A stretch of DNA of 64,000 nt from assembly GCF_002844555.1 (NCBI RefSeq), contig NZ_PJNI01000001.1:372001-436000 (forward strand), written 5' to 3'. The DNA comes from Brumimicrobium salinarum. GTDB taxonomy: Bacteria; Bacteroidota; Bacteroidia; Flavobacteriales_D; Crocinitomicaceae. Positions 1 to 64,000 of the stretch are shown here, in pieces; positions within the stretch are counted from its first letter, which is position 1, and every line of letters starts with the position of its first letter. The notes beneath the pieces were generated by a model. The model did not search any database. It saw only the letters and a program-made list of their open reading frames with translations, and was not told the origin of the DNA. The position numbers and the translations under genes were made by a program.

Positions 1-734
1 TCGACGATGCGATTTGGTTGCCCAATTATAGCGAAGTCAACGCAAAAGTTCACCGATTAAAAGCCTATTGGAAAGTTAAATACTGCATGAAATGGGCACA
101 TCAATTAACGGTTGGAAACGAATATTTAGCCAATTATGCTCAAACTTTCAACAATAATATATCGATCATTCCAACAACCATAGATTTAGAGAATCACCAT
201 AATTTAACGACCAATTACGATAAAAATCCTGTTGTAATCGGCTGGACAGGAACACAAACTACCTTAAGATATTTAGATGAACTTATTCCTGTTTTATCTG
301 AATTAGAAAAAGAATATGATTTTGTTTTTCGCGTAATTTCCAATGAAAAACCGCAATTCGATTTAAAGTCTCTTGAGTTTATCCCTTGGAATAAGACCAC
401 AGAAATAAAGGATTTAGCCGAAATTCAAATTGGCGTGATGCCACTTGTAGAAGATCAATGGTCGAAAGGTAAATGTGGATTTAAAGCCTTGCAATACATG
501 GCGCTCGGAATTCCCTCCATTTTGTCTCCTGTAGGTGTGAATAACAAAATAGTTAAAGATGGTCTAAACGGCTATCTATGCTCTTCTACTGATGAATGGA
601 AAGCGCGTTTGGTGGCTTTAATTACTAATCCCGAACTGCGGAAGTCAATTGGTCAAGCTGGAAGAAAAACCGTGGAGGAAAAGTATTCTGTGGAAAGTAA
701 TTATGGAAAGTATTTGGAGGTTTTGGGTGGGTGA
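1..734 (+). CDS. Glycosyltransferase family 4 (C-terminal part, 5' end outside window)
   Basis: The reading frame is open from base 3 and reads DDAIWLPNYSEVN before the first possible start (TTG at 18), so the gene begins upstream of the window. The visible part is the C-terminal nucleotide-sugar-binding Rossmann half of a GT-B enzyme: a VIGWTGTQTTLRYL segment starts the second domain, and SKGKCGFKALQYMALGIPSI is the family-4 motif that contacts the donor sugar nucleotide. It should transfer a sugar to a surface polysaccharide or lipid on the cytoplasmic face of the membrane; donor and acceptor cannot be told. It ends 85 bases before a convergent peptidase gene, with a shared hairpin terminator between them. 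Confidence 0.85.
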   Translation, partial: DDAIWLPNYSEVNAKVHRLKAYWKVKYCMKWAHQLTVGNEYLANYAQTFNNNISIIPTTIDLENHHNLTTNYDKNPVVIGWTGTQTTLRYLDELIPVLSELEKEYDFVFRVISNEKPQFDLKSLEFIPWNKTTEIKDLAEIQIGVMPLVEDQWSKGKCGFKALQYMALGIPSILSPVGVNNKIVKDGLNGYLCSSTDEWKARLVALITNPELRKSIGQAGRKTVEEKYSVESNYGKYLEVLGG

Positions 735-762
735 TGTTTGAAAATAAATAAACGTAACAATA

Positions 763-812
763 CCATAAAACAGGTAGAAATGCACGGCCGTGAATCTCTA
801 CCTGTTTTATGG
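763..812. terminator. Bidirectional hairpin terminator between convergent genes
   Basis: Two 16-base arms (763-778 and 797-812) are perfectly complementary around an 18-base spacer. The arms carry A-runs and T-runs (AAAACAGG and CCTGTTTT), so either strand gives a stem with a T-containing flank. The spacer itself contains the 10-base palindrome CACGGCCGTG (783-792), making a nested structure. It sits between the glycosyltransferase and the M42 peptidase, which converge here. Confidence 0.8.
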
Positions 813-818
813 CGATAA

Positions 819-1871
819 CTATTTAAACTCCCAATCATACCCATCTATTTCCGAAACACAAGCAATCAACAAATCAATACTGCGTTGAATATCTTCTTTG
901 TGTGCCATTTCAATCACTTGATGTAAATGTCTTGTGGGAATTGAAATTGCTCCAGCTACTGAACCTCCTTCGGTCATGCGCTGAATTCCAGCAGTATCTG
1001 TTCCTCCAGCAGTAAGAATTTCAGGTTGCCATTTAATGTTGTGACTGTCTGCAGTTTTTTTCATGTATTCAACCATTCTAAAGTCGGCAATAGTTGACGC
1101 ATCCATAATTTTAATGGCTGTTCCTTCTCCTAAAGAAGTGATTTTTTCATGCGCTGCTGCTCCAGGTAAATCGTAGGCAATTGTGGTGTCTAATCCAAAT
1201 CCAAAATCGGGTTTAATGTTTAAAGCGGCAACATTCGCTCCTCTAATTCCTACTTCTTCTTGAACAGTAAATACGCCATAAACGTCATAAGGAACTTCTT
1301 TGTCTTTGAGGTTTTTTAAAGTTTCAATTAAAATAAAAACCGCCAAACGATTATCTAAAGATTTTGAATTTACACAGTCACCCATTTCCACAAAAGAGCG
1401 TTCTCTTGTAATTGGATCTCCAACTTTTATCAATGCCTCAACTTCCTCCTTAGATCGACCCGTGTCAATGAAAAAGTCCGTTGTTTTTGGATTCTTCTTG
1501 CGCTCTTCTGGTGACATTACATGAATAGGTTTGGCCGCCATTACGCCTAAAACATCTTCTTTTCCATGAATTAAAACACGCTGAGCTGTCAATGTTTTTG
1601 GATCAAATCCACCCAAGGTGTGAAAACGAATAAATCCTTTGTCGTCAATATGCGTTACAATGAAACCAATTTCGTCCATGTGTGCACCAATCATTACTTT
1701 CTTGTCAGATTTTCCGCGTTTTATGGCGTAGATATTTCCCATATTATCGAGTTCCACCTCATCGACAAGTGGTTTTATTTCATCTAAAATTAAGCTGCGT
1801 ATTTTTTGTTCGTATCCTGGTGCTCCAGGTGCTTGACAAACTTTTTCAAGTAAAGATAAATTCAAACTCAT
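819..1871 (-). CDS. M42 family metallopeptidase (FrvX/endoglucanase-type aminopeptidase)
   Basis: A 350-residue cytosolic protein of the M42 family, which forms large tetrahedral di-metal aminopeptidases that trim peptides. Expected metal ligands are visible: H64 in IGAHMDEIGF, D173 in SLDNR, the catalytic pair E205/E206 in QEEVGIRGA, D228 in GLDTT and H317 near the end (RHLHQVIE). GGTDTAG is also conserved. Length is normal. Its ATG overlaps the end of pdxA by four bases (1868-1871), so the two are translationally coupled and probably co-transcribed. The family was once misnamed endoglucanase; peptidase is the better call. Confidence 0.93.
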   Translation of the reverse strand: MSLNLSLLEKVCQAPGAPGYEQKIRSLILDEIKPLVDEVELDNMGNIYAIKRGKSDKKVMIGAHMDEIGFIVTHIDDKGFIRFHTLGGFDPKTLTAQRVLIHGKEDVLGVMAAKPIHVMSPEERKKNPKTTDFFIDTGRSKEEVEALIKVGDPITRERSFVEMGDCVNSKSLDNRLAVFILIETLKNLKDKEVPYDVYGVFTVQEEVGIRGANVAALNIKPDFGFGLDTTIAYDLPGAAAHEKITSLGEGTAIKIMDASTIADFRMVEYMKKTADSHNIKWQPEILTAGGTDTAGIQRMTEGGSVAGAISIPTRHLHQVIEMAHKEDIQRSIDLLIACVSEIDGYDWEFK

Positions 1872-3040
1872 TTTCTATCGTTTTTAGGCTTTCTACTTTC
1901 TCTTTGTGGTCTTTTTGGTAAAGGATTTTCATTAATTTCTTTAATAAACTTACGCGTTCTGTAAATATCAACTGCTAAATATATAGCACTGCGCATAGAC
2001 TGTTCGTTTGCATCTCCCTTTCCAGCTATATCAAAAGCAGTTCCATGATCTGGAGAAGTTCTTACGATGGGTAATCCCGCAGTAAAATTCACTCCATCGT
2101 CAAAAGCCAATGATTTAAAACCTGTTAATCCTTGGTCGTGATACATAGCTAAAACTCCGTCAAAATCGGCGTATTGTCGACTTCCAAAGAAACCATCAGC
2201 GGGATAAGGTCCAAAAGCTAAAATTTTTTCTTCCATTGCTTTTTGAATTGCTGGAGTAATTTCTTCGTATTCTTCATTGCCCATTTCTCCTTTTTCTCCA
2301 GCATGTGGATTAAGTCCTAAAACGGCAATTCTCGGACGAACAATGCCAAAGTCCTTCTTTAAACTTTTGTTTAACTCTTCAATTTTCTTGAGAATTTTAT
2401 CTTGTTTAACATCCTCAATAACTTGTTTTAAAGGAATATGACTGGTAACGAGTGCTACTCTTAATTCTCCTGAAACCATCATCATTAAGGCATCTTCTTT
2501 TCCAGATAAATCGGCTAAATACTCTGTATGACCCGGAAATTTAAATCCTGCCTGATGAATTGTTTCTTTGGAAATAGGTGCGGTAACCAAAACATCAATT
2601 TTTCCTGCGGCTAAATCTTGCGTTGCTTTTTCTAGCGATAGAAAGGCATATTTTCCGCCAGTTTCTAGCGCTTTTCCTAGTTGAACATCCACTTTTTCAT
2701 CCCAACAAGAAACAATGTTTACTTTTTTATCAATGGCATCTGTGGCGTCAGTTACACGCTGGTAATTAAATAAATTATCGTTGATCGCTTTCTTGTGAAA
2801 AGCCATTGTTTTGGTAGAACCGTAAATTATTGGCGTACAATCCACTAAAATTTCATTATTTCTAAGCGATTTTATAATTACCTCCGGTCCTATTCCGTTG
2901 ATATCTCCAATTGAGATTCCAACCCTAACTGGTTTTCTAGTTGATTTTAATGTTGTATTTTCTTTCGGTCTATTGTTTTGCATATTGATTTTTTTGTTCC
3001 ACGTTATAAAATATGGAAATTCTTCGTTTGACGTACGCAT
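1868..3040 (-). CDS. pdxA: 4-hydroxythreonine-4-phosphate dehydrogenase
   Basis: PdxA oxidises 4-phosphohydroxy-L-threonine with NAD+ in the DXP-dependent pyridoxal phosphate pathway. Family signatures are clear: GISIGDINGIGPE at the start of the domain, the metal-site histidines in HTEYLADLSG, TSHIPL and YHDQG, LNPHAGEKGEMG, and PDHGTAFDIAGKG near the C terminus. The first methionine (ATG at 3038-3040) adds 19 residues not expected in the family, and a second ATG ending at 2983 would give a more usual 371-residue product. However, a -7 element at 3072-3079 would leave only about a 26-base leader before the upstream ATG, so the start is undecided. It is translationally coupled to the M42 peptidase gene. 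Confidence 0.93.
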   Translation of the reverse strand: MRTSNEEFPYFITWNKKINMQNNRPKENTTLKSTRKPVRVGISIGDINGIGPEVIIKSLRNNEILVDCTPIIYGSTKTMAFHKKAINDNLFNYQRVTDATDAIDKKVNIVSCWDEKVDVQLGKALETGGKYAFLSLEKATQDLAAGKIDVLVTAPISKETIHQAGFKFPGHTEYLADLSGKEDALMMMVSGELRVALVTSHIPLKQVIEDVKQDKILKKIEELNKSLKKDFGIVRPRIAVLGLNPHAGEKGEMGNEEYEEITPAIQKAMEEKILAFGPYPADGFFGSRQYADFDGVLAMYHDQGLTGFKSLAFDDGVNFTAGLPIVRTSPDHGTAFDIAGKGDANEQSMRSAIYLAVDIYRTRKFIKEINENPLPKRPQRESRKPKNDRK

Positions 3041-3071
3041 TCATGAATAAAATAAAACGAAGTTCTATTCA

Positions 3072-3079
3072 CAAAAATA
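3072..3079 (-). promoter_or_regulatory. -7 promoter element upstream of pdxA
   Basis: On the minus strand the bases read TATTTTTG, the Bacteroidota primary-sigma -7 element (TAnnTTTG). Transcription would start near 3066, just before the upstream pdxA ATG at 3040. No -33 TTG at the usual spacing was seen. Confidence 0.5.
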
Positions 3080-3116
3080 ACAATTAGTTGGAGATAATAC
3101 TTAAGCCGCAATGGCA

Positions 3117-3794
3117 TTACATACCTTTAGCTTTTCGATAACGCGGTTTTTTGAAGCCCCATTGATGTTTTTTCTTGGTAAATTTTCTTTGTCTGCTATT
3201 AGATCGCTCGGCAAATTTGTATATTACTCCAAAATGATGATGAAGATAATCATATTCTTCGGTGTAAATTTCGGGTAACAGCCCAATTTTTCCAGTCGTT
3301 CGCCACTGAACACCAATCCCACCAAAAATCATTATGTTAACACCGGCACCAATATTTCCACTCAGCATATTTTGTGGCCAAACCGCTTCCCTACCAGTAT
3401 ATCCAATTCCTGCAAATACAAAAGGATCTATAATTTGTTGACGCATTAAAAATCCAAAACTGTATTTAAAATTTCCACTAAAAGCAAATGCTTTTCCTGA
3501 TCTTGTTGTGTCTTTATTAATGGTTTTACCCAATTGATATTCATTATAGGACGCCATAAAATCAATACTCATTCCTTTTTGCATATAGAAATCAACGTTT
3601 ACAGCGGAAGGAAAAACAGGTATATTCCAAGAGTTTTTAACATCGAAAAGGTTTTTATATCGATATCCATCATCTTCCATGATGTTCCAATTGATACCTA
3701 CCATCCAAGAGTAAGGTTTTATTTTCTTAAAATTTTGCGAAAATAAAACACTCGATATCGTAATAAAAAATAAAGCGGTAGATATTTTTTTCAT
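3117..3794 (-). CDS. Putative outer-membrane beta-barrel protein
   Basis: A 225-residue protein with a clear signal peptide (MKKISTALFFITISSVLFSQ, cleaved after about residue 19). The mature part has alternating aromatic and glycine-rich strands (for example FAFSGNFKYSFGF, NIGAGVNIMIFGGIGVQW) typical of small Bacteroidota outer-membrane barrels, and ends in a very basic tail rich in K and R. I do not recognise a specific family. It lies 23 bases after the CotH-like gene in the same direction and is probably co-transcribed with it, so it may help anchor or export that protein; this is inference. Confidence 0.6.
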   Translation of the reverse strand: MKKISTALFFITISSVLFSQNFKKIKPYSWMVGINWNIMEDDGYRYKNLFDVKNSWNIPVFPSAVNVDFYMQKGMSIDFMASYNEYQLGKTINKDTTRSGKAFAFSGNFKYSFGFLMRQQIIDPFVFAGIGYTGREAVWPQNMLSGNIGAGVNIMIFGGIGVQWRTTGKIGLLPEIYTEEYDYLHHHFGVIYKFAERSNSRQRKFTKKKHQWGFKKPRYRKAKGM

Positions 3795-3817
3795 ATTAAA
3801 TATGGATTTATTAGTGT

Positions 3818-6139
3818 TTATTTCTCCATGTAATTTGCCAAAATAATAAAAAATAAGATAATGATGATAAGTGCACTAATGATTCCATAAAAAAGAAAAG
3901 TGTTACTTATTAATTGACTTCTTTCATTCTCCTTTTCTTCCTTATTTGCTTTTATTACAGAAATATCAGTTAATCCAGGTGTTGGTTCTTTTTCTATCCA
4001 AAATTGCGGATGGTTGACATTAACTTCGTGATGTATATTGTGAAAACTATATTGTTCATTGGTAGGTTTAGGTAAATTTTGAAGAGACAAAGATTGTATT
4101 TTATATTCTTGGTAATCAAATAGTTTGAATGCTCTATTATTTACATTAAAACCAAAAGGTATATCACCAAATACGGTAATATTTTTATCATATTTTTGAT
4201 AGAAATATTGTTTGTTTTCTACTAAAACAATTGAACTATGTGGCAAAATATTTGCGTTTGAAGAAAAGGTATAAATGTTTATATTATTTTTATTTTTCAC
4301 CTTCCAATTGTTTAGATTAATGGTATCTTTTGAGCGATTATAAATTTCTATCCATGAGGTGTTTTTTTCATTTTTATTTGCAATATAAACTTCTCTGATG
4401 ATTAATTTATGGGCATAATTAGGTGCTTCTTTTGGTTTAAAAATAGGTGAAATTAGTATTTCATTTTTCTGCACACGTATTTGTTTTATTTGGGTGTGAT
4501 CAGTACTATTTTTCCAACCTACAAATTCGAAATTATCAGCGGGTAAAGCTTCAACTTGAATCGGTATACTCTTAAAATAATCACCTTTAAAATTTTGATC
4601 CAACAATAAAGAATTTACTTTAACTTGTCCACCTTCACTAGCTTCATACTTCACTTCAAAGGTGTTATGTAAATTAAAATAGGATTTTAAATGTTTGAAT
4701 GCAATTGATGGTCTGTGTTTTATAAATTTTTGAAGTCTTTGAATACTTCTATCGTATCTTAACTGTGAAATATCCCATCTTTTGAGGTGAAAAGGTATTT
4801 CATTCATCATTTCATGGGTTAGCTTATGGAGTTCTTTATGGGCAGATTGTGGATTAAAATAGGTATTTAAGGCATCCATGTAATAATTAATAAATCTTAT
4901 TTGGATTTGGTTATTGCTCAGTAATTTTCTCAATAAAAGGGTATATTCAGTTGGATATTGAATATCTGTATTTTTATCTGCGGTAAATAATTGTAAAGAA
5001 TTTTCCAGGTGCTTTTCTTCATCAAAAATATTCATACCCATATCTAAATCAAAAAGTACAGTTTTGAAAGGTGTATTCTTTTTAAAATCATTGTATAATC
5101 GAATATTTCCAGCGGCATCAGAATTTCCTAAAATAATTTGTAGGGTACTATAAATCAAATAATCATCAATATCAATTACATTTTGAATTTGTTGGATATC
5201 ATCTTGATTTAAACTTTTTCTGGTTTCCAAAAACTTCATTAAATCATGATAGTTTTTCAAAATTTTAGGCGGACCGTCTTGCACTTTTTTAGGGGGTCGA
5301 ATAATGCCTACATCATCCTTTGGTATTCCATGATGTGCATGAATAAAATGTTCATTTATTTTTTCTCTCAAATTATAAATTCCCCAATATTTACCGTTAA
5401 TATAAACAGCAACAGGTCTATATTCTTGAAATGACAAACCACTTTTTTTGCTTACTTGTGTTGCAAAAACATCTCGAATATGTGCTCCTTTCATATCTCC
5501 TCCAGCATTTCTGAGAATGAAATTCTTATATTTTTGAAAGGGCAATTGCGGAAATAATGGATATCGAAAACGATTATCACCATATTTTTTTCGGGCATAA
5601 ATAGCGAATGATTTTTGTGGCATACTAACACTATACCCTCCAAAAATTTTTATTCCTGCAGCTTGGGAAAAAGCTTTTTTATTTTGATCTATGAATTCAA
5701 CATGAATCGGTTTTTCAATGTCTTTCCAAAAATTTGCACCTTTAAATGGTGCATCTTTATCTGCACAACACCCCATTTCATAAATACCATTTTGTTTATC
5801 GAATAAATGATTTGGATCTGTGATTATAGAAAAAAATGGTAAGGTTTGTTTTCTTGAAGTAATGTAGGTGTTTGAGGTATAATAAGGCTGTTGACCTTCT
5901 TTAAAAATTGCAAAATACAAAGCTTCATCTCCTTTAATATTAAGTATACCAGAAACTTTTTCAGACTGCTTAGTTGGTAGTGTTCCGTCTCTACTTACAT
6001 ATACTTCAAAACCTTTTGGAATATGAACAACAACTTGTTTTAATCCAGGATAATTACCACCTGTAGGATTAAATACAACTTCATTCTGCGCATATACCTG
6101 AAAAATGATTAAAGAAAATAGAATTAAAATTACCCGCAC
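3818..6139 (-). CDS. CotH kinase-like protein with chitobiase C-terminal-type, lamin-tail and C-terminal membrane segments
   Basis: A 773-residue exported protein. Order of parts: signal peptide (1-17); a chitobiase/hexosaminidase C-terminal-type beta domain (about 20-95, VVFNPTGGNYPG and VYVSRDGTLPT); a CotH domain (about 140-450) with KIFGGYSVSMPQKSFAIYAR, LRNAGGDMKGAHIRD, YINGKYWGIYNLREK and the acidic metal motif LFDLDMGMN; a bacterial repeat-like beta segment; a lamin-tail domain (about 585-700, IREVYI to WIEIYNRSKDTINLNNWKV); and a hydrophobic helix at the extreme end (about 748-770) followed by NYMEK. CotH proteins are atypical surface kinases or structural cell-surface proteins. A C-terminal membrane anchor instead of a T9SS sorting domain is unusual for such a protein. 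Confidence 0.8.
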   Translation of the reverse strand: MRVILILFSLIIFQVYAQNEVVFNPTGGNYPGLKQVVVHIPKGFEVYVSRDGTLPTKQSEKVSGILNIKGDEALYFAIFKEGQQPYYTSNTYITSRKQTLPFFSIITDPNHLFDKQNGIYEMGCCADKDAPFKGANFWKDIEKPIHVEFIDQNKKAFSQAAGIKIFGGYSVSMPQKSFAIYARKKYGDNRFRYPLFPQLPFQKYKNFILRNAGGDMKGAHIRDVFATQVSKKSGLSFQEYRPVAVYINGKYWGIYNLREKINEHFIHAHHGIPKDDVGIIRPPKKVQDGPPKILKNYHDLMKFLETRKSLNQDDIQQIQNVIDIDDYLIYSTLQIILGNSDAAGNIRLYNDFKKNTPFKTVLFDLDMGMNIFDEEKHLENSLQLFTADKNTDIQYPTEYTLLLRKLLSNNQIQIRFINYYMDALNTYFNPQSAHKELHKLTHEMMNEIPFHLKRWDISQLRYDRSIQRLQKFIKHRPSIAFKHLKSYFNLHNTFEVKYEASEGGQVKVNSLLLDQNFKGDYFKSIPIQVEALPADNFEFVGWKNSTDHTQIKQIRVQKNEILISPIFKPKEAPNYAHKLIIREVYIANKNEKNTSWIEIYNRSKDTINLNNWKVKNKNNINIYTFSSNANILPHSSIVLVENKQYFYQKYDKNITVFGDIPFGFNVNNRAFKLFDYQEYKIQSLSLQNLPKPTNEQYSFHNIHHEVNVNHPQFWIEKEPTPGLTDISVIKANKEEKENERSQLISNTFLFYGIISALIIIILFFIILANYMEK

Positions 6140-6207
6140 AATGCATCATTTAGTTTTGATCTAACCGAAAAACGATTAAAAGTAATGTATAAATTTAGTA
6201 AAATTGA

Positions 6208-7320
6208 TTACCTATGAATCTTTAAGTGCTGATATTTATTGATTGTATTTCCTACCTCATCTTCTGCAACAATGATATAAACATAAGTTCCAGCTTCAAT
6301 AGGTGTACCGTTTAAATCCATTCCATTCCATTTAAAATCTGGATTGTTACTGGAATAAACCACTTTCTGATTTTTATTGAGTACGGTGATTTGGAAAGTT
6401 TTTAGACCTTGAGACTTAATAAACAGAAAATCATTTTTACCATCTCCATTGGGTGTAAAAACATTTGGTAACTCCCCTATTTCTCCTTGTACTAAAATTT
6501 CAATTTCAGTAAATTTACTTATTTGCTCTTCACCAACTTGTACATGTAATTCTACCAAATATTTACCTGGATTTGGATAAAAATGTTCAACTCGCGGCGT
6601 ACGTTTAATGGTTCCATCATCAAAATCCCAAGTTATTTGAGCTTCTTTTGGAAGATGCTTAGCTTGAAAATTAACATATTGATTTTTGGATTGATCTATC
6701 TCAATGGTAACTGAACTTAAATCAATACGCTTTTCTTTTTCTATAGTTTTTGGCGATGGTTCTTCTTGTGTCGCTAAATTTGATTTTTGTTGATTCGTAT
6801 TTTCAGCTTTAGTTGCTTTACTGTTTTCTTCATTTCGAAGATTTTGTTCTTTACTCTTATGGTTCTCCGCAACAACTTTTTGATCCTTTTGATGTAAAGT
6901 TTCTACTTTTTCTGGACTTTCAATGACTTGATTTTCAGATTGAGGTGTCGTTTGAGGAGTTTTCTTGTATGTTTTTTCTGATTTATTTTTGTTTTCAAAT
7001 TTTACTTCACTTGTTTCTTTTTCAAGTTTTTCCTCACCAACAAGATTTTCTTCTTTAATTATTTTTTGTGTTGATGTTTGCGACTCCGTAGCATTTTCAT
7101 TTGAGTTAACGAACATAAAAGCACCAACCGTAATAACAGATAATGTAGCAATACCAATCACCAGCTTACCAGCAATACCAATAGAACTACCTGCACCAGA
7201 TGCAGCAGCAGAACTACTTATTCCTGATTGAACAGCCTTCCATAAATTAGGATTTACCTTAGCTTGGTAATTTCCCAATTCTTTTTGGAACAATTCTTTT
7301 ATTTCGTCTTTATCGCTCAA
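6208..7320 (-). CDS. Single-pass membrane protein, probable anti-sigma factor, with PKD and CHU_C (type B sorting-like) domains
   Basis: 370 residues. The first 50 residues are cytoplasmic-looking (MSDKDEIKELFQKELGNYQ), followed by one membrane helix (about 50-72), a long K/E/Q-rich linker (about 75-200), a PKD beta-sandwich (about 205-275, ITWDFDDGTIKRTPRVEHFY) and a C-terminal CHU_C domain (LPNVFTPNGDGKNDFLFIKS ... AGTYVYII). The start overlaps the end of the ECF sigma gene by 11 bases, the usual arrangement for an anti-sigma factor. There is no signal peptide, so the PKD and CHU_C parts should sit in the periplasm on an inner-membrane anchor. CHU_C normally directs proteins through T9SS, so its use here may be sensory. 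Confidence 0.75.
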   Translation of the reverse strand: MSDKDEIKELFQKELGNYQAKVNPNLWKAVQSGISSSAAASGAGSSIGIAGKLVIGIATLSVITVGAFMFVNSNENATESQTSTQKIIKEENLVGEEKLEKETSEVKFENKNKSEKTYKKTPQTTPQSENQVIESPEKVETLHQKDQKVVAENHKSKEQNLRNEENSKATKAENTNQQKSNLATQEEPSPKTIEKEKRIDLSSVTIEIDQSKNQYVNFQAKHLPKEAQITWDFDDGTIKRTPRVEHFYPNPGKYLVELHVQVGEEQISKFTEIEILVQGEIGELPNVFTPNGDGKNDFLFIKSQGLKTFQITVLNKNQKVVYSSNNPDFKWNGMDLNGTPIEAGTYVYIIVAEDEVGNTINKYQHLKIHR

Positions 7321-7846
7321 TTTTATATTTTTTCAATGTCTTTCTTAGCACAGATTTAGCACGTGAGTATTGTGATTTTGAAGTACTTTCTGAAATATTT
7401 AAATGCTTAGCTATTTCTTTATGACTATAACCTTCAATCGCAAACATGTTAAAAACAATGCGGTAACCTTCAGGCAATAATTGTACAATTTTCATCAAAA
7501 CTTCAGCTTGTAAGCGTTCTTCTGCATCACTTTTTTGAACAATTTCCAATGGAGAATCATCTAATTCAATGTTGGTTTGCTCTTTTTTGTATTTTCTTAT
7601 GTGATCTAAAGCAGTATTTACTACAATTCGTCTAATCCATCCTTCCAAAGAACCTTTGTGCTCAAATCGATGAATATTTTTATACACCTTGATAAATCCA
7701 TCCTGAAGAATATCCTCCGCTCTTTCTTTATCTTTGATGTACCTCATAGCAACTCCCAACATTAAAGGAGAAAAACGATTGAACAACTCGCGTTGTGCTT
7801 TAGCGTTTCCAGAAATACATTTCTGTACTAAGGTTTTATCATCCAT
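7310..7846 (-). CDS. ECF-type RNA polymerase sigma-70 factor
   Basis: 178 residues with the two domains of group 4 sigma factors: region 2 at about 20-90 (FNRFSPLMLGVAMRYIKDKE, AEDILQDGFIKVYKNIHRFE, WIRRIVVNTALDHIRK) and region 4 at about 115-170 (LPEGYRIVFNMFAIEGYSHK, EIAKHLNISESTSKSQYSRA). It should direct RNA polymerase to a small regulon. The overlapping downstream gene encodes the likely membrane anti-sigma partner. No TAnnTTTG element was found immediately upstream, so the operon may be autoregulated from a different promoter type. Confidence 0.93.
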   Translation of the reverse strand: MDDKTLVQKCISGNAKAQRELFNRFSPLMLGVAMRYIKDKERAEDILQDGFIKVYKNIHRFEHKGSLEGWIRRIVVNTALDHIRKYKKEQTNIELDDSPLEIVQKSDAEERLQAEVLMKIVQLLPEGYRIVFNMFAIEGYSHKEIAKHLNISESTSKSQYSRAKSVLRKTLKKYKIER

Positions 7847-7886
7847 TTTTATTCACATTCTATAGACTACAATATTACATAAAAGG

Positions 7887-7917
7887 TTGCAGCAATAAAA
7901 AAAGCCTGTTAATTTTG
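7887..7917 (+). promoter_or_regulatory. Promoter of the thioredoxin-fold protein gene
   Basis: TTG (7887-7889), 20-base spacer, TAATTTTG (7910-7917). Both elements fit the Bacteroidota consensus TTG-N(17-23)-TAnnTTTG. The start codon follows at 7937. Confidence 0.65.
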
Positions 7918-7936
7918 AATTCTGATACACAACGAT

Positions 7937-9154
7937 ATGAAAAATTGTAATATATACATTTGCTTGTTTTTTCTTTCTTTAATCTTTCCTTTTCAGGCGC
8001 AAAACCTCAAAGAAGGGCATTGGTACGGAGACTTTAAGTTGCAAGAAAAACATCAATTATTCTTTCACTTTTCTGTTGACGGAATGCAAAATATGACCAT
8101 TCATAACGACAAAGAAAATGTAGAAATGCAATCTTTTGAAAAAGTAAATGACAGTATTCGAGTTTATTTTTCTAGTTTTCCCAATTATTTAATTTTCAAG
8201 ATTAATAAAGATAATCCTCATAAAATCAAGGGATTTTTTGTGAATCCAGCGCGTAAATCTAATGGAAGAGTTGCTTTTATTGCCGAGTATTTTGGTAAAG
8301 AAGTTGAGAATTTACCCAATAATCAATCTACTCATAAAAATATAGCAGGTAAATGGCAAACCACTTTTAATGCTGAGACGAACAATGCATATCCGGCCAT
8401 TGGAATATTTAAACAAAACGAAGATTTAATAAGGGGAACCTTTTTAACCGAAACAGGAGATTATCGTTTTTTAAGCGGAAGAATTATTGACAATCAATTG
8501 CGTTTATCGAGTTTTGATGGTTCGCATGTTTTCTTGTTTAAAGCAACATTGAAAAATGATACGCTCAAAGGAGAGTTTCTTTCTGGAAACCATTGGAAAA
8601 CAAATTGGATTGCGGCGAGAAATGATGATTTTAAATTGAAAAGTCCAGATTCATTGACTTATATGGTAAAAGATGATTTTGAATTTAATTTTAAAACGTT
8701 AGAAAATAAGGATTATATTTTTCCCAATAAAGAATTAAAAAACAAAGTAGTTATTGTTCAAATCTTGGGAACTTGGTGTTCGAACTGTTTGGATGAAACC
8801 CGATTTTACAAGGAATTATATGATGAATATCATAGTGAAGGATTAGAAATTATAGGTGTAGCTTATGAATATCCTAAAACTTTTGAGGGAAAAATAAAGC
8901 GCGTAAAACAGTTTTCTAATCAGAAAGATATCGTATATCCTATTTTGATTGGTGGTAATGCTTCTAAAGCAGAAAGTTCGGCAGATTTTCACATGTTTAA
9001 TTCTATTTCTTCTTTTCCTACTTCTGTATTCTTAAATAAAAATGGAGAAGTTGTAAAAATCCACACAGGATTTAATGGTCCTGGAACGGGAGAAATTTAT
9101 GAAGAATACAAAAAGAAAACAAAGGCGCTGATTGAAAAATTACTCAAGGAATAG
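7937..9154 (+). CDS. Exported TlpA/AhpC-like thioredoxin-fold protein
   Basis: 405 residues with a signal peptide (to about residue 21, FPFQAQ). The N-terminal 240 residues are beta-rich and of unknown type, with repeated short motifs such as GKWQTTF and IRGTFLTETGDYRFLSG. The C-terminal 150 residues form a thioredoxin-like domain: KVVIVQILGTWCSNCLDETR holds the CxxC redox pair, followed by GLEIIGVAYEYPKTFEGK and FPTSVFLNKNGEVV. It is expected in the periplasm, where it would reduce or exchange disulfides. It is transcribed alone from its own promoter and diverges from the sigma factor operon. Confidence 0.85.
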   Translation: MKNCNIYICLFFLSLIFPFQAQNLKEGHWYGDFKLQEKHQLFFHFSVDGMQNMTIHNDKENVEMQSFEKVNDSIRVYFSSFPNYLIFKINKDNPHKIKGFFVNPARKSNGRVAFIAEYFGKEVENLPNNQSTHKNIAGKWQTTFNAETNNAYPAIGIFKQNEDLIRGTFLTETGDYRFLSGRIIDNQLRLSSFDGSHVFLFKATLKNDTLKGEFLSGNHWKTNWIAARNDDFKLKSPDSLTYMVKDDFEFNFKTLENKDYIFPNKELKNKVVIVQILGTWCSNCLDETRFYKELYDEYHSEGLEIIGVAYEYPKTFEGKIKRVKQFSNQKDIVYPILIGGNASKAESSADFHMFNSISSFPTSVFLNKNGEVVKIHTGFNGPGTGEIYEEYKKKTKALIEKLLKE

Positions 9155-9306
9155 GTTTTGAATTCTAAATTTCCTCCAAGAATATAATCTCCTTCTTTGG
9201 TTTAAGCAAAAGAAGGAAATACCAATGTGAAAGCGAAAATAGTTCTGTTATAAAGGTTTTTTAATGAAAAAGTATTGTCAATTTTCCATTGTTAATTATC
9301 AATTAT

Positions 9307-10059
9307 CTACACCAAATTGATTTTCTTTACCAATTGTTCTTTATAAGATCCACCAATAGGAATTATTTTTTTATCTTTTTCAAGTTGTAAATTTGGATAT
9401 TCAATTGAAGAAATTTTATCTAAACGAACGATAAACGAACGATGTACACGCACAAAATCTGCATCACCTAATTTCTTATCAATATCTTTCATCGTAGAGT
9501 GAATAGTATATCGTTTATCTAGTGTATTAATAACTACATAGTCTTTTAAGGCTTCAACAAAGAAAATATCTTTAGTATTTAGTTTTACTAATTTAGAGTT
9601 GGCTTTAACAAAAATAAAATCTTGCGTATCTTTTCCTTCAACAATGGAATAAAGTAAATCTCTTTCTTTTTCAACTTCCTTTTCTTTAGAATGTTTGTAA
9701 AGAGCCATTTCTATAGAAGTATGAAGATCTATTTCTTTAAATGGTTTTATTATATAGCCATAAGGTTCTGTTATTTTCGCTTTGGCCAATGTAGCTTCGT
9801 CTGCATAAGCGGTAAGAAAAATAACGGGAATATTGTTTTCTCTTTTAATGATTTCAGCTGCTTCAATGCCATTCATATCTCCTTTGAGCATTATATCCAT
9901 CAATACAATATTAGGACGTTCTTCTGCTGCCAATTGAATTGCCTTTTCACCTGTTGCTGAAGCGCCAGATATAACATAACCCAGTCGTTTTAAACTGTGC
10001 TGAATGTCCTTAGATACAATGGATTCATCCTCAACGACTAAAACTTTTATTTTTGACAT
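9307..10059 (-). CDS. LytTR-family response regulator
   Basis: 250 residues. An N-terminal receiver domain (1-120) has the acidic pocket E10/D11, the phosphoacceptor D55 in VLMDIML, the switch threonine in FLTAYAD and K105 in YIIKPF. A short linker leads to a LytTR DNA-binding domain (about 145-248, FIFVKANSKLVKLNTKDIFF, KDYVVINT, FVRVHRSFIV). Such regulators usually respond to LytS/YehU-type kinases; none lies in the window, so this is an orphan here. It borders the large gene-free gap at 10.1-10.7 kb. Confidence 0.93.
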   Translation of the reverse strand: MSKIKVLVVEDESIVSKDIQHSLKRLGYVISGASATGEKAIQLAAEERPNIVLMDIMLKGDMNGIEAAEIIKRENNIPVIFLTAYADEATLAKAKITEPYGYIIKPFKEIDLHTSIEMALYKHSKEKEVEKERDLLYSIVEGKDTQDFIFVKANSKLVKLNTKDIFFVEALKDYVVINTLDKRYTIHSTMKDIDKKLGDADFVRVHRSFIVRLDKISSIEYPNLQLEKDKKIIPIGGSYKEQLVKKINLV

Positions 10060-10078
10060 ATAACAATATTAAGTGATA

Positions 10079-10086
10079 CAAATTTA
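10079..10086 (-). promoter_or_regulatory. -7 element of the LytTR regulator gene
   Basis: Minus strand reads TAAATTTG, matching TAnnTTTG, with the start codon about 20 bases downstream at 10059. No clear -33 element was found. Confidence 0.5.
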
Positions 10087-10749
10087 AGTAATAATTAGAA
10101 ATCATAACTTCTATAAGGATATGAATTTAATATATTCATCGATAAACACATAATTTTTTGGGATAAATTTAGTTAACGCATTGATTTTTAACAGAAAAAA
10201 CAACTGTAGAAATAAGATAGGATTTTAAATTCAATTTTCAAAATCAAGATTAAATTTCCTTTTGATTAAATAAAACTAAAAAAAAATTATTTCAAAAAAC
10301 CTTTATTATTATTATTATACTGTTAATACTGTTCAATACTTTTATTCAAATGAATAGGATATTATCTTTTGAACATTTTTTTGAAGGTTATTCACATGTT
10401 ATACAACTTTTAATCTATTGATTTATAAGTTATATTAGCGGTTATTAACATTTTGAAGTTTTCTAGTACTATGGAAAAGTATTTTGAAGTTTTGATAAAA
10501 TTAAGCCCATTTTAGATGTTCATATCTAAATGTAAAAACTCAAAACTTACCCTTGTTTATTTCAAATGTATTTTGGTTTGGAATTATGTTTTAATAAAGC
10601 AAGTAAAACTTATTGAATTCTATCCACAGTATATATTTGTTTTGTTAATAACTGTGTCGATAAGTCATTTTTTAAAACACATATAAAACAAGGAGTTAAG
10701 AATCTTCATTTTTATGTTTGTTGATAATTCAATATGATTGTTAATTACG
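10087..10749. other. Gene-free AT-rich region with DnaA-box-like sites (candidate replication origin)
   Basis: About 660 bases without any plausible gene, strongly AT-rich, including an A-run (10277-10286) and an ATT-repeat tract (about 10302-10319). One perfect DnaA box TTATTCACA lies at 10388-10396. Sites with one mismatch to TTATnCACA (or its complement) lie at 10442-10450, 10620-10628, 10643-10651 and 10719-10727. Genes to the left run mostly leftward and several to the right run rightward. The base composition makes chance near-matches likely, so this is a candidate only; the parS cluster 15 kb away strengthens it. Confidence 0.35.
10388..10396 (+). promoter_or_regulatory. DnaA box (TTATTCACA)
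   Basis: Exact match to the TTATnCACA consensus inside the gene-free AT-rich gap. Confidence 0.4.
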
Positions 10750-10757
10750 TAAATTTG
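10750..10757 (+). promoter_or_regulatory. -7 element of rpiB
   Basis: TAAATTTG matches TAnnTTTG and lies 15 bases before the rpiB ATG at 10773, giving a very short leader. No -33 TTG at ideal spacing. Confidence 0.5.
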
Positions 10758-10772
10758 TAAAAAATTCTAATT

Positions 10773-11219
10773 ATGACAAATTCAAAAGTTATTCCTATCG
10801 GAGCAGATCATGCCGGATTTAAGTTAAAAGAAACAATAAAAAAGCATTTCAAAGAGCAAGGCTATTCTTTTAAAGATTATGGAACACATTCAGAGGATAG
10901 TATTGATTATCCTGATTTTGGTCATCCCGTTGCAGAACATGTCAGTAAAGATAAAGAATCATTAGGTATTGTTATTTGTGGAAGTGGTAATGGAATCAAT
11001 ATGACTGTTAATAAGCACCAAGATATACGTAGTGCATTATGTTGGAACGAAGATTTGGCAGCATTAGCAAGGCAGCATAACGATGCGAATATCATTGCTT
11101 TACCCGCTCGATTTATTGATGCTACGCTCGCTATAAAAATGGTTGATAAATTCTTAACAACTCAATTTGAAGGAGGAAGACACCAAAATAGAGTGAATAA
11201 AATCGCGTGTGGTGATTAA
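10773..11219 (+). CDS. rpiB: Ribose-5-phosphate isomerase B
   Basis: 148 residues of the RpiB/LacAB family, interconverting ribose 5-phosphate and ribulose 5-phosphate in the cytosolic pentose phosphate pathway. Visible signatures: GADHAGFKLKE at the N terminus, YPDFGHPVAE, the catalytic cysteine C69 in IVICGSGNGINM, the general-base region RQHNDANIIALPARF, and the phosphate-binding arginines in GGRHQNRVNKI. Length is typical. It converges with rnr 46 bases downstream without an obvious terminator between them. Confidence 0.95.
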   Translation: MTNSKVIPIGADHAGFKLKETIKKHFKEQGYSFKDYGTHSEDSIDYPDFGHPVAEHVSKDKESLGIVICGSGNGINMTVNKHQDIRSALCWNEDLAALARQHNDANIIALPARFIDATLAIKMVDKFLTTQFEGGRHQNRVNKIACGD

Positions 11220-11265
11220 ATTAGAATGCAGATGTTGTGTAAAAACGATTTGTAAAGTAACAAGG

Positions 11266-13389
11266 CTACTCTATTAACGTTAAATCAACCTGTTTTTTCA
11301 GCATATCCACATCTTTAATTTTTACCTTTACTTGGTCTCCAAAATTGAAGGTGTATTTTGTTTGGCGTCCTATAATTTGAAACTTATCGTTATCAAAATA
11401 ATAATTGTCATCGGGTAAAGATTGAATGGTTATCATTCCTTCACAATGGTTATCATTCATTTTTACAAACATTCCAAAATCTGCTAAACCAGAAACAGTT
11501 CCTTCGAATTCCTCACCAATTTTATCTACTAAGTATTTGGCCTGAAAAAACTTGTTTGATTCGCGCTCTGCTTCTATTGCTTTTCTTTCTTGATTAGAGA
11601 TATGTTCACTTATTTCATTCAATTGATTTCCATAATTTTTTTGTTTTTTATTAAGATGATCTAATAAAATACGGTGAACAACTAAATCTGCATATCTTCT
11701 AATTGGAGATGTAAAGTGCGTATAGAAATCGAAAGCTAAACCATAATGTCCAATGTTATTGGTTTGGTAATTTGCCTTTGACATAGAACGAATCGCCATT
11801 GTTTGAATAAGGTCGTATTCTGGTGTATCTTTTATTTTTGACAGTAAACCATTTATTTTTTGTGCAACATTATCAATATTTTCAAATTCTAAATCATAAT
11901 CAAACTTATTTATAAATACTGAAAATGTTTGTAATTTTTCAATTACGGGTTTATCATGACAACGATAGATAAATTGAGAGTTTGATCCTTTATTACCTGG
12001 TAATTTACCTACAAAGAGAGCAACTCTTTTATTAGCCAATAACATGAATTCTTCGATTAACTTATTGGCATCTTTGGTTATTTTTTTAGCAACACCTGTC
12101 GGTTTTCCCTCTTCATCAATAATAAAACTTACTTCTTCAGATTCAATTGATAATGCTCCGTTTTTTAACCGTTCCTTACGTAGTCTTTTAGCGATTTGAT
12201 CTAGCGCTAGAATTGGTTCTTTTAAAGTATCACTCTTACCTTCTATTACTTCTTGTGCATCTTCATAAGCAAAACGATAATCAGAATGAATAACTGTTTT
12301 TCCAAACCATTCCTTATATATTTCACCTTGTTCATTCATTTCAAACATCGCTGAAAATGCAAATTTATCCTCATTGGGTCTTAAAGAACAAGCCATGTTA
12401 GAAAGTTGCTCAGGTAACATTGGAATAACGCGATCTTCCAGATAAACAGAGTTCCCACGTTGATAAGCTTCTTCATCCATTGCAGTTCCTTTACGTACGT
12501 AATGACTTACATCCGCAATATGAATACCTACTTCTATATTTCCGTTTTCTAAAACTTCATAAGACAAAGCATCATCAAAATCTTTAGCGTCAAATGGATC
12601 AATTGTAAAAGTTAATTTATTTCTTAAATCTTTTCGATTTTTCACCTCCTCTTGATCTAGATCCATTCCAACTTTTTCAGCTTCTTCAATTACTTTTTGA
12701 GGAAATTTAATTTCAAATTCGTTTTTGAATAAAATGGAAAGCATTTCCGCATCATTATTTCCAGGCATACCTATAACTTCCAATATTTCACCAAAGGGAT
12801 TATCAACACCTTTTGGCCAAGAAGTTATTCTTCCAATTGCTTTTTCACCAGACTTAGCGCCTTTTAATTTTTCAAGTGGAATATATAAATCAACATTAAT
12901 TTTATTGTTGTCTAGTATCAGAAAAGCAAATTTATTTTTAACATCCAAAGTACCAACAAACTGTGTTGTCTTTCTGTTAACTACCTTTTTTATTCTTCCT
13001 TCTGTTTTATTTTTTCTTTGTTTTATTACTTCAACCTCAACAGTATCACCATGTAAAGCATTTTCGAGATTGTGGGCTTGAACAAAAATATCTGAATCTA
13101 ATTCATCTATAATAATATATGCAGAACCGCGAGAAGTAGCATCAACTGTTCCTATAAAATTGTTTTGGTAAGAGTCATTAAATATAAAATATCCCTTTTG
13201 AAATTCGTTAAGATAATTCTGACTTTTTAAATCATTAAGTATAGAAAGCACTAATTTACGCATATTTTTATCAGTAATCTGCAAAATTGCACTTACCTCT
13301 TTGGCATTATATTTTTGATCTGGTTGACGTTCAAATATCTTACGTATTGCTGCTTCTATTCCCTTTTTCTTTAATTTTTTTCTCGACAT
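11266..13389 (-). CDS. rnr: Ribonuclease R
   Basis: 707 residues of the RNase II/R family, a processive 3'-5' exoribonuclease that degrades structured RNA. Order: N-terminal winged-helix segment (about 1-70), two cold-shock OB domains (about 75-230), the RNB catalytic domain (about 255-590) with FTIDPFDAKDFDDALSYE holding the magnesium-binding aspartates, MLPEQLSNMACSLRP, and HFTSPIRRYADLVVHR; then a C-terminal S1 domain (about 625-705, GTVSGLADFGMFVKM). Start at the ATG at 13387-13389 is supported by a -7 element 17 bases upstream. Confidence 0.95.
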   Translation of the reverse strand: MSRKKLKKKGIEAAIRKIFERQPDQKYNAKEVSAILQITDKNMRKLVLSILNDLKSQNYLNEFQKGYFIFNDSYQNNFIGTVDATSRGSAYIIIDELDSDIFVQAHNLENALHGDTVEVEVIKQRKNKTEGRIKKVVNRKTTQFVGTLDVKNKFAFLILDNNKINVDLYIPLEKLKGAKSGEKAIGRITSWPKGVDNPFGEILEVIGMPGNNDAEMLSILFKNEFEIKFPQKVIEEAEKVGMDLDQEEVKNRKDLRNKLTFTIDPFDAKDFDDALSYEVLENGNIEVGIHIADVSHYVRKGTAMDEEAYQRGNSVYLEDRVIPMLPEQLSNMACSLRPNEDKFAFSAMFEMNEQGEIYKEWFGKTVIHSDYRFAYEDAQEVIEGKSDTLKEPILALDQIAKRLRKERLKNGALSIESEEVSFIIDEEGKPTGVAKKITKDANKLIEEFMLLANKRVALFVGKLPGNKGSNSQFIYRCHDKPVIEKLQTFSVFINKFDYDLEFENIDNVAQKINGLLSKIKDTPEYDLIQTMAIRSMSKANYQTNNIGHYGLAFDFYTHFTSPIRRYADLVVHRILLDHLNKKQKNYGNQLNEISEHISNQERKAIEAERESNKFFQAKYLVDKIGEEFEGTVSGLADFGMFVKMNDNHCEGMITIQSLPDDNYYFDNDKFQIIGRQTKYTFNFGDQVKVKIKDVDMLKKQVDLTLIE

Positions 13390-13405
13390 TTATTATATTT
13401 TCGTT

Positions 13406-13413
13406 CAAAGATA
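13406..13413 (-). promoter_or_regulatory. -7 element of rnr
   Basis: Minus strand TATCTTTG matches TAnnTTTG; the expected transcription start is about ten bases before the rnr ATG. Confidence 0.55.
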
Positions 13414-13514
13414 GAGTAAAATTGTTGTTCTAATTACTTCGTTTTGTTAAGTATGCTATTTATTTGAAACAATTCCAATCTTCCCGTCTCTTTTCTTTAC
13501 TTGTTAATATTTCG

Positions 13515-13522
13515 TATTTTTG
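13515..13522 (+). promoter_or_regulatory. -7 element of the ferritin gene
   Basis: TATTTTTG, 16 bases before the ATG at 13539. It lies inside the longer open frame that begins at 13464, which argues that the downstream ATG is the true start. Confidence 0.55.
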
Positions 13523-13538
13523 TTTAAAAGATAAAAAA

Positions 13539-14051
13539 ATGAATAAAAAAATTGAAAAATTATTGAATGATCAAATAGAGAAAGAATCCTCTTCAAGTCA
13601 ATTGTATTTAACAATGGCTTCATGGTCAGAAAATCAAGGGTATAATGGAACAGCTTCTTTCTTGTATGCACATAGTGATGAAGAAAGAGAACACATGTTG
13701 AAACTAGTTAAGTTTATTAATGAACGTGGAGGAGAAGCAATAATTCCTGCTTTAGAAAAAGCGAATGTAAGTTTTGATTCAATGGAAAAAATATTTGAAT
13801 CATTATTGGAACATGAAATGATGGTTACAGAAAGCATTAATAATATTGTTGGTGCATGTTTGGAAGAAAAAGATTACAGTACACACAATTTTATACAATG
13901 GTATGTTTCTGAACAATTAGAAGAAGAAGCTTTAGCAAGAACTATTTTAGATAAACTAAGACTAATCGGAAACGATAAAGGTGGCTTATATCTTTTCGAT
14001 AGAGACATGGAAAACTCCTCTATTTCTGCTGATACTGTATCTAATACTTAA
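13539..14051 (+). CDS. Ferritin (iron storage, H-type ferroxidase)
   Basis: 170 residues from the ATG at 13539 (an open frame extends 25 codons further up, but it contains the -7 element and no ferritin-like residues). It forms 24-subunit cages that oxidise and store iron in the cytosol. Bacterial FtnA-type features: MNKKIEKLLNDQIEKESSSS with the first ferroxidase glutamate, MASWSENQGYNGTASFLYAH, the metal ligands in SDEEREHMLKLVKFINERGG, and FIQWYVSEQLEEEALARTIL with the second-helix glutamates and glutamine. The next gene starts 31 bases downstream. Confidence 0.94.
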   Translation: MNKKIEKLLNDQIEKESSSSQLYLTMASWSENQGYNGTASFLYAHSDEEREHMLKLVKFINERGGEAIIPALEKANVSFDSMEKIFESLLEHEMMVTESINNIVGACLEEKDYSTHNFIQWYVSEQLEEEALARTILDKLRLIGNDKGGLYLFDRDMENSSISADTVSNT

Positions 14052-14082
14052 TTATTTATTATATACAGAGGACACTATTTAA

Positions 14083-17000
14083 ATGAAGTATTTCTTTATT
14101 AAAACCTTTACATTGTATGTGGTCATTGTTTTATCTCAGTTTTCACTATTTGGACAAGACCACATACAATTTAAAAACTACACTATTAACGATGGACTTT
14201 CTCAAAGTTCTGTAACATCTATTGTTCAAGATCAATTAGGTGCCTTATGGTTGGGTACTCAAGATGGAATAAATCGATTTAACGGAAAGAATTTTCAAGT
14301 TTTTAATTCTGACCAATACCATAAGGTCTCCAACGAATTTATTCATACTGCTTTTAAAGATCGCAACAATAACTTGTGGTTTGGTACCTATAATGGATTA
14401 ACAAAATACAATCCTAGAACAGTTCAATTCAGTGCTTATAAATTTGACAATAAACGCCGTTTAGAAATTCACGCCATAACCGAAGATAGAAATGGAAATT
14501 TATGGATTGGAACAGCCTATGGTAGAATTTTTAAATTCAATACTAAAACTGCTAATTTTGAACTCATTGATGATCAAATTTTTGATTCTAAAATTATAGA
14601 TATACGTAATCAGAACGACCAACTTATTTTTGTTAGTGAATTTAATGGGGTTTTGATGACTGATTATAATTTTACAAACACCATCATTGTTAAGCCTGAA
14701 GTAGAAAATACGGATGATTTTTTAATTACAGGATTAATTAATTCACCAGAACATGATATTGTAATTACTACCAATCGTGGCGTTTTTTATTTTGATTCCA
14801 ATTTACATACCTTTAAAATTTTAAATGATTTATTTGCGCCCTTAGCAGATTATAAAATTATAGATGCGTTATATTTATCTAGGGATCGCCTTTTTGTTGC
14901 CAGTGAAAATAATGGATTATTTCAAGTTACACGACAAGAAAATGACAGTATTAATGTACTCAATTACACTGCAGATATTTTTCAAAAAGGAGCTTTAATT
15001 TCTAATAAACTTAATGGATTATTTATAGATAATCAAGGTTCTATTTGGATAACCTCACAACGTGGACTAAGTAGTTTTAATCCTACATTTATTGGTTTTA
15101 AAGGGGTAAGCACATCGGCTAATTTACAGAAGGGATTACCTTCTCAAAATATATGGGGATTTGCTGAATCTGAAGATGAACGTTATTTATATATCGCAGC
15201 TGATCATGGAATCTCTCGTTTTGACAGAAAAACCCATATTTATCAGCATTATTACCTTAAAGGTGAGTTAATTAATGATGCAACAACACTAAGCATTCAA
15301 TTGATTGATGCAAATACGCTTTTATTAGGAACTATAGAAGGTTTGTTTGAATTGAACATTAATCCTAAAGATGAAACCGATTATTTCTTTACCAAATTTG
15401 AACATGAAGAACATGCACAAAGGGGCTTTGACTTAACGTATACGATTGTTCCGTATCTGGGTGAATCACAATATTTAATCGGTACAAAAGCAGGTGTTGT
15501 ACATTTCGATTATGCAGATAAATCTTTTAATTACTTATTTCATAATCCTGAAGAATCGAATACAATTGGCACAGGACCTTGTCGCCTAATTTTTAAAGAT
15601 AGTACTGACTATTATGTTTCTCCTTCTTCAGGAGGACTATATAAAATTATTGATGACGCTGGAAAACTTAGCGCAACAAGTAATCATGATTTTTCGATTC
15701 TTAAAACGATAACCAACGATTATTTTTCTGATGTTTTTATAGAAAATAATACCCAATATTGGTTTGGAACTATGGGTGATGGACTTATTCATTTTAATCG
15801 TGACACAAAAACAACTAAGAAATATACCAAATCAGATGGTTTACCCAATAATGTGGTTTATGGTGTAGAAAGTACTCAAAATGATCCAATGTATTTATGG
15901 TTATCAACAAACAAAGGAGTTTCTGCATTTAACATTCAAACAAAAGCATTTCATAATTTCACCGAAAAAGACGGTTTAATGAGTAATGAATTAAACCTAG
16001 GTGCAAGTTTTGTTTCTAAAGCTAAGGAAGTTTACTTTGGTGGTATTCAAGGTTTTAATTACATACAGCCTGAACAAGCTTTTGAAATTAATAGAAATAT
16101 TCATGTGTATTTTTCTGGTATTGAGGTTGAAAATGAACCAGTTTTTCCTGAAAAAGACGGTATATTATCACAAAGTATTGCTTATACAGATAAAATTAAA
16201 CTTCCCTACACACAAAGAAGTTTAAAACTCAATTTTTTTGCTAATGATCTTACCCATCCAGAGCGTATAGAATATAAATATGTTATGTCTGGAGATGACC
16301 AAGTTGAAGAGGAACTAGGTTATTCTAATGAATTGCGGTTTACGAGCATTGCACCAGGAAATTATGAATTGAAAATTTACGCGCGTATTTCTAATGGAAA
16401 TTGGAATAAATATCCTGCTCGTTTAATTATTACTGTGGAACGTCCATTTTGGTTAAAATGGTGGTTTTATGCCATAATTATCTGCTTTATTGCTCTTGTT
16501 GTTCTTATTCGTGTGCGAACACGCATGGATAAAGAAAGAAGATTGCAAGTACGTTTAGAAATGAAAATTGCAGAACGCACCCGAGAATTAAGAAAGAAAA
16601 ATGAACAAATTCAACAACAAAAGGAACGTTTACTAAAACAAACCAAAGAATTAGAAAGCGAACGGGTTAAAACAGAACGTTTATTGAATAATATCTTACC
16701 CAAGGAAACTGCGAGTCAATTAAAGAAAGATGGAAGATCAGCTGCACGTGCTTTCAATAAAGTATCCATTATGTTTACAGATTTTGTTGGTTTTTCTAAA
16801 ATAGCCGAAGAAATGAGTGCTAAAGATTTAGTTTCTATTTTAGATATGCATTTTCGTCAATTTGACCGTATTATTGAAAAGAACGATTTAGAGAAAATTA
16901 AAACCATTGGAGATGCTTATATGTGTGCAGGAGGTGTTCCCATTCGTAATAAAACCAACCCAATACACACAACGTTAGCAGCAGTTCAGATTAAGGACTA

Positions 17001-17979
17001 TATGCGAAAGCATAAAGAAGAACAACTTCAAAAAAATGAACCTTATTGGAAACTTCGAATTGGTATAAACACAGGGCCTGTATCCGCTGGTGTAATCGGT
17101 ACAAAACGCTATGCTTATGATGTATGGGGAAATACTGTGAATCGTGCACAAAGAATGGAACAATTGTGTGAACCTGGAAAAATAGCCATTACCCAAGATA
17201 CGTTTGATCATATTGAACCTTATTTCATTTGTAGAAAAAAAGGAAAAATTAAAGCTAAAAGTGGTGTTAAAATTCTAATGTTCGAAGTTGTTTCAATCAA
17301 ACCTGAGTTATCAATTGATGGTTTGGGAGTTGAACCTAATGAATCTTTTCACAAATTGGTTAATCTACATCATTTTAGTAAAATTAATTACTACAAAGCA
17401 GAGCGATTTATTTTAAGTAAATTAAAAAAAGAACTAAGTCCAAAATTGCATTATCACTCATTTGATCATTCTAAAGATGTAACACGTCAAGCGGAGAGAA
17501 TTGCTATTGGTGAAGGTATTACAGATGAAGATTTATTTTTATTGAAATCAGCAGCATCTTATCACGACGCTGGATTTGTAGAGCAATATGATAAGAATGA
17601 GCCAATTGGTGCGCGGATGGCTGCAGAAATTCTTCCAAAATTTGGTTATACTGAAGCGCACATTCAACGCATAAAGGAGTTGATCTATGTTACGCAGGTT
17701 CCACATAAACCTAAGAATAATTTGGAAGAAATAATTTGCGATGCCGATTTGGATTATCTAGGGAGAGATGATTTTCATGAAATTGCTGATCGACTTCGAA
17801 GAGAATTACGCGAGCATGGAAAAATCGATAGTGATCGAAAATGGGATGAAATGCAAGTAAAATTCTTAACGCAACATCGTTACTTTACCCAAACATCTAT
17901 TCAAACTAGATTAAAGAAAAAGAAGCAAAATCTAGCTGAAATAAAAGAACGATTGGCGCAAGATGATTATATCGATTAG
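14083..17979 (+). CDS. Propeller/Y_Y_Y sensor with class III adenylate cyclase and C-terminal HD domain
   Basis: 1298 residues. Signal peptide (1-24); two-bladed sets of Reg_prop repeats (about 25-700) with typical GLSQSSVTSIVQDQLGALWL, NNLWFGTYNGLTKYN and NGNLWIGTAYGRIFKF; a Y_Y_Y domain (about 705-785); one membrane helix (about 790-812); a coiled coil (820-885); a class III cyclase domain (890-1075); and an HD domain (about 1110-1260). Cyclase metal ligands D900 (MFTDFVGFS) and D944 (TIGDAYM) are present. K940 and D1013 are the pair that selects ATP over GTP, and N1020 and R1024 stabilise the transition state, so it is predicted to make cAMP. The HD part has H1125/H1129 (YHSFDHSKDV), H1161-D1162 and D1220/D1222/D1224. 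Architecture resembles hybrid two-component sensors, but with a cyclase instead of a kinase. Confidence 0.88.
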   Translation: MKYFFIKTFTLYVVIVLSQFSLFGQDHIQFKNYTINDGLSQSSVTSIVQDQLGALWLGTQDGINRFNGKNFQVFNSDQYHKVSNEFIHTAFKDRNNNLWFGTYNGLTKYNPRTVQFSAYKFDNKRRLEIHAITEDRNGNLWIGTAYGRIFKFNTKTANFELIDDQIFDSKIIDIRNQNDQLIFVSEFNGVLMTDYNFTNTIIVKPEVENTDDFLITGLINSPEHDIVITTNRGVFYFDSNLHTFKILNDLFAPLADYKIIDALYLSRDRLFVASENNGLFQVTRQENDSINVLNYTADIFQKGALISNKLNGLFIDNQGSIWITSQRGLSSFNPTFIGFKGVSTSANLQKGLPSQNIWGFAESEDERYLYIAADHGISRFDRKTHIYQHYYLKGELINDATTLSIQLIDANTLLLGTIEGLFELNINPKDETDYFFTKFEHEEHAQRGFDLTYTIVPYLGESQYLIGTKAGVVHFDYADKSFNYLFHNPEESNTIGTGPCRLIFKDSTDYYVSPSSGGLYKIIDDAGKLSATSNHDFSILKTITNDYFSDVFIENNTQYWFGTMGDGLIHFNRDTKTTKKYTKSDGLPNNVVYGVESTQNDPMYLWLSTNKGVSAFNIQTKAFHNFTEKDGLMSNELNLGASFVSKAKEVYFGGIQGFNYIQPEQAFEINRNIHVYFSGIEVENEPVFPEKDGILSQSIAYTDKIKLPYTQRSLKLNFFANDLTHPERIEYKYVMSGDDQVEEELGYSNELRFTSIAPGNYELKIYARISNGNWNKYPARLIITVERPFWLKWWFYAIIICFIALVVLIRVRTRMDKERRLQVRLEMKIAERTRELRKKNEQIQQQKERLLKQTKELESERVKTERLLNNILPKETASQLKKDGRSAARAFNKVSIMFTDFVGFSKIAEEMSAKDLVSILDMHFRQFDRIIEKNDLEKIKTIGDAYMCAGGVPIRNKTNPIHTTLAAVQIKDYMRKHKEEQLQKNEPYWKLRIGINTGPVSAGVIGTKRYAYDVWGNTVNRAQRMEQLCEPGKIAITQDTFDHIEPYFICRKKGKIKAKSGVKILMFEVVSIKPELSIDGLGVEPNESFHKLVNLHHFSKINYYKAERFILSKLKKELSPKLHYHSFDHSKDVTRQAERIAIGEGITDEDLFLLKSAASYHDAGFVEQYDKNEPIGARMAAEILPKFGYTEAHIQRIKELIYVTQVPHKPKNNLEEIICDADLDYLGRDDFHEIADRLRRELREHGKIDSDRKWDEMQVKFLTQHRYFTQTSIQTRLKKKKQNLAEIKERLAQDDYID

Positions 17980-18106
17980 AAATTTGTGTTTAATGTGTTT
18001 TTACAATCTGAATATTTAAACGTAATAAGAATTAAAATGTACTGTAAACAAATTTAGGTGCTCAATTTAAGCGATTATTAGGTTTGTGAATAGGATTGAT
18101 ACAAAC

Positions 18107-18139
18107 AAAAAAAGACGCCTTTTAAAGACGTCTTTTTTT
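18107..18139. terminator. Bidirectional terminator between the cyclase and universal stress protein genes
   Basis: Arms AAAAAAAGACG (18107-18117) and CGTCTTTTTTT (18129-18139) pair perfectly with an 11-base loop; each strand ends in a T-run. It separates two convergent genes. Confidence 0.9.
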
Positions 18140-18156
18140 AAATTATAATTTAACTA

Positions 18157-18978
18157 TTATGAAAATAAAATGCTACTTCCATACGGTGTATCAATCGGAT
18201 TAACCACTAAAGTAGCGATTTCAGCATCATTGGTAATCATATATTGTTCATAGTTAGAACCAAATCCACCTAAATAATTACTTTTATTCTGATTCATTAT
18301 TGCAATTAAATCAGCATCTTTTTCAACAGCTAATTTGACAACTTCTTTATCAAATCCGCTACTTGGCGCTAAAGTGGCTGTCATTTCGATATTTCTCTCT
18401 TCAAAAAATCTCTTAGAAAATAAGATGTTAGCCGATACTTTGTTTTTTAAGAATTCGTCTGTTTCATTGGGTGTGATAACATGAACTCTTGATTTAAAGT
18501 ATTTTGCCATAGATGCAACAATAGCTAATTTTTGCTTTGTTTCTTTATGCAAATCTAGTGGAACAACAATATCATCGTATCCTGAATCACCAATTGGTTT
18601 TTGTTGAACGATAATAAAAGGAACAGTCGAATGAGTAATTACCTTTAAAGCATGAGATCCTGAAATATGTTGCCAACCAGAAGCTCCATGCGTTCCCATA
18701 AAAATTAATTCTGCGTGGTGCTCTGCAGCAAAATCACCAATATCTTCAAAGATATTTCCTACTCTAACTTTTGGAACTAACGTAATATTCGCAGTTTCTT
18801 GATTCTCTATTATTTCTTTTAGTTTATTTTCTGCCGTTTCAATTTCCTTATTTTTGGAAACAACGTGAAGTACATAAATTTTTGCATTAACTACTTTTGC
18901 TGTTGTAATTGCATGATTTAAAGCGCAATTAGCTACTTCTGAAAAGTCGTGAGGTACGATAAAACTTTTGTCGGACAT
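18157..18978 (-). CDS. Universal stress protein with two UspA domains
   Basis: 273 residues from the ATG at 18976-18978. The open frame continues to a TTG at 19038, but that part overlaps the promoter. Two tandem UspA folds: domain one (about 1-140) begins SFIVPHDFSEVANCALNHAI and has LIFMGTHGASGWQHISGSHA, the ATP/phosphate-binding G-2xG-9xG region; domain two (about 150-270) is more diverged, with DDIVVPLDLHKETKQKLAIV and ADLIAIMNQN. Such proteins bind nucleotides and help survival under stress; a specific activity cannot be assigned. Transcribed alone. Confidence 0.92.
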   Translation of the reverse strand: MSDKSFIVPHDFSEVANCALNHAITTAKVVNAKIYVLHVVSKNKEIETAENKLKEIIENQETANITLVPKVRVGNIFEDIGDFAAEHHAELIFMGTHGASGWQHISGSHALKVITHSTVPFIIVQQKPIGDSGYDDIVVPLDLHKETKQKLAIVASMAKYFKSRVHVITPNETDEFLKNKVSANILFSKRFFEERNIEMTATLAPSSGFDKEVVKLAVEKDADLIAIMNQNKSNYLGGFGSNYEQYMITNDAEIATLVVNPIDTPYGSSILFS

Positions 18979-19006
18979 AATTAGTATATGGTTTATATAG
19001 TTTCTG

Positions 19007-19039
19007 CAAAAATAGCAAATGTTTTTAAGCAGATTCAAA
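19007..19039 (-). promoter_or_regulatory. Promoter of the universal stress protein gene
   Basis: On the minus strand TTTG (19039-19036), a 21-base spacer and TATTTTTG (19014-19007): a complete Bacteroidota primary-sigma promoter and the best one in the window. It also decides the start codon, because the longer open frame would begin upstream of the transcription start. Confidence 0.8.
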
Positions 19040-19322
19040 TTAACAATCTAATATAGATAAAATATTTTAAATATGCTTAATGTTAGTGAGTTAAATCAAT
19101 TCTAAACGGATTTTAAAAGTCCAAAGTTTTTGATTAATACATAATCACACCGTATCATAATTTGTTTAAAACCATGTAATTTTTTGAGTGTGAAGTAATT
19201 TTGGATCAAGACTAATTGTTGAGGATTAAGCATAAAAGTGATTAAAACCACTCCCTCCCCAACTTTTGAGACTGATCCCATAGTCTTAAATCATCAATGG
19301 ATGAGGTCTAGAATAGAAATAA
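19040..19322. other. Intergenic gap without recognisable features
   Basis: Between the universal stress protein gene and tRNA-Cys. No open frame with coding character and no repeat found; only a short GACT/AGTC dyad near 19270-19285. Confidence 0.5.
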
Positions 19323-19352
19323 AAAAACCTCAATTTTAAAATTGAGGTTTTT
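19323..19352. terminator. Perfect palindromic terminator after tRNA-Cys
   Basis: A 30-base perfect palindrome with A-run and T-run ends (AAAAACCTCAATTTT followed by its complement) starts two bases beyond the 3' end of the tRNA on the minus strand. It can act in both directions. Confidence 0.85.
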
Positions 19353-19354
19353 AG

Positions 19355-19425
19355 AGGTCCCGAGCAGATTCGAACTGCTGTAGATGGTTTTGCAGACCAC
19401 TGCCTAGCCACTCGGCCACAGGACC
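19355..19425 (-). tRNA. tRNA-Cys (anticodon GCA)
   Basis: A 71-base cloverleaf on the minus strand. The acceptor stem GGTCCTG pairs with CGGGACC (one G-T wobble); the D-arm region is GCCGAGTGGCTAGGC; the anticodon loop in GGTCTGCAAAACC gives GCA; the T-arm is AGCAGTTCGAATCTGCT. The discriminator base is T (U73), the identity base of tRNA-Cys. CCA is not encoded. It lies between an isolated terminator and folB. Confidence 0.95.
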
Positions 19426-19499
19426 CTTTTTAGAAGAATGCAAATATAATAAATTATTTCTGTTCAATAGAATTTATACAGAAACAATTTTGTTCTATT

Positions 19500-19856
19500 T
19501 TATTCTTCAATGATAATGGCCACATCATCAACATCACCGCCTATGGGTGGTGTATGTTTAATAATTTTAACTTTTGAAGACTGTATGCCTTTAATTTCTT
19601 GTTTCAAGCGCTTTATTATTCGATGCCCAACATGTTCTATTAATTTAGAACGTATATCCATTTCAGATTTCACTATTGCATTAATAGAAACATAATCGAC
19701 AGTATCTTTTAATTCGTCACTTTTAAAGGATTTTTCAAAATTGGTAACGATCGAAACATTAACAGTATAATGGCCTCCAATTTTTTCTTCTTCAACTAAA
19801 CATCCATGAAAAGAATAACATTTAATTCCATTTACTTCTATTGTATGTTTGGCCAT
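19500..19856 (-). CDS. folB: Dihydroneopterin aldolase
   Basis: 118 residues. FolB cleaves dihydroneopterin to 6-hydroxymethyl-dihydropterin and glycolaldehyde in folate synthesis. Signatures: IEVNGIKCYSFHGCLVEEEK at the N terminus (the family's GxxGVxxxE region in a Bacteroidota form), DTVDYVSINAIVKSEM, LIEHVGHRIIKRL with the conserved glutamate-histidine, and KHTPPIGGDVDDVAI near the end with the catalytic-loop lysine. The start lies two bases after the gltX stop, so the two are co-transcribed from the gltX promoter. Confidence 0.92.
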   Translation of the reverse strand: MAKHTIEVNGIKCYSFHGCLVEEEKIGGHYTVNVSIVTNFEKSFKSDELKDTVDYVSINAIVKSEMDIRSKLIEHVGHRIIKRLKQEIKGIQSSKVKIIKHTPPIGGDVDDVAIIIEE

Positions 19857-19858
19857 AT

Positions 19859-21391
19859 TTATTCTTTTAAAGCTTGAATTTTTGATGTGTTTTGTTCCAT
19901 TCTAATTAAGGTTTCACTTTTACCAAGTAATGCTGTTATCTCAAACATACTCGGTCCCATTCCTTTACCTGTAATCACTAACCTAAACAAAGGCAGAACT
20001 TTACCAATGCCTAATTCCTTTTCAGCAATAAATGACTTAAATTCTTTTTCAATTGTAGAGGCTTCAAAGTCTGAAATTTCGGATAAAACCGCTTGCCATT
20101 CCGTCATTAACGTTACAGCGTTTTCCTTCCATTTTTTACGAACTGTTTTTTCATCAAATTCTGTTGGGTTTGCAAATAAATAATTACCTTCTTCGTAAAT
20201 ATCTTTGATGAACGTTGAACGTTCTTTCATTAATTCGCATGCTTTTGATAAATATGTATTGGTTATATCTTTCAAAGGTTGTCCAATTTCCTCTTTAAGC
20301 AATTCCGCTAAAATATCATTTTCTGTAGCCCTCAAATATTGTTGTTGGAACCAATTTGTTTTATTAGCATCGAATTTTGCTCCAGCTTTACTTACCCTTT
20401 CCAATGTAAAGGCCTCAATCATTTCTTCAATAGAAAATATTTCCTGTGTTGTTCCAGGGTTCCACCCCAAAAAGGCTAACATGTTAATAAATGCTCCTGA
20501 AAAATAACCGTTTTCTCTGTAGCCTGAATATTTTTCACCTTCTTTGGTATGCCAATCAATTGGAAATACCGGAAATCCTAAACGATCACCATCTCTTTTA
20601 GATAATTTTCCATTTCCATCGGGTCTTAATAAGAGTGGACAATGCGCAAAACTGGGTGCTTTCCATTCAAAAGCTTCGTATAACAATACATGTAATGGTG
20701 CAGAAGGCAACCACTCCTCTCCCCTAATTACATGTGTGATTTTCATGGTGTGATCATCTACTATATTTGCTAAATGATAGGTGGGCATCCCATCACTTTT
20801 GTAAAGCACTTTGTCGTCCAAATTATTTGTGTTTACAACTACCCAACCACGAATCTTATCTTCAAAACGAACATCTCTATTTCTTGGCATTTTAAAACGA
20901 ATAACATAAGGGTCTCCGTTTTCAAGCCTTTTTTTAACTTCATCTTCAGGTAAAGTAAGCGAATTTTGCATCGAAGTTCGCGTTACTGAATTATATTGCC
21001 AGTTTGGCATTTTCATTTTTTGTGCCTGCTTTCGTACTGCATCAAGTTCTTCAGAAGTATCAAATGCATAATAAGCTTTTCCGTTTTCAATTAACTTTTC
21101 TGCGTATGGTTTGTACATTTCCTTACGTTCAGATTGTTTATACGGACCATATTCCCCGCCATAGCCGGGACCTTCATCTGGCGTTATTCCACACCATTTT
21201 AAAGCTTCCATTATATATGCTTCAGCACCTTCCACATATCTTGTTTGATCGGTATCTTCAATACGGATAATGAACGTACCGTTGTTCTTTTTTGCAAATA
21301 AATAATTGTATAAAGCTGTTCGAACTCCACCCATGTGCAATGGTCCTGTTGGTGATGGAGCAAATCTTACGCGTACTGAGTTATCTGACAT
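19859..21391 (-). CDS. gltX: Glutamyl-tRNA synthetase
   Basis: 510 residues, class I aminoacyl-tRNA synthetase that charges tRNA-Glu. HIGH-type motif in RFAPSPTGPLHMGGVRTALY, KMSKS-type motif in GNGKLSKRDGDRLG, and IRIEDTDQTRYVEGAEAYI and HVIRGEEWLPSAPLHVLLY are diagnostic. The C-terminal anticodon-binding helical domain (from about 350) is present. A bacterial GluRS of normal length; nothing suggests a glutaminyl form. Start codon follows a -7 element by 20 bases. Confidence 0.97.
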   Translation of the reverse strand: MSDNSVRVRFAPSPTGPLHMGGVRTALYNYLFAKKNNGTFIIRIEDTDQTRYVEGAEAYIMEALKWCGITPDEGPGYGGEYGPYKQSERKEMYKPYAEKLIENGKAYYAFDTSEELDAVRKQAQKMKMPNWQYNSVTRTSMQNSLTLPEDEVKKRLENGDPYVIRFKMPRNRDVRFEDKIRGWVVVNTNNLDDKVLYKSDGMPTYHLANIVDDHTMKITHVIRGEEWLPSAPLHVLLYEAFEWKAPSFAHCPLLLRPDGNGKLSKRDGDRLGFPVFPIDWHTKEGEKYSGYRENGYFSGAFINMLAFLGWNPGTTQEIFSIEEMIEAFTLERVSKAGAKFDANKTNWFQQQYLRATENDILAELLKEEIGQPLKDITNTYLSKACELMKERSTFIKDIYEEGNYLFANPTEFDEKTVRKKWKENAVTLMTEWQAVLSEISDFEASTIEKEFKSFIAEKELGIGKVLPLFRLVITGKGMGPSMFEITALLGKSETLIRMEQNTSKIQALKE

Positions 21392-21410
21392 ATTTTTCCA
21401 AATTTTTGAG

Positions 21411-21418
21411 CAAAGATA
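21411..21418 (-). promoter_or_regulatory. -7 element of gltX-folB
   Basis: Minus strand TATCTTTG matches TAnnTTTG; predicted leader about 14 bases. No -33 TTG at usual spacing. Confidence 0.55.
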
Positions 21419-21567
21419 ATTGATTCCCTTTCCTTTTCTATTATGAGAAGTAAAATATTACTTTTTTGTGTATAAGTATGTATATTAATCAATCTTTTTA
21501 CCGTTTCATCTTTTATTAGTGTTGCTTTTTGTAATTTTAAGTAAAATATCAATTCATCTGTTATTCA

Positions 21568-24500
21568 ATGGGAACTTATACTGATTTAATAAACCAAGTA
21601 GATGCTTTTATTCGCAAATACTATAAGAATTTAATGCTTAAAGGAATACTCCTTTTTGGTATCATCTTTCTTTTCTCTTTCCTTATTGTTGCTGGTTTAG
21701 AATTCATAGGAAGATTCAACTCTATTGTTAGGGGAATTTTATTTTTCACGTTTATAGGATTAAATTTTGCAGTTTTTTTAAAATATCTTCTTATTCCAGC
21801 ACTTAAATTGTTCGCTTTAGGAAAAAGGATTGATCGATATCAGGCAGCAAAAATTATAGGTAACTTTTTTCCTGAAATTAATGATCGTTTATTAAACACC
21901 CTTCAATTACATGATTTATCAAAAAAGCAAACGAAAAATATTTCTTTATTACAAGCTAGTATAAATCAAAATGCTACACAGTTAAATACCTTAACTTTTG
22001 CTTCAGCGATCGATTATTCGCAAAATAAGATTTTTTTAAAATATTTTATTCCTATTCTATTAACCGCTATAATGATTGGTATTGCCATACCGAATTTTTT
22101 CTCAGATAGTTCAAAAAGACTTTTTCAATACAATACTGTTTTTGAAATCGCACCTGATTTTTCTTTTGAATTACAGAATGAATCTTTGACCATTCAAGAG
22201 GGTGAATCTTTAGATATAAATCTCACCTTGATTCCTCAACCTGGAAAGGCTATTCCAGATCGTGTTTATTTAGTGAGTGACGAGGGAACATTTCTCATGA
22301 ACAAAACTAATACAAGTTCTGCAGCTTATACCTTTAAAAATTTAAATAGCAATGTTGACTTTCACTTTAAAGCTGGTTCTGCTCAATCTAATACCTATAC
22401 AATTGATGTATTAAAAAAATCACTTATTGGACACTTAGCGGTGGAATTAGATTATCCCGATTATTTGAATCGTAAAAATGAGTCTATTGATAATCCTGGT
22501 GATTTAATTATTCCTGAGGGAACACAATTAATTTGGAATGGGCTTGCAAAAAACACCAAACAAATTGAAGTTGTTTTACCTGATACCAACATTGTTTTTA
22601 ATACTTCGGGATTCAAATTTAATCACACCGCTGTAAAAAGTGAACAGTTGTTTTATGTTTTATCTCATCAAGAGTTATTCACTAAAGATACCAATAGATA
22701 CGCCATCGAAGTTATTAAGGATAAACACCCTCAAATAGCTGTTACTAAAACAAAGGATTCTATTATCGATCAAAAACTTTATTTTTCTGGAAAAGTTAGC
22801 GATGATTACGGCTTAAATAGGGTTGTTTTTACATATATCATTGAAGACAAAAGCGGAAATAAGAGAAAAGAAAACATACAAGTTCCTGGAATAACACATC
22901 AGGAATCCACCTTTTCAATGACCTTTAATATTAAAGATCTTGATTTAAAACTTGAAGATAGACTCACCTATTTTTTCACTGTATACGATAATGATGGAGT
23001 TAATGGTTCAAAATCTACCCGTTCTAATGTGTTTCAATATGTTAGTCCTAGTTTAGAAGAACTAAATGAAGAGCGTTCTAACGAGAAGGAAAATACCAAA
23101 AAAGATTTGAAAGAATTGATTAGAGAGAGTCAGGAATTTAAAGAAGAACTGACCCGTTTAAAAAAGGAAATTGCCAATTCCAAATCTAATTCTTGGCAAC
23201 AGCAAAAGCAAGTAGAACAATTGCAATCTCAACAAAAATCTCTAGAATCCAAAATTAAAGAGATGAAAGAGAAGATGCAAAACTCCTTTGAGAATAAGAT
23301 GAAATTAAGTCCAATGGATGAAAAGCTACAAGAGAAACAAAAACAATTGGAGGAGCTGCTTGATAATGTTATGGATGATGAGTTAAAAGACTTATTGAAA
23401 GAGCTAGAAGAAATGATGAAGCAAAATGAAAATAAAGACATGCTTCAAAAAATGGAGGATAGTGAAATGTCTGCGGAAGATATGGAGCGTCAACTCGATA
23501 GAACCATGGAAATGCTTAAAAAAATGGATGTTGAAGAACGCGTAGAAGACCTTCAAAAATCTTTGGAACAGTTATCTGAAAAGCAAGATAATTTAAGAGA
23601 TGATTTAAAGGACGGTTTGGATACTCAGGAAGGAAAAGACAAACAGAAAGCTTTAAATAAAGATTTTGAGAAACTTCAAAAAGATTTAAAAGAAATGCTC
23701 GATAAAAACAGCGAATTAAAACGTCCTTTCTCATTTGATGATATGGATAAAATGAGTAACGAAATAAATGAAGAAATGCAAGATGCAGAACAAGAATTAG
23801 GTGATGGAAATTCTGAAGATGCACAAGAGAGTCAAAAAAATGCTAGTGAAAAAATGAAAGAAAGTGCCTCTCAGTTACAAGCACAAATGCAACAGAGTCA
23901 ACAAAAACAAGATGGAGAAGATTTACAGGCTATGCGTGCTTTACTTGAAAATTTATTGCGTCTAAGTTTTAATCAAGAACAAAACATGTTGTTTTTTAAA
24001 GATGTCGATCGTTTTGATCCAATGTTTGTTGCTTATGGTAAAGAACAACGTGCCATTATCGATAACCTTAAACCTATTAAAGATAGTTTAAGAGCTTTAG
24101 CTGATCGTGTTCCAAAGGTTTCCTCTTTCATTTCGCAAGAATTAAAAGAAATCGAAAAGCAATATAAATACATACCTACCCATATTGGAGAACGTGAGAA
24201 ACGTCAACTTAATACCAAGCAACAATTTGCAATGACGGGTTTAAATAACTTAGCTTTATTCTTAAATGAATCTTTGCAGGAGGCTCAGCAGAACATGAAA
24301 AACCAACAATCAGGCAAAGGTTCATGTAGTAAGCCGGGACAAGGTAAACCAGGTAAAGGACAAACTGGAGATATGGAAGGAATGAAAGAAATGATCAAAA
24401 AACAATTAGAGCAAATGAAAAAAGGTAAGCAACCTGGTGGCTCTCAACCTGGGGAAAAGCCGGGTCAAAAGCCAGGTCAAAAACCTGGTGGAATCCTTCC

Positions 24501-24927
24501 TATGAATGCTCAACAAGCTGCGAAGATGGCAGCTCAACAAAGTGCGTTACAAAAGAAACTTCAAGAGCTTCGTGAACAAATGAATAAAGATGGAAGTGGT
24601 GATGGAAATAAACTTAACGATCTAATTAAAGAATTAGAACAACAAGAAGAGGATCTCATTAATAAGAACTGGAATGCTGATTTAATTCAACGTCAACAAA
24701 AAATTCTAACCCGACTTTTAGAAAGCGAAAAAGCCATGCAAGAACGCGGTTTAGATGATCAACGTGAAAGTAAAACAGGAAAAGATGTGGATTATGGTAA
24801 CCAAATTGATTTTTTGGAGTATAAGAAACAGAAAGAAAAACAGATTGAATTATTACGTACACTAGATCCGTCATTTAGTAAGTATTACAGAGATAAAGCG
24901 AACCTCTATTTCTTAAATGTTAATTAA
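21568..24927 (+). CDS. DUF4175-family membrane protein with long coiled coil
   Basis: 1119 residues. Three hydrophobic helices near the N terminus (about 24-46, 50-75 and 153-172: LKGILLFGIIFLFSFLIVAG, GILFFTFIGLNFAVFLKYLL, YFIPILLTAIMIGIAIP) are followed by beta-rich exported segments (about 200-490, several Ig-like pieces such as VSDDYGLNRVVFTYII), then a very long E/K/Q/D-rich coiled coil (about 495-810) and a low-complexity G/P/K/Q stretch (about 910-980, PGQKPGQKPGG). The family is conserved in Bacteroidota; its function is unknown to me. It heads a rightward cluster with an RsbW-like ATPase, ybeY and mnmG. Confidence 0.85.
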   Translation: MGTYTDLINQVDAFIRKYYKNLMLKGILLFGIIFLFSFLIVAGLEFIGRFNSIVRGILFFTFIGLNFAVFLKYLLIPALKLFALGKRIDRYQAAKIIGNFFPEINDRLLNTLQLHDLSKKQTKNISLLQASINQNATQLNTLTFASAIDYSQNKIFLKYFIPILLTAIMIGIAIPNFFSDSSKRLFQYNTVFEIAPDFSFELQNESLTIQEGESLDINLTLIPQPGKAIPDRVYLVSDEGTFLMNKTNTSSAAYTFKNLNSNVDFHFKAGSAQSNTYTIDVLKKSLIGHLAVELDYPDYLNRKNESIDNPGDLIIPEGTQLIWNGLAKNTKQIEVVLPDTNIVFNTSGFKFNHTAVKSEQLFYVLSHQELFTKDTNRYAIEVIKDKHPQIAVTKTKDSIIDQKLYFSGKVSDDYGLNRVVFTYIIEDKSGNKRKENIQVPGITHQESTFSMTFNIKDLDLKLEDRLTYFFTVYDNDGVNGSKSTRSNVFQYVSPSLEELNEERSNEKENTKKDLKELIRESQEFKEELTRLKKEIANSKSNSWQQQKQVEQLQSQQKSLESKIKEMKEKMQNSFENKMKLSPMDEKLQEKQKQLEELLDNVMDDELKDLLKELEEMMKQNENKDMLQKMEDSEMSAEDMERQLDRTMEMLKKMDVEERVEDLQKSLEQLSEKQDNLRDDLKDGLDTQEGKDKQKALNKDFEKLQKDLKEMLDKNSELKRPFSFDDMDKMSNEINEEMQDAEQELGDGNSEDAQESQKNASEKMKESASQLQAQMQQSQQKQDGEDLQAMRALLENLLRLSFNQEQNMLFFKDVDRFDPMFVAYGKEQRAIIDNLKPIKDSLRALADRVPKVSSFISQELKEIEKQYKYIPTHIGEREKRQLNTKQQFAMTGLNNLALFLNESLQEAQQNMKNQQSGKGSCSKPGQGKPGKGQTGDMEGMKEMIKKQLEQMKKGKQPGGSQPGEKPGQKPGQKPGGILPMNAQQAAKMAAQQSALQKKLQELREQMNKDGSGDGNKLNDLIKELEQQEEDLINKNWNADLIQRQQKILTRLLESEKAMQERGLDDQRESKTGKDVDYGNQIDFLEYKKQKEKQIELLRTLDPSFSKYYRDKANLYFLNVN

Positions 24928-24966
24928 CTATTTGGTACAAATTCATTCTTTTAGAACTTAGTTTTA

Positions 24967-25386
24967 ATGGAGACAAATTATAAAAACGCAGCGTCCGTTA
25001 CATTTCCTTCGGACCCCAAAAATTTAAGGATAGCCGAATCATTAATCGATGATGTTTGTCATGCGCATAATATTCATGAAGATCATTATGGTAATATTTT
25101 AATTGCCGTAACAGAGGCTGTTAATAATGCCATTTTTCACGGCAACTTGAATGACGTACAGAAATCAGTTTCTGTAGATTCTAAAATAGAAAACAATCAA
25201 TTACAATTTATTATTTCTGATTCTGGACTTGGGTTTGATTATCATAATTTACCTGATCCTACAGCACCAGAGAATATAGAAAAAGAAACCGGTCGTGGAA
25301 TTTTTCTTATGAAATCCTTAGCTGATAAAGTTGAGTTTAAAAATAATGGAGCTAAAGTGCTTCTTACCTTTACCATTGGCAAATGA
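24967..25386 (+). CDS. RsbW-like serine kinase / anti-sigma ATP-binding protein
   Basis: 139 residues, essentially one HATPase_c_2 domain of the GHKL fold. N-box in IAVTEAVNNAIFHGN, G1-box-like ISDSGLGFDYHNLP and G2 in ETGRGIFLMKSLADKV. In Firmicutes such proteins phosphorylate anti-anti-sigma factors and bind sigma factors; in Bacteroidota they sit in this conserved cluster with no adjacent sigma factor, so the partner is unknown. It ends four bases inside ybeY (25383-25386), so the two are translationally coupled. Confidence 0.9.
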   Translation: METNYKNAASVTFPSDPKNLRIAESLIDDVCHAHNIHEDHYGNILIAVTEAVNNAIFHGNLNDVQKSVSVDSKIENNQLQFIISDSGLGFDYHNLPDPTAPENIEKETGRGIFLMKSLADKVEFKNNGAKVLLTFTIGK

Positions 25387-25787
25387 TTGAATTAGAGTTT
25401 GTAGACGTACCAAATCTAAATTTAAACTTTGTCCATAAATGGATTAGTGAAGTGTTGAAAAATGAGAACAAACAAGAAGGAATTATTTCTCTAGTTTTTG
25501 GTTCAGACGACTGGTTGCTGGCCAAAAATGTTGAGTTTCTTCAACATGATTTTTACACGGATATAATCACCTTTGATTATTGTGAAGGTGATTTTGTTAG
25601 TGGAGATTTATTAATTAGTGTTGATAGAGTTAACGACAATGCTAATATTTTTAATGTTTCACGTGAAACAGAGTTGAATCGTGTAATCATTCATGGTATT
25701 CTTCATTTATGTGGATATGGTGATAAATCTGATTTAGAAATTGACATTATGAGAAGCAAAGAAGATTATTATTTGTCACTGTTGTAA
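25383..25787 (+). CDS. ybeY: Endoribonuclease YbeY (rRNA maturation factor)
   Basis: 134 residues of the UPF0054 family, a metal-dependent RNase for 16S rRNA 3' maturation and ribosome quality control. The core motif is NRVIIHGILHLCGYGDKSDL: two zinc-ligand histidines are present, but the third, usually H in GYDH, is replaced (GYGDK), as in other Bacteroidota homologues as I recall them. DIITFDYCEGDFVSGDLLIS is the conserved middle. The gene contains a perfect parS site at 25655-25670, read as NVSRET. Confidence 0.92.
   Translation: MIELEFVDVPNLNLNFVHKWISEVLKNENKQEGIISLVFGSDDWLLAKNVEFLQHDFYTDIITFDYCEGDFVSGDLLISVDRVNDNANIFNVSRETELNRVIIHGILHLCGYGDKSDLEIDIMRSKEDYYLSLL
25655..25670. promoter_or_regulatory. 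parS: parS site 1 (TGTTTCACGTGAAACA)
   Basis: Perfect 16-base palindrome identical to the bacterial ParB-binding consensus TGTTnCACGTGAAACA. It lies inside ybeY, as intragenic chromosomal parS sites often do. Confidence 0.85.
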
Positions 25788-26133
25788 TTAAGGGTTTTTC
25801 GATGAGGTTTACAGCAGGCTTATTCGCTAGAATGCTGTATTATTGAATTGCGATATATTGTTTATCATTCAAATTTGTTGCTTATAAAAGGTTGTTTTAC
25901 CCCATCTTTAATTGCTGTCTGTGTTTAACTAAGTTAGTGAATTTTTTATTTTTAATTTGCTCAATCACCCCAATGTAGTATTTGGTCTAAACGAATAATC
26001 CTACAATATCTTCCTTACTTGTTTCACGTGAAACGTTTTTTATTGTGAGTGGTTGTGTTTGTTTCTTTTTTTATAAAAAAGTCGCAAAACTATTTATAAA
26101 AAAGATGTTTACTATCCATCTCTGTTGTAACTT
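25788..26133. other. Intergenic region between ybeY and mnmG
   Basis: About 345 bases with no credible gene. It holds one parS-like site (26020-26035), and a second begins at its right-hand end (26134). I found no DnaA box and no TAnnTTTG element close to mnmG. Confidence 0.6.
26020..26035. promoter_or_regulatory. parS: parS-like site 2 (TGTTTCACGTGAAACG)
   Basis: 15 of 16 bases match the ParB consensus; only the last base differs. Intergenic, 350 bases after site 1. Confidence 0.8.
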
Positions 26134-26149
26134 TGTTCCACGGGAAACA
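26134..26149. promoter_or_regulatory. parS: parS-like site 3 (TGTTCCACGGGAAACA)
   Basis: 15 of 16 bases match TGTTnCACGTGAAACA (a G replaces T at position 10). It ends eight bases before the mnmG start codon, so ParB binding could affect mnmG expression. Confidence 0.7.
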
Positions 26150-26156
26150 AAGATTT

Positions 26157-28022
26157 ATGCTTAGAGATTATGATGTTATAGTAGTGGGTGCGGGTCACGC
26201 TGGGTGTGAGGCTGCAAATGCTGCTGCAAAACTTGGGGCTTCTACCCTAGTTGTTACTATGAATATGAATACTATTGCGCAAATGTCTTGTAATCCAGCT
26301 ATGGGTGGAGTTGCTAAAGGACAGATTTTGCGCGAAATTGATGCGCTTGGTGGAGGTTCTGCTATCGTTTCTGATAAAACTGCTATTCAGTTCCGTATGC
26401 TTAATTTAAGTAAAGGCCCAGCTATGTGGTCACCAAGAACTCAAAATGATAGAATGCGTTTCGCTGAGGAATGGCGTTTGACATTAGAAGCAAATCCTAA
26501 TGTTGATTTTTGGCAAGATATGGTTACTGGAATCACTTCAGAAGACGGTAAGATTACTGGCGTGAGAACCCGGATGGGAATGGAAATTAAAGCCCAAACT
26601 GTGATTTTAACAAGCGGTACTTTCTTGAATGGTACAATTCATCTTGGAGAAAATCAATATGGTGGCGGACGTGCTGGTGAAGGTGCTTCAACTGGAATAA
26701 CAGAGGACTTAGTTAAACTTGGTTTTGACTATGGTAGAATGAAAACTGGAACACCTCCTCGTGTTGACGGTCGATCTTTAGATTATTCTAAAATGGAGGT
26801 TCAAGCTGGAGATAATGTTACATCTAAATTTAGTTTTACTGATGAAACAGAGCCTTTGAAAGAACAAAGGCCTTGTCATGTTGCGTATACTAATCCAAAA
26901 ACACATGAGATTCTACGAACTGGTTTCGATAGAAGTCCAATGTTTAATGGTGCTATTCAATCTGCTGGACCAAGATATTGTCCAAGTATTGAAGATAAAA
27001 TCTCACGTTTTGCTGAAAGAGAAAGACATCAGTTATTTGTTGAGCCCGAAGGATGGAACACGGTTGAGATTTATGTAAATGGTTTCAGTACAAGTTTGCC
27101 GGAAGAAGTACAATTAGAAGCGTTAAAAACAGTTCCTGGATTTGAAGAAGTGAAAATGTTTCGACCAGGTTATGCCATCGAATATGACTACTTCCCTCCT
27201 ACTCAATTAAAACATACTTTGGAAACAAAGCTTATTTCTGGATTGTATTTCGCTGGACAAATTAATGGAACTACAGGTTACGAAGAAGCCGCTTGTCAAG
27301 GTTTAATGGCTGGAATAAATGCAGCTCGAAAAGTTCAAGGGAAAGAAATATTCACTTTGAGTAGATCTGATGCTTACATCGCAGTTCTAATTGACGATTT
27401 GATTACTAAAGGTACAGAAGAGCCATATAGGATGTTTACTTCTCGTGCGGAATATAGAATTCTTTTGCGGCAGGACAACGCTGATTTAAGGCTCTCACCT
27501 ATCGCACATGCTATCGGAATGATCTCCGATGAAAGGATGGAAAAGGTTAATCTCAAAAACGAACAAGTTGCTCAGCTTAAGCGCAAACTCAAAAAAGTGG
27601 GTGTTAAACCCGAGAAGGCGAATCCCGTTTTAGAAAATTATAAGTCGTCTCCTATAAAGCAACAGGTGAAATTAACTCAATTGATTACGCGGCCTAATAT
27701 AGGGATGGATCAGCTTTTAGAGATGAGTACAGAATTGCAATCCCATGTTGAAAATCTTTCAAAAGAAGTTTTGGAGCAGGTTGAAATTCAACTAAAGTAT
27801 GATGGGTACATTAGTCGAGAACAAGATGTCGCTAATAAGTTAAACCGTTTGGAAGATGTTTCAATTTCTGATGATATCGATTATTCTAAATTAAGTAGTT
27901 TAAGTTCTGAAGCGGTTAACAAGCTTTCCGAAATAAAACCTACTACAATTGGACAAGCTTCACGAATTAGTGGTGTTTCACCTAGCGATGTGAATGTTCT
28001 TTTGATATATTTGGGCCGATAG
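26157..28022 (+). CDS. mnmG: tRNA uridine-5-carboxymethylaminomethyl modification enzyme MnmG (GidA)
   Basis: 621 residues from the ATG at 26157 ([20 protein letters not shown]). The open frame reaches a TTG at 26133, but that lies in the parS site. MnmG is the FAD-binding partner of MnmE in forming cmnm5U at the wobble position of several tRNAs. Visible: GxGxxG dinucleotide motif in [85 protein letters not shown]; and the C-terminal helical domain for MnmE and tRNA binding. Length is typical. Confidence 0.97.
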
Positions 28023-28036
28023 TTTCATGTGAAACA
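28021..28036. promoter_or_regulatory. parS: Diverged parS-like site 4 (AGTTTCATGTGAAACA)
   Basis: 14 of 16 bases match the ParB consensus, with the palindrome mostly kept. It overlaps the mnmG stop codon and may be a weak site. Confidence 0.5.
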
Positions 28037-28061
28037 ATATCATTATTATAAAGTCATATAA

Positions 28062-28937
28062 ATGAAAACCATTAGAAATTGTCCAGTATGCAACGAGACA
28101 TACTTTAAAGATTTTTTAGAAGTAAAGGATCACATGATTACCAAAGAAGTGTTCAAAGTTGTTGAATGTGATTCTTGTGGATTTCATTTTACTAATCCAA
28201 TTCCAGAGAAGGAAGAGATCGGTGAATATTATAAATCTGATGCTTATATTTCTCACAGTTCTAATAATAAAGGATTGATCAATTCTCTTTATAATAAGGT
28301 GAGAAATATTACACTACAGGATAAAATTAACTGGGTTAAAAACGAAACGGAGGAAAAAGATTTACTTGATATTGGTTCGGGTACAGGTCACTTTTTAAAA
28401 GTTGCAAACGATTATGGTTTTAATGGAATTGGTTTAGAACCTGATCCTGACGCAAGAGATTACGCACACAAACACAATCATGTTAGAAGTAGTGATCAGG
28501 TCGATTTATATGAAATTGATGAAAATAGCTTTGATGTTATTACCATGTGGCATGTTTTAGAACATGTTTATGATCTAAGAAAAGACCTAAAACGCATTGA
28601 TGAAATCTTACGAGGAAACGGAAAACTCTTCATCGCTGTACCCAATATGAATAGTTACGATGCACGTTTTTATAAAAAAGACTGGGCAGCTTATGATGTT
28701 CCAAGGCACTTGTATCACTTCACTAAAAACGATATTTCTCGTTTGCTTTTAGATTTCGGATTTGATCTTAAAAAGGTCATTCCTATGAAATATGATTCTT
28801 TTTATGTTTCTATGCTTTCAGAAAAGTATAAAAAGCGCTTCTCCCCTTTTGGAGCTATAATTGGACTTATTTCAAATATGAAAGCAAAAAAATATGGTTT
28901 TTCTAGTCAGGTTTATGTTTTCGAAAAAAGAACCTAG
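28062..28937 (+). CDS. Class I SAM-dependent methyltransferase with N-terminal zinc-ribbon-like motif
   Basis: 291 residues. The first 45 residues contain two cysteine pairs (CPVCNE and CDSCGFHF), a likely zinc ribbon. A Rossmann methyltransferase domain follows: LLDIGSGTGHFLKVANDYGF is the SAM-binding motif I, IGLEPDPDAR the acidic loop, and ITMWHVLEHVYDLRKDLKRI the Methyltransf_23-type motif, then IAVPNMNSYDARFYKKDWAA. The substrate is unknown. It starts 39 bases after mnmG and is probably part of the same transcript. Confidence 0.88.
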   Translation: MKTIRNCPVCNETYFKDFLEVKDHMITKEVFKVVECDSCGFHFTNPIPEKEEIGEYYKSDAYISHSSNNKGLINSLYNKVRNITLQDKINWVKNETEEKDLLDIGSGTGHFLKVANDYGFNGIGLEPDPDARDYAHKHNHVRSSDQVDLYEIDENSFDVITMWHVLEHVYDLRKDLKRIDEILRGNGKLFIAVPNMNSYDARFYKKDWAAYDVPRHLYHFTKNDISRLLLDFGFDLKKVIPMKYDSFYVSMLSEKYKKRFSPFGAIIGLISNMKAKKYGFSSQVYVFEKRT

Positions 28938-29154
28938 TTTTTAAGGTAGAATCTTCATTTTAAAGTTGTTTTTCTATTTTAACACGGTTTTTAAGGTGTT
29001 TTACATGGTTTTGCTTGTTGTGATATTGATTTTTTTAGAAACACTCTAAAATCGCTATTTATGAAGGTCGGTTTTTTAGTGATTTCTTGATTTTATTCAA
29101 GTACTCATTCTTTTTTATACTTAATTTTATTTTCAAAAATAAATCAACGCAAAG

Positions 29155-32100
29155 ATGCTTACCAAGAAAGACAGTGTCATAAATTTATTAAATGAGTATA
29201 TAGAGGATAATGCAGATTATTTAGTTATTGAACGGGCCTACTCTATTTTTCCAAATTTAATTCGTGAAAAAAATCATTCCTTCTTTTTTGAATGTCAAGG
29301 TTCACAACTTTATCCTTACGATGTTTTTATAGATATTTCCAATTATTCGAAATTACAAACTTCGTGTTCTTGTCCTTATGAAGGATTTGGAATCTGTAAA
29401 CATGTAGTTGCATCTTTTCATCAATTAATTCAACTCATCGACCAAGAAGAAATTGATGTAGAAGAACCAAAGAAAACGATTAAATTCAGATCAAGTATTA
29501 CTACTATTCCACATGAAAATGGCGTAATTGACATTGATGAATTGAATAAAATGAACTTTCGAAGCGGTTCATATTATTACAGTCCGCTAACTATTACTGC
29601 CATCAATAAAGATAATATTGAAGGTTTTTACGATACCTATAGAGAAGAGTTTGATCTCAAAATATCTTTTCATAGAAATGACAATAGAATTTTATTGAAT
29701 TGTTCCTGTAAAAGTCCATATCCCTGTGGACATAAGAGCTTGTTTTTACAAGAAATATTTAAGCGTTTTGGACCGAACTATTTTGCAGATGATTACATAG
29801 AGAGAATTAAAAAGCAAAAACTAGAGAGCGCTGGCTTTGATCCTTCTTTAGGCTTTGATGATTTATTTACGCTAAATATTACCACAGATGGAGTCGCTGT
29901 CAAAGAAAAGGTAAAGAATATTTTTAATAAAAATCAAGTCAAATCTCTTTTTGGAACAGAAGCAAATCATACCTTTTATCTGCCAAACACCTCCGAAGAT
30001 TCATCAAATTATGGAGTGACCATTTGCTTTGAAAAACAAGGGAATAGTATTCTTAATGTTTTTCCTATGTATGGAAAACTAAACAAAGCACAGACGAAGA
30101 TTTCAACTAAATTTCGAGAAATAGATGCCTATGACTTCGTGGATATTCTTCCTTTATTTGATAATAAGTCAGATAAAGATTTGATTATTAGTGGAGTACA
30201 ATTGGCAAGTCAGTATTCTCAAGTCGATTCTCAAACGATTGATATAGAATCGGTTAAGAGTTTAGTTTACCAGTTTAAAGACTTAGTCTCACATGAAATT
30301 TCTTTTCCTTTTCTCGTGTGGAATAATCGAAAATCCATGATTAATAAGAATCTTACTCCATTAAGCTTTAAAAAAGAAGAAGTGGTTCCGGTTTTAAAGA
30401 TTTCCGATAAAAAACCATTTTATCAACTCGATTTTAAAGTAAAATTTGATAATCATACCTATGGTGTCAATTCTAAGCAAATTCTTTTAACACCTTTAGG
30501 AGTAATTAAAGACGAAGTGCTCTACCCTATCCAAAATCCTGAAACGGCTTATCATTTAATGAAGACCAAGGAGAAATCTCGTATCAATGTGATCAATAAA
30601 GGTATTGAACAACTTAAAACAGATGTTATAGCCCCTTTTTCCAAGGTTTTTGAAATAGATTTTAAGGGGATTAAAGCTTCTAAACCGACCACAAAACAAA
30701 AGAAAGAAAATGTAGAAAAACACGTTTATCTTTCTGATGAAAATGGTGAATACATCGTAATTCACCCCGTGGTAAAATATGGAAAAAGTTTAATTTCTCC
30801 TGAAAGCATGGAAAAGGTGTGGAAGTCGGAGAAAAAATTGACTTATTTAGAAAGGAATAAGGAGTTGGAAGCTGATTTTATTGCAGAAATAAGGGCTTTG
30901 CATCCGCGTTTTGAACAGCAAACCAAGTATTATCATTTAACGACGGATGAAGCACTTTCAGGATTTTGGTTAATGCAGGTTATCGATCAATTGAAAGAGA
31001 AAAATATTCGTGTTTTTGGACTAAATGATTTAAAAACCATCAAATACAACTTAAACAAACCTTCTTTTTCTATGGGCTTAAGCTCTGGAACAGATTGGTT
31101 TGATATGGAAATTGACATTGCCTTTGGCGATCAAAAAGTGGATTTAAAGCAACTCCAAAAATCAATTGTCAAAAAGAGTAATTACGTTGAACTAAAAGAT
31201 GGTACAATTGGTATTTTGCCAAAAGAATGGATAGAGAAATACAAGAAATATTTTAAGCTGGGGCAAGTAAAAAAGGATAAAATTGAGATTTCTAACTTCC
31301 AATTCAACATCATTGATGAGTTATATGAAGAGGAAACCAATGCGCCGAAATTCTTAGAAGAATTGCATCAAAAGAAACAACGTTTATTAAATTTAAAGGA
31401 ACTCAAGGATGTGCCTACGCTAAAGGGAATTGAGGCTACTTTGCGGGATTATCAAAAAGAAGGCCTGAATTGGATGGTATTTTTGCATGAAAACAAACTT
31501 GGCGGTTGTTTAGCGGATGATATGGGATTGGGAAAAACCCTTCAAACCATTGCTTTTTTCCAGTATTTGAAGAATTTGCCCAAAAAAGACCGCTCTCCCC
31601 TACCTCATTTGGTCGTTGCACCCACTTCTTTGATGTTCAATTGGCAAGCTGAAATTGAAAAATTTGCTCCAAAAATGAAGGTTTTGCCTTTTATTGGAGC
31701 CAATCGTCATGATTTACAAAAGGAAATTGAAAAAAACGACATTATTTTAACGACCTATGGTTCAATGATTAAAGACATTGAAATGCATAAAGATTTGCAA
31801 TACAATTATGTAGTTTTAGATGAAAGTCAGGCCATTAAAAACCCGCAATCGCAACGATTTAAGGCAGTGCGCTTATTAAAAGCAAACAACCGATTGGCAC
31901 TCACAGGAACGCCGATTGAAAACAACACTTTTGATTTATACAGTCAGTTTAGCTTTTTAAATCCTGGAATTTTCGGAAGCATCAATCATTTTAAATCCAC
32001 TTTTGCGGAGGCGATTGACAGAGACCAAGATGAATACTCTTCGGAATTATTATCTAGAATGATTCATCCTTTTTTATTGCGTCGTACCAAACTTCAAGTT

Positions 32101-32838
32101 GCCAAGGAACTGCCCAGTAAAACCGAAAGTGTGATTTATTGCGAAATGGGAAAGAAGCAGCGTAAAGTTTACGAAGATTATAAGTTGTATTTCCGACAAA
32201 AACTACAAGAACAAATTGAAGAGGAAGGCATAAACAAATCGCAAATGTACATCTTACAAGGCCTTACTAAACTGCGTCAGATTTGTAATTCTACGGCTTT
32301 GGCAGACAAAGAAAAAGACCAAGGAAACGATTCCGCAAAACTCGATGAATTAGTGCGGCATTTGACAGAAAAAGTAAATAATCACAAGATTTTAGTGTTT
32401 TCTCAATTTGTGGGAATGTTAAGTCTCGTAAAAGAGCGATTAGAGCAAGAGGGAATCGTTTTCGAATACTTGGATGGTCAAACCCGAAATCGTGAGGAAA
32501 AGGTCAATAACTTTCAAAATAACGACAAAATTCGCGTGTTTCTGATCAGTTTGAAAGCTGGAGGAACAGGTTTGAACCTAACAGAAGCTGATTATGTCTA
32601 TTTAATTGATCCTTGGTGGAATCCAGCAGTGGAAAGTCAAGCCATTGATCGTTGTTACAGAATTGGACAAGACAAAAAAGTAATGGCCTACCGCATGATT
32701 TGTAATGATACCATAGAGGAAAAGATTGTGCAATTACAAGACAAGAAGAAAGCCGTAGCAGCAGATGTAATTCGTGTGGATAAAGAGAAAAAATCCTTTG
32801 ATAAGGGTGATGTGGAGATGTTTTTTGGGATGTCGTAG
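29155..32838 (+). CDS. SNF2-family helicase with SWIM zinc finger(s)
   Basis: 1227 residues. N-terminal SWIM finger at about 75-90 (CSCPYEGFGICKHVV), and a second CxCxnCxH motif at about 183-195 (NCSCKSPYPCGHK). The middle 400 residues form a bacterial-SNF2 linker region. The helicase core fills the C-terminal 480 residues: motif I ADDMGLGKTLQTI with K794, motif II DESQ (889-892) in place of DEAH, motif III ALTGTPIENNTFDL, motif V LKAGGTGLNLTEADYVYLID and motif VI AIDRCYRIGQDKKV. It should be a DNA- or nucleoprotein-translocating ATPase; no partner endonuclease or methylase is nearby. Its stop codon TAG is the first part of a palindromic repeat. Confidence 0.93.
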   Translation: MLTKKDSVINLLNEYIEDNADYLVIERAYSIFPNLIREKNHSFFFECQGSQLYPYDVFIDISNYSKLQTSCSCPYEGFGICKHVVASFHQLIQLIDQEEIDVEEPKKTIKFRSSITTIPHENGVIDIDELNKMNFRSGSYYYSPLTITAINKDNIEGFYDTYREEFDLKISFHRNDNRILLNCSCKSPYPCGHKSLFLQEIFKRFGPNYFADDYIERIKKQKLESAGFDPSLGFDDLFTLNITTDGVAVKEKVKNIFNKNQVKSLFGTEANHTFYLPNTSEDSSNYGVTICFEKQGNSILNVFPMYGKLNKAQTKISTKFREIDAYDFVDILPLFDNKSDKDLIISGVQLASQYSQVDSQTIDIESVKSLVYQFKDLVSHEISFPFLVWNNRKSMINKNLTPLSFKKEEVVPVLKISDKKPFYQLDFKVKFDNHTYGVNSKQILLTPLGVIKDEVLYPIQNPETAYHLMKTKEKSRINVINKGIEQLKTDVIAPFSKVFEIDFKGIKASKPTTKQKKENVEKHVYLSDENGEYIVIHPVVKYGKSLISPESMEKVWKSEKKLTYLERNKELEADFIAEIRALHPRFEQQTKYYHLTTDEALSGFWLMQVIDQLKEKNIRVFGLNDLKTIKYNLNKPSFSMGLSSGTDWFDMEIDIAFGDQKVDLKQLQKSIVKKSNYVELKDGTIGILPKEWIEKYKKYFKLGQVKKDKIEISNFQFNIIDELYEEETNAPKFLEELHQKKQRLLNLKELKDVPTLKGIEATLRDYQKEGLNWMVFLHENKLGGCLADDMGLGKTLQTIAFFQYLKNLPKKDRSPLPHLVVAPTSLMFNWQAEIEKFAPKMKVLPFIGANRHDLQKEIEKNDIILTTYGSMIKDIEMHKDLQYNYVVLDESQAIKNPQSQRFKAVRLLKANNRLALTGTPIENNTFDLYSQFSFLNPGIFGSINHFKSTFAEAIDRDQDEYSSELLSRMIHPFLLRRTKLQVAKELPSKTESVIYCEMGKKQRKVYEDYKLYFRQKLQEQIEEEGINKSQMYILQGLTKLRQICNSTALADKEKDQGNDSAKLDELVRHLTEKVNNHKILVFSQFVGMLSLVKERLEQEGIVFEYLDGQTRNREEKVNNFQNNDKIRVFLISLKAGGTGLNLTEADYVYLIDPWWNPAVESQAIDRCYRIGQDKKVMAYRMICNDTIEEKIVQLQDKKKAVAADVIRVDKEKKSFDKGDVEMFFGMS

Positions 32839-32858
32839 GGACGATTTGCAAATCGTCC
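32839..32858. repeat. REP-like palindrome, copy 1
   Basis: Perfect 20-base palindrome GGACGATTTGCAAATCGTCC immediately after the SNF2 stop codon. Its core GATTTGCAAATC and flank TAGGG are shared with the element at 34069-34110, pointing to a dispersed REP family. Confidence 0.75.
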
Positions 32859-32992
32859 GTTCAACACCCAAAACGCAGCAAACTTCAACTGAGGTAATAA
32901 GGCTTAACAACATTGAAACTCACTAAACCGCGCTTTTATTTTGAATAATAAACAATTCTATTTAGATTTAGTGTCTTCAAAACTAATTGACT

Positions 32993-33526
32993 ATGAAATT
33001 AATTGATAAACCTGTATATTTAATCATCATCACTCTTCTTTTTCTTTTTTCTTCGTGTGGAGAAAGCGGCAATAATTCCAAAGGTGAGTTTAATGGAACT
33101 GACTTCTGTTTAATGATCGGCACAGATGATATTCGTTCAGTATTTAACCTTAATAGTGGGGTGGAAATTGAACAAGACAAAAATCTTGATCAGATTTGTT
33201 ATTACAAGTGGACAGCCGACGATATCAATTATTCCATAAGGTTTACAAAAGCAAAATGGGATCAGAAAAGTTCAGCTGAGGTAAATAAAACATGGGAAAA
33301 ACAGAATGAATCAAATTATAATAAATATGATCTTGAAATTATTCAAGGAGTTGGAGCTAAAGCATCATGGAGTGATTATGAAAAAGGACAACTTCGTTTT
33401 GTTGCTGATGGTTATTTCTTCTACCTTTCTTTATACAATGATTCTAGCAGTGAAAGTCCAGAAGGTAAGCAAGACAGAATCGATAAAGCTGCTCAATTGG
33501 CGAATGTGATAATTGATAAAATGTAA
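32993..33526 (+). CDS. Lipoprotein of unknown function
   Basis: 177 residues from the ATG at 32993 (the open frame reaches a TTG two codons earlier). A lipoprotein signal ends in a lipobox, LFLFSSCGES, so the protein should be attached to a membrane through the cysteine at about residue 22. The mature part is short and mixed alpha/beta with ICYYKWTADDINYSIRFT and YFFYLSLYN. I recognise no family. It may pair with the TonB_C-like gene downstream, but nothing else supports that. Confidence 0.75.
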   Translation: MKLIDKPVYLIIITLLFLFSSCGESGNNSKGEFNGTDFCLMIGTDDIRSVFNLNSGVEIEQDKNLDQICYYKWTADDINYSIRFTKAKWDQKSSAEVNKTWEKQNESNYNKYDLEIIQGVGAKASWSDYEKGQLRFVADGYFFYLSLYNDSSSESPEGKQDRIDKAAQLANVIIDKM

Positions 33527-33621
33527 AAATTTGATGTGAACGGATTAATTATTTCACCTAATTATATTTTTAACTTATTCATTAGATATAAGTTAAGAGA
33601 TGAGTTTTCACATTTCAATCA

Positions 33622-34065
33622 ATGAAAAGATTTGTTTTAGTATTGCTTTTTTTTGCTCTACTCATACTCATTTCACAAAGTGGAAATCCTGTTATTTCTG
33701 AAACTATTGGTAATTGCGACACGATTTCTATTCAAAAAGACACTTCGCATATTGTAAAGTTTATTAGCTATCCAGAAGCTTCTTTTCCAGGAGGACCGGA
33801 AGAAATGAACAAATATATCAAGGAGAATTTTCAATTTCCCAAATCACTTACAAGTGAATCACCATACGGAAGAGCTTTCGTTGAAATTACAGTTGATATT
33901 GATGGTTCATTAAAGGATGCAAAAATTTTAAAAGGAATATCGGAGGAGCTAGATGAAGAGTTATTAAGAGTCGTAAAAAATATGTCGAATTGAATTCCCG
34001 CAGAAGTTGATGGCGTCAAGGTGAGATCTAAGATACATTTACCATTTCGAATATGTTTTCAATAG
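33622..34065 (+). pseudogene. TonB C-terminal-domain protein interrupted by an in-frame TGA
   Basis: The frame from the ATG at 33622 has a hydrophobic N terminus (MKRFVLVLLFFALLILISQS) and a TonB_C-type domain: ASFPGGPEEMNKYIKENFQF, GRAFVEITVDIDGSLKDAKI, LDEELLRVVKNMSN. It stops at TGA (33991-33993), exactly where the family has tryptophan (NMPxWIPG). The same frame continues for 23 codons as IPAEVDGVKVRSKIHLPF and ends at TAG (34063-34065), matching the normal TonB_C C terminus. So a single TGG-to-TGA change truncated the gene recently. The product, if made, lacks the last beta strands. Confidence 0.75.
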
Positions 34066-34068
34066 CGG

Positions 34069-34110
34069 TTTTTATGTAGGGGCGATTTGCAAATCACCCC
34101 TACATAAAAA
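34069..34110. repeat. REP-like palindrome, copy 2 (possible terminator)
   Basis: Two 21-base arms differing at one position, meeting at the core GATTTGCAAATC with TAGGGGCG/CACCCCTA flanks and T-run/A-run ends. It abuts the ispG stop codon (34111) and lies four bases beyond the readthrough stop of the broken TonB_C gene, so it can serve as a bidirectional terminator. Confidence 0.8.
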
Positions 34111-36021
34111 CTACCTCGGCTCTACCCAATCTCCATTTTCCTTTATCAATTCAATCAAAGCCTCCACAGCCTCTGCTTCAGGAACGTTCTTCTTCACCAC
34201 TGTTTTCTCTTTGTACAAATGAATTTTCCCAGGGCGTGTTCCCACATACCCATAATCGGCATCGGCCATTTCCCCTGGACCATTCACAATACAACCCATA
34301 ATTCCGATTTTAACACCTTTCAAATGAGAGGTATGTTTACGAATTTTTGCAGTCGTTTCTTGTAAATCAAATAGGGTTCTACCACACGAAGGACAAGAAA
34401 TATACTCTGTTTTTGAGATGCGTGTTCTCGTCGCTTGAAGAATTCCAAAACTAGTTGTGTTGACCAATTGAGGAGAGATTTTTTCTGTAGAATTCACCCA
34501 AATACCATCACCAAATCCATCAATGAGAACACTTCCTAATTTAGCTGATTGCCACAATTGAAACGCTTCCAAATCTTCCGTTGAAGTGCTGTGTTTTAAA
34601 ATAATCGGCAAATCGATATTGTGTAAAACCATTGCACGGTAGAAATTACGCATTACTTGCGTGAAATTTTCTGTTGGCGCTTCAAGAATCAAAACTACAT
34701 CGTTGAGGTATTGAATTTTATCAATTTCTTTGGTGTTTTCTGGATTCCAGTTCAAGAAGTTGAGCGCTTTATGTTTGAATCCATTGACTGGAATCGCATT
34801 ATATAAAGGGTAAAAATGTTTCTTATCTGAATAGTTTTCCTCCCAATGTTCAGCATTGGCCACAACTCCTAACATTCCAGGGATTTCAAAATCAACTGTT
34901 TTATCACCTACAAAAACATAATCTGCGGCTAAATCTTGGGTGGTCCATTTGTCTATGGTTTTAGAATAGTTGTAACCAAATCCAAAGAAATTAGCTTGAG
35001 CAATTGTTTCTTTTTCACTTAAATCTGCAAAAACAATAGGATGATTTTTACCTCCAATGTTAGCGATTTCCATCGACGCCCTCCTTTCATATTCCAAAGG
35101 ATTATAAGGTAATTGCAAATCTGTTTTGAAAGTCGGCGTAGGATTTTCTTTGTAGTTTTGGGCTAATTTTTCAGCAACAGGAATTTCAGCTTCTGGCGCT
35201 TCGGTTAATGAAACACGAATAGTGTCTCCTAGTCCATCTTCGAGTAAAGCACCAATTCCGACAGCAGATTTTATTCTACCATCTTCACCGTCTCCGGCTT
35301 CTGTAACTCCCAAATGCAAAGGATAAACTTTTCCTTCGTCCAACATTCTCGCTACCAAAAAACGATAGGCTTGCACCATCACCAAGGTGTTACTTGCCTT
35401 CATGGAAATTACGAAGTCGTGAAAATCATTTTTCTGACAAATATGAATAAACTCCATTGCAGATTCCACCATTCCTTCAGGCGTATCACCAAAACGACTC
35501 AAAATTCGATCAGAAAGTGAACCGTGATTGGTTCCGATACGCATTGCCGTTCCGTTTTCCTTACACAACTTCACCAAAGGCGTAAATTTTTCTTCAATTC
35601 GCTCTAGTTCCGCTTGGTAACTTTCATCGGTATATTCTATTTCCTCGAATTTCTTTTTATCGGCATAATTCCCAGGATTCACTCGTACTTTTTCTACAAT
35701 TCCAGCTGCAATTTCTGCTGCATTTGGCGTAAAATGAATGTCTGCAACCAAAGGCGTATCATAACCTTTTTCTTTCAGGCCTTTTTTGATTTCCTCAAGA
35801 TTGTAAGCCTCCTTTTTTGAAGGAGCTGTTAAACGCACTAACTCACACCCTACATCAATCATACGGATAGATTCCTCAATAGAACCTTCTGTATCCATAG
35901 TGTCTTTGGTCGTCATCGATTGAATTCGAATAGGGTGCTTCCCTCCTATTCCTAGTTTACCGACTTTAACTTCGTTTGTTTTTAATCGACTGCGATTAAA
36001 AGGATCGTTACAGTATTTCAT
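34111..36021 (-). CDS. ispG: 4-hydroxy-3-methylbut-2-enyl diphosphate synthase (long form)
   Basis: 636 residues; IspG/GcpE reduces MEcPP to HMBPP in the non-mevalonate isoprenoid pathway. The TIM-barrel starts NRSRLKTNEVKVGKLGIGGK and holds LVADIHFTPNAAEIAAGIVE and KVRVNPGNYADKKKF. The C-terminal iron-sulfur domain has SCPSCGRTLFDLQ and GIMGCIVNGPGEM, giving the three cysteines of the 4Fe-4S cluster. The large central insertion (about 270-480) is the normal two-domain-plus-insert form of Bacteroidota and plants, not a fusion. Confidence 0.96.
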   Translation of the reverse strand: MKYCNDPFNRSRLKTNEVKVGKLGIGGKHPIRIQSMTTKDTMDTEGSIEESIRMIDVGCELVRLTAPSKKEAYNLEEIKKGLKEKGYDTPLVADIHFTPNAAEIAAGIVEKVRVNPGNYADKKKFEEIEYTDESYQAELERIEEKFTPLVKLCKENGTAMRIGTNHGSLSDRILSRFGDTPEGMVESAMEFIHICQKNDFHDFVISMKASNTLVMVQAYRFLVARMLDEGKVYPLHLGVTEAGDGEDGRIKSAVGIGALLEDGLGDTIRVSLTEAPEAEIPVAEKLAQNYKENPTPTFKTDLQLPYNPLEYERRASMEIANIGGKNHPIVFADLSEKETIAQANFFGFGYNYSKTIDKWTTQDLAADYVFVGDKTVDFEIPGMLGVVANAEHWEENYSDKKHFYPLYNAIPVNGFKHKALNFLNWNPENTKEIDKIQYLNDVVLILEAPTENFTQVMRNFYRAMVLHNIDLPIILKHSTSTEDLEAFQLWQSAKLGSVLIDGFGDGIWVNSTEKISPQLVNTTSFGILQATRTRISKTEYISCPSCGRTLFDLQETTAKIRKHTSHLKGVKIGIMGCIVNGPGEMADADYGYVGTRPGKIHLYKEKTVVKKNVPEAEAVEALIELIKENGDWVEPR

Positions 36022-36038
36022 TTTAAATGCGTTTGAAA

Positions 36039-36046
36039 CAAAAATA
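36039..36046 (-). promoter_or_regulatory. -7 element of ispG
   Basis: Minus strand TATTTTTG, 18 bases before the ATG at 36021. Confidence 0.55.
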
Positions 36047-36091
36047 GTATATTCTTTACTCTTTAGAAGACAAATAAAATAAAGAATTGTT

Positions 36092-36111
36092 GGCTTCGGC
36101 TCTGCTCAGCC
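36092..36111. repeat. Flanking inverted repeat, left copy
   Basis: GGCTTCGGCTCTGCTCAGCC. Its central 16 bases (36094-36109) are the exact reverse complement of 36617-36632. Outer bases GGCT/AGCC can pair. The sequence belongs to the family of CTTCGGCTCnGCTCAG repeats common in Bacteroidota genomes (recalled, not searched). Confidence 0.7.
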
Positions 36112-36172
36112 AACTCAGAGGCTCCGCTCAATAATCCGCTCAGCCGCCATAGTTTTGTCTTCGTTGAAAAGA

Positions 36173-36489
36173 TTATTGTGTGGAGTCAAAGTTCGTATGA
36201 TTCGTATTATTTTTACACTTCGCTTCGGAATGTAATTTATTGAAATCCTTTTTTATCAACGCCTCTTTTTTATTTTTACTCCAACCTGTACTTGTTTCTC
36301 TCGGTAAAAAGCATGATCAATTCGATTAAACTCTTCAAAGTAAACCAATTTTACAGGTAAAAACTTTGAAGTATGATTTGCTCCTTCTCCATTTTGATGT
36401 TGCCTTATTCTTAAATCTAAATATTTTGTACTACCAGTGTAGTAACTTCCGTTGGAACACTCTAAAATATACATATATCCTTTACTCAT
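36173..36489 (-). pseudogene. GIY-YIG nuclease-like gene with a frameshift
   Basis: The intact part (36256-36489, 77 residues) starts MSKGYMYILECSNGSYYTGS and has the GIY-YIG core (YMYIL, YYTGS), a catalytic-type arginine (LDLRIRQHQNG) and FYREKQVQ. Homologues then read GWSRKKKEALI; here the frame gives VGVKIKKRR and stops. Moving by one base restores WSKNKKEALIKKDFNKLHSE and a tail ending NFDSTQ at TAA (36173-36175), like the family's usual C terminus. One G appears to be lost near 36285. Such small nucleases are of unknown role. It lies between two inverted 16-base repeats. Confidence 0.7.
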
Positions 36490-36614
36490 TTGGTGGTTAG
36501 TTTTTGATTTTATAATTCAGTGAATTTTCGATAATCAAATCAATTTCACATTTAAGATAATAAGAATATTTATCTTTAGTTATAGTATCTCTTTCATTAT
36601 CGTAAATCGCCGCT

Positions 36615-36634
36615 CACTGAGCAGAGCCGAAGTG
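36615..36634. repeat. Flanking inverted repeat, right copy
   Basis: CACTGAGCAGAGCCGAAGTG; bases 36617-36632 are the exact reverse complement of 36094-36109. The outer pairs changed together (CACT/AGTG here, GGCT/AGCC at the left copy), which supports a hairpin being kept. Confidence 0.7.
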
Positions 36635-36670
36635 GAGGCTCTCGAAGTCAAGCGGGTTAGATTTCATCTC

Positions 36671-36705
36671 CCCACTACTGCGAGATTTCATCTCGTAGTC
36701 GTGGG
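36671..36705. repeat. Imperfect palindrome upstream of the M28 peptidase gene
   Basis: 15-base arms (36671-36685 and 36691-36705) with two mismatches around a TTTCA loop: CCCACTACTGCGAGA and TCTCGTAGTCGTGGG. It looks like a REP-type hairpin; it could also attenuate transcription into the peptidase gene, 36 bases downstream. Confidence 0.6.
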
Positions 36706-36740
36706 CCCAACTATTCCACAGAATCCCTATCTTTACCCTT

Positions 36741-37709
36741 ATGAAAAAACACTTCTTATTTATTGGAATTTTAAGTTTAGCGGCGTGTGCCAATATCAAT
36801 CAAACATCACAAAATAAAAGTCATGATGAGGTAAAACACATCACCACGGAAGCTTCAATTAAAAACCATGTTGCTTACTTGGCTTCAGATGAATTAACAG
36901 GACGAGATACAGGAACTGAAGGAATCAACAAAGCAGCAACTTATTTTAGCAACGAGTTTAAAAACTATGGTGTAAAACCGTTTTTCGCTAACTATCGCGA
37001 TAGTTTTAAAGTTAAGTCTAAACATGCATACAATGTTGTTGGTTTTTTAGAAGGAACGGATGAAAAATTGAAGGAAGATATTTTTATAATTGGGGCACAT
37101 TATGATCATATTGGATTTAAAGGCGCAGGAAAATCAATGAAAGATTCTATTGCAAATGGTGCAAATGATAATGCTTCTGGCGTGGCAACAGTTTTAGAAT
37201 TGGCGAAATATTTCGCTGCTCATCCTCCTAAAAGAAGTGTGATGTTTGTTCTTTTTTCTGCTGAAGAAATAGGACTATTAGGTTCAAAACATCTAGCCAA
37301 ACGTTTCAAAGAAGATAAGCAAGATATTTATGCTGTTTTTAACATCGAAATGGTGGGCGTTCCATTAAAAAATGTAGATTATTCTGCTTTTCTAACTGGA
37401 TATAAAATGAGTACTATGGCCGATAGATTCAATCATTATTCGGGTAAAAATGTTTTAGGTTTTTCCCCAGAAGCAGCAAAAATGGAGTTGTTTAAAAGAA
37501 GCGATAATTATCCTTTTTACACAGAATTAAATATTCCTTCGCAAACAATTTGTACTTTTGATTTTACAAATTATGAATATTATCATCACGTAAAAGATGA
37601 AACACAACATCAAGATTTTACACATATGAATTACCTGATTACAGATTTAAGTTTTGGATTATCTGGACTTTTAAATGAAACTGAATCCAGTATAAAGTTA
37701 TTAGAATGA
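36741..37709 (+). CDS. M28 family zinc aminopeptidase, lipoprotein
   Basis: 322 residues. Lipoprotein signal MKKHFLFIGILSLAACANIN with lipobox LAAC, so it is anchored to a membrane outside the cytoplasm. The M28 catalytic domain follows: zinc ligands in IIGAHYDHIGF and GANDNASGVATVLELA, the catalytic glutamates in FSAEEIGLLGSKHL, NIEMVGVP (a glutamate where many members have aspartate) and the last histidine in YYHHVKDE. It should remove N-terminal amino acids from imported or cell-wall peptides. It overlaps the next start by four bases. Confidence 0.92.
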   Translation: MKKHFLFIGILSLAACANINQTSQNKSHDEVKHITTEASIKNHVAYLASDELTGRDTGTEGINKAATYFSNEFKNYGVKPFFANYRDSFKVKSKHAYNVVGFLEGTDEKLKEDIFIIGAHYDHIGFKGAGKSMKDSIANGANDNASGVATVLELAKYFAAHPPKRSVMFVLFSAEEIGLLGSKHLAKRFKEDKQDIYAVFNIEMVGVPLKNVDYSAFLTGYKMSTMADRFNHYSGKNVLGFSPEAAKMELFKRSDNYPFYTELNIPSQTICTFDFTNYEYYHHVKDETQHQDFTHMNYLITDLSFGLSGLLNETESSIKLLE

Positions 37710-38074
37710 ACGAAAAACTCCACGATTACTACATGAATAAGGAAGAACCCAATAAGAGTTGCTTATTCGTTTTGCGTGATATCATTTTAGAACAAGACGA
37801 ACAGATTACCGAATCGATCAAGTGGAATTCGCCTTGTTTCTCTTATAAGAACAGAATGTTTTGTTTCTTAATGATAGATAAAAAAACCAATCAACCCTAT
37901 TTACTTATGGTTGAAGGATTGCGTTTAGATTTCCCAGAGTTAGACCAAGGAAATCGCACCCGAATGAAAACGCTAAATATTGATCCAACTAAAGATTTAC
38001 CCATTGAATTACTTGAAAATATTCTTCAAAGCGCTTTGGATTTGTATCGGAATGGAGTGATAAAGATGAAATAA
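37706..38074 (+). CDS. DUF1801-family protein
   Basis: 122 residues. Starts in the ATGA overlap with the M28 peptidase gene. KLHDYYMNKEEPNKSCLFVL, ITESIKWNSPCFSYKNRMFC and the later LRLDFPEL are typical of the DUF1801/YdhG-like fold, a small alpha/beta domain of unknown function. No catalytic residues can be pointed out. Confidence 0.8.
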   Translation: MNEKLHDYYMNKEEPNKSCLFVLRDIILEQDEQITESIKWNSPCFSYKNRMFCFLMIDKKTNQPYLLMVEGLRLDFPELDQGNRTRMKTLNIDPTKDLPIELLENILQSALDLYRNGVIKMK

Positions 38075-38243
38075 TGTTTTAGAGTATAAATGTTTATCAA
38101 TTCCTTTATCGAATAGGTCTTATATTCTGCCAAAACTTATATCACGTTAACTATTTACCATTAACAATTAGTCATTCCCCCTTCATTTCAAAGAAAATTC
38201 CGATATTTAACCCCTATCAAAGAAAGTACAGAAACTAGAAATT

Positions 38244-39788
38244 ATGACAGATATCAATAAAAAGTTAATCGAAAAGCGAGAAGAGGCAAATTTAGGAGGT
38301 GGTCAAGCACGAATTGACAGCCAACATAAAAAAGGAAAACTAACAGCTCGAGAGCGGATTACACTTTTATTGGATGAAGGTTCTTTCCAAGAAATGGGAA
38401 TGTTTGTAGAGCACCGCTCTAAAGATTTTGGTTTAGATAAGCAAAAATATCCTGGAGATGGAGTAGTAACAGGTTACGGAACCATTCATGGTCGACCAGT
38501 TTATGTTTTTTCTCAAGACTTTACCGTATTAGGAGGTTCGCTTTCTGAAACTTACGCAGAAAAGATCTGTAAAATCATGGATTTAGCCATGAAGAGTCAA
38601 ACGCCAATTATTGGACTAAATGATTCTGGTGGGGCACGTATCCAAGAAGGTGTGGTTTCATTGGCGGGATATGCAGACATTTTCTACAGAAATACGCTTG
38701 CTTCAGGAGTAATTCCACAATTGAGTGTAATTATGGGACCTTGTGCCGGTGGAGCAGTTTATTCGCCAGCTTTAACAGACTTTGTTTTCATGGTAGAAGA
38801 CACTTCATATATGTTCGTAACAGGACCAAACGTTGTAAAAACAGTAACCCACGAAGAAGTAACTTCAGAAGATTTAGGAGGAGCAAAAGCACATGCTGAA
38901 AAATCAGGAGTAAATCACTTTACGAGTCCAAACGATGTAACAGTTTTAAAAGAAGTACGTGATTTAATGACCTATTTGCCTCAAAACTGGCAATCATTAG
39001 CGCCACACAAAGAAAAATTTAATTTTGATGAAAAGAAGCTGGAAACAATTGCTTCTATTTTGCCAGACAACAATAATATGCCTTACGATATTCGCGAGGT
39101 AATCGAAAGCGTAATTGACGACGATTCTTTCCGTGAAGTTCACAAAGATTTTGCAACGAATATTGTTGTTGGTTTTGCACGTATCGAAGGAAGAACAATT
39201 GGTGTTGTTGCCAATCAACCGATTTCTTTAGCCGGAGTTTTAGACATCGATTCTTCAAGAAAAGGAGCGCGTTTCGTGCGTTTCTGTGATGCATTTAATA
39301 TTCCATTACTAACATTCGAAGATGTACCAGGATTCTTACCCGGAACAGACCAAGAATGGAACGGAATTATTGCTCACGGAGCAAAGTTATTATTTGCATT
39401 TAGTGAAGCAACGGTTCCACGTGTGACAGTAATTACGCGTAAAGCATATGGAGGAGCATTCGACGTAATGAACTCTAAAAATATTGGTGCAGACTTTAAC
39501 TTTGCTTGGCCAACGGCAGAAATTGCAGTGATGGGAGCAAAAGGAGCAGCCGAAATTATTTTCCGTAGAGAAATAGCCGCAGCCGAAGATCCAGCCGCTA
39601 AACTAGCCGAAAAAGAAGCAGAATACGCAGAGAAATTTGCAAATCCATACAGAGCTGCAGAACGTGGAATTATTGACGATGTTATCAAACCATCTGAAAC
39701 GAGAACCCGAGTTGCCAATGCATTCAAAATTTTAGAAAATAAAAAGGAAGAATTGCCAAAGAAAAAGCATGGGAATATTCCGATGTAA
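38244..39788 (+). CDS. pccB: Acyl-CoA carboxylase, carboxyltransferase (beta) subunit
   Basis: 514 residues with both crotonase-like halves of biotin-dependent carboxyltransferases. The N half has [40 protein letters not shown] and [20 protein letters not shown]; the C half has [59 protein letters not shown] and [11 protein letters not shown]. Closest to propionyl-CoA/methylmalonyl-CoA carboxylase beta chains, joining carboxybiotin to propionyl-CoA toward succinyl-CoA. The alpha and biotin subunits are not in the window, so substrate is inferred from family. Confidence 0.9.
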
Positions 39789-39791
39789 ACG

Positions 39792-40082
39792 GCTATAGGC
39801 TTTGAACTTTATGCCTACTGATAGTTAAGCAATCGCGTTCACTATTTGTTGATATTCTATTTTCTTTTAATGCTCTAATTAGATGTTTATAAGCGAGATG
39901 TTTTCTAATTCTGATAGTTTTTAAAAATAATCCTTTATAAGTCCCAGCGAGACGACATGTATTAGCCGGGACCGCAGCGTCTTGGATAAAAATATATGTG
40001 ATTACGAATAACCCCAGAGGGGGTGACATGATTTAACATCAACCGCTGGAAACAAATAAGCTTATAGCTTAAAGCCTACAGC
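39792..40082. repeat. Non-coding element flanked by imperfect inverted repeats
   Basis: Left arm 39792-39818 and right arm 40056-40082 are inverted copies matching at 20 of 27 bases (shared core TAGGCTTT). The interior holds no credible gene but has G/C blocks unlike its AT-rich surroundings: GTCCCAGCGAGACGACATG (39941-39959), CCGGGACCGCAGCGTC and ACCCCAGAGGGGGTGACATG (40011-40030), of the kind seen in dispersed Bacteroidota repeats. It may be a degenerate non-autonomous element or a fusion of REP fragments. Confidence 0.45.
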
Positions 40083-40152
40083 ATTTTTTTGCCAAAAAAA
40101 CCCCCCAACCCCAAACATTTTACTATTTTAATGGTCCAATAAATACATTAAA

Positions 40153-41292
40153 ATGAGTGAAATCAAATCAAAATTACCACATATAGGAACAAGCGTTTTT
40201 TCTGTGATGTCGAAAATGGCAGCGCAGTACAACGCCATTAATTTATCACAAGGATTTCCAAATTTTCCAGTCGCTCCCGAGTTGATTGAGAATTATCAGC
40301 AAGTCATAAAAGGCGATTATAATCAATATATGCCCATGCCAGGTGCGCCGCGCTTATTGACAGAAATTGGTCAGAAGGTAGAAAAACATTATGGTAGAAA
40401 AGTAAATCCAGAAACAGAGATTTTGGTGACTGCTGGAGCAACGCAAGCGATTTTTACGGCCATTCAAGCGGTCATTCATCCAGGAGATGAGGCCATTGTG
40501 CTCGATCCTTCTTATGATTGTTATGCGCCAACCGTTGAGTTAGCAGGAGGGAAGCCAATTCATATCAATATGGAACCCGATTTTTCAGTCGATTGGAACA
40601 AGGTGGAAGATGCGATTTCTAAAGACACGAAATTGTTAATCGTAAATAATCCACATAATCCTGGAGGAACTGTCTTTTCGGAGAAAGATATACAAGCTAT
40701 TGAGCAGATTATGGAACGTCATCCGCATTTATACTTGCTATCGGATGAGGTGTATGAATTTATCCATTTTGAAGAAAAACATATCTCTATAAATTCTAGA
40801 AAAGCCATTCGAGAACGTGCTTTTATCACTTCTTCTTTTGGGAAAACTTTTCATGTAACAGGTTGGAAAATCGGTTATTTAGTAGCGCCAAAAGCTTTGA
40901 TGGATGAAGTAAAGAAAATTCATCAGTACATTGTTTTCAGCGTAAACAGTACGTCCCAGCAAACCTTGGCGAATTATTTACCACAAGCAGATTTATCCGA
41001 TTTAGGTTCTTTTTATCAGAAAAAGCGTGATTTCTTTAGAGAATTGATGAAAAATAGCCGATTTGAACTCTTGGATTGTCAAGGAACGTATTTCCAAGTG
41101 GCGCGATACAGTGAAATTAGCGACAAAAGTGATGTTGATTTCGCAACAGAGTTGACCCAAAAACATGGAGTTGCGGTAATTCCAGTTTCAGGATTTAATA
41201 AAGACAAACACGATGATCATTTGATTCGTTTTTGTTTCGCAAAAGATGAAGACACAATAATTAAAGCAACAGAAAAATTATGCAAGATTTAA
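40153..41292 (+). CDS. Methionine aminotransferase (YbdL/KAT-like, class I PLP enzyme)
   Basis: 379 residues of fold-type I aminotransferases. NAINLSQGFPNFPVAPELIE, YMPMPGAPRLLTEIGQKVEK, ILVTAGATQAIFTAIQAVIH, LLIVNNPHNPGGTVFSEKD, LSDEVYEFIHFEEK and the PLP lysine in SSFGKTFHVTGWKIGY are visible. YbdL-type enzymes prefer methionine and aromatic amino acids, using glutamine-derived chemistry for salvage of 2-keto-4-methylthiobutyrate. It overlaps the omega-amidase gene by 13 bases, the partner that removes 2-oxoglutaramate. The pairing strongly supports the role. Confidence 0.9.
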   Translation: MSEIKSKLPHIGTSVFSVMSKMAAQYNAINLSQGFPNFPVAPELIENYQQVIKGDYNQYMPMPGAPRLLTEIGQKVEKHYGRKVNPETEILVTAGATQAIFTAIQAVIHPGDEAIVLDPSYDCYAPTVELAGGKPIHINMEPDFSVDWNKVEDAISKDTKLLIVNNPHNPGGTVFSEKDIQAIEQIMERHPHLYLLSDEVYEFIHFEEKHISINSRKAIRERAFITSSFGKTFHVTGWKIGYLVAPKALMDEVKKIHQYIVFSVNSTSQQTLANYLPQADLSDLGSFYQKKRDFFRELMKNSRFELLDCQGTYFQVARYSEISDKSDVDFATELTQKHGVAVIPVSGFNKDKHDDHLIRFCFAKDEDTIIKATEKLCKI

Positions 41293-42050
41293 AAGTAAGT
41301 TTGATTCAATGTGATCAAATTTGGGAAGATAAAAAAGCCAATTTAGCTCATTTTGAAACGCTTTTAGAAGCAGTTCAAAAACCAGTTGATATTGTTGTTT
41401 TCCCTGAAATGTTTCACACCGGACTCAGCATGAACGCTGTTGAAATGGCAGAAAGCATCAACGGAGAAAGCGTGCAATGGATTAAGAAAATGGCAAAAAA
41501 ACACGATTGTGCCATTACGGCTTCCTTGATTATTCAAGAGGGAGAACAATTTTTCAATCGCATGGTTTTCATTCAAGCTGACGGAAGTTTACAGCAATAC
41601 AACAAACGTAAACTGTTTGGCTTAGCTAAAGAAGATTTAACCTACACACCTGGTGAGGAACCCAACACATTTGAATATAAAGGTTGGAAAATCTTCATGC
41701 AAATTTGTTATGATTTACGTTTCCCCGAAATCATGCGAAACAAGGTAGAAGACGACAATTACGACTATGATTTGTTGATTAACGTTGCGAATTGGCCCGA
41801 AAGAAGAAGTTTGCATTGGAAAACATTGTTGCGAGCAAGAGCAATTGAAAATCAAGTGTATGTGATTGGTGTTAATAGAGTAGGGAAAGGAAAAAATGAT
41901 TTACCGTATTCAGGAGACTCTTCGATTATTGATCCCGCTGGAAAAATCATTGCGCAAGTGAGTCATGAAGAGCATGTAGTGAACGAAGAAATAAGCTATG
42001 AGAACCTGGAAGAGGTGAGGAGGGCGATGCCGTTTTTGAAGGATAGGTAA
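41280..42050 (+). CDS. Carbon-nitrogen hydrolase, probable omega-amidase (YafV/Nit2-like)
   Basis: 256 residues of the nitrilase superfamily. The catalytic Glu-Lys-Cys triad is present: E in VVFPEMFHTGLS, K in YNKRKLFGLAKED, and C in FMQICYDLRFPEIMR. The C-terminal half has ANWPERRSLHWKTLLRARAI and VIGVNRVGKGKNDLPYSGDS. Omega-amidase hydrolyses 2-oxoglutaramate or 2-oxosuccinamate to keto acid and ammonia, pulling glutamine transamination to completion. It overlaps the aminotransferase by 13 bases, so the two are translationally coupled. Confidence 0.92.
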   Translation: MQDLKVSLIQCDQIWEDKKANLAHFETLLEAVQKPVDIVVFPEMFHTGLSMNAVEMAESINGESVQWIKKMAKKHDCAITASLIIQEGEQFFNRMVFIQADGSLQQYNKRKLFGLAKEDLTYTPGEEPNTFEYKGWKIFMQICYDLRFPEIMRNKVEDDNYDYDLLINVANWPERRSLHWKTLLRARAIENQVYVIGVNRVGKGKNDLPYSGDSSIIDPAGKIIAQVSHEEHVVNEEISYENLEEVRRAMPFLKDR

Positions 42051-42096
42051 TTAATAAGTGTCAGGAGTCGAAATTTAGCAATAGATTGGAAATATG

Positions 42097-42130
42097 TCCT
42101 CCCCCTTTTGGAGAGGATAAAGGGGGAGGA
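42097..42130. repeat. C/G-rich hairpin repeat, copy 1
   Basis: Perfect 12-base arms TCCTCCCCCTTT (42097-42108) and AAAGGGGGAGGA (42119-42130). Related to the second copy at 42222-42255; G/C blocks stand out in an AT-rich gap. Confidence 0.6.
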
Positions 42131-42221
42131 GCACAAATAAGCCGCTTTCGATAGAACCGGTTTTAGCTTTTCTTAATTTAAATGTGAGGTATAATTTTCT
42201 CCTCCAAAATGTGAGTTAATA

Positions 42222-42255
42222 ACCTCTCTCCCTTTGGAGGGGGTTGGGGGGAGGA
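42222..42255. repeat. C/G-rich repeat, copy 2
   Basis: CCTCTCTCCCTTTGGAGGGG followed by GTTGGGGGGAGG. Same block order as the copy at 42097-42130 and like the CCTCTCCCTTTGGAGAGG repeats known between genes in Bacteroidota (recalled, not searched). Confidence 0.55.
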
Positions 42256-42324
42256 TTATTGAAAGAAGACATTTTAAATATGATAATCAATTATAGTACG
42301 TTATAACAACAGAAAACCCAATTC

Positions 42325-43881
42325 ATGAAACTCTATTCAAATAAACAAAAGTGGAAAATCGCCTTGCTATTTGTTGCGATTATCTTAGTGGGCGCTTCTT
42401 TGTTTGCTTCCAACAAAATTGTGAATGAAGTTGCTAAACGAGAACGAGAACGTGTTACGCAATGGGCTGATGCCATTAAAAAACGAGCAGAATTGGTCCG
42501 TTTAACCAATAATTCATTTGAAGAACTCCGAAAAAAGGAACTCAATGAAATGCAATTGTGGATTGATGCCACTAAAGAGATTTCTCGTAAAACTTCTTTA
42601 GAAAATCAACAATCTTATGATTTACCGCTGAAAATTATCAACCGCAATGATGATATTCCAGTGATTGTTTTAGATCAAGAAGATGTAGTTTCAACGTATA
42701 TCAATATTTCCTTGACCAAAGAAGAATTAAAAAACGATTTTCCTGAAAAAGACAGTTTAGAAATTGAAGCATTATTTTCTGATTCATTGGTGAAATTGGC
42801 TTACAGCTGGGAGAAAATCAATCCTTCATTTACCATTGAAGTTTACGACGATTTATTCATGTCTTATTTTTATAATGATTCAAGAAATATCCTTCGATTG
42901 GAGGAAGAAAGAGATTCACTTATTCAAGCTTTCAATACAGAGCTCATCGAAAATGCTGAGTTGGTGCCTGTTGTTCTTACAGATAGCCTTCAACAAGATG
43001 TGCTTGCTTCAAATTTACTTAAAGAAGAACTCGATAGCGTAAAATTAAATCAAAAATTGAGTGAGTTATCCACTGAAAACGAACCCATTAAAATTCATTT
43101 TTCTGAGGACGAGGTGAGTTACGTTTTTTATGCCAATAGTCCAGAATTAGTGCAACTACAGTACTTCCCTTACATTCAATTTCTGATTATAGGTTTGTTT
43201 ATTTTCATCGGATACATCATTTTTAGCACTTTCCGAAAAGCAGAACAAAACAAAGTCTGGGCGGGAATGGCCAAGGAGACAGCGCACCAATTAGGAACAC
43301 CCATTTCTTCGTTAATGGCGTGGGTGCAACTCCTCGAAGGAATGGATAACACCAAAGACATCGCTACGGAAATGAATAAAGATGTCAAACGTCTTTCACA
43401 AGTAACCGATCGTTTTTCCAAAATTGGCGCGAGTACACAACTGAAAGATTTCGACATTGTGCATACAACACAACATTTCTTGGATTATTTCAGAACCCGA
43501 TTTCCTCAAAAAGTTGAACTTACTTTTTCCACATCAGATGATGAAATCAACATTCCTCATAACGCTGCACTTTTCGAATGGGTGATAGAAAATATCTGTA
43601 AAAATGCAATTGACGCCATGGAAGGAAAAGGTAAGATTGATATTTCAATTACCAGAAATCAAGGTCAAGTTATTATTGACATTTCCGACAATGGAAAAGG
43701 GATGACTTTATCTCAACAACGTACCGTTTTCGAGCCTGGATTTACGACCAAAAAACGCGGATGGGGATTAGGTTTGCCACTCGCCAAAAGAATCATTCAC
43801 GAATATCACAAAGGAAGATTGAAGATTTTGCATTCGGAAGTAGGAAAGGGAACAACTTTTAGGATAATTTTATCAGCTTAA
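42325..43881 (+). CDS. Sensor histidine kinase, two membrane helices, no HAMP domain
   Basis: 518 residues. Membrane helix at about 12-30, a periplasmic sensor region of some 250 residues with no recognised domain and many E/L-rich helices, then a second helix at about 282-303 (FLIIGLFIFIGYIIFS). The HisKA-type domain carries H321 in AKETAHQLGTPISSLMAWV, and the HATPase_c domain has ENICKNAIDAMEGKG (N-box), ISDNGKGMTLSQQ (G1) and RGWGLGLPLAKRI (G2). No response regulator is adjacent. It lies in its own transcription unit after a repeat-containing gap. Confidence 0.92.
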   Translation: MKLYSNKQKWKIALLFVAIILVGASLFASNKIVNEVAKRERERVTQWADAIKKRAELVRLTNNSFEELRKKELNEMQLWIDATKEISRKTSLENQQSYDLPLKIINRNDDIPVIVLDQEDVVSTYINISLTKEELKNDFPEKDSLEIEALFSDSLVKLAYSWEKINPSFTIEVYDDLFMSYFYNDSRNILRLEEERDSLIQAFNTELIENAELVPVVLTDSLQQDVLASNLLKEELDSVKLNQKLSELSTENEPIKIHFSEDEVSYVFYANSPELVQLQYFPYIQFLIIGLFIFIGYIIFSTFRKAEQNKVWAGMAKETAHQLGTPISSLMAWVQLLEGMDNTKDIATEMNKDVKRLSQVTDRFSKIGASTQLKDFDIVHTTQHFLDYFRTRFPQKVELTFSTSDDEINIPHNAALFEWVIENICKNAIDAMEGKGKIDISITRNQGQVIIDISDNGKGMTLSQQRTVFEPGFTTKKRGWGLGLPLAKRIIHEYHKGRLKILHSEVGKGTTFRIILSA

Positions 43882-43920
43882 TCTGGTATTGGTTTTTATT
43901 TTAAAGATTAGTTTTTGAGG

Positions 43921-43965
43921 TTTAATGGTTAACGGAGCGTTAATTCTTACTGTTTAACCATTAAA
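43921..43965. repeat. Inverted repeat upstream of sdhC
   Basis: Perfect 12-base arms TTTAATGGTTAA (43921-43932) and TTAACCATTAAA (43954-43965) with a 21-base spacer. It lies soon after the kinase stop; no T-run follows, so it is not a classical terminator. Confidence 0.5.
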
Positions 43966-44076
43966 ACATTAAGAATTAGTCATTCAACATGTACAATTAA
44001 ACCTTAATCATTAACATATTCTTATCTAAATCAATTCTAAATAGCCGAAATATGAGCATTTAATCAAACTAACCTT

Positions 44077-44084
44077 TATTTTTG
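44077..44084 (+). promoter_or_regulatory. -7 element of sdhCAB
   Basis: TATTTTTG, 29 bases before the sdhC start codon; predicted leader about 24 bases. No -33 TTG found at 17-23 spacing. Confidence 0.55.
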
Positions 44085-44113
44085 CTTGTTACAATTGAAA
44101 TTTATAAAAAATT

Positions 44114-44797
44114 ATGAGCAAATCTGGTTTATTTAAATCATCGGTAGGTAGGAAATTTGCAATGGCTTTATCGGCCCTCTTCCTTATGATCTTCCTATTA
44201 CAACACCTTGTTATTAACATTACAGCAGTTTTTAGTCCCGATACTTTCAACGAGTTATCGCACTTTATGGGTACGAATCCAGCAGTTCAGTTTCTGGCTC
44301 AACCCATATTAATTTTTGCAGTGGTATTCCACTTCGTTATGGGAATGTACCTCGAAACGCAAAATAGAGCCGCTCGACCAGTATCTTACAAAAACTATAA
44401 AGGAGGTGCAAACTCTTCTTGGATGTCAAGAAATATGGCAATTTCAGGATTAGTGATTTTGGCTTTCTTAGTGCTTCACTTTATTGATTTTTGGTTTCCA
44501 GAAATCAATACCAAATATATCGTTGGAGATATGTCGGGAATGCACAACGGAGAGTACAGATATTACGAAGAGTTGTTACACAAGTTTGCTAACCCAGCAA
44601 GAGTAATTGCTTATGTAGTTGCTTTTGGTTTGTTGGCTTTGCACTTGCTACACGGTTTTGGTTCGGCTTTTCAGTCGATGGGACAAAACAACAAGTACAT
44701 TGATGGATTAAAGAAATTTGGAGTATTTTACTCAATTGCAGTTCCTTTAGGATTTATCCTGATTGCAATTTCACTTTATGTAACCACATTAAACTAG
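44114..44797 (+). CDS. sdhC: Succinate dehydrogenase cytochrome b subunit
   Basis: 227 residues with about five membrane helices (for example FAMALSALFLMIFLLQHLVI, PILIFAVVFHFVMGMYLETQ, AISGLVILAFLVLHFIDFWF). Candidate haem-ligand histidines occur in LQHLVIN, FHFVMG, LHFIDF and LHLLHGFGSAFQS. This is the single-subunit di-haem b558 type, without a separate SdhD. It anchors the complex and passes electrons to menaquinone in the inner membrane. Start of the sdhCAB operon; six bases separate it from sdhA. Confidence 0.95.
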   Translation: MSKSGLFKSSVGRKFAMALSALFLMIFLLQHLVINITAVFSPDTFNELSHFMGTNPAVQFLAQPILIFAVVFHFVMGMYLETQNRAARPVSYKNYKGGANSSWMSRNMAISGLVILAFLVLHFIDFWFPEINTKYIVGDMSGMHNGEYRYYEELLHKFANPARVIAYVVAFGLLALHLLHGFGSAFQSMGQNNKYIDGLKKFGVFYSIAVPLGFILIAISLYVTTLN

Positions 44798-44803
44798 GAG
44801 ATT

Positions 44804-46807
44804 ATGACAAAAATAGATGCAAAAATACCAAGTGGTGCGTTAAAAGATAAATGGACGAAACACAAAAACAATATTAATTTAGTTAACCCTGCCAACAAGC
44901 GTTTGATTGACGTAATTGTTGTTGGAACAGGTTTGGCTGGAGGCTCTGCGGCGGCAACGTTGGCAGAATTGGGGTACAATGTAAAAGCATTTGCGTTTCA
45001 AGATTCACCAAGACGTGCGCACTCGATTGCGGCGCAAGGAGGAATCAACGCAGCGAAAAACTACCAAGGGGATGGTGATTCTATCTACCGCTTATTTTAC
45101 GATACAGTAAAAGGTGGAGATTACCGTTCTAGAGAAGCAAACGTTTATCGTTTGGCTGAGGTTTCTGCAAACATTATTGACCAATGTGTAGCACAAGGAG
45201 TTCCTTTTGCTCGTGACTATGGTGGATTGCTTGACAACCGTTCATTTGGTGGTGTGCTTGTATCAAGAACTTTCTACGCAAAAGGTCAAACAGGACAGCA
45301 ACTTTTATTAGGTGCTTATTCTGCAATGAACCGTCAAATTAGTCGTGGAAAAATCAAAATGTACAATCGTCACGAAATGTTAGACGTTGTCATCGTTGAT
45401 GGAAAAGCACGTGGAATTATAGCACGTGATTTAGTAACTGGAAAAGTAGAGCGTCACAGTGCACATGCTGTTGTTGTAGGTTCTGGAGGATATGGTAACA
45501 TTTTCTTCTTGTCTACCAACGCAATGGGAAGTAATGGTTCTGCTGCATGGAAAATACACAAAAAAGGCGCGTATTTTGCCAATCCTTGTTTTACACAAAT
45601 TCACCCAACTTGTATTCCTGTTGCAGGAGAATTGCAAGCTAAACTGACATTGATGTCGGAGTCGTTAAGAAACGATGGTCGTATTTGGGTACCTAAAAAC
45701 ATGGACGACGTAAAAGCTATTAGAGCAGGGAAACTAAAACCTACTCAAATTAAAGAAGAAGACAGAGATTATTATTTGGAGCGTCGTTATCCAGCCTTTG
45801 GTAACTTAGTACCTCGTGACGTTGCTTCACGTGCTGCTAAAGAACGTTGTGATGCTGGCTATGGTGTAAACCAAACCGGTCAAGCTGTTTACCTTGACTT
45901 CGCTTCAGCGATAGAAAGATACGGTAAAGAAACTGCTCACGTTCAAGGATTAGACGAAAACGACAAAGCACTTGTTACGAAATTAGGAAAGGGAGTTATT
46001 GAGAATAAATACGGTAACCTTTTCCAAATGTACGAGAAGATTGTTGATGAGAATCCGTATGAAACGCCAATGATGATTTTCCCAGCTGTTCACTATACAA
46101 TGGGAGGAATTTGGGTAGATTATAACTTAATGACTACAATCCCTGGTTTATATGCTATTGGAGAGGCGAACTTCTCTGATCACGGAGCAAACAGATTAGG
46201 AGCTTCTGCATTAATGCAAGGTTTAGCTGATGGTTATTTCGTATTACCATATACAATTGGTGATTATCTTTCAAATGACATTAGAACGGGTCCAATTTCT
46301 ACAGACCATAAAGCTTTCGAAGAAGCAGAAAAAGAAGTAATAGATCGTTTGGAGCACTTAATCAACAATAAAGGAACAACTTCAGTGGACACTTTCCACA
46401 GAAAGTTAGGTTTGATTATGTGGAACAAATGTGGAATGGCAAGAAACAAAGAAGGATTAACTTCTGCAATTGAGGAAATTAAAGCATTGCGGGAAGAATT
46501 CTGGAAAGATGTTCGCGTTCCTGGAGGAAGATTTGAATTCAATGAAGAATTGGCAAAAGCCGGAAGAGTAGCAGATTACTTAGAGCTTGGAGAGTTATTC
46601 GCTAAAGATGCTTTATTGAGAGAAGAATCTTGTGGTGGACACTTCCGTGAAGAGTCACAATCTGAAGAAGGTGAAGCAAAACGTGATGACGAAAACTTCA
46701 AGTATGTAGCAATGTGGGAATATACAGGAAACCCTGCAGATGCTATTCTTCATAAAGAAGATCTAGTTTATGAGAATATTGAACTTAAAACTAGAAGCTA
46801 TAAATAA
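44804..46807 (+). CDS. sdhA: Succinate dehydrogenase flavoprotein subunit
   Basis: 667 residues. FAD-binding motif in [20 protein letters not shown], the covalent-flavin region [19 protein letters not shown], active-site segments in [20 protein letters not shown] and [18 protein letters not shown], and [20 protein letters not shown]. The C-terminal domain ([36 protein letters not shown]) is complete. It oxidises succinate to fumarate in the TCA cycle. Near-universal soluble partner of SdhB on the cytoplasmic face. Confidence 0.97.
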
Positions 46808-46863
46808 AATGTATTTTTGAGTTTGTGTAGAACTGACTCAATCAACAATAAAAAATTAGAGAT

Positions 46864-47616
46864 ATGAATTTGACATTAAAAATATGGAGACAAAAAAACG
46901 CCGACGATAAAGGACAGATGGTGGAATATCCAATTAGCGATATCTCACCGGATATGTCTTTCTTAGAAATGCTCGATGTTTTGAATGAAGGTCTGGTTGC
47001 AAAAGACGAGGCTCCTGTTGCTTTTGACCATGACTGTCGTGAAGGTATTTGCGGAATGTGTTCTTTACACATTAATGGAGAGCCTCACGGTCCAGATAGA
47101 GGAGTTACTACATGTCAATTGCACATGCGTAGTTTTAAAGACGGCGACACAATTTACATCGAACCTTTTAGAGCAAAAGCATTTCCAATTATTAAGGATT
47201 TAGTAGTTGACAGAAGTGCATTTGACCGCATTCAGCATGCAGGAGGCTATGTTTCTGTAAATACATCCGGTAACACACAAGATGCTAACTCATTGCCTGT
47301 TCCAAAAGCAGACGCAGACATGGCCTTTGATGCTGCAACATGTATTGGTTGTGGAGCATGTGTTGCGGCGTGTAAAAACAGTTCAGCAATGCTGTTTACT
47401 TCAGCTAAAGTTTCTCAATATGCATTATTACCACAAGGTAAAATTGAGGCTTCAAACCGTGTTCAAAATATGGTTGCACAAATGGATGCTGAAGGATTTG
47501 GAAACTGTTCAAATACTGGAGCATGTGAAGCGGAATGTCCTAAAGGAATTTCACTTGAAAACATCGCAAGAATGAACCGTGAGTTAATTAAAGCAAAATC
47601 TGCTGTTAAACACTAA
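46864..47616 (+). CDS. sdhB: Succinate dehydrogenase iron-sulfur subunit
   Basis: 250 residues. The N-terminal ferredoxin domain has the 2Fe-2S ligands in [13 protein letters not shown] and the TTCQLHM cysteine. The C-terminal domain has [17 protein letters not shown] and [15 protein letters not shown] for the 4Fe-4S and 3Fe-4S clusters. It carries electrons from SdhA to the cytochrome b. Last gene of the sdhCAB operon, 56 bases after sdhA, followed by a strong terminator. Confidence 0.97.
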
Positions 47617-47641
47617 CTTTAGGTTTATCAAAAATATTAGA

Positions 47642-47669
47642 AGGAAGTCGAAAGGCTTCCTTTTTTTTA
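47642..47669 (+). terminator. Intrinsic terminator of sdhCAB
   Basis: Stem AGGAAGTC / GGCTTCCT (one T-G pair) closed by a GAAA tetraloop and followed by eight or nine Ts. Confidence 0.92.
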
Positions 47670-48128
47670 TGGTTTTGCTTCGCGTAGTGATCAAAAAAAG
47701 CTTAAAATGCTATTAATTTGGATTCGTTCCACATATAAAAGTTGTTGTTTTCCGAAGGGTTTTGTCAAGAAAATAATATTGATGTTTCGAAGACTGTTTA
47801 TTGGGAAGCTAACTAACCCGGATTATTAACTCCTTTAGTCGTTGAGCTCGCAGGCTCGGTTCATGCATTTAATTTTAAATCTATTCTAGGCACAAGACCT
47901 AAAGTAATATATGTATATTTCGCGGGGCTTGTAACGACGAATAGATCAAAATTAAATCAAAATCTTACAAATACACAAATACCCAAAAATGGGTTTCTCA
48001 AATTTTACAGGAAATACAGTTAAAGCACTGACTTACAGATGTTAATACTCTTAAACTTTAAGATTGGTGAATAATTCGGGCTAAATCAGTCTAAACGGTG
48101 TTTTTCAAGCCAACGATTTCATCATTCA
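47670..48128. other. Gene-free gap after sdhCAB
   Basis: About 460 bases between the sdh terminator and the end of the leftward kinase gene. I found no credible gene, tRNA or clear repeat. The stretch 47845-47945 has isolated G/C blocks (CGCAGGCTCGGTTC, CGCGGGGCTTGTAACGACG) that could be remnants of an element. Confidence 0.5.
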
Positions 48129-51100
48129 TCATTCGTTTTCAACCTTCGGAATTGATAAATAGAAGGTAGTTCCTTTTCCTGCTTCTGATTCAAACCATAT
48201 TTCGCCATTATGATTGGTGATAATTTGTTTTACCATTGCTAAACCTAAACCAGAACCTGTGCTTTTGGTAGTGAAATTTGGTGAAAACATCTTCTTTTTG
48301 GTTTCATCGGGTATTCCAACCCCATTATCTTCTACTGAAATGATATAATACTTTTCCTCATCAGTGATAGCTATTTTGATATCAGCGATATCATCTTCGA
48401 CAGTCGCTTGAATAGCATTTTTAATTAGATTATTAAAAACGCGTAAAATTAAATCTTTATCAGCGAAGACAAATATTTCTTTTTTACCCTTTATTTGGAG
48501 CGTTATTTTCACTTCTTTTGAGGAATATAAATCAACAATATTATGGAGTAGTGGAACTAAATTTAGGCGTTCTTCATTGGCTTTAGGCATCTTAGCAAAA
48601 TTAGAAAATTCATTCGCAATTTTTGTTAATCCATCAATCTGATCTACTAAAGAATCCACGATACGCTGCAATTTCTGCTTTGCATTCGGGTCGTTGACAT
48701 CAAAAGAACGCTGGAAATGCTGCACACTTAATTTCATGGGGGTTAGTGGGTTTTTTATTTCATGCGCTACCTGTTTAGCCATTTCTCTCCACGCAGTTTC
48801 TCTTTCACTTTGTGCTAATTGCATTGCTTTGAGCTCCAATTCTTTTAATTTGTTGTTATACTCCTTAACCAAAGCTCCAATTTCATCATCTGCATGATAA
48901 GCAATCGGCTTGTTTTCTACTCCTAGTTCTACCTTGCTAAAACTTTGTTGGATAAGGCGTAAAGGAACGGTTATCCATCCAGACACCAAGATGGCTAATA
49001 AAACAGTGAGTACCAATAATAAGACAGCAATATTAATAATAGCAACGATAAATTCGTTCATTTGTCGCTCAAAGGAATTTTGCTTAGAAAAATGTTGCAA
49101 ATTGATATAACCGATGAGTTTCCGCTCATGATTTTTATATGGTAAATACGCAGAAAGAAAAGAAAGTTCTCCAAATTCTTCGAGATGAATAAACTCACTT
49201 CTTTTGTCAAATTTCATTGCATTAAATGCACGACTATTCATTTGTGGCGTGCTAATTCCTTTGTCGTAAAGCTTTGTTTGTGATGTTCCAAAAAGTTTAC
49301 CGTCTGTGGTGTAAAAATTAACATCTGTAACAAAAATATTAGAGAATTTCTTCAAAACATAATTCATATAATCACTGTTTTGATTCTTCAAGAGGTTTTC
49401 TTTATCTCCAATTTTATTGTCAATCTCTTTTTGTATCGAATAAATCTTTTCCTTTAAATTATCATGGGTATAAACGTGATATTGATTGGTAACGTTTTGA
49501 ATGGCAATAACAGCGAAAATAACAAAAGATCCGACTACCATTCCAATTAAAACAATCTGAACCTTTAAAGATAATTGTAAACCTTTAAGTGGAAATATAG
49601 ACCTCCAATTAAAAAATAGAAGTATAAGCAAAGCGAAAAGACCAAAAAACAAAACAAGGTAAGAAAAGGTACTTAACTGTTCAATAAAACGTTTCTCCGG
49701 CTTTGATATCACCACGGATTGTCCGTCTTCTTGATGATAAATAAGGTGATTAATCCCATTTTTGGTTTTGAAACCAGAATTCTCATTGGTCATTTCATCA
49801 AATAACTCCATAGAAGTGGGGTAGTTATAACTTCCAAAACGCATCACCAAGCGGTTGTTAGAATAGCGTGCAATTGAATAGTCTTCTAAATTTTGTAATG
49901 CATAAGACTTTTCGTTCATCAAAAGCCGTGGAAAACCAATTTGTTCAGGAATTTTCTTGGATTTAAAAAGAATGAAAAAATCCAATTGGGTAGAATCAGA
50001 CCGTGTAATTTGCTGGCGTCCAATATAGCTTAACTGATCATAATAATCGGTAACAAAATGTAAATCGTCTGCAATAGAAGAAGGTTTGGCATGAACATCA
50101 ATTAAATGCACGATCTCTTCCTTTGTACGTGATTGATTACTGATGTAATCCAATAGTGGTGTGCCATCAGGTTGAAAAAAGAAAAAACTAATTTCATAGC
50201 GTTCCCAATATGGACCAAAACAACAGTCTTCAATTTGAAGCGATAAATTCGGAGCTGTAAAATAGTTTTTTCCAGAAACCAATTGATAGAACTCGGGATT
50301 CTCAATAAGCTTATCTATTGTGGCAGCATACTCAATCTCCATAGCTGGGTTTTGATCAGTTATTAGTTGATTGGCATACAGTTCTCTTTTTTGATGCTCA
50401 TTTGACTCATTGCTTTCAAATAGAATTATTGCACCGTAAAATGCAATAACAATTACAATCGCAATATGATACTTAATTGCATTTAAACGCTTTTCTTTTG
50501 TCGATAAATAGAAGAATAGTGCATTGAGTAAAACTGGCCAAAGTGCATTAAAAATATTGTTCTTAAAAAATAGAACCTCTAATAGAATGAAAAGAACACC
50601 GGTGACAAACCAAAATATAGCGAGTTGATTTAGTGGAATTGCAGATTGAACAAGTTTCAAGCTCAATTGGCGAATGATTAGGTAATAAGATAAAAATAAA
50701 CAACTTATGATTATCAAAGCAATGATAGAATAGAGTGATAGTGAAAACACCTTATCTAGCACCAAAGAGATGGAACTGTTTACAATTAAAGACTCAAAAA
50801 TATAACTAATAAATAGGGAGTAGGTTAATAGACCAAGGTATAACCCCAATAACAATATTGTATTTAGTTTACCTTTCGTTTTTAAATGATTGAAAAAATG
50901 AAGAATCCACCAAACAGATACAAAAACAAACAGCAAACTAATGATTAAACTACCTAGATTGGGAATTAAACTGCTGTTTGCGTACAAAATAGGATCATAA
51001 AGTTCAAAATCTTTAAACAACTGAATCCAACCAAAATAGATGGATAAATACCGTATGAGTAATAAAATAGCTGGGTATAAAATTAAAATGATTGTATTCC

Positions 51101-51785
51101 TCTTTGCAATTGGCAATAATAATTGGGTAAGAAAAATAATGATCCCCATGATTCCAAAAACATAGAGTGAAAAAATGACCAGTTGTTGGAAGGCTCCTAT
51201 CGTTTTTTCATTGTGTATGGTTAAATAAAAAAGAGTTTTGCCACTTTTTGATAAAATAGGACGATTTTGAGGTGTTTTTTCCCAATCAATAGATACCTCA
51301 TTTGTTGTGCTAAAATGCTTGGTAATTGTATTTCTTAAAGCGTCATTTTCATAGAAAAAGGTATGTTTGACCTTACTACTAACGAAGACCTTTAAATCGA
51401 GTGCTTCAAATTGATCAACTAAATAGTATCCATTTGAAAATTTACCAAGAAAATGGGTATAATTACCTACAAAAGTTGAATTGATATTAATGTGATTAGA
51501 GTTCCAATATACTAAAGAATCTGATTTAAAAATATGAACTAAGAATTCACTTTCGTATAGCTCTTCAAGTTTCCATATTTCTTCTAGTGGTCTATTCTCA
51601 ACAGCTTCAATTAGGGCTGTTTTAAAAGCAAGTTGTTTACGCTCTAAATCGTAAAACTCTTTTTGAAATTGTGCGTGTTCTTTTGTGGAATCCGTATGAT
51701 AAAAAAGAGTGTAGCTTACCCAAGAAAGTAGAATACTTAGAAATGCTACGATGAGCCAGCGTAAATTATTTGGAATGGATTTCAT
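48129..51785 (-). CDS. Large multi-pass NtrY-like sensor histidine kinase
   Basis: 1218 residues from the ATG at 51783-51785 (the frame reaches a TTG three codons earlier). N-terminal helix, a periplasmic segment to about 200, then about eight helices to 480, a second periplasmic region, two more helices near 720-770, another sensor segment and a final helix near 925-950 followed by HAMP ([20 protein letters not shown]). The kinase core has the phosphoacceptor in [21 protein letters not shown]-box [14 protein letters not shown], and G-boxes [18 protein letters not shown] and [14 protein letters not shown]. Likely nitrogen- or envelope-type sensing; no partner regulator nearby. Confidence 0.9.
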
Positions 51786-51791
51786 TACAAA

Positions 51792-51799
51792 CAAAACTA
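51792..51799 (-). promoter_or_regulatory. -7 element immediately before the large kinase gene
   Basis: Minus strand TAGTTTTG matches TAnnTTTG and ends six bases before the ATG, so transcription would begin at or just before the start codon. The gene may also be read through from udk. Confidence 0.4.
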
Positions 51800-51820
51800 A
51801 GTATTTTCAATGATTTTGCG

Positions 51821-52435
51821 CTATTTTTCTTTAGGAAGGCTTGACTCTAGCACATTTGTAAGGCGAACAAAGTCATTTTCTGATCGGCTATCGTTATGAT
51901 AAATAAAGTTTGCTTTTGTTTCATGAGGCGCTAGAAACTCATTGTAACAAGGTATAACATGATTCTCCCATTGATAAATAATATCGGCACGTGTATACCC
52001 TCTTGATTCTTGATCCCTATATATTCTTCTGTCTAATTGAATTGCAGGATCAACATCAACAAAAATGCTAAAGTCTAATAATTGCCTGATTTCTTCATAC
52101 TCAAAAACAAAAAGACCTTCTACAATGAGCAATTCGGAAGGTTCAATGGTGATAAGTACATTTCTATTATTACCCGCATTAAATTGGTATTCGAAAACCT
52201 CAATACTTTTTCCGCTAATTAAGCGCTTAAGATCTTTTACCATGCGTTCCTTATCTAACGCTGTTGGTAAATCAAAATTTACTTTCCCATTGGCATCTAG
52301 CTGTTGCTCTTCAATTGGTTTGTAATAGTTATCCATGGAAAATACCGATGGTTTATAACCTAAATAGTGTTCAGCCAAACGATTCAATAAGGTTGTTTTT
52401 CCTGAGCCACTCCCACCACAAATTCCAATTACCAT
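51821..52435 (-). CDS. udk: Uridine kinase
   Basis: 204 residues with the P-loop GICGGSGSGKTTLLNRLAEH at the very start, then VFSMDNYYKPIEEQQLDANG, INFDLPTALD-type motif (VNFDLPTALDKERM), LLIVEGLFVFEYEEIRQLLD and RRIYRDQESRGYTRADIIYQ. It phosphorylates uridine (and cytidine) in pyrimidine salvage. It follows the exported protein gene by four bases and precedes the large kinase gene by 35, so the three may form one transcript. Confidence 0.95.
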   Translation of the reverse strand: MVIGICGGSGSGKTTLLNRLAEHYLGYKPSVFSMDNYYKPIEEQQLDANGKVNFDLPTALDKERMVKDLKRLISGKSIEVFEYQFNAGNNRNVLITIEPSELLIVEGLFVFEYEEIRQLLDFSIFVDVDPAIQLDRRIYRDQESRGYTRADIIYQWENHVIPCYNEFLAPHETKANFIYHNDSRSENDFVRLTNVLESSLPKEK

Positions 52436-52439
52436 AACA

Positions 52440-53675
52440 TTATTGCTTAAAAATAACTTTATTGCCCTTTCCTATTTTTGATGAATCATAGAAGTAAGGA
52501 ACATTGTCTATAAAGTGCACAAATTTAGTAGATTTATTTTCTACTTTAAAAGAACTTGGGTTTTTTTGAAGTAAATCTATGTTTAATGGAAATGACGGAA
52601 TCACTTTTACACCCGATGAAGTTAATTCAAAACTACTTGATTTATCATCTATTGTGCTGTGAATTATAACCCTGTGCTTCATTGGTACAATTGTAAGATT
52701 TGCTTTATATCTTCTAGATTCTTCTGCTGGATTGGTACACTCATTTAAAACTACATATTCTCCATCTTCATTTAACCCATATATTTTTAAACACCTCTCT
52801 TTCTGATCATTAACTAAATAAAAATATTTCCCCTCCAAGAACAAGCCTTTTCCTTGAATTTCACGACGAGAATTGTTTTCTTGGTCTATGTAGTAACTTC
52901 CATTTAAAGACACATTCTGAAAAGTAGAAACAATAGGATCGAATTTTTTAAGTGTAATGGTATTTCTGGCAATTGGTTCAGCTTTTGGCGTAAAAGAGTA
53001 ACTCCGCGTATGGTTTTTACCATCTGAAAATTCATAGCGCGAAAAACTAATTCTATTTTCGTCAGCCCCTTCAAAAATAAGCTCACTTTCTTTTCCGTCT
53101 TTGAGGAGATCCATATCTGATACCGGTCCTTGATAGTGATAAACACGATTGTTATGATGTGTAATAGAAACAAAAAAGTTTTCAAAAATTCCTTTATCTT
53201 TAACAGGTAATTGCAAATGAAAAACTAGTGATTTTGGCGTATTTACAATCTCTTTTACTATTAAATCGGAAGGAGTAGTGTATTTATAACTCCTAATCAC
53301 CGCAAGTAGATCAAATTTTGTTGGAGTAATGCTACCACTTTGATTGACTTGGTTGTATCTAATTTTGTTTTTTACAGGCTCAAGATCATCAACAAAATAG
53401 ATATAGTCTGACATTCCCGATACAATAAGGTGGGTGTTTTCACTTTTTGGATAAACAGATCTGTTCCATGCAATTTCTCCTTTGATATCCAATAAGCTAA
53501 AGTTAATTTCGCTCGTTCTCTCTGTAGGGTCGCTTCCTAAAATAAGTGTACCTTTTCCAGGCCACTCCACAATTTCTTCAAAGGGAAACTTACCTGGAGT
53601 TACTTCTATTTCATTTTGAGCAAAAAGTGGAGCAATTAATATTGTCAAAAAAGTGGAAAAAATAATCTTTTTCAT
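52440..53675 (-). CDS. Exported protein of unknown function
   Basis: 411 residues with signal peptide MKKIIFSTFLTILIAPLFAQ. The rest is beta-rich (many short strands such as LIVSGMSDYIYFVDDL, YHYQGPVSDMDLLKDG, FYLVNDQKERCLKIYGLNED), suggesting a propeller-like fold, but I recognise no family and no catalytic motif. It is the first gene of a likely three-gene leftward unit with udk and the kinase. Confidence 0.7.
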   Translation of the reverse strand: MKKIIFSTFLTILIAPLFAQNEIEVTPGKFPFEEIVEWPGKGTLILGSDPTERTSEINFSLLDIKGEIAWNRSVYPKSENTHLIVSGMSDYIYFVDDLEPVKNKIRYNQVNQSGSITPTKFDLLAVIRSYKYTTPSDLIVKEIVNTPKSLVFHLQLPVKDKGIFENFFVSITHHNNRVYHYQGPVSDMDLLKDGKESELIFEGADENRISFSRYEFSDGKNHTRSYSFTPKAEPIARNTITLKKFDPIVSTFQNVSLNGSYYIDQENNSRREIQGKGLFLEGKYFYLVNDQKERCLKIYGLNEDGEYVVLNECTNPAEESRRYKANLTIVPMKHRVIIHSTIDDKSSSFELTSSGVKVIPSFPLNIDLLQKNPSSFKVENKSTKFVHFIDNVPYFYDSSKIGKGNKVIFKQ

Positions 53676-53846
53676 GAATGGCTATTTTTATGTTAAAATT
53701 TAAAAATACAGAATTATTAAATGCTTTTATACTTCTTGCTTTAAAAAATTAACATAATTCGATATTTAATCGCTTAGTAAACTTTCCATTAGAACAAAAT
53801 AAGGCACCATTAACTCAACACGTTTTATTCAATTAGCAATTTTTTG

Positions 53847-53854
53847 TATTTTTG
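53847..53854 (+). promoter_or_regulatory. -7 element of the T9SS protease gene
   Basis: TATTTTTG, 26 bases before the ATG at 53881; predicted leader about 21 bases. Confidence 0.55.
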
Positions 53855-53880
53855 GAAATACTATACTAATTAAAAATTAT

Positions 53881-56193
53881 ATGAAAAAAATATTTATATT
53901 CCTTGGCTTTGTGTTTTCAATCCTTCTTAGTTTTTCCCAGCAGGGAGACGGAGGACAACCTCAAGGATATGCAAAGCTCTTAAAAAGTAATATTCAAATT
54001 CCAGAACAATCATTTAAAACACCAGATGTTGCTACTCTTCGTGCAGAAGACCGCATCAATGACGAATTAAAAACGGGACCTTGGCGATTTGGTTATAAAA
54101 ACAATACATCGCTAACTTTGCATAATTCAGGGATATGGAAAACCCTTGCAAATGGAGATCGTGTTTGGTTATTAAAAGTTTCTTCGAACGAAGCCATAAC
54201 CATGAACCTTATTTTTTCTAATACTGAAATTCCAAACGGTAATAAGTTATACGTTTTTAACCCAGATCAAAGTTTTATATTAGGTAGCTTTACACAAAAA
54301 CATCTATACAAAGGTGAGCTTGGAACGGAATTAATTCCAGGTGACGAAATTATTGTTGAATACTATGTTCCTGCATATAATGCAAACAATCTTGGAAACA
54401 TTGAAATTTCAGCAGTAACTCATGGATACCGATCAGCACAAGAACTTTATGCCAAAAGTTTTGGAAGTTCAGGTAGCTGTAATATGAATGTAAATTGTCC
54501 AGATGGATCTCCTTATATAAGTCAAAGAAATAGTGCTATTATGGTTATTGTAGGGGGAACAAGTTTTTGTTCGGGAGCACTCATAAACAACACCAATTTT
54601 GATGGAACTCCTTATGTGCTTACTGCAAACCATTGTTATAGTAGTAATTATGCGAGTACCATATTTAGATTTAATTGGCAGGCAGATGATTGTAATAATC
54701 CAAGTTCTAGCCCTTCATTTCAATCAATTACAGGAGCAGAATCTAGGGCGAAAAGATTAAAATCAGATTTTTGGTTAATGGAAATTACAGCTGGATTGCA
54801 AAACGGAACGATACCCCAATCATACAGTCCATTTTTTGCGGGTTGGGATAGAAGTAATACAATTCCGAGTGCTGCATTGAGTATTCATCATCCTGCTGGA
54901 GACATTAAGAAAATTTCCTTTGAAGACGATGCTCCAGCACCATCAAACTTTACAATTGGAGGAACAACAAGTGACCCGAATGGGACTTGGAGAATTGAAT
55001 GGGATAGAAACACCACCACTGAAGGCGGATCCTCAGGTTCTCCTTTATTCAATGATGCAGGCCAAATTATTGGTCAACTTTGGGGTGGAAATGCTGGGTG
55101 TTCAGGGCCAAACTCTAGTGGAGGAAATGATTTTTATGGAAGAGTTTTTAACTCGTGGAATCCTACAGGAAGTAATAATGACGGACAGTTAGAACATTGG
55201 TTAGACCCTGGAAATACGGGAAGCTCAGAAATTGAAGGCTATGACCCTTATGGTTCTAATTTTGAAGTGGACGCCAAAATAACTAAAATAGATGGTTATG
55301 ATAATGCTTTATGTACTACAGGTTTTTACCCAGTAATTGATGTTGTAAATGCAGGAAGTAATAATTTAACTTCATTTACAGTCCGATATTCTTACAATGG
55401 AGCAATGTATCAAACTTACGATTGGACGGGGAACCTGAATACGTATGCTGTTACTTCAGTCCAACTTCCATGGATGTTTAACGTAAATGGCAACAATACT
55501 ATTTCCATTGAAATTATTAATCCTAATGCAACAACAGACGAAGATCCGACAAATAATACTATGAGTGCTAATTTTGAAGCAAAAACAGATGGGTTAATCG
55601 CCGACTTTGAATTCAACCTTGATTGTTGGGCATCTGAGAGTTCTTGGGAGTTGAAAGACGAAAATGGAGTTATTATTTATGAAGGTAATAACTATACTCC
55701 ATCATTTCCAGATGGAATTGTTGTAGAAGAAGAGTTTTGTTTATCAAATGGATGTTATGAGCTAATTTTATATGATACCGAAGGTGATGGTGTAAATGGT
55801 AGTACCTATACTAACTGTAACAAAAGTGGAAGTATGACTTTAACACAACGCGCAGATGGACAGGTGCTGGCCGTACTATTAGAACAGGATGCAGATTTTG
55901 GAAGTGAAGCTAGTTACAACTTTTGTATTGATAATGTTGGTTTAGAAAAAGATGATTTATCTCAATCAATAAATATTTACCCTAATCCTTCTTCTGGTTC
56001 ATTTACTGTTGAAACCAATATCGAAGGTCAAAAAACAGTAACATTGTCTAATATAACAGGGGAGGTTATCAATGTATACGCTTCGAATAAGGATAAGATA
56101 TTGGTTCAGGAAGAACAATTGTCTTCAGGGATCTATATGTTAACCATTGAAAATGAAAGTCAACGAGTGGTTAAAAAATTAATAGTTAAATAG
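53881..56193 (+). CDS. Secreted trypsin-like serine protease with type A T9SS sorting domain
   Basis: 770 residues. Signal peptide to about residue 20; a propeptide-like beta region (to about 200); a lysyl-endopeptidase-type serine protease domain (about 205-450) with the triad H251 (YVLTANHCYSS), D296 (KSDFWLMEI) and S385 (GGSSGSPLFNDAGQ). CFCSGAL-type region SFCSGALINN is present. Next a CARDB-like region (about 460-570), a segment with ELILYDTEGDGVNGSTYTNC, and a C-terminal T9SS type A sorting domain (about 695-770: SINIYPNPSSGSFTVETNIE). It should be exported to the outside and cut proteins after lysine or related residues; specificity is inferred. Confidence 0.92.
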   Translation: MKKIFIFLGFVFSILLSFSQQGDGGQPQGYAKLLKSNIQIPEQSFKTPDVATLRAEDRINDELKTGPWRFGYKNNTSLTLHNSGIWKTLANGDRVWLLKVSSNEAITMNLIFSNTEIPNGNKLYVFNPDQSFILGSFTQKHLYKGELGTELIPGDEIIVEYYVPAYNANNLGNIEISAVTHGYRSAQELYAKSFGSSGSCNMNVNCPDGSPYISQRNSAIMVIVGGTSFCSGALINNTNFDGTPYVLTANHCYSSNYASTIFRFNWQADDCNNPSSSPSFQSITGAESRAKRLKSDFWLMEITAGLQNGTIPQSYSPFFAGWDRSNTIPSAALSIHHPAGDIKKISFEDDAPAPSNFTIGGTTSDPNGTWRIEWDRNTTTEGGSSGSPLFNDAGQIIGQLWGGNAGCSGPNSSGGNDFYGRVFNSWNPTGSNNDGQLEHWLDPGNTGSSEIEGYDPYGSNFEVDAKITKIDGYDNALCTTGFYPVIDVVNAGSNNLTSFTVRYSYNGAMYQTYDWTGNLNTYAVTSVQLPWMFNVNGNNTISIEIINPNATTDEDPTNNTMSANFEAKTDGLIADFEFNLDCWASESSWELKDENGVIIYEGNNYTPSFPDGIVVEEEFCLSNGCYELILYDTEGDGVNGSTYTNCNKSGSMTLTQRADGQVLAVLLEQDADFGSEASYNFCIDNVGLEKDDLSQSINIYPNPSSGSFTVETNIEGQKTVTLSNITGEVINVYASNKDKILVQEEQLSSGIYMLTIENESQRVVKKLIVK

Positions 56194-56270
56194 TATTTGT
56201 ATAAAATTTACAATACATGATTATTGAATGACTAATTGTTCAGTTTTCTCAAAGTGTTATATAATACCTT

Positions 56271-56299
56271 AAAAAGACCTCCAATTTGGAGGTCTTTTT
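56271..56299. terminator. Bidirectional intrinsic terminator after the protease gene
   Basis: Arms AAAAAGACCTCC and GGAGGTCTTTTT pair perfectly around AATTT. Confidence 0.92.
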
Positions 56300-56317
56300 A
56301 TATCTTTAAAATAAACC

Positions 56318-56325
56318 TATCTTTG
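56318..56325 (+). promoter_or_regulatory. -7 element directly before hemW (leaderless promoter)
   Basis: TATCTTTG ends four bases before the ATG at 56330, so the predicted start of transcription falls on the initiation codon. Confidence 0.55.
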
Positions 56326-56329
56326 CAAA

Positions 56330-57451
56330 ATGGCTGGTATATATGTTCATATTCCTTTTTGTAAGCAGAAATGTTCTTATTGTGATTTTCATTTTAGTAC
56401 AACATTTACAGCTTACCGACAAAAGATGATTGATGCCATTAAAACGGAAATTGATTTAAGAAAAGCTGAGCTAGACAATCAAATTATAGAAACGGTTTAT
56501 TTTGGTGGAGGAACGCCTTCACTATTAACATTTAATGAACTGTCAGAAATTACCAAGTCCTTACATCAAAACTATGACATTAGCGATGAGTTTGAATTTA
56601 CTTTAGAGGCTAATCCTGATGATATAAATCCCGAACAATTAAAAAATTGGAAAAATGTTGGTGTAAATAGATTAAGTATAGGGCTACAGTCATTTTTACA
56701 AGACGATTTAGACTGGATGAACCGGGCTCATACTGCTGAAGAATCAGTTAAAGCTGTTGAACAAGCCAAAACTGCTGGTTTTTCTTTAACAGTTGACCTA
56801 ATTTATGGTTTGCCTAATCGTTCACTTCAAGAGTGGACCTCAAACATAAAAAAACTTGTTGCCTTAAGGCCTGAACATATTTCGGCATATTGTCTTACGG
56901 TGGAGAAAAAAACCGCTCTTCATCAGATGATTAAAAAAGGAAAACTACCACTTGTTGGAGAAGAGGACCAAGCGAATCAATTTGAATTATTGGTGGATGT
57001 TTTAGCATCATCAGGTTATGAACAATACGAGATTTCTAATTTTGCTAGAAATCAAGCATTTTCAAAACACAATGCTAATTACTGGAGAAACGTTAATTAT
57101 ATTGGAATTGGTCCTTCTGCTCATTCTTTCGACGGAGGAAGTAGAAGATGGAATGTTGCGAATAATCAGCTGTACATCAAAGGAGTTAATCGAGGAGAAG
57201 ACTACTTTGAAACAGAAATACTAACACCGAAAGACCAGTTTAATGAACTTTTACTCACTGGGTTAAGAACTAAATGGGGGGTAGATCTCAATGCTTTAAA
57301 ATTTAAACATTGCACGACTAAAGAATTTGAAAAACAAGTAGAACAATTTAAAAATGATGGACTCCTCTATGAAACTTCCAATTCACTGTTTTTAACTGAT
57401 AAAGGGAAGCTACAAGCTGATTATGTTGCGGCAATGTTATTTATCGAATAG
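56330..57451 (+). CDS. hemW: HemW-like radical SAM protein (haem chaperone, formerly coproporphyrinogen III oxidase-like)
   Basis: 373 residues. The radical SAM cluster motif CKQKCSYCDFHF sits at residues 10-21 after YVHIPF; VYFGGGTPSLLTFNELSE, EANPDDINPEQLKNWKNVGV, NRLSIGLQSFLQDDL and LIYGLPNRS follow, with YEQYEISNFAR and NYWRNVNYIGIGPSAHS in the HemN C-terminal part. Like HemW it lacks the extra cysteine of true HemN enzymes, so it more likely inserts haem than oxidises coproporphyrinogen. Confidence 0.93.
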   Translation: MAGIYVHIPFCKQKCSYCDFHFSTTFTAYRQKMIDAIKTEIDLRKAELDNQIIETVYFGGGTPSLLTFNELSEITKSLHQNYDISDEFEFTLEANPDDINPEQLKNWKNVGVNRLSIGLQSFLQDDLDWMNRAHTAEESVKAVEQAKTAGFSLTVDLIYGLPNRSLQEWTSNIKKLVALRPEHISAYCLTVEKKTALHQMIKKGKLPLVGEEDQANQFELLVDVLASSGYEQYEISNFARNQAFSKHNANYWRNVNYIGIGPSAHSFDGGSRRWNVANNQLYIKGVNRGEDYFETEILTPKDQFNELLLTGLRTKWGVDLNALKFKHCTTKEFEKQVEQFKNDGLLYETSNSLFLTDKGKLQADYVAAMLFIE

Positions 57452-57547
57452 AAAATTAAAACCAATCTTAATTTTAATAAGTTTAAACCTTTAGGTGAAT
57501 ACATATATTGATTGAAATAGACGATAAGTTAATACGCTTTACTCAGA

Positions 57548-59716
57548 TTATTTTAATAAACTAAAATGACCATGGTGCTTTTCTCCAATTCCAAGGTGAT
57601 TTGTATATCTTATACGGTACACGTAAATACCATCCTTTGCAATTTTATTTTTATAGGTTCCATCCCAACCTTCTTTAGTGTTATGCGTTGAAAATATTTT
57701 TTGTCCCCATCGATTATACACTTCAAATGTATAGTCAGTAACATCATAAACAACAGGTTTAAACACTTCATTATATTTCCGCTGATCAGGAGTAAAGGCA
57801 TTGGGAACATAAATTGTGGTATATGGTTCAAGATATATTTCACGAATTGCCGTATCGATGCAACCATAGCTATTACTCACCACCTGATACGGATAATGAT
57901 AACCACCTTCAATAAAATGATACTTTAAGTTTCTTTGTGTGGTATCTGCTTCTGGAGTTAGCTGATAATAATGAAGATCGCTATCAATGCTGTTGTCAAT
58001 AATTTCCACTTCAGAGTTAAAAATAGTTAGCTCCTGTGGTGATATTGAGAAATCGGCGATAGGTGAAGGATAAACTTCAATAAGAGCAGTTTTGCTCATA
58101 TTAAGTGTTCTTTCGCATCCTCTCTTCGTGGTAATTGTTAAATCGATATCATAGACACCTATGTTTTCATAATAATGAACAGGATTTTGTGCAGTGGATG
58201 TATTACCATCTCCAAAGTCCCATTTATAGTAAATTTTTGTTTGCGCAAAACTGCTGTCGATAAAATTTACCGCCTGGTTTTGGCAAAATATTTCGTTTGA
58301 AACGCCAAAATTAATTTTAGGTTCTTTGAAAACAATTGCTGTATCGGTGTATGTGTCTTTGCAATCTTTCCAGAAGACTGTATAATTGACAGGAAAAGCA
58401 CCTGTTGTATCATATACAATATTATTCATGGTCTCGTTGGTTCCAGTTGTTGGGTTTGCATTCTGACCAAACTCCCACAAAAATGTTGCGTCACTTTTGT
58501 AGTCTCCTTCGCCTTGAAAATCAAACGAATTACCATTAAAACATTGTCCATCAGGTTGATCAAAAAACGAACTAATTGATTCATAAACTTCAAACTCTTG
58601 TGTTGTAGTTTCTGCGCATGACCAACCAGGATTAACTGTTAAAGTAACTGTATACACCCCTTCTTCAGGAAAGGTAAATGTTGGGTTTTCGTCCGTGCTT
58701 GTATCTGTAGATGTTCCTGGTACACCAAAGTCCCAAAGATAATTTTTTCCTGGAGTACTATTGTTTTCAAAGTTAATGGTCAATCCGTCGCATACACTTT
58801 CATAATTAGGTAAGTTTTCTTGTGGTATTATTTCGGCGCGAATATCAATTTCGCAATTAAATACTGTAAATAAAAAATCTCGTTGAGTTTGTCCGATCAG
58901 CACACCATTTCTATATTCTTTAACAGTAACACCAACCACAAACTTACCGATTAAATCTGGTGCAGCGATTAATTCGCCTGTTGATGGATTAATAGAAATT
59001 GAACCTGAAGGCCCAAAGGGAACTGTTTCAGAAAAACCATTTTCCCAAACGATATAATTCATTGGTGGATTATTAGGAGGGTTTGGTTTAGGGTCAAATG
59101 TTGATCCACCGTGCAAAGGAGTGCTCAGTTCGTAAACAAGCTCATCACCATCTGGATCTGTTGCTGAATGATCAAATATTAGGGGTTCATTGTTACAAAG
59201 TAGAAGCGGAGGATAATTCGTAAAGCGAGGACTGCTGTTGCAACTAATGCCGCTATTTGTTCCTGGAATTTCAGTAAGAAGTGTAAGGCCTTGGTTTCCC
59301 GGATTATATAAATTGACAATATCAGGACCTCTGCAACATCTTTCATACGTTAGAATATAACCTTCTTCTAGTGGAGGTAGCGTAATTGTTTTTGTATAAA
59401 TTGCCTCTTGTACGCAAATGTCTGAAGGAGGAGAAACACATGGATTACTAAAAATTACGGGTAGAATTTCGCTACCAGGATAACTTATAGTTTCGGTTTT
59501 TACACGTGAATAATCTTCTTTTTTAAAAACACCTAAAAGTAAAGGATTATCGTATTCAGCTCCGTTGCTGTTACAATCTCTGTAAATCTTAATTGTTACC
59601 CGATACTGATTATTCCCTAAACAATCATAGTACATTTCACCACCTACAATATGGGATGCATAAACCTTTAAAGGTAAAAGAAAGAGTACGAATGATATGT
59701 ATTTTAATAACTTCAT
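57548..59716 (-). CDS. Secreted PKD-domain protein with type B T9SS (CHU_C) domain
   Basis: 722 residues with signal peptide MKLLKYISFVLFLLPLKVYA, then SHIVGGEMYYDCLGNNQYRV, the conserved head of a common Bacteroidota family of surface proteins. Middle region beta-rich with cysteines (YERCCRGPDIVNL), several PKD domains (IKYYKWDFGDGNTSTAQ at about 500, IWDFG-type modules at about 330), and a C-terminal CHU_C domain (about 635-722: YVPNAFTPDQRKYNEVFKPV ... KDGIYVYRIRYTNHLG). Likely secreted through T9SS and held at the cell surface, as adhesin-like structure; function is inferred from architecture only. Confidence 0.88.
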   Translation of the reverse strand: MKLLKYISFVLFLLPLKVYASHIVGGEMYYDCLGNNQYRVTIKIYRDCNSNGAEYDNPLLLGVFKKEDYSRVKTETISYPGSEILPVIFSNPCVSPPSDICVQEAIYTKTITLPPLEEGYILTYERCCRGPDIVNLYNPGNQGLTLLTEIPGTNSGISCNSSPRFTNYPPLLLCNNEPLIFDHSATDPDGDELVYELSTPLHGGSTFDPKPNPPNNPPMNYIVWENGFSETVPFGPSGSISINPSTGELIAAPDLIGKFVVGVTVKEYRNGVLIGQTQRDFLFTVFNCEIDIRAEIIPQENLPNYESVCDGLTINFENNSTPGKNYLWDFGVPGTSTDTSTDENPTFTFPEEGVYTVTLTVNPGWSCAETTTQEFEVYESISSFFDQPDGQCFNGNSFDFQGEGDYKSDATFLWEFGQNANPTTGTNETMNNIVYDTTGAFPVNYTVFWKDCKDTYTDTAIVFKEPKINFGVSNEIFCQNQAVNFIDSSFAQTKIYYKWDFGDGNTSTAQNPVHYYENIGVYDIDLTITTKRGCERTLNMSKTALIEVYPSPIADFSISPQELTIFNSEVEIIDNSIDSDLHYYQLTPEADTTQRNLKYHFIEGGYHYPYQVVSNSYGCIDTAIREIYLEPYTTIYVPNAFTPDQRKYNEVFKPVVYDVTDYTFEVYNRWGQKIFSTHNTKEGWDGTYKNKIAKDGIYVYRIRYTNHLGIGEKHHGHFSLLK

Positions 59717-59724
59717 TTACAGTT

Positions 59725-59732
59725 CAAAAATA
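59725..59732 (-). promoter_or_regulatory. -7 element before the CHU_C protein gene
   Basis: Minus strand TATTTTTG ends nine bases before the ATG at 59716; predicted leader of only a few bases. Confidence 0.5.
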
Positions 59733-59752
59733 CGAAAATCAAAATTCATGCC

Positions 59753-60553
59753 CTATTTTGAAAAGGGGAGATTATATAAATTCGTATGAATGAATGTATA
59801 TTTGTAGGTGTTGATTAACAAGTCATTACTGATTGTTTTTCCTTTTTGAGGCTTGCCATTAAATTGTGGGGCTGGTATGTTTAATGCCTCTGTTATTGAA
59901 GTGTAATATTCTTTTTTACTTGGATGATGAGGTGTAGAAGCATTAATGGATGTATTCCAAGAGTTGTTTTTTATCACATGTTCAATCACGCCAATACAAT
60001 CTTGTAAGTGTATTAAATTAACAGGTTCATTTCCACCTGAAACTTCTTTACCTGACATGTATTTTGCTGGGTGACGCTGTTTACCAACTAATCCCGACAT
60101 CCTTATTATCGTTAACCTTTTTTGAAATAGATCTTTTAAGGCTTTTTCGGCTGCTATAACATGGGGCGCACTACGTGAAGTCCCATCTAGTTCATCTGTT
60201 TCTATAGCAATTTGATTTTTATTTGCATATACAGAAGTTGAACTGATCATAATAATTTTTGCTTCTGCTGGAATTCGTCTAGCAACATCCACTAGAAAGT
60301 TTGCATACTCTTCTTTTAGCGTAGATGGTGGAACACACAACAATAGAAAATCAAGTTTTTTCAACCAAGTGAAATCTTCAGGTTTTACTTGATTAGTCAA
60401 AAAGTGACTTTCAATTCCTTTGCTATTTAATAGTTTAAGTTTCTCTGGTGTTGTGGTTGTTCCGTGAACCACATATCCATCATTTACCCATTTTTCAGCT
60501 ATTGATAATCCAAGCCATCCACATCCTACAACACCAAAAGTTTTATTTTTCAT
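59753..60553 (-). CDS. NAD(P)-binding SDR/YeeZ-like protein
   Basis: 266 residues. Rossmann N terminus FGVVGCGWLGLSIAEKWVND with GxGxxG, then LLLCVPPSTL, IIMISSTSVYANKNQIAIET, APHVIAAEKALK and TIIRMSGLVGKQRHPAKYMS, which resembles the extended-SDR nucleotide-sugar epimerase/YeeZ group, with VNLIHLQDCIGVIEHVIKNN near the end. The classical catalytic YxxxK is not evident, so the reaction is unknown. Transcribed toward the CHU_C protein gene; 36 bases separate them. Confidence 0.8.
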   Translation of the reverse strand: MKNKTFGVVGCGWLGLSIAEKWVNDGYVVHGTTTTPEKLKLLNSKGIESHFLTNQVKPEDFTWLKKLDFLLLCVPPSTLKEEYANFLVDVARRIPAEAKIIMISSTSVYANKNQIAIETDELDGTSRSAPHVIAAEKALKDLFQKRLTIIRMSGLVGKQRHPAKYMSGKEVSGGNEPVNLIHLQDCIGVIEHVIKNNSWNTSINASTPHHPSKKEYYTSITEALNIPAPQFNGKPQKGKTISNDLLINTYKYTFIHTNLYNLPFSK

Positions 60554-60761
60554 TTATCTATTTTTATTTAATATGTACATATAAATATATCGGTGACTTA
60601 CTGCTGAGATTAATAGATTTATTTGAAAAGACAGATTTTAAATGATTATTTTTTCAAAAGTATTTTATGCGTTAAACATTCAATATCTAAATTCAATTAT
60701 AATAAATTGAGGATGTTAATTTATAAGAATTTGCATGATCGTAAACGCATGATTCAAAATA

Positions 60762-60791
60762 AAAAAGGTGTGAACGAATCCACACCTTTTT
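60762..60791. terminator. Terminator of recA (also usable on the plus strand)
   Basis: Perfect 11-base arms AAAAAGGTGTG (60762-60772) and CACACCTTTTT (60781-60791) with an 8-base loop, 15 bases beyond the recA stop. On the minus strand it gives a T-run after the stem. Confidence 0.9.
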
Positions 60792-60806
60792 ATAAACGAT
60801 ATGCAA

Positions 60807-61844
60807 TTACGCTTGCTCCTCTTTGGAAGCAAGAGCTTCTTTAATTTTATCTTCAAGCTCAACCATCATTTCATGGTTATCTGCTATGATTTGCTTTACC
60901 GCATCTCGTCCTTGACCTAAACGTGTTTCTCCGTAAGAAAACCAAGAACCACTTTTCTTGATAATCCCTAAGTCAACACCTAGGTCTAATATTTCACCAA
61001 CCTTTGAAATACCTTGTCCGTACATAATGTCGAACTCTGCTTTTCTGAAAGGTGGCGCCACTTTATTCTTTACAATTTTCACTTTTGTTCGGTTACCAAT
61101 GACCTCGTCACCATCTTTAATTTGACTAGAGCGACGAATATCTACACGTACAGAAGAATAAAACTTTAGTGCATTACCTCCTGTTGTTGTCTCAGGATTT
61201 CCGAACATCACTCCAATCTTATCTCTCAATTGGTTAATGAAAATACAACATGTTCCCGTTTTATTTATAGAACCTGTTAATTTTCGAAGCGCTTTAGACA
61301 TTAAACGCGCCTGGAGTCCCATCTGACTATCGCCCATTTCTCCTTCAATCTCAGCTTTTGGTGTAAGTGCAGCAACTGAGTCTACCACTAATAAATCAAT
61401 TGCTCCAGAGCGAATTAAATTATCAGCTATTTCTAATGCTTGTTCACCATTATCAGGTTGAGAAATGATAAGCTCGTCTGTATCAACACCTAGTTTTTTC
61501 GCATAAAATTGATCAAATGCGTGCTCTGCGTCAACAAAGGCTGTTATTCCACCTTGTTTTTGTGCTTCAGCAATAGCATGTATTGCCAAGGTTGTCTTAC
61601 CTGATGATTCAGGTCCGTAGATTTCAACTATTCTTCCTTTTGGAAAGCCACCAACGCCTAAGGCGATGTCTAGTGTGACTGATCCCGAAGAAATTGCTTC
61701 GACATCTACTATTGCACCGTCTCCCAATTTCATTACAGAACCTTTTCCGTAGGTTTTGTCCATTTTGTCCATTGTCAATTGAAGCGCTTTCAATTTATCA
61801 TCATTCGCTTTTGACTTTTCTTTCGCTTTTTTCGTTTCTGCCAT
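60807..61844 (-). CDS. recA: Recombinase RecA
   Basis: 345 residues, the ATP-driven strand-exchange protein for recombination and SOS induction. Walker A in [39 protein letters not shown] (Walker B), [20 protein letters not shown] (loop 2), and [20 protein letters not shown]. The start [20 protein letters not shown] is normal. A -7 element lies 17 bases upstream; no LexA box was seen, as expected in Bacteroidota. Confidence 0.98.
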
Positions 61845-61860
61845 ATCGTTTATTTTTTAG

Positions 61861-61868
61861 CAAATTTA
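61861..61868 (-). promoter_or_regulatory. -7 element of recA
   Basis: Minus strand TAAATTTG; leader about 12 bases. Confidence 0.5.
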
Positions 61869-61924
61869 GGTTTGTAGATCGTAAACTTTTTACGTTCTGA
61901 AAAAATTATGTTGATTTTAAGTTA

Positions 61925-62389
61925 TTACAAATCGAATTTTTCTAATATTTCTTCTGCATGCGCCTTTGTTTTAGGCTTTTTGATTATGTCATGAATTTTT
62001 CCTTCTTCGGAAATCAAAAAAGTCGTACGATGTAATCCATCGTATTCCTTCCCCATAAATTTTTTAAGTCCCCAAATCCCATACGCTTGAATAACTTCTT
62101 TTTCTGTATCAGCAATCAGTGGAAAGGGAAGTTCGTGTTTATCAATAAATTTTTGGTGGCGCGTTTCATCATCTGGACTTACTCCCAAAACTACGATTTC
62201 ATGTTTTTGTAGAGCTTCGTAATGATCTCTGAGGTTACATGCTTGATTAGTGCAGCCTGGAGTCATATCTTTAGGATAAAAATACAAAGCTACTTTTTTT
62301 CCTTTGTAATCGGATAGAGAAATTTCATTTCCGTTCTGATCTTTCGATGTGAATGCTGGAGCTGTATCTCCTTTTTCTAAATGTGTCAT
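61925..62389 (-). CDS. bcp: Thioredoxin-dependent thiol peroxidase (Bcp/PrxQ-type)
   Basis: 154 residues of the peroxiredoxin Q family. Peroxidatic C46 and resolving C51 in DMTPGCTNQACNLRD; the FYPK and GVSPDDETRHQKFIDKHELP motifs, and GLHRTTFLISEEGKIHDII. It reduces hydrogen peroxide and organic peroxides with thioredoxin in the cytosol. Stands between recA and a lipoprotein gene, in its own unit. Confidence 0.96.
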   Translation of the reverse strand: MTHLEKGDTAPAFTSKDQNGNEISLSDYKGKKVALYFYPKDMTPGCTNQACNLRDHYEALQKHEIVVLGVSPDDETRHQKFIDKHELPFPLIADTEKEVIQAYGIWGLKKFMGKEYDGLHRTTFLISEEGKIHDIIKKPKTKAHAEEILEKFDL

Positions 62390-62430
62390 TATTGATATTT
62401 ATTTAAACATTGTTTTGACGAAATATTAAT

Positions 62431-62438
62431 CAAATATA
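62431..62438 (-). promoter_or_regulatory. -7 element of bcp
   Basis: Minus strand TATATTTG fits TAnnTTTG; leader about 36 bases. Confidence 0.45.
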
Positions 62439-62560
62439 GTAAGATTTTTTAATCATTCTCATTTTTCAGTAATATTTCTTAATTTTTTTTACTTCCTCTT
62501 ATTTAAGATAATAAAAAATATTAATTCAACAACATGAATGTATAAAAGGAATGAAAATTG

Positions 62561-62568
62561 TATTTTTG
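62561..62568 (+). promoter_or_regulatory. -7 element of the lipoprotein gene at 62597
   Basis: TATTTTTG, leader about 23 bases. Confidence 0.5.
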
Positions 62569-62596
62569 AATCATTGTTTAATTTTAGAATACAGTA

Positions 62597-63748
62597 ATGA
62601 AACTATTTTTTGGAATCACTTTAATTATCTTATTGTCTTTACTCTATGGTTGTGGGCCAAGTTACAAAGCTATTCAATTTGAAAAAATGAGGACGCCTAT
62701 TAATCCCATTGCACATAAAGGAGTAAATGAATATACGCCTGTGGCACATTTAGAATATGCACAGCAACCGCTTCGTGAGCAAGAATATTATGTTCAAGAA
62801 GTAAAAAAAAGAAAACAAGAGTATCAACAAGCTTTAGACCGCTATAATAATGCTTCTATTGTTGAACGTGTTACGCAAGGTTTGGTTGAACCAACATTAA
62901 TTTTACCTGAAGCTCCTGTTATACCATATATGATTAATACTGCAGAGTTTGAAAGCAGAATTAAAATTGATGGTATGAAAAGAAGTGAAGGTAACGGACT
63001 CAAAGTAAATATTTATTTTGAAGGTTTTCAATACGATAATATAAGACTGGAAGACACCATTAAAACAAGGAATAAAAATGGTGTTCAAGTTACAGATTCA
63101 ATTTTTAGTGCATCAACAAGAGTTAGACATCCACTGCGTATAAAAGTTGTTGCTCCAAACGGTGAATCATATCGCAATAATATTCCTGCAAGTAGAAGTT
63201 ATAAACAGTTGCAAACACAAAAGTTTACCAGTAGATACAAAGCGGAGAATAAACTTTATGAAATGATACAAAACGAAGAGCAAAACCTTTATAAAACTCA
63301 CGCAACTGATATTAATGGAACATTAAATAGTCAGTTTGGAACGCAATTAATGCAATACACCGTCAATTTGTATCAAAAGGAAACAGATAAAAACCATAAT
63401 TATTCTGATTTAGAAGAAGCTAATATCTTGGCTCAAATAGGGTTTAAGGAACTTCATAATAACCCAAATAAAGCTTATGAAAATTTAACTCAAGCTTATG
63501 GGATTTGGAAATCGGCGCTAAGTGAACATGAATCTTATAAAAAAGCAAGAATTAATGATAAGGTAAGACAAGGTATATTGATTAATCTACTCGCTACAGC
63601 TACATATACAGATAATTGGGAAGATGCAATGAAATATTCAACATTGTTAGACAATTCAAAGTTAACAGCCCAAACGACTACCGAATTTCAACGTTTGAAA
63701 AAAATTCACCGGGATTTAAAGTCGCGGTATGATGCATTAAGACAATAA
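62597..63748 (+). CDS. Lipoprotein of unknown function
   Basis: 383 residues. Lipoprotein signal with lipobox LLYGCGPSY, so membrane-attached through the cysteine at about 19. The next 200 residues are mixed; the C-terminal part (about 250-380) is helical with TPR-like pacing (NPNKAYENLTQAYGIWKSAL, TYTDNWEDAMKYSTLLDNSK). I recognise no family. The start of a sodium/solute symporter gene follows in 54 bases and may share its transcript. Confidence 0.75.
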   Translation: MKLFFGITLIILLSLLYGCGPSYKAIQFEKMRTPINPIAHKGVNEYTPVAHLEYAQQPLREQEYYVQEVKKRKQEYQQALDRYNNASIVERVTQGLVEPTLILPEAPVIPYMINTAEFESRIKIDGMKRSEGNGLKVNIYFEGFQYDNIRLEDTIKTRNKNGVQVTDSIFSASTRVRHPLRIKVVAPNGESYRNNIPASRSYKQLQTQKFTSRYKAENKLYEMIQNEEQNLYKTHATDINGTLNSQFGTQLMQYTVNLYQKETDKNHNYSDLEEANILAQIGFKELHNNPNKAYENLTQAYGIWKSALSEHESYKKARINDKVRQGILINLLATATYTDNWEDAMKYSTLLDNSKLTAQTTTEFQRLKKIHRDLKSRYDALRQ

Positions 63749-63802
63749 AGGTTTCTAATTTGCTGATTTAAATAATAGGGTAATCGAATTTTTCATTATA
63801 AC

Positions 63803-64000
63803 ATGACATTAACAGCCTTAGATTACGGAATAATTATTATTATTTTTCTTGCAGTAATTGCAATTGGATTTGTGGTTTCTAAAAAGGCTGGAAAAAATAG
63901 TACAGAATTCTTTTTATCGGGTAGAAATATGCCGTGGTGGCTGCTTGGTTTCTCAATGGTGGCTACAACCTTTTCAACGGATACGCCTAATCTTGTCACA
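63803..64000 (+). CDS. Sodium/solute symporter family protein (5' part; continues past the window)
   Basis: 66 residues visible from the ATG at 63803. The first membrane helix is LDYGIIIIIFLAVIAIGFVV; STEFFLSGRNMPWWLLGFSM and ATTFSTDTPNLVT are the signature start of SSS-family transporters (PutP/SGLT-like), with the fold's first broken helix at the sodium site. Substrate unknown. No stop or frameshift in the visible part. Confidence 0.88.
   Translation, partial: MTLTALDYGIIIIIFLAVIAIGFVVSKKAGKNSTEFFLSGRNMPWWLLGFSMVATTFSTDTPNLVT

Follow-up and report, generated by a model that had tools for sequence, protein, structure and literature searches.

A ybeY gene (25383–25787, plus strand; Pfam PF02130) and, behind it, mnmG (gidA), which encodes a tRNA modification enzyme (26157–28022, plus strand; identified from its translation by TIGR00136 at 4.3e-256), lie in the 64-kb stretch of Brumimicrobium salinarum DNA analysed here, referred to as the window. 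Four matches to the 16-bp palindrome TGTTTCACGTGAAACA are placed in and around these two genes and are numbered here as parS sites 1 to 4. Site 1 (25655–25670) is a perfect match within the ybeY coding sequence. Site 2 (26020–26035) carries one mismatch and is located in about 343 extra bases between the two genes. Site 3 (TGTTCCACGGGAAACA, 26134–26149), the conserved mnmG-proximal site, has two mismatches and ends 7 bases 5′ of the mnmG ATG (26157). Site 4 (AGTTTCATGTGAAACA, 28021–28036) also has two mismatches and covers the final two bases of the mnmG stop codon (28022). A sequence-only reading of the window had described a perfect site inside ybeY, a site of 14 of 16 bases at 28021 and a third site against the mnmG start, all of which were recovered. 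Its score of 15 of 16 is correct for 26020; for 26134 it is correct only against the degenerate TGTTnCACGTGAAACA, the fixed palindrome being matched there at 14 of 16 bases.

The same reading held that the window has no other good match and that such a cluster is unlikely by chance, and both statements are borne out. When up to three mismatches are allowed, the 64 kb contain four matches to TGTTTCACGTGAAACA and no more, all at mnmG; 100 dinucleotide shuffles of the window gave a mean of 0.49 matches and a maximum of 2, and none reached four or more. A scan of the whole draft genome (86 contigs totalling 3,413,539 bases; completeness 98.2%) that allowed two mismatches, as had been proposed, returned the four sites of the window and one poor fifth match (TGTTTGACCTGAAACA, C76:129409), so that good sites cluster here and are not scattered. 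Thirty further genome positions with exactly three mismatches are scattered; they are regarded as background because the control pattern, TGTTTCACGTGAAACA read backwards, gives 24 matches at up to three mismatches. Elsewhere in the window, RNA-family and tRNA scans found one tRNA only, and positions 14083–17979 encode a 1298-residue protein in which two-component propeller repeats and a Y_Y_Y domain are joined to nucleotide cyclase catalytic and HD domains.

Conservation and turnover of the sites at mnmG

Loci for comparison were selected by MnmG and not by parS, giving 80 named loci, or 81 with the window; the window's MnmG shares 86% identity with the Brumimicrobium glaciale protein. Of the 80 named loci, 79 match the fixed palindrome at least once with no more than two mismatches, the exception being L084. 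When the degenerate TGTTYCACGTGRAACA was used with up to one mismatch, sites near mnmG were found in 79 of the 81 loci and were absent from L078 and L084. Across the 81 loci, 181 sites fall within −700 to +2600 of the mnmG start, compared with 4 elsewhere, and the central CACGTG, taken on both strands' terms, is retained in nearly every one of these 181. Five of six control palindromes gave 0, 2, 0, 4 and 0 hits; the sixth gave 45 and is not a fair control because it is only two changes away from parS.

All 30 sites detected in 11 named genomes searched in full are within 2 kb of the mnmG start. In a sample of 296 Bacteroidota genomes, 273 contain at least one parS match, mostly in one to three copies and in up to ten, and 23 contain no site by the pattern used in this whole-genome scan; the reversed control pattern gave 0 to 2. 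Site coordinates were compared with those of mnmG in 32 genomes (31 plus the genome of the window, G000). At least one parS adjoins mnmG in 25 of them, five of which (G237, G229, G016, G048 and G117) have one additional site elsewhere. In the other seven, parS is located away from mnmG, at about 26 kb in G165 and G071, about 118 kb in G177 and on a different contig in G161, G157, G063 and G036. The anchoring of the cluster at mnmG is old, and many of the Bacteroidota examined have it, though not every one. In G177, a parS-like sequence with a single mismatch was also noticed inside the dnaA match (G177:C1:890186-890201), probably by chance.

Comparison with the four closest loci points to turnover of individual sites. 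Three good sites are present in L020 and in two loci named Brumimicrobium, L018 and L031: one in ybeY, one at the promoter of mnmG and one at its stop codon, the last reading AGTTTCACGTGAAACA in all three loci; in L019, a metagenome-assembled genome named Fluviicola sp., the third of these sites has two mismatches. The site in the ybeY-equivalent ORF is positioned at −160 of mnmG in L018, L019 and L031 and at −158 in L020. It is separated from the promoter site by 136 bp in these four loci versus 479 bp in the window, and the difference corresponds to the extra stretch of ~343 bases (approximately 25788–26130) that holds site 2 and is missing from the four loci. This stretch is single copy in the genome, and a dispersed repeat carrying parS was rejected on that ground. 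The last ~30 bases of ybeY (25757–25787) resemble its right end (26100–26130) at 23 of 30 positions, a likeness score reached by none of 1000 shuffles. The changes in sites 3 and 4 fall at positions that are nearly invariant elsewhere. Site 3 is probably weakened, because its central T to G change occurs in no other of the 181 sites; site 4, which differs from its sisters by a C to T change, is probably weakened as well. Two of three ancestral sites thus look eroded, and a new one appears to have arisen inside the extra bases. The simplest reading is that a local duplication or insertion brought one new site and that two old ones lost strength.

ParA, ParB and SMC

One ParB match is encoded in the genome (C12:266391; TIGR00180, 186 bits, above the cut-off), with the Pfam domains ParB_N, HTH_ParB and ParB_C. 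It lies directly behind a ParA-like ORF, named as such from its sequence only, and the absence of parB, which had been put forward as an argument against a ParB-loading region, is not what was seen. The protein contains the motifs GERRFKAS and ENIQR, which we take to be CTP-site motifs. When aligned to Noc, a member of a related protein family that recognizes a similar palindrome (NBS), it carries R and G in place of the Noc residues Q and R, respectively. The corresponding R173 and G201 (Caulobacter numbering) are described as parS-specific, kept in all ParB orthologs and changed in Noc (PMC7383237). The alignment taken with this report indicates residues that select parS over NBS, and Noc-type residues were found at neither of the two specificity positions. 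NBS sites are also reported to be scattered round the chromosome (PMC4331003), unlike the clustered sites here. Both dnaA and parB are on one contig that differs from that of the window, so nothing shows dnaA near the cluster; in the complete relatives the two are far apart.

SMC was searched for with TIGR02168 at a cut-off of 567 bits. No match above the cut-off was obtained in G000, G117, G169, G296 or G297, the best in G000 reaching 29.7 bits; SMC is present at about 1000 bits in G268, G032, G301 and G302. A component that a ParB–SMC loading platform includes is thus missing from the genome of the window as judged by TIGR02168. In the 296-genome sample, 247 genomes have a TIGR02168 match at E ≤1e-60, 243 of them above the cut-off. 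The 49 without a match (20 named, the others obtained by subtracting the 247 matching entries from the sample) include 46 that belong to the same class as the window, which amounts to 46 of the 76 genomes of that class, the window's own included. The division follows families: f1, f2, f5, f6, f9, f10 and f11 have no TIGR02168 match in any of their 46 genomes, and f3, f4, f7 and f8 have one in all 30. A parS match is retained in 43 of the 46 genomes lacking a TIGR02168 match, the exceptions being G087, G189 and G248. SbcC_Walker_B, presumably a domain of SbcC- and MksB-type proteins, is absent from G000 and above its cut-off in G296, G297 and G301. Two gut Bacteroidetes have likewise been described as having no known condensins (PMC10197239).

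Position relative to the replication origin

For GC skew, twenty 20-kb stretches were sampled from each of four single-contig relatives (G169, G117, G268 and G032), and all positions were ranked by the fit of an origin with the terminus opposite; plain skew was used, fourfold-site skew being noisier. With mnmG as the origin, the fit is within the top 2.9%, 3.7%, 1.2% and 16.5% of all positions, respectively, and with dnaA as the origin it ranks at 50%, 80%, 85% and 67%. Permuted stretches reached the mnmG score in 0, 5, 0 and 2 of 2000 trials. The best-fit origin is 32 kb, 107 kb, 2 kb and 254 kb from mnmG, and in G169, G117 and G268 it is more than 1 Mb from dnaA. The skew-derived origin therefore fits mnmG better than dnaA in the four relatives, G032 being weak. 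On the window's own contig, 6 of 10 stretches ahead of the window have negative skew and 5 of 7 past it have positive skew, a weak sign change; within the window, cumulative skew is lowest at 13,500, 12 kb ahead of the first parS. The earlier proposal that the cluster is origin-proximal is thus supported by the clustering in its own genome and by skew in relatives, clearly in three of four; the skew of its own fragmented genome lends it weak support.

For this phylum, replication origins close to mnmG and distant from dnaA have been published before, and this part of the analysis is not new because the published origins agree with it. The oriC of Mariniflexile litorale was placed adjacent to mnmG and far from dnaA by Ori-Finder and skew (PMC11278836); in the legend of figure 3 of that paper, oriC is assigned to leuB_2 and dnaA and ter to mnmG, the opposite of its own text. 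In Algorimicrobium, oriC is predicted beside mnmG in agreement with GC skew (PMC12843772), and a paper on Prevotella intermedia states that oriC of Bacteroidetes is commonly far from dnaA (PMC4755523). The present case resembles Mariniflexile litorale and Algorimicrobium in a predicted origin beside mnmG and its agreement with skew, and with Mariniflexile litorale and Prevotella intermedia it would share an oriC distant from dnaA; the portions of these three origin papers at hand make no mention of parS. In a mouse gut Hi-C study, parS clusters and skew place the origins, not always at dnaA (PMC10197239). Two Bacteroidetes there are like the present case in having origins marked by parS clusters, not by dnaA, and no known condensin; they are different species, and in the accessible part of the report their sites are not tied to mnmG or a promoter.

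A tentative oriC within the window is the gap of 713 bp that separates a LytTR response regulator gene from rpiB (10060–10772), 15 kb from the parS cluster. It holds TTATTCACA together with near-matches; it is very AT-rich, with few parts of the window more so, and two Brumimicrobium relatives retain it in part. The DnaA box consensus, which we take to be TTATNCACA, occurs exactly only five times in the window, and exact boxes were rejected as a marker of oriC since the five are scattered. Near-matches number 27 and are densest at 10388–10888; the gap is only a tentative candidate because it was picked by these near-matches, and its designation as oriC is a guess that may well prove wrong.

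In the related loci, exact TTATNCACA boxes show a peak between +4.0 and +5.0 kb relative to the start of mnmG, with 59 boxes in 76 loci as opposed to 0 to 10 per 500-bp bin elsewhere. Fifty-five of the 59 belong to 25 of the loci L071–L096 and the other 4 to the 51 other loci of sufficient length, and the peak is therefore of no help for the window's own relatives. Two or more exact boxes are found at about +4.0 to +5.0 kb in 17 of these 25 loci, and the region is likely to be oriC in those genomes, judging from the boxes. L084, which has no parS by the pattern, has the most boxes, up to six within 400 bp.

Promoter overlap, alternative explanations and significance

The sigma-A −7 box of flavobacteria is reported as TAnnTTTG and is at −12 to −5 in Flavobacterium psychrophilum (PMC9723704). 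A predicted box of this type, TAACTTTG, is located upstream of mnmG (26128–26135, plus strand) and has two bases in common with site 3. Because the box would be at −12 to −5, mnmG transcription is predicted to start at about 26140, inside site 3, and ParB bound to the proximal site would sit on the mnmG start. A TAnnTTTG starting exactly six bases before the proximal parS (offset −6), and thereby covering the first two bases of the site, is present in 26 of the 79 loci with a proximal site, a sequence count from related loci and not one of independent events. Shuffled upstream bases gave a mean of 1.1 and at most 7 such boxes in 1000 trials. The TA of the box is part of the upstream ORF stop codon in 4 of the 26 loci (L018, L019, L020 and L031) and not in the other 22. 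No TAnnTTTG at offset −6 was found among loci L065 to L097.

This overlap speaks for the view that the palindrome is mainly an operator of mnmG transcription, bound by a repressor or by ParB acting as a regulator only, and not a centromere. Such an operator is improbable, given that extra copies are present inside ybeY and past mnmG in many loci, that the same sequence is placed away from mnmG in seven of 32 genomes, that it equals the parS consensus in a genome with parB, and that none of the loci L065 to L097 has the box at offset −6. An RNA hairpin in the mnmG leader, written TGTTTC-ACGT-GAAACA, has in its favour that the element could pair with itself and that the proximal site begins 20 to 40 bases ahead of the start codon in most loci. 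It was rejected because C and A face each other at inner stem positions 5 and 12 in 61 of the 181 sites (34 of the 79 proximal ones), which breaks the stem; moreover, ACGT, the supposed loop, is conserved to the same degree as the stem, and in loci with the −7 box the predicted transcript would begin within the site. We consider the hairpin very improbable. The invariant CACGTG and the variable positions 5 and 12 fit the pattern of a DNA-binding dimer and the tolerance expressed by TGTTnCACGTGAAACA.

A chance cluster in AT-rich DNA has a negligible probability: the site at 28021, with its two mismatches, could be fortuitous if taken alone, but the shuffles and the positions kept in relatives refute this explanation for the four together. 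It is also conceivable, and only slightly more probable than the operator, that the sites are true parS and the origin is elsewhere, for example at dnaA. The noisy skew of the own genome and the poor fit of G032 agree with this; against it stand the best-fit origins of the three complete relatives, close to mnmG and remote from dnaA, and the published placement of oriC at mnmG in Flavobacteriaceae (PMC11278836, PMC12843772) and commonly far from dnaA (PMC4755523).

The four palindromes are thus very likely parS centromere sites of a chromosomal ParABS system in the origin-proximal region of a Brumimicrobium-like bacterium, a reading supported in that the good sites are not scattered and parB is present; its origin-proximal part is supported by the clustering and by skew in complete relatives. 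We infer that ParB dimers would bind the sites, load CTP and slide into adjacent DNA, that a single ParB-rich patch would form over ybeY-mnmG, and that ParA would separate the patches after replication; the exact position of the origin is likewise an estimate. No SMC was found by TIGR02168 for loading in this lineage, and partition may proceed by ParA and ParB alone or with a partner of another kind. ParABS of Bacillus subtilis and Caulobacter combines a 16-bp parS, ParB/Spo0J, a parA-parB pair and several sites within a few kilobases near the origin. The system described here shares with it the 16-bp palindrome, the HTH and CTP-type ParB motifs, the gene pair and the clustered sites, but differs in that parAB is on another contig than the sites, there is no sign of a nearby dnaA and no SMC was found.

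As a chromosomal parS cluster near the origin, the finding is of an ordinary biological kind; it stands out from the routine by its fixed seat at mnmG, the exact promoter overlap and the SMC-less setting. Among the matches listed in a literature search, no title or beginning of an abstract joined parS to mnmG, to promoter overlap or to clade-wide SMC-less parS, though the parS survey of Livny et al. 2007 (cited by PMC10197239) may list sites of the phylum. The overlap with a promoter box at one offset, the genomes of the window's class that have parS but no SMC by TIGR02168, and the site turnover in the window were accordingly not found in print within that scope. A more speculative proposal, which we regard as rather unlikely, is that in a large SMC-less part of Bacteroidota parS was captured by the mnmG promoter, so that ParB loaded at the freshly replicated origin would lie over the mnmG start, switch the gene and couple its expression to origin segregation, the patch segregating the chromosome without SMC. 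Overlap by itself does not equal regulation; it hints, in a way that is simple to test, that segregation and the expression of mnmG may be coupled. Genomes across a clade keep parS without a recognisable SMC, which makes a ParB role without SMC testable in laboratory Flavobacterium. For many Bacteroidota, in which dnaA misleads, mnmG provides a gene-level address for the centromere and, approximately, for the origin.
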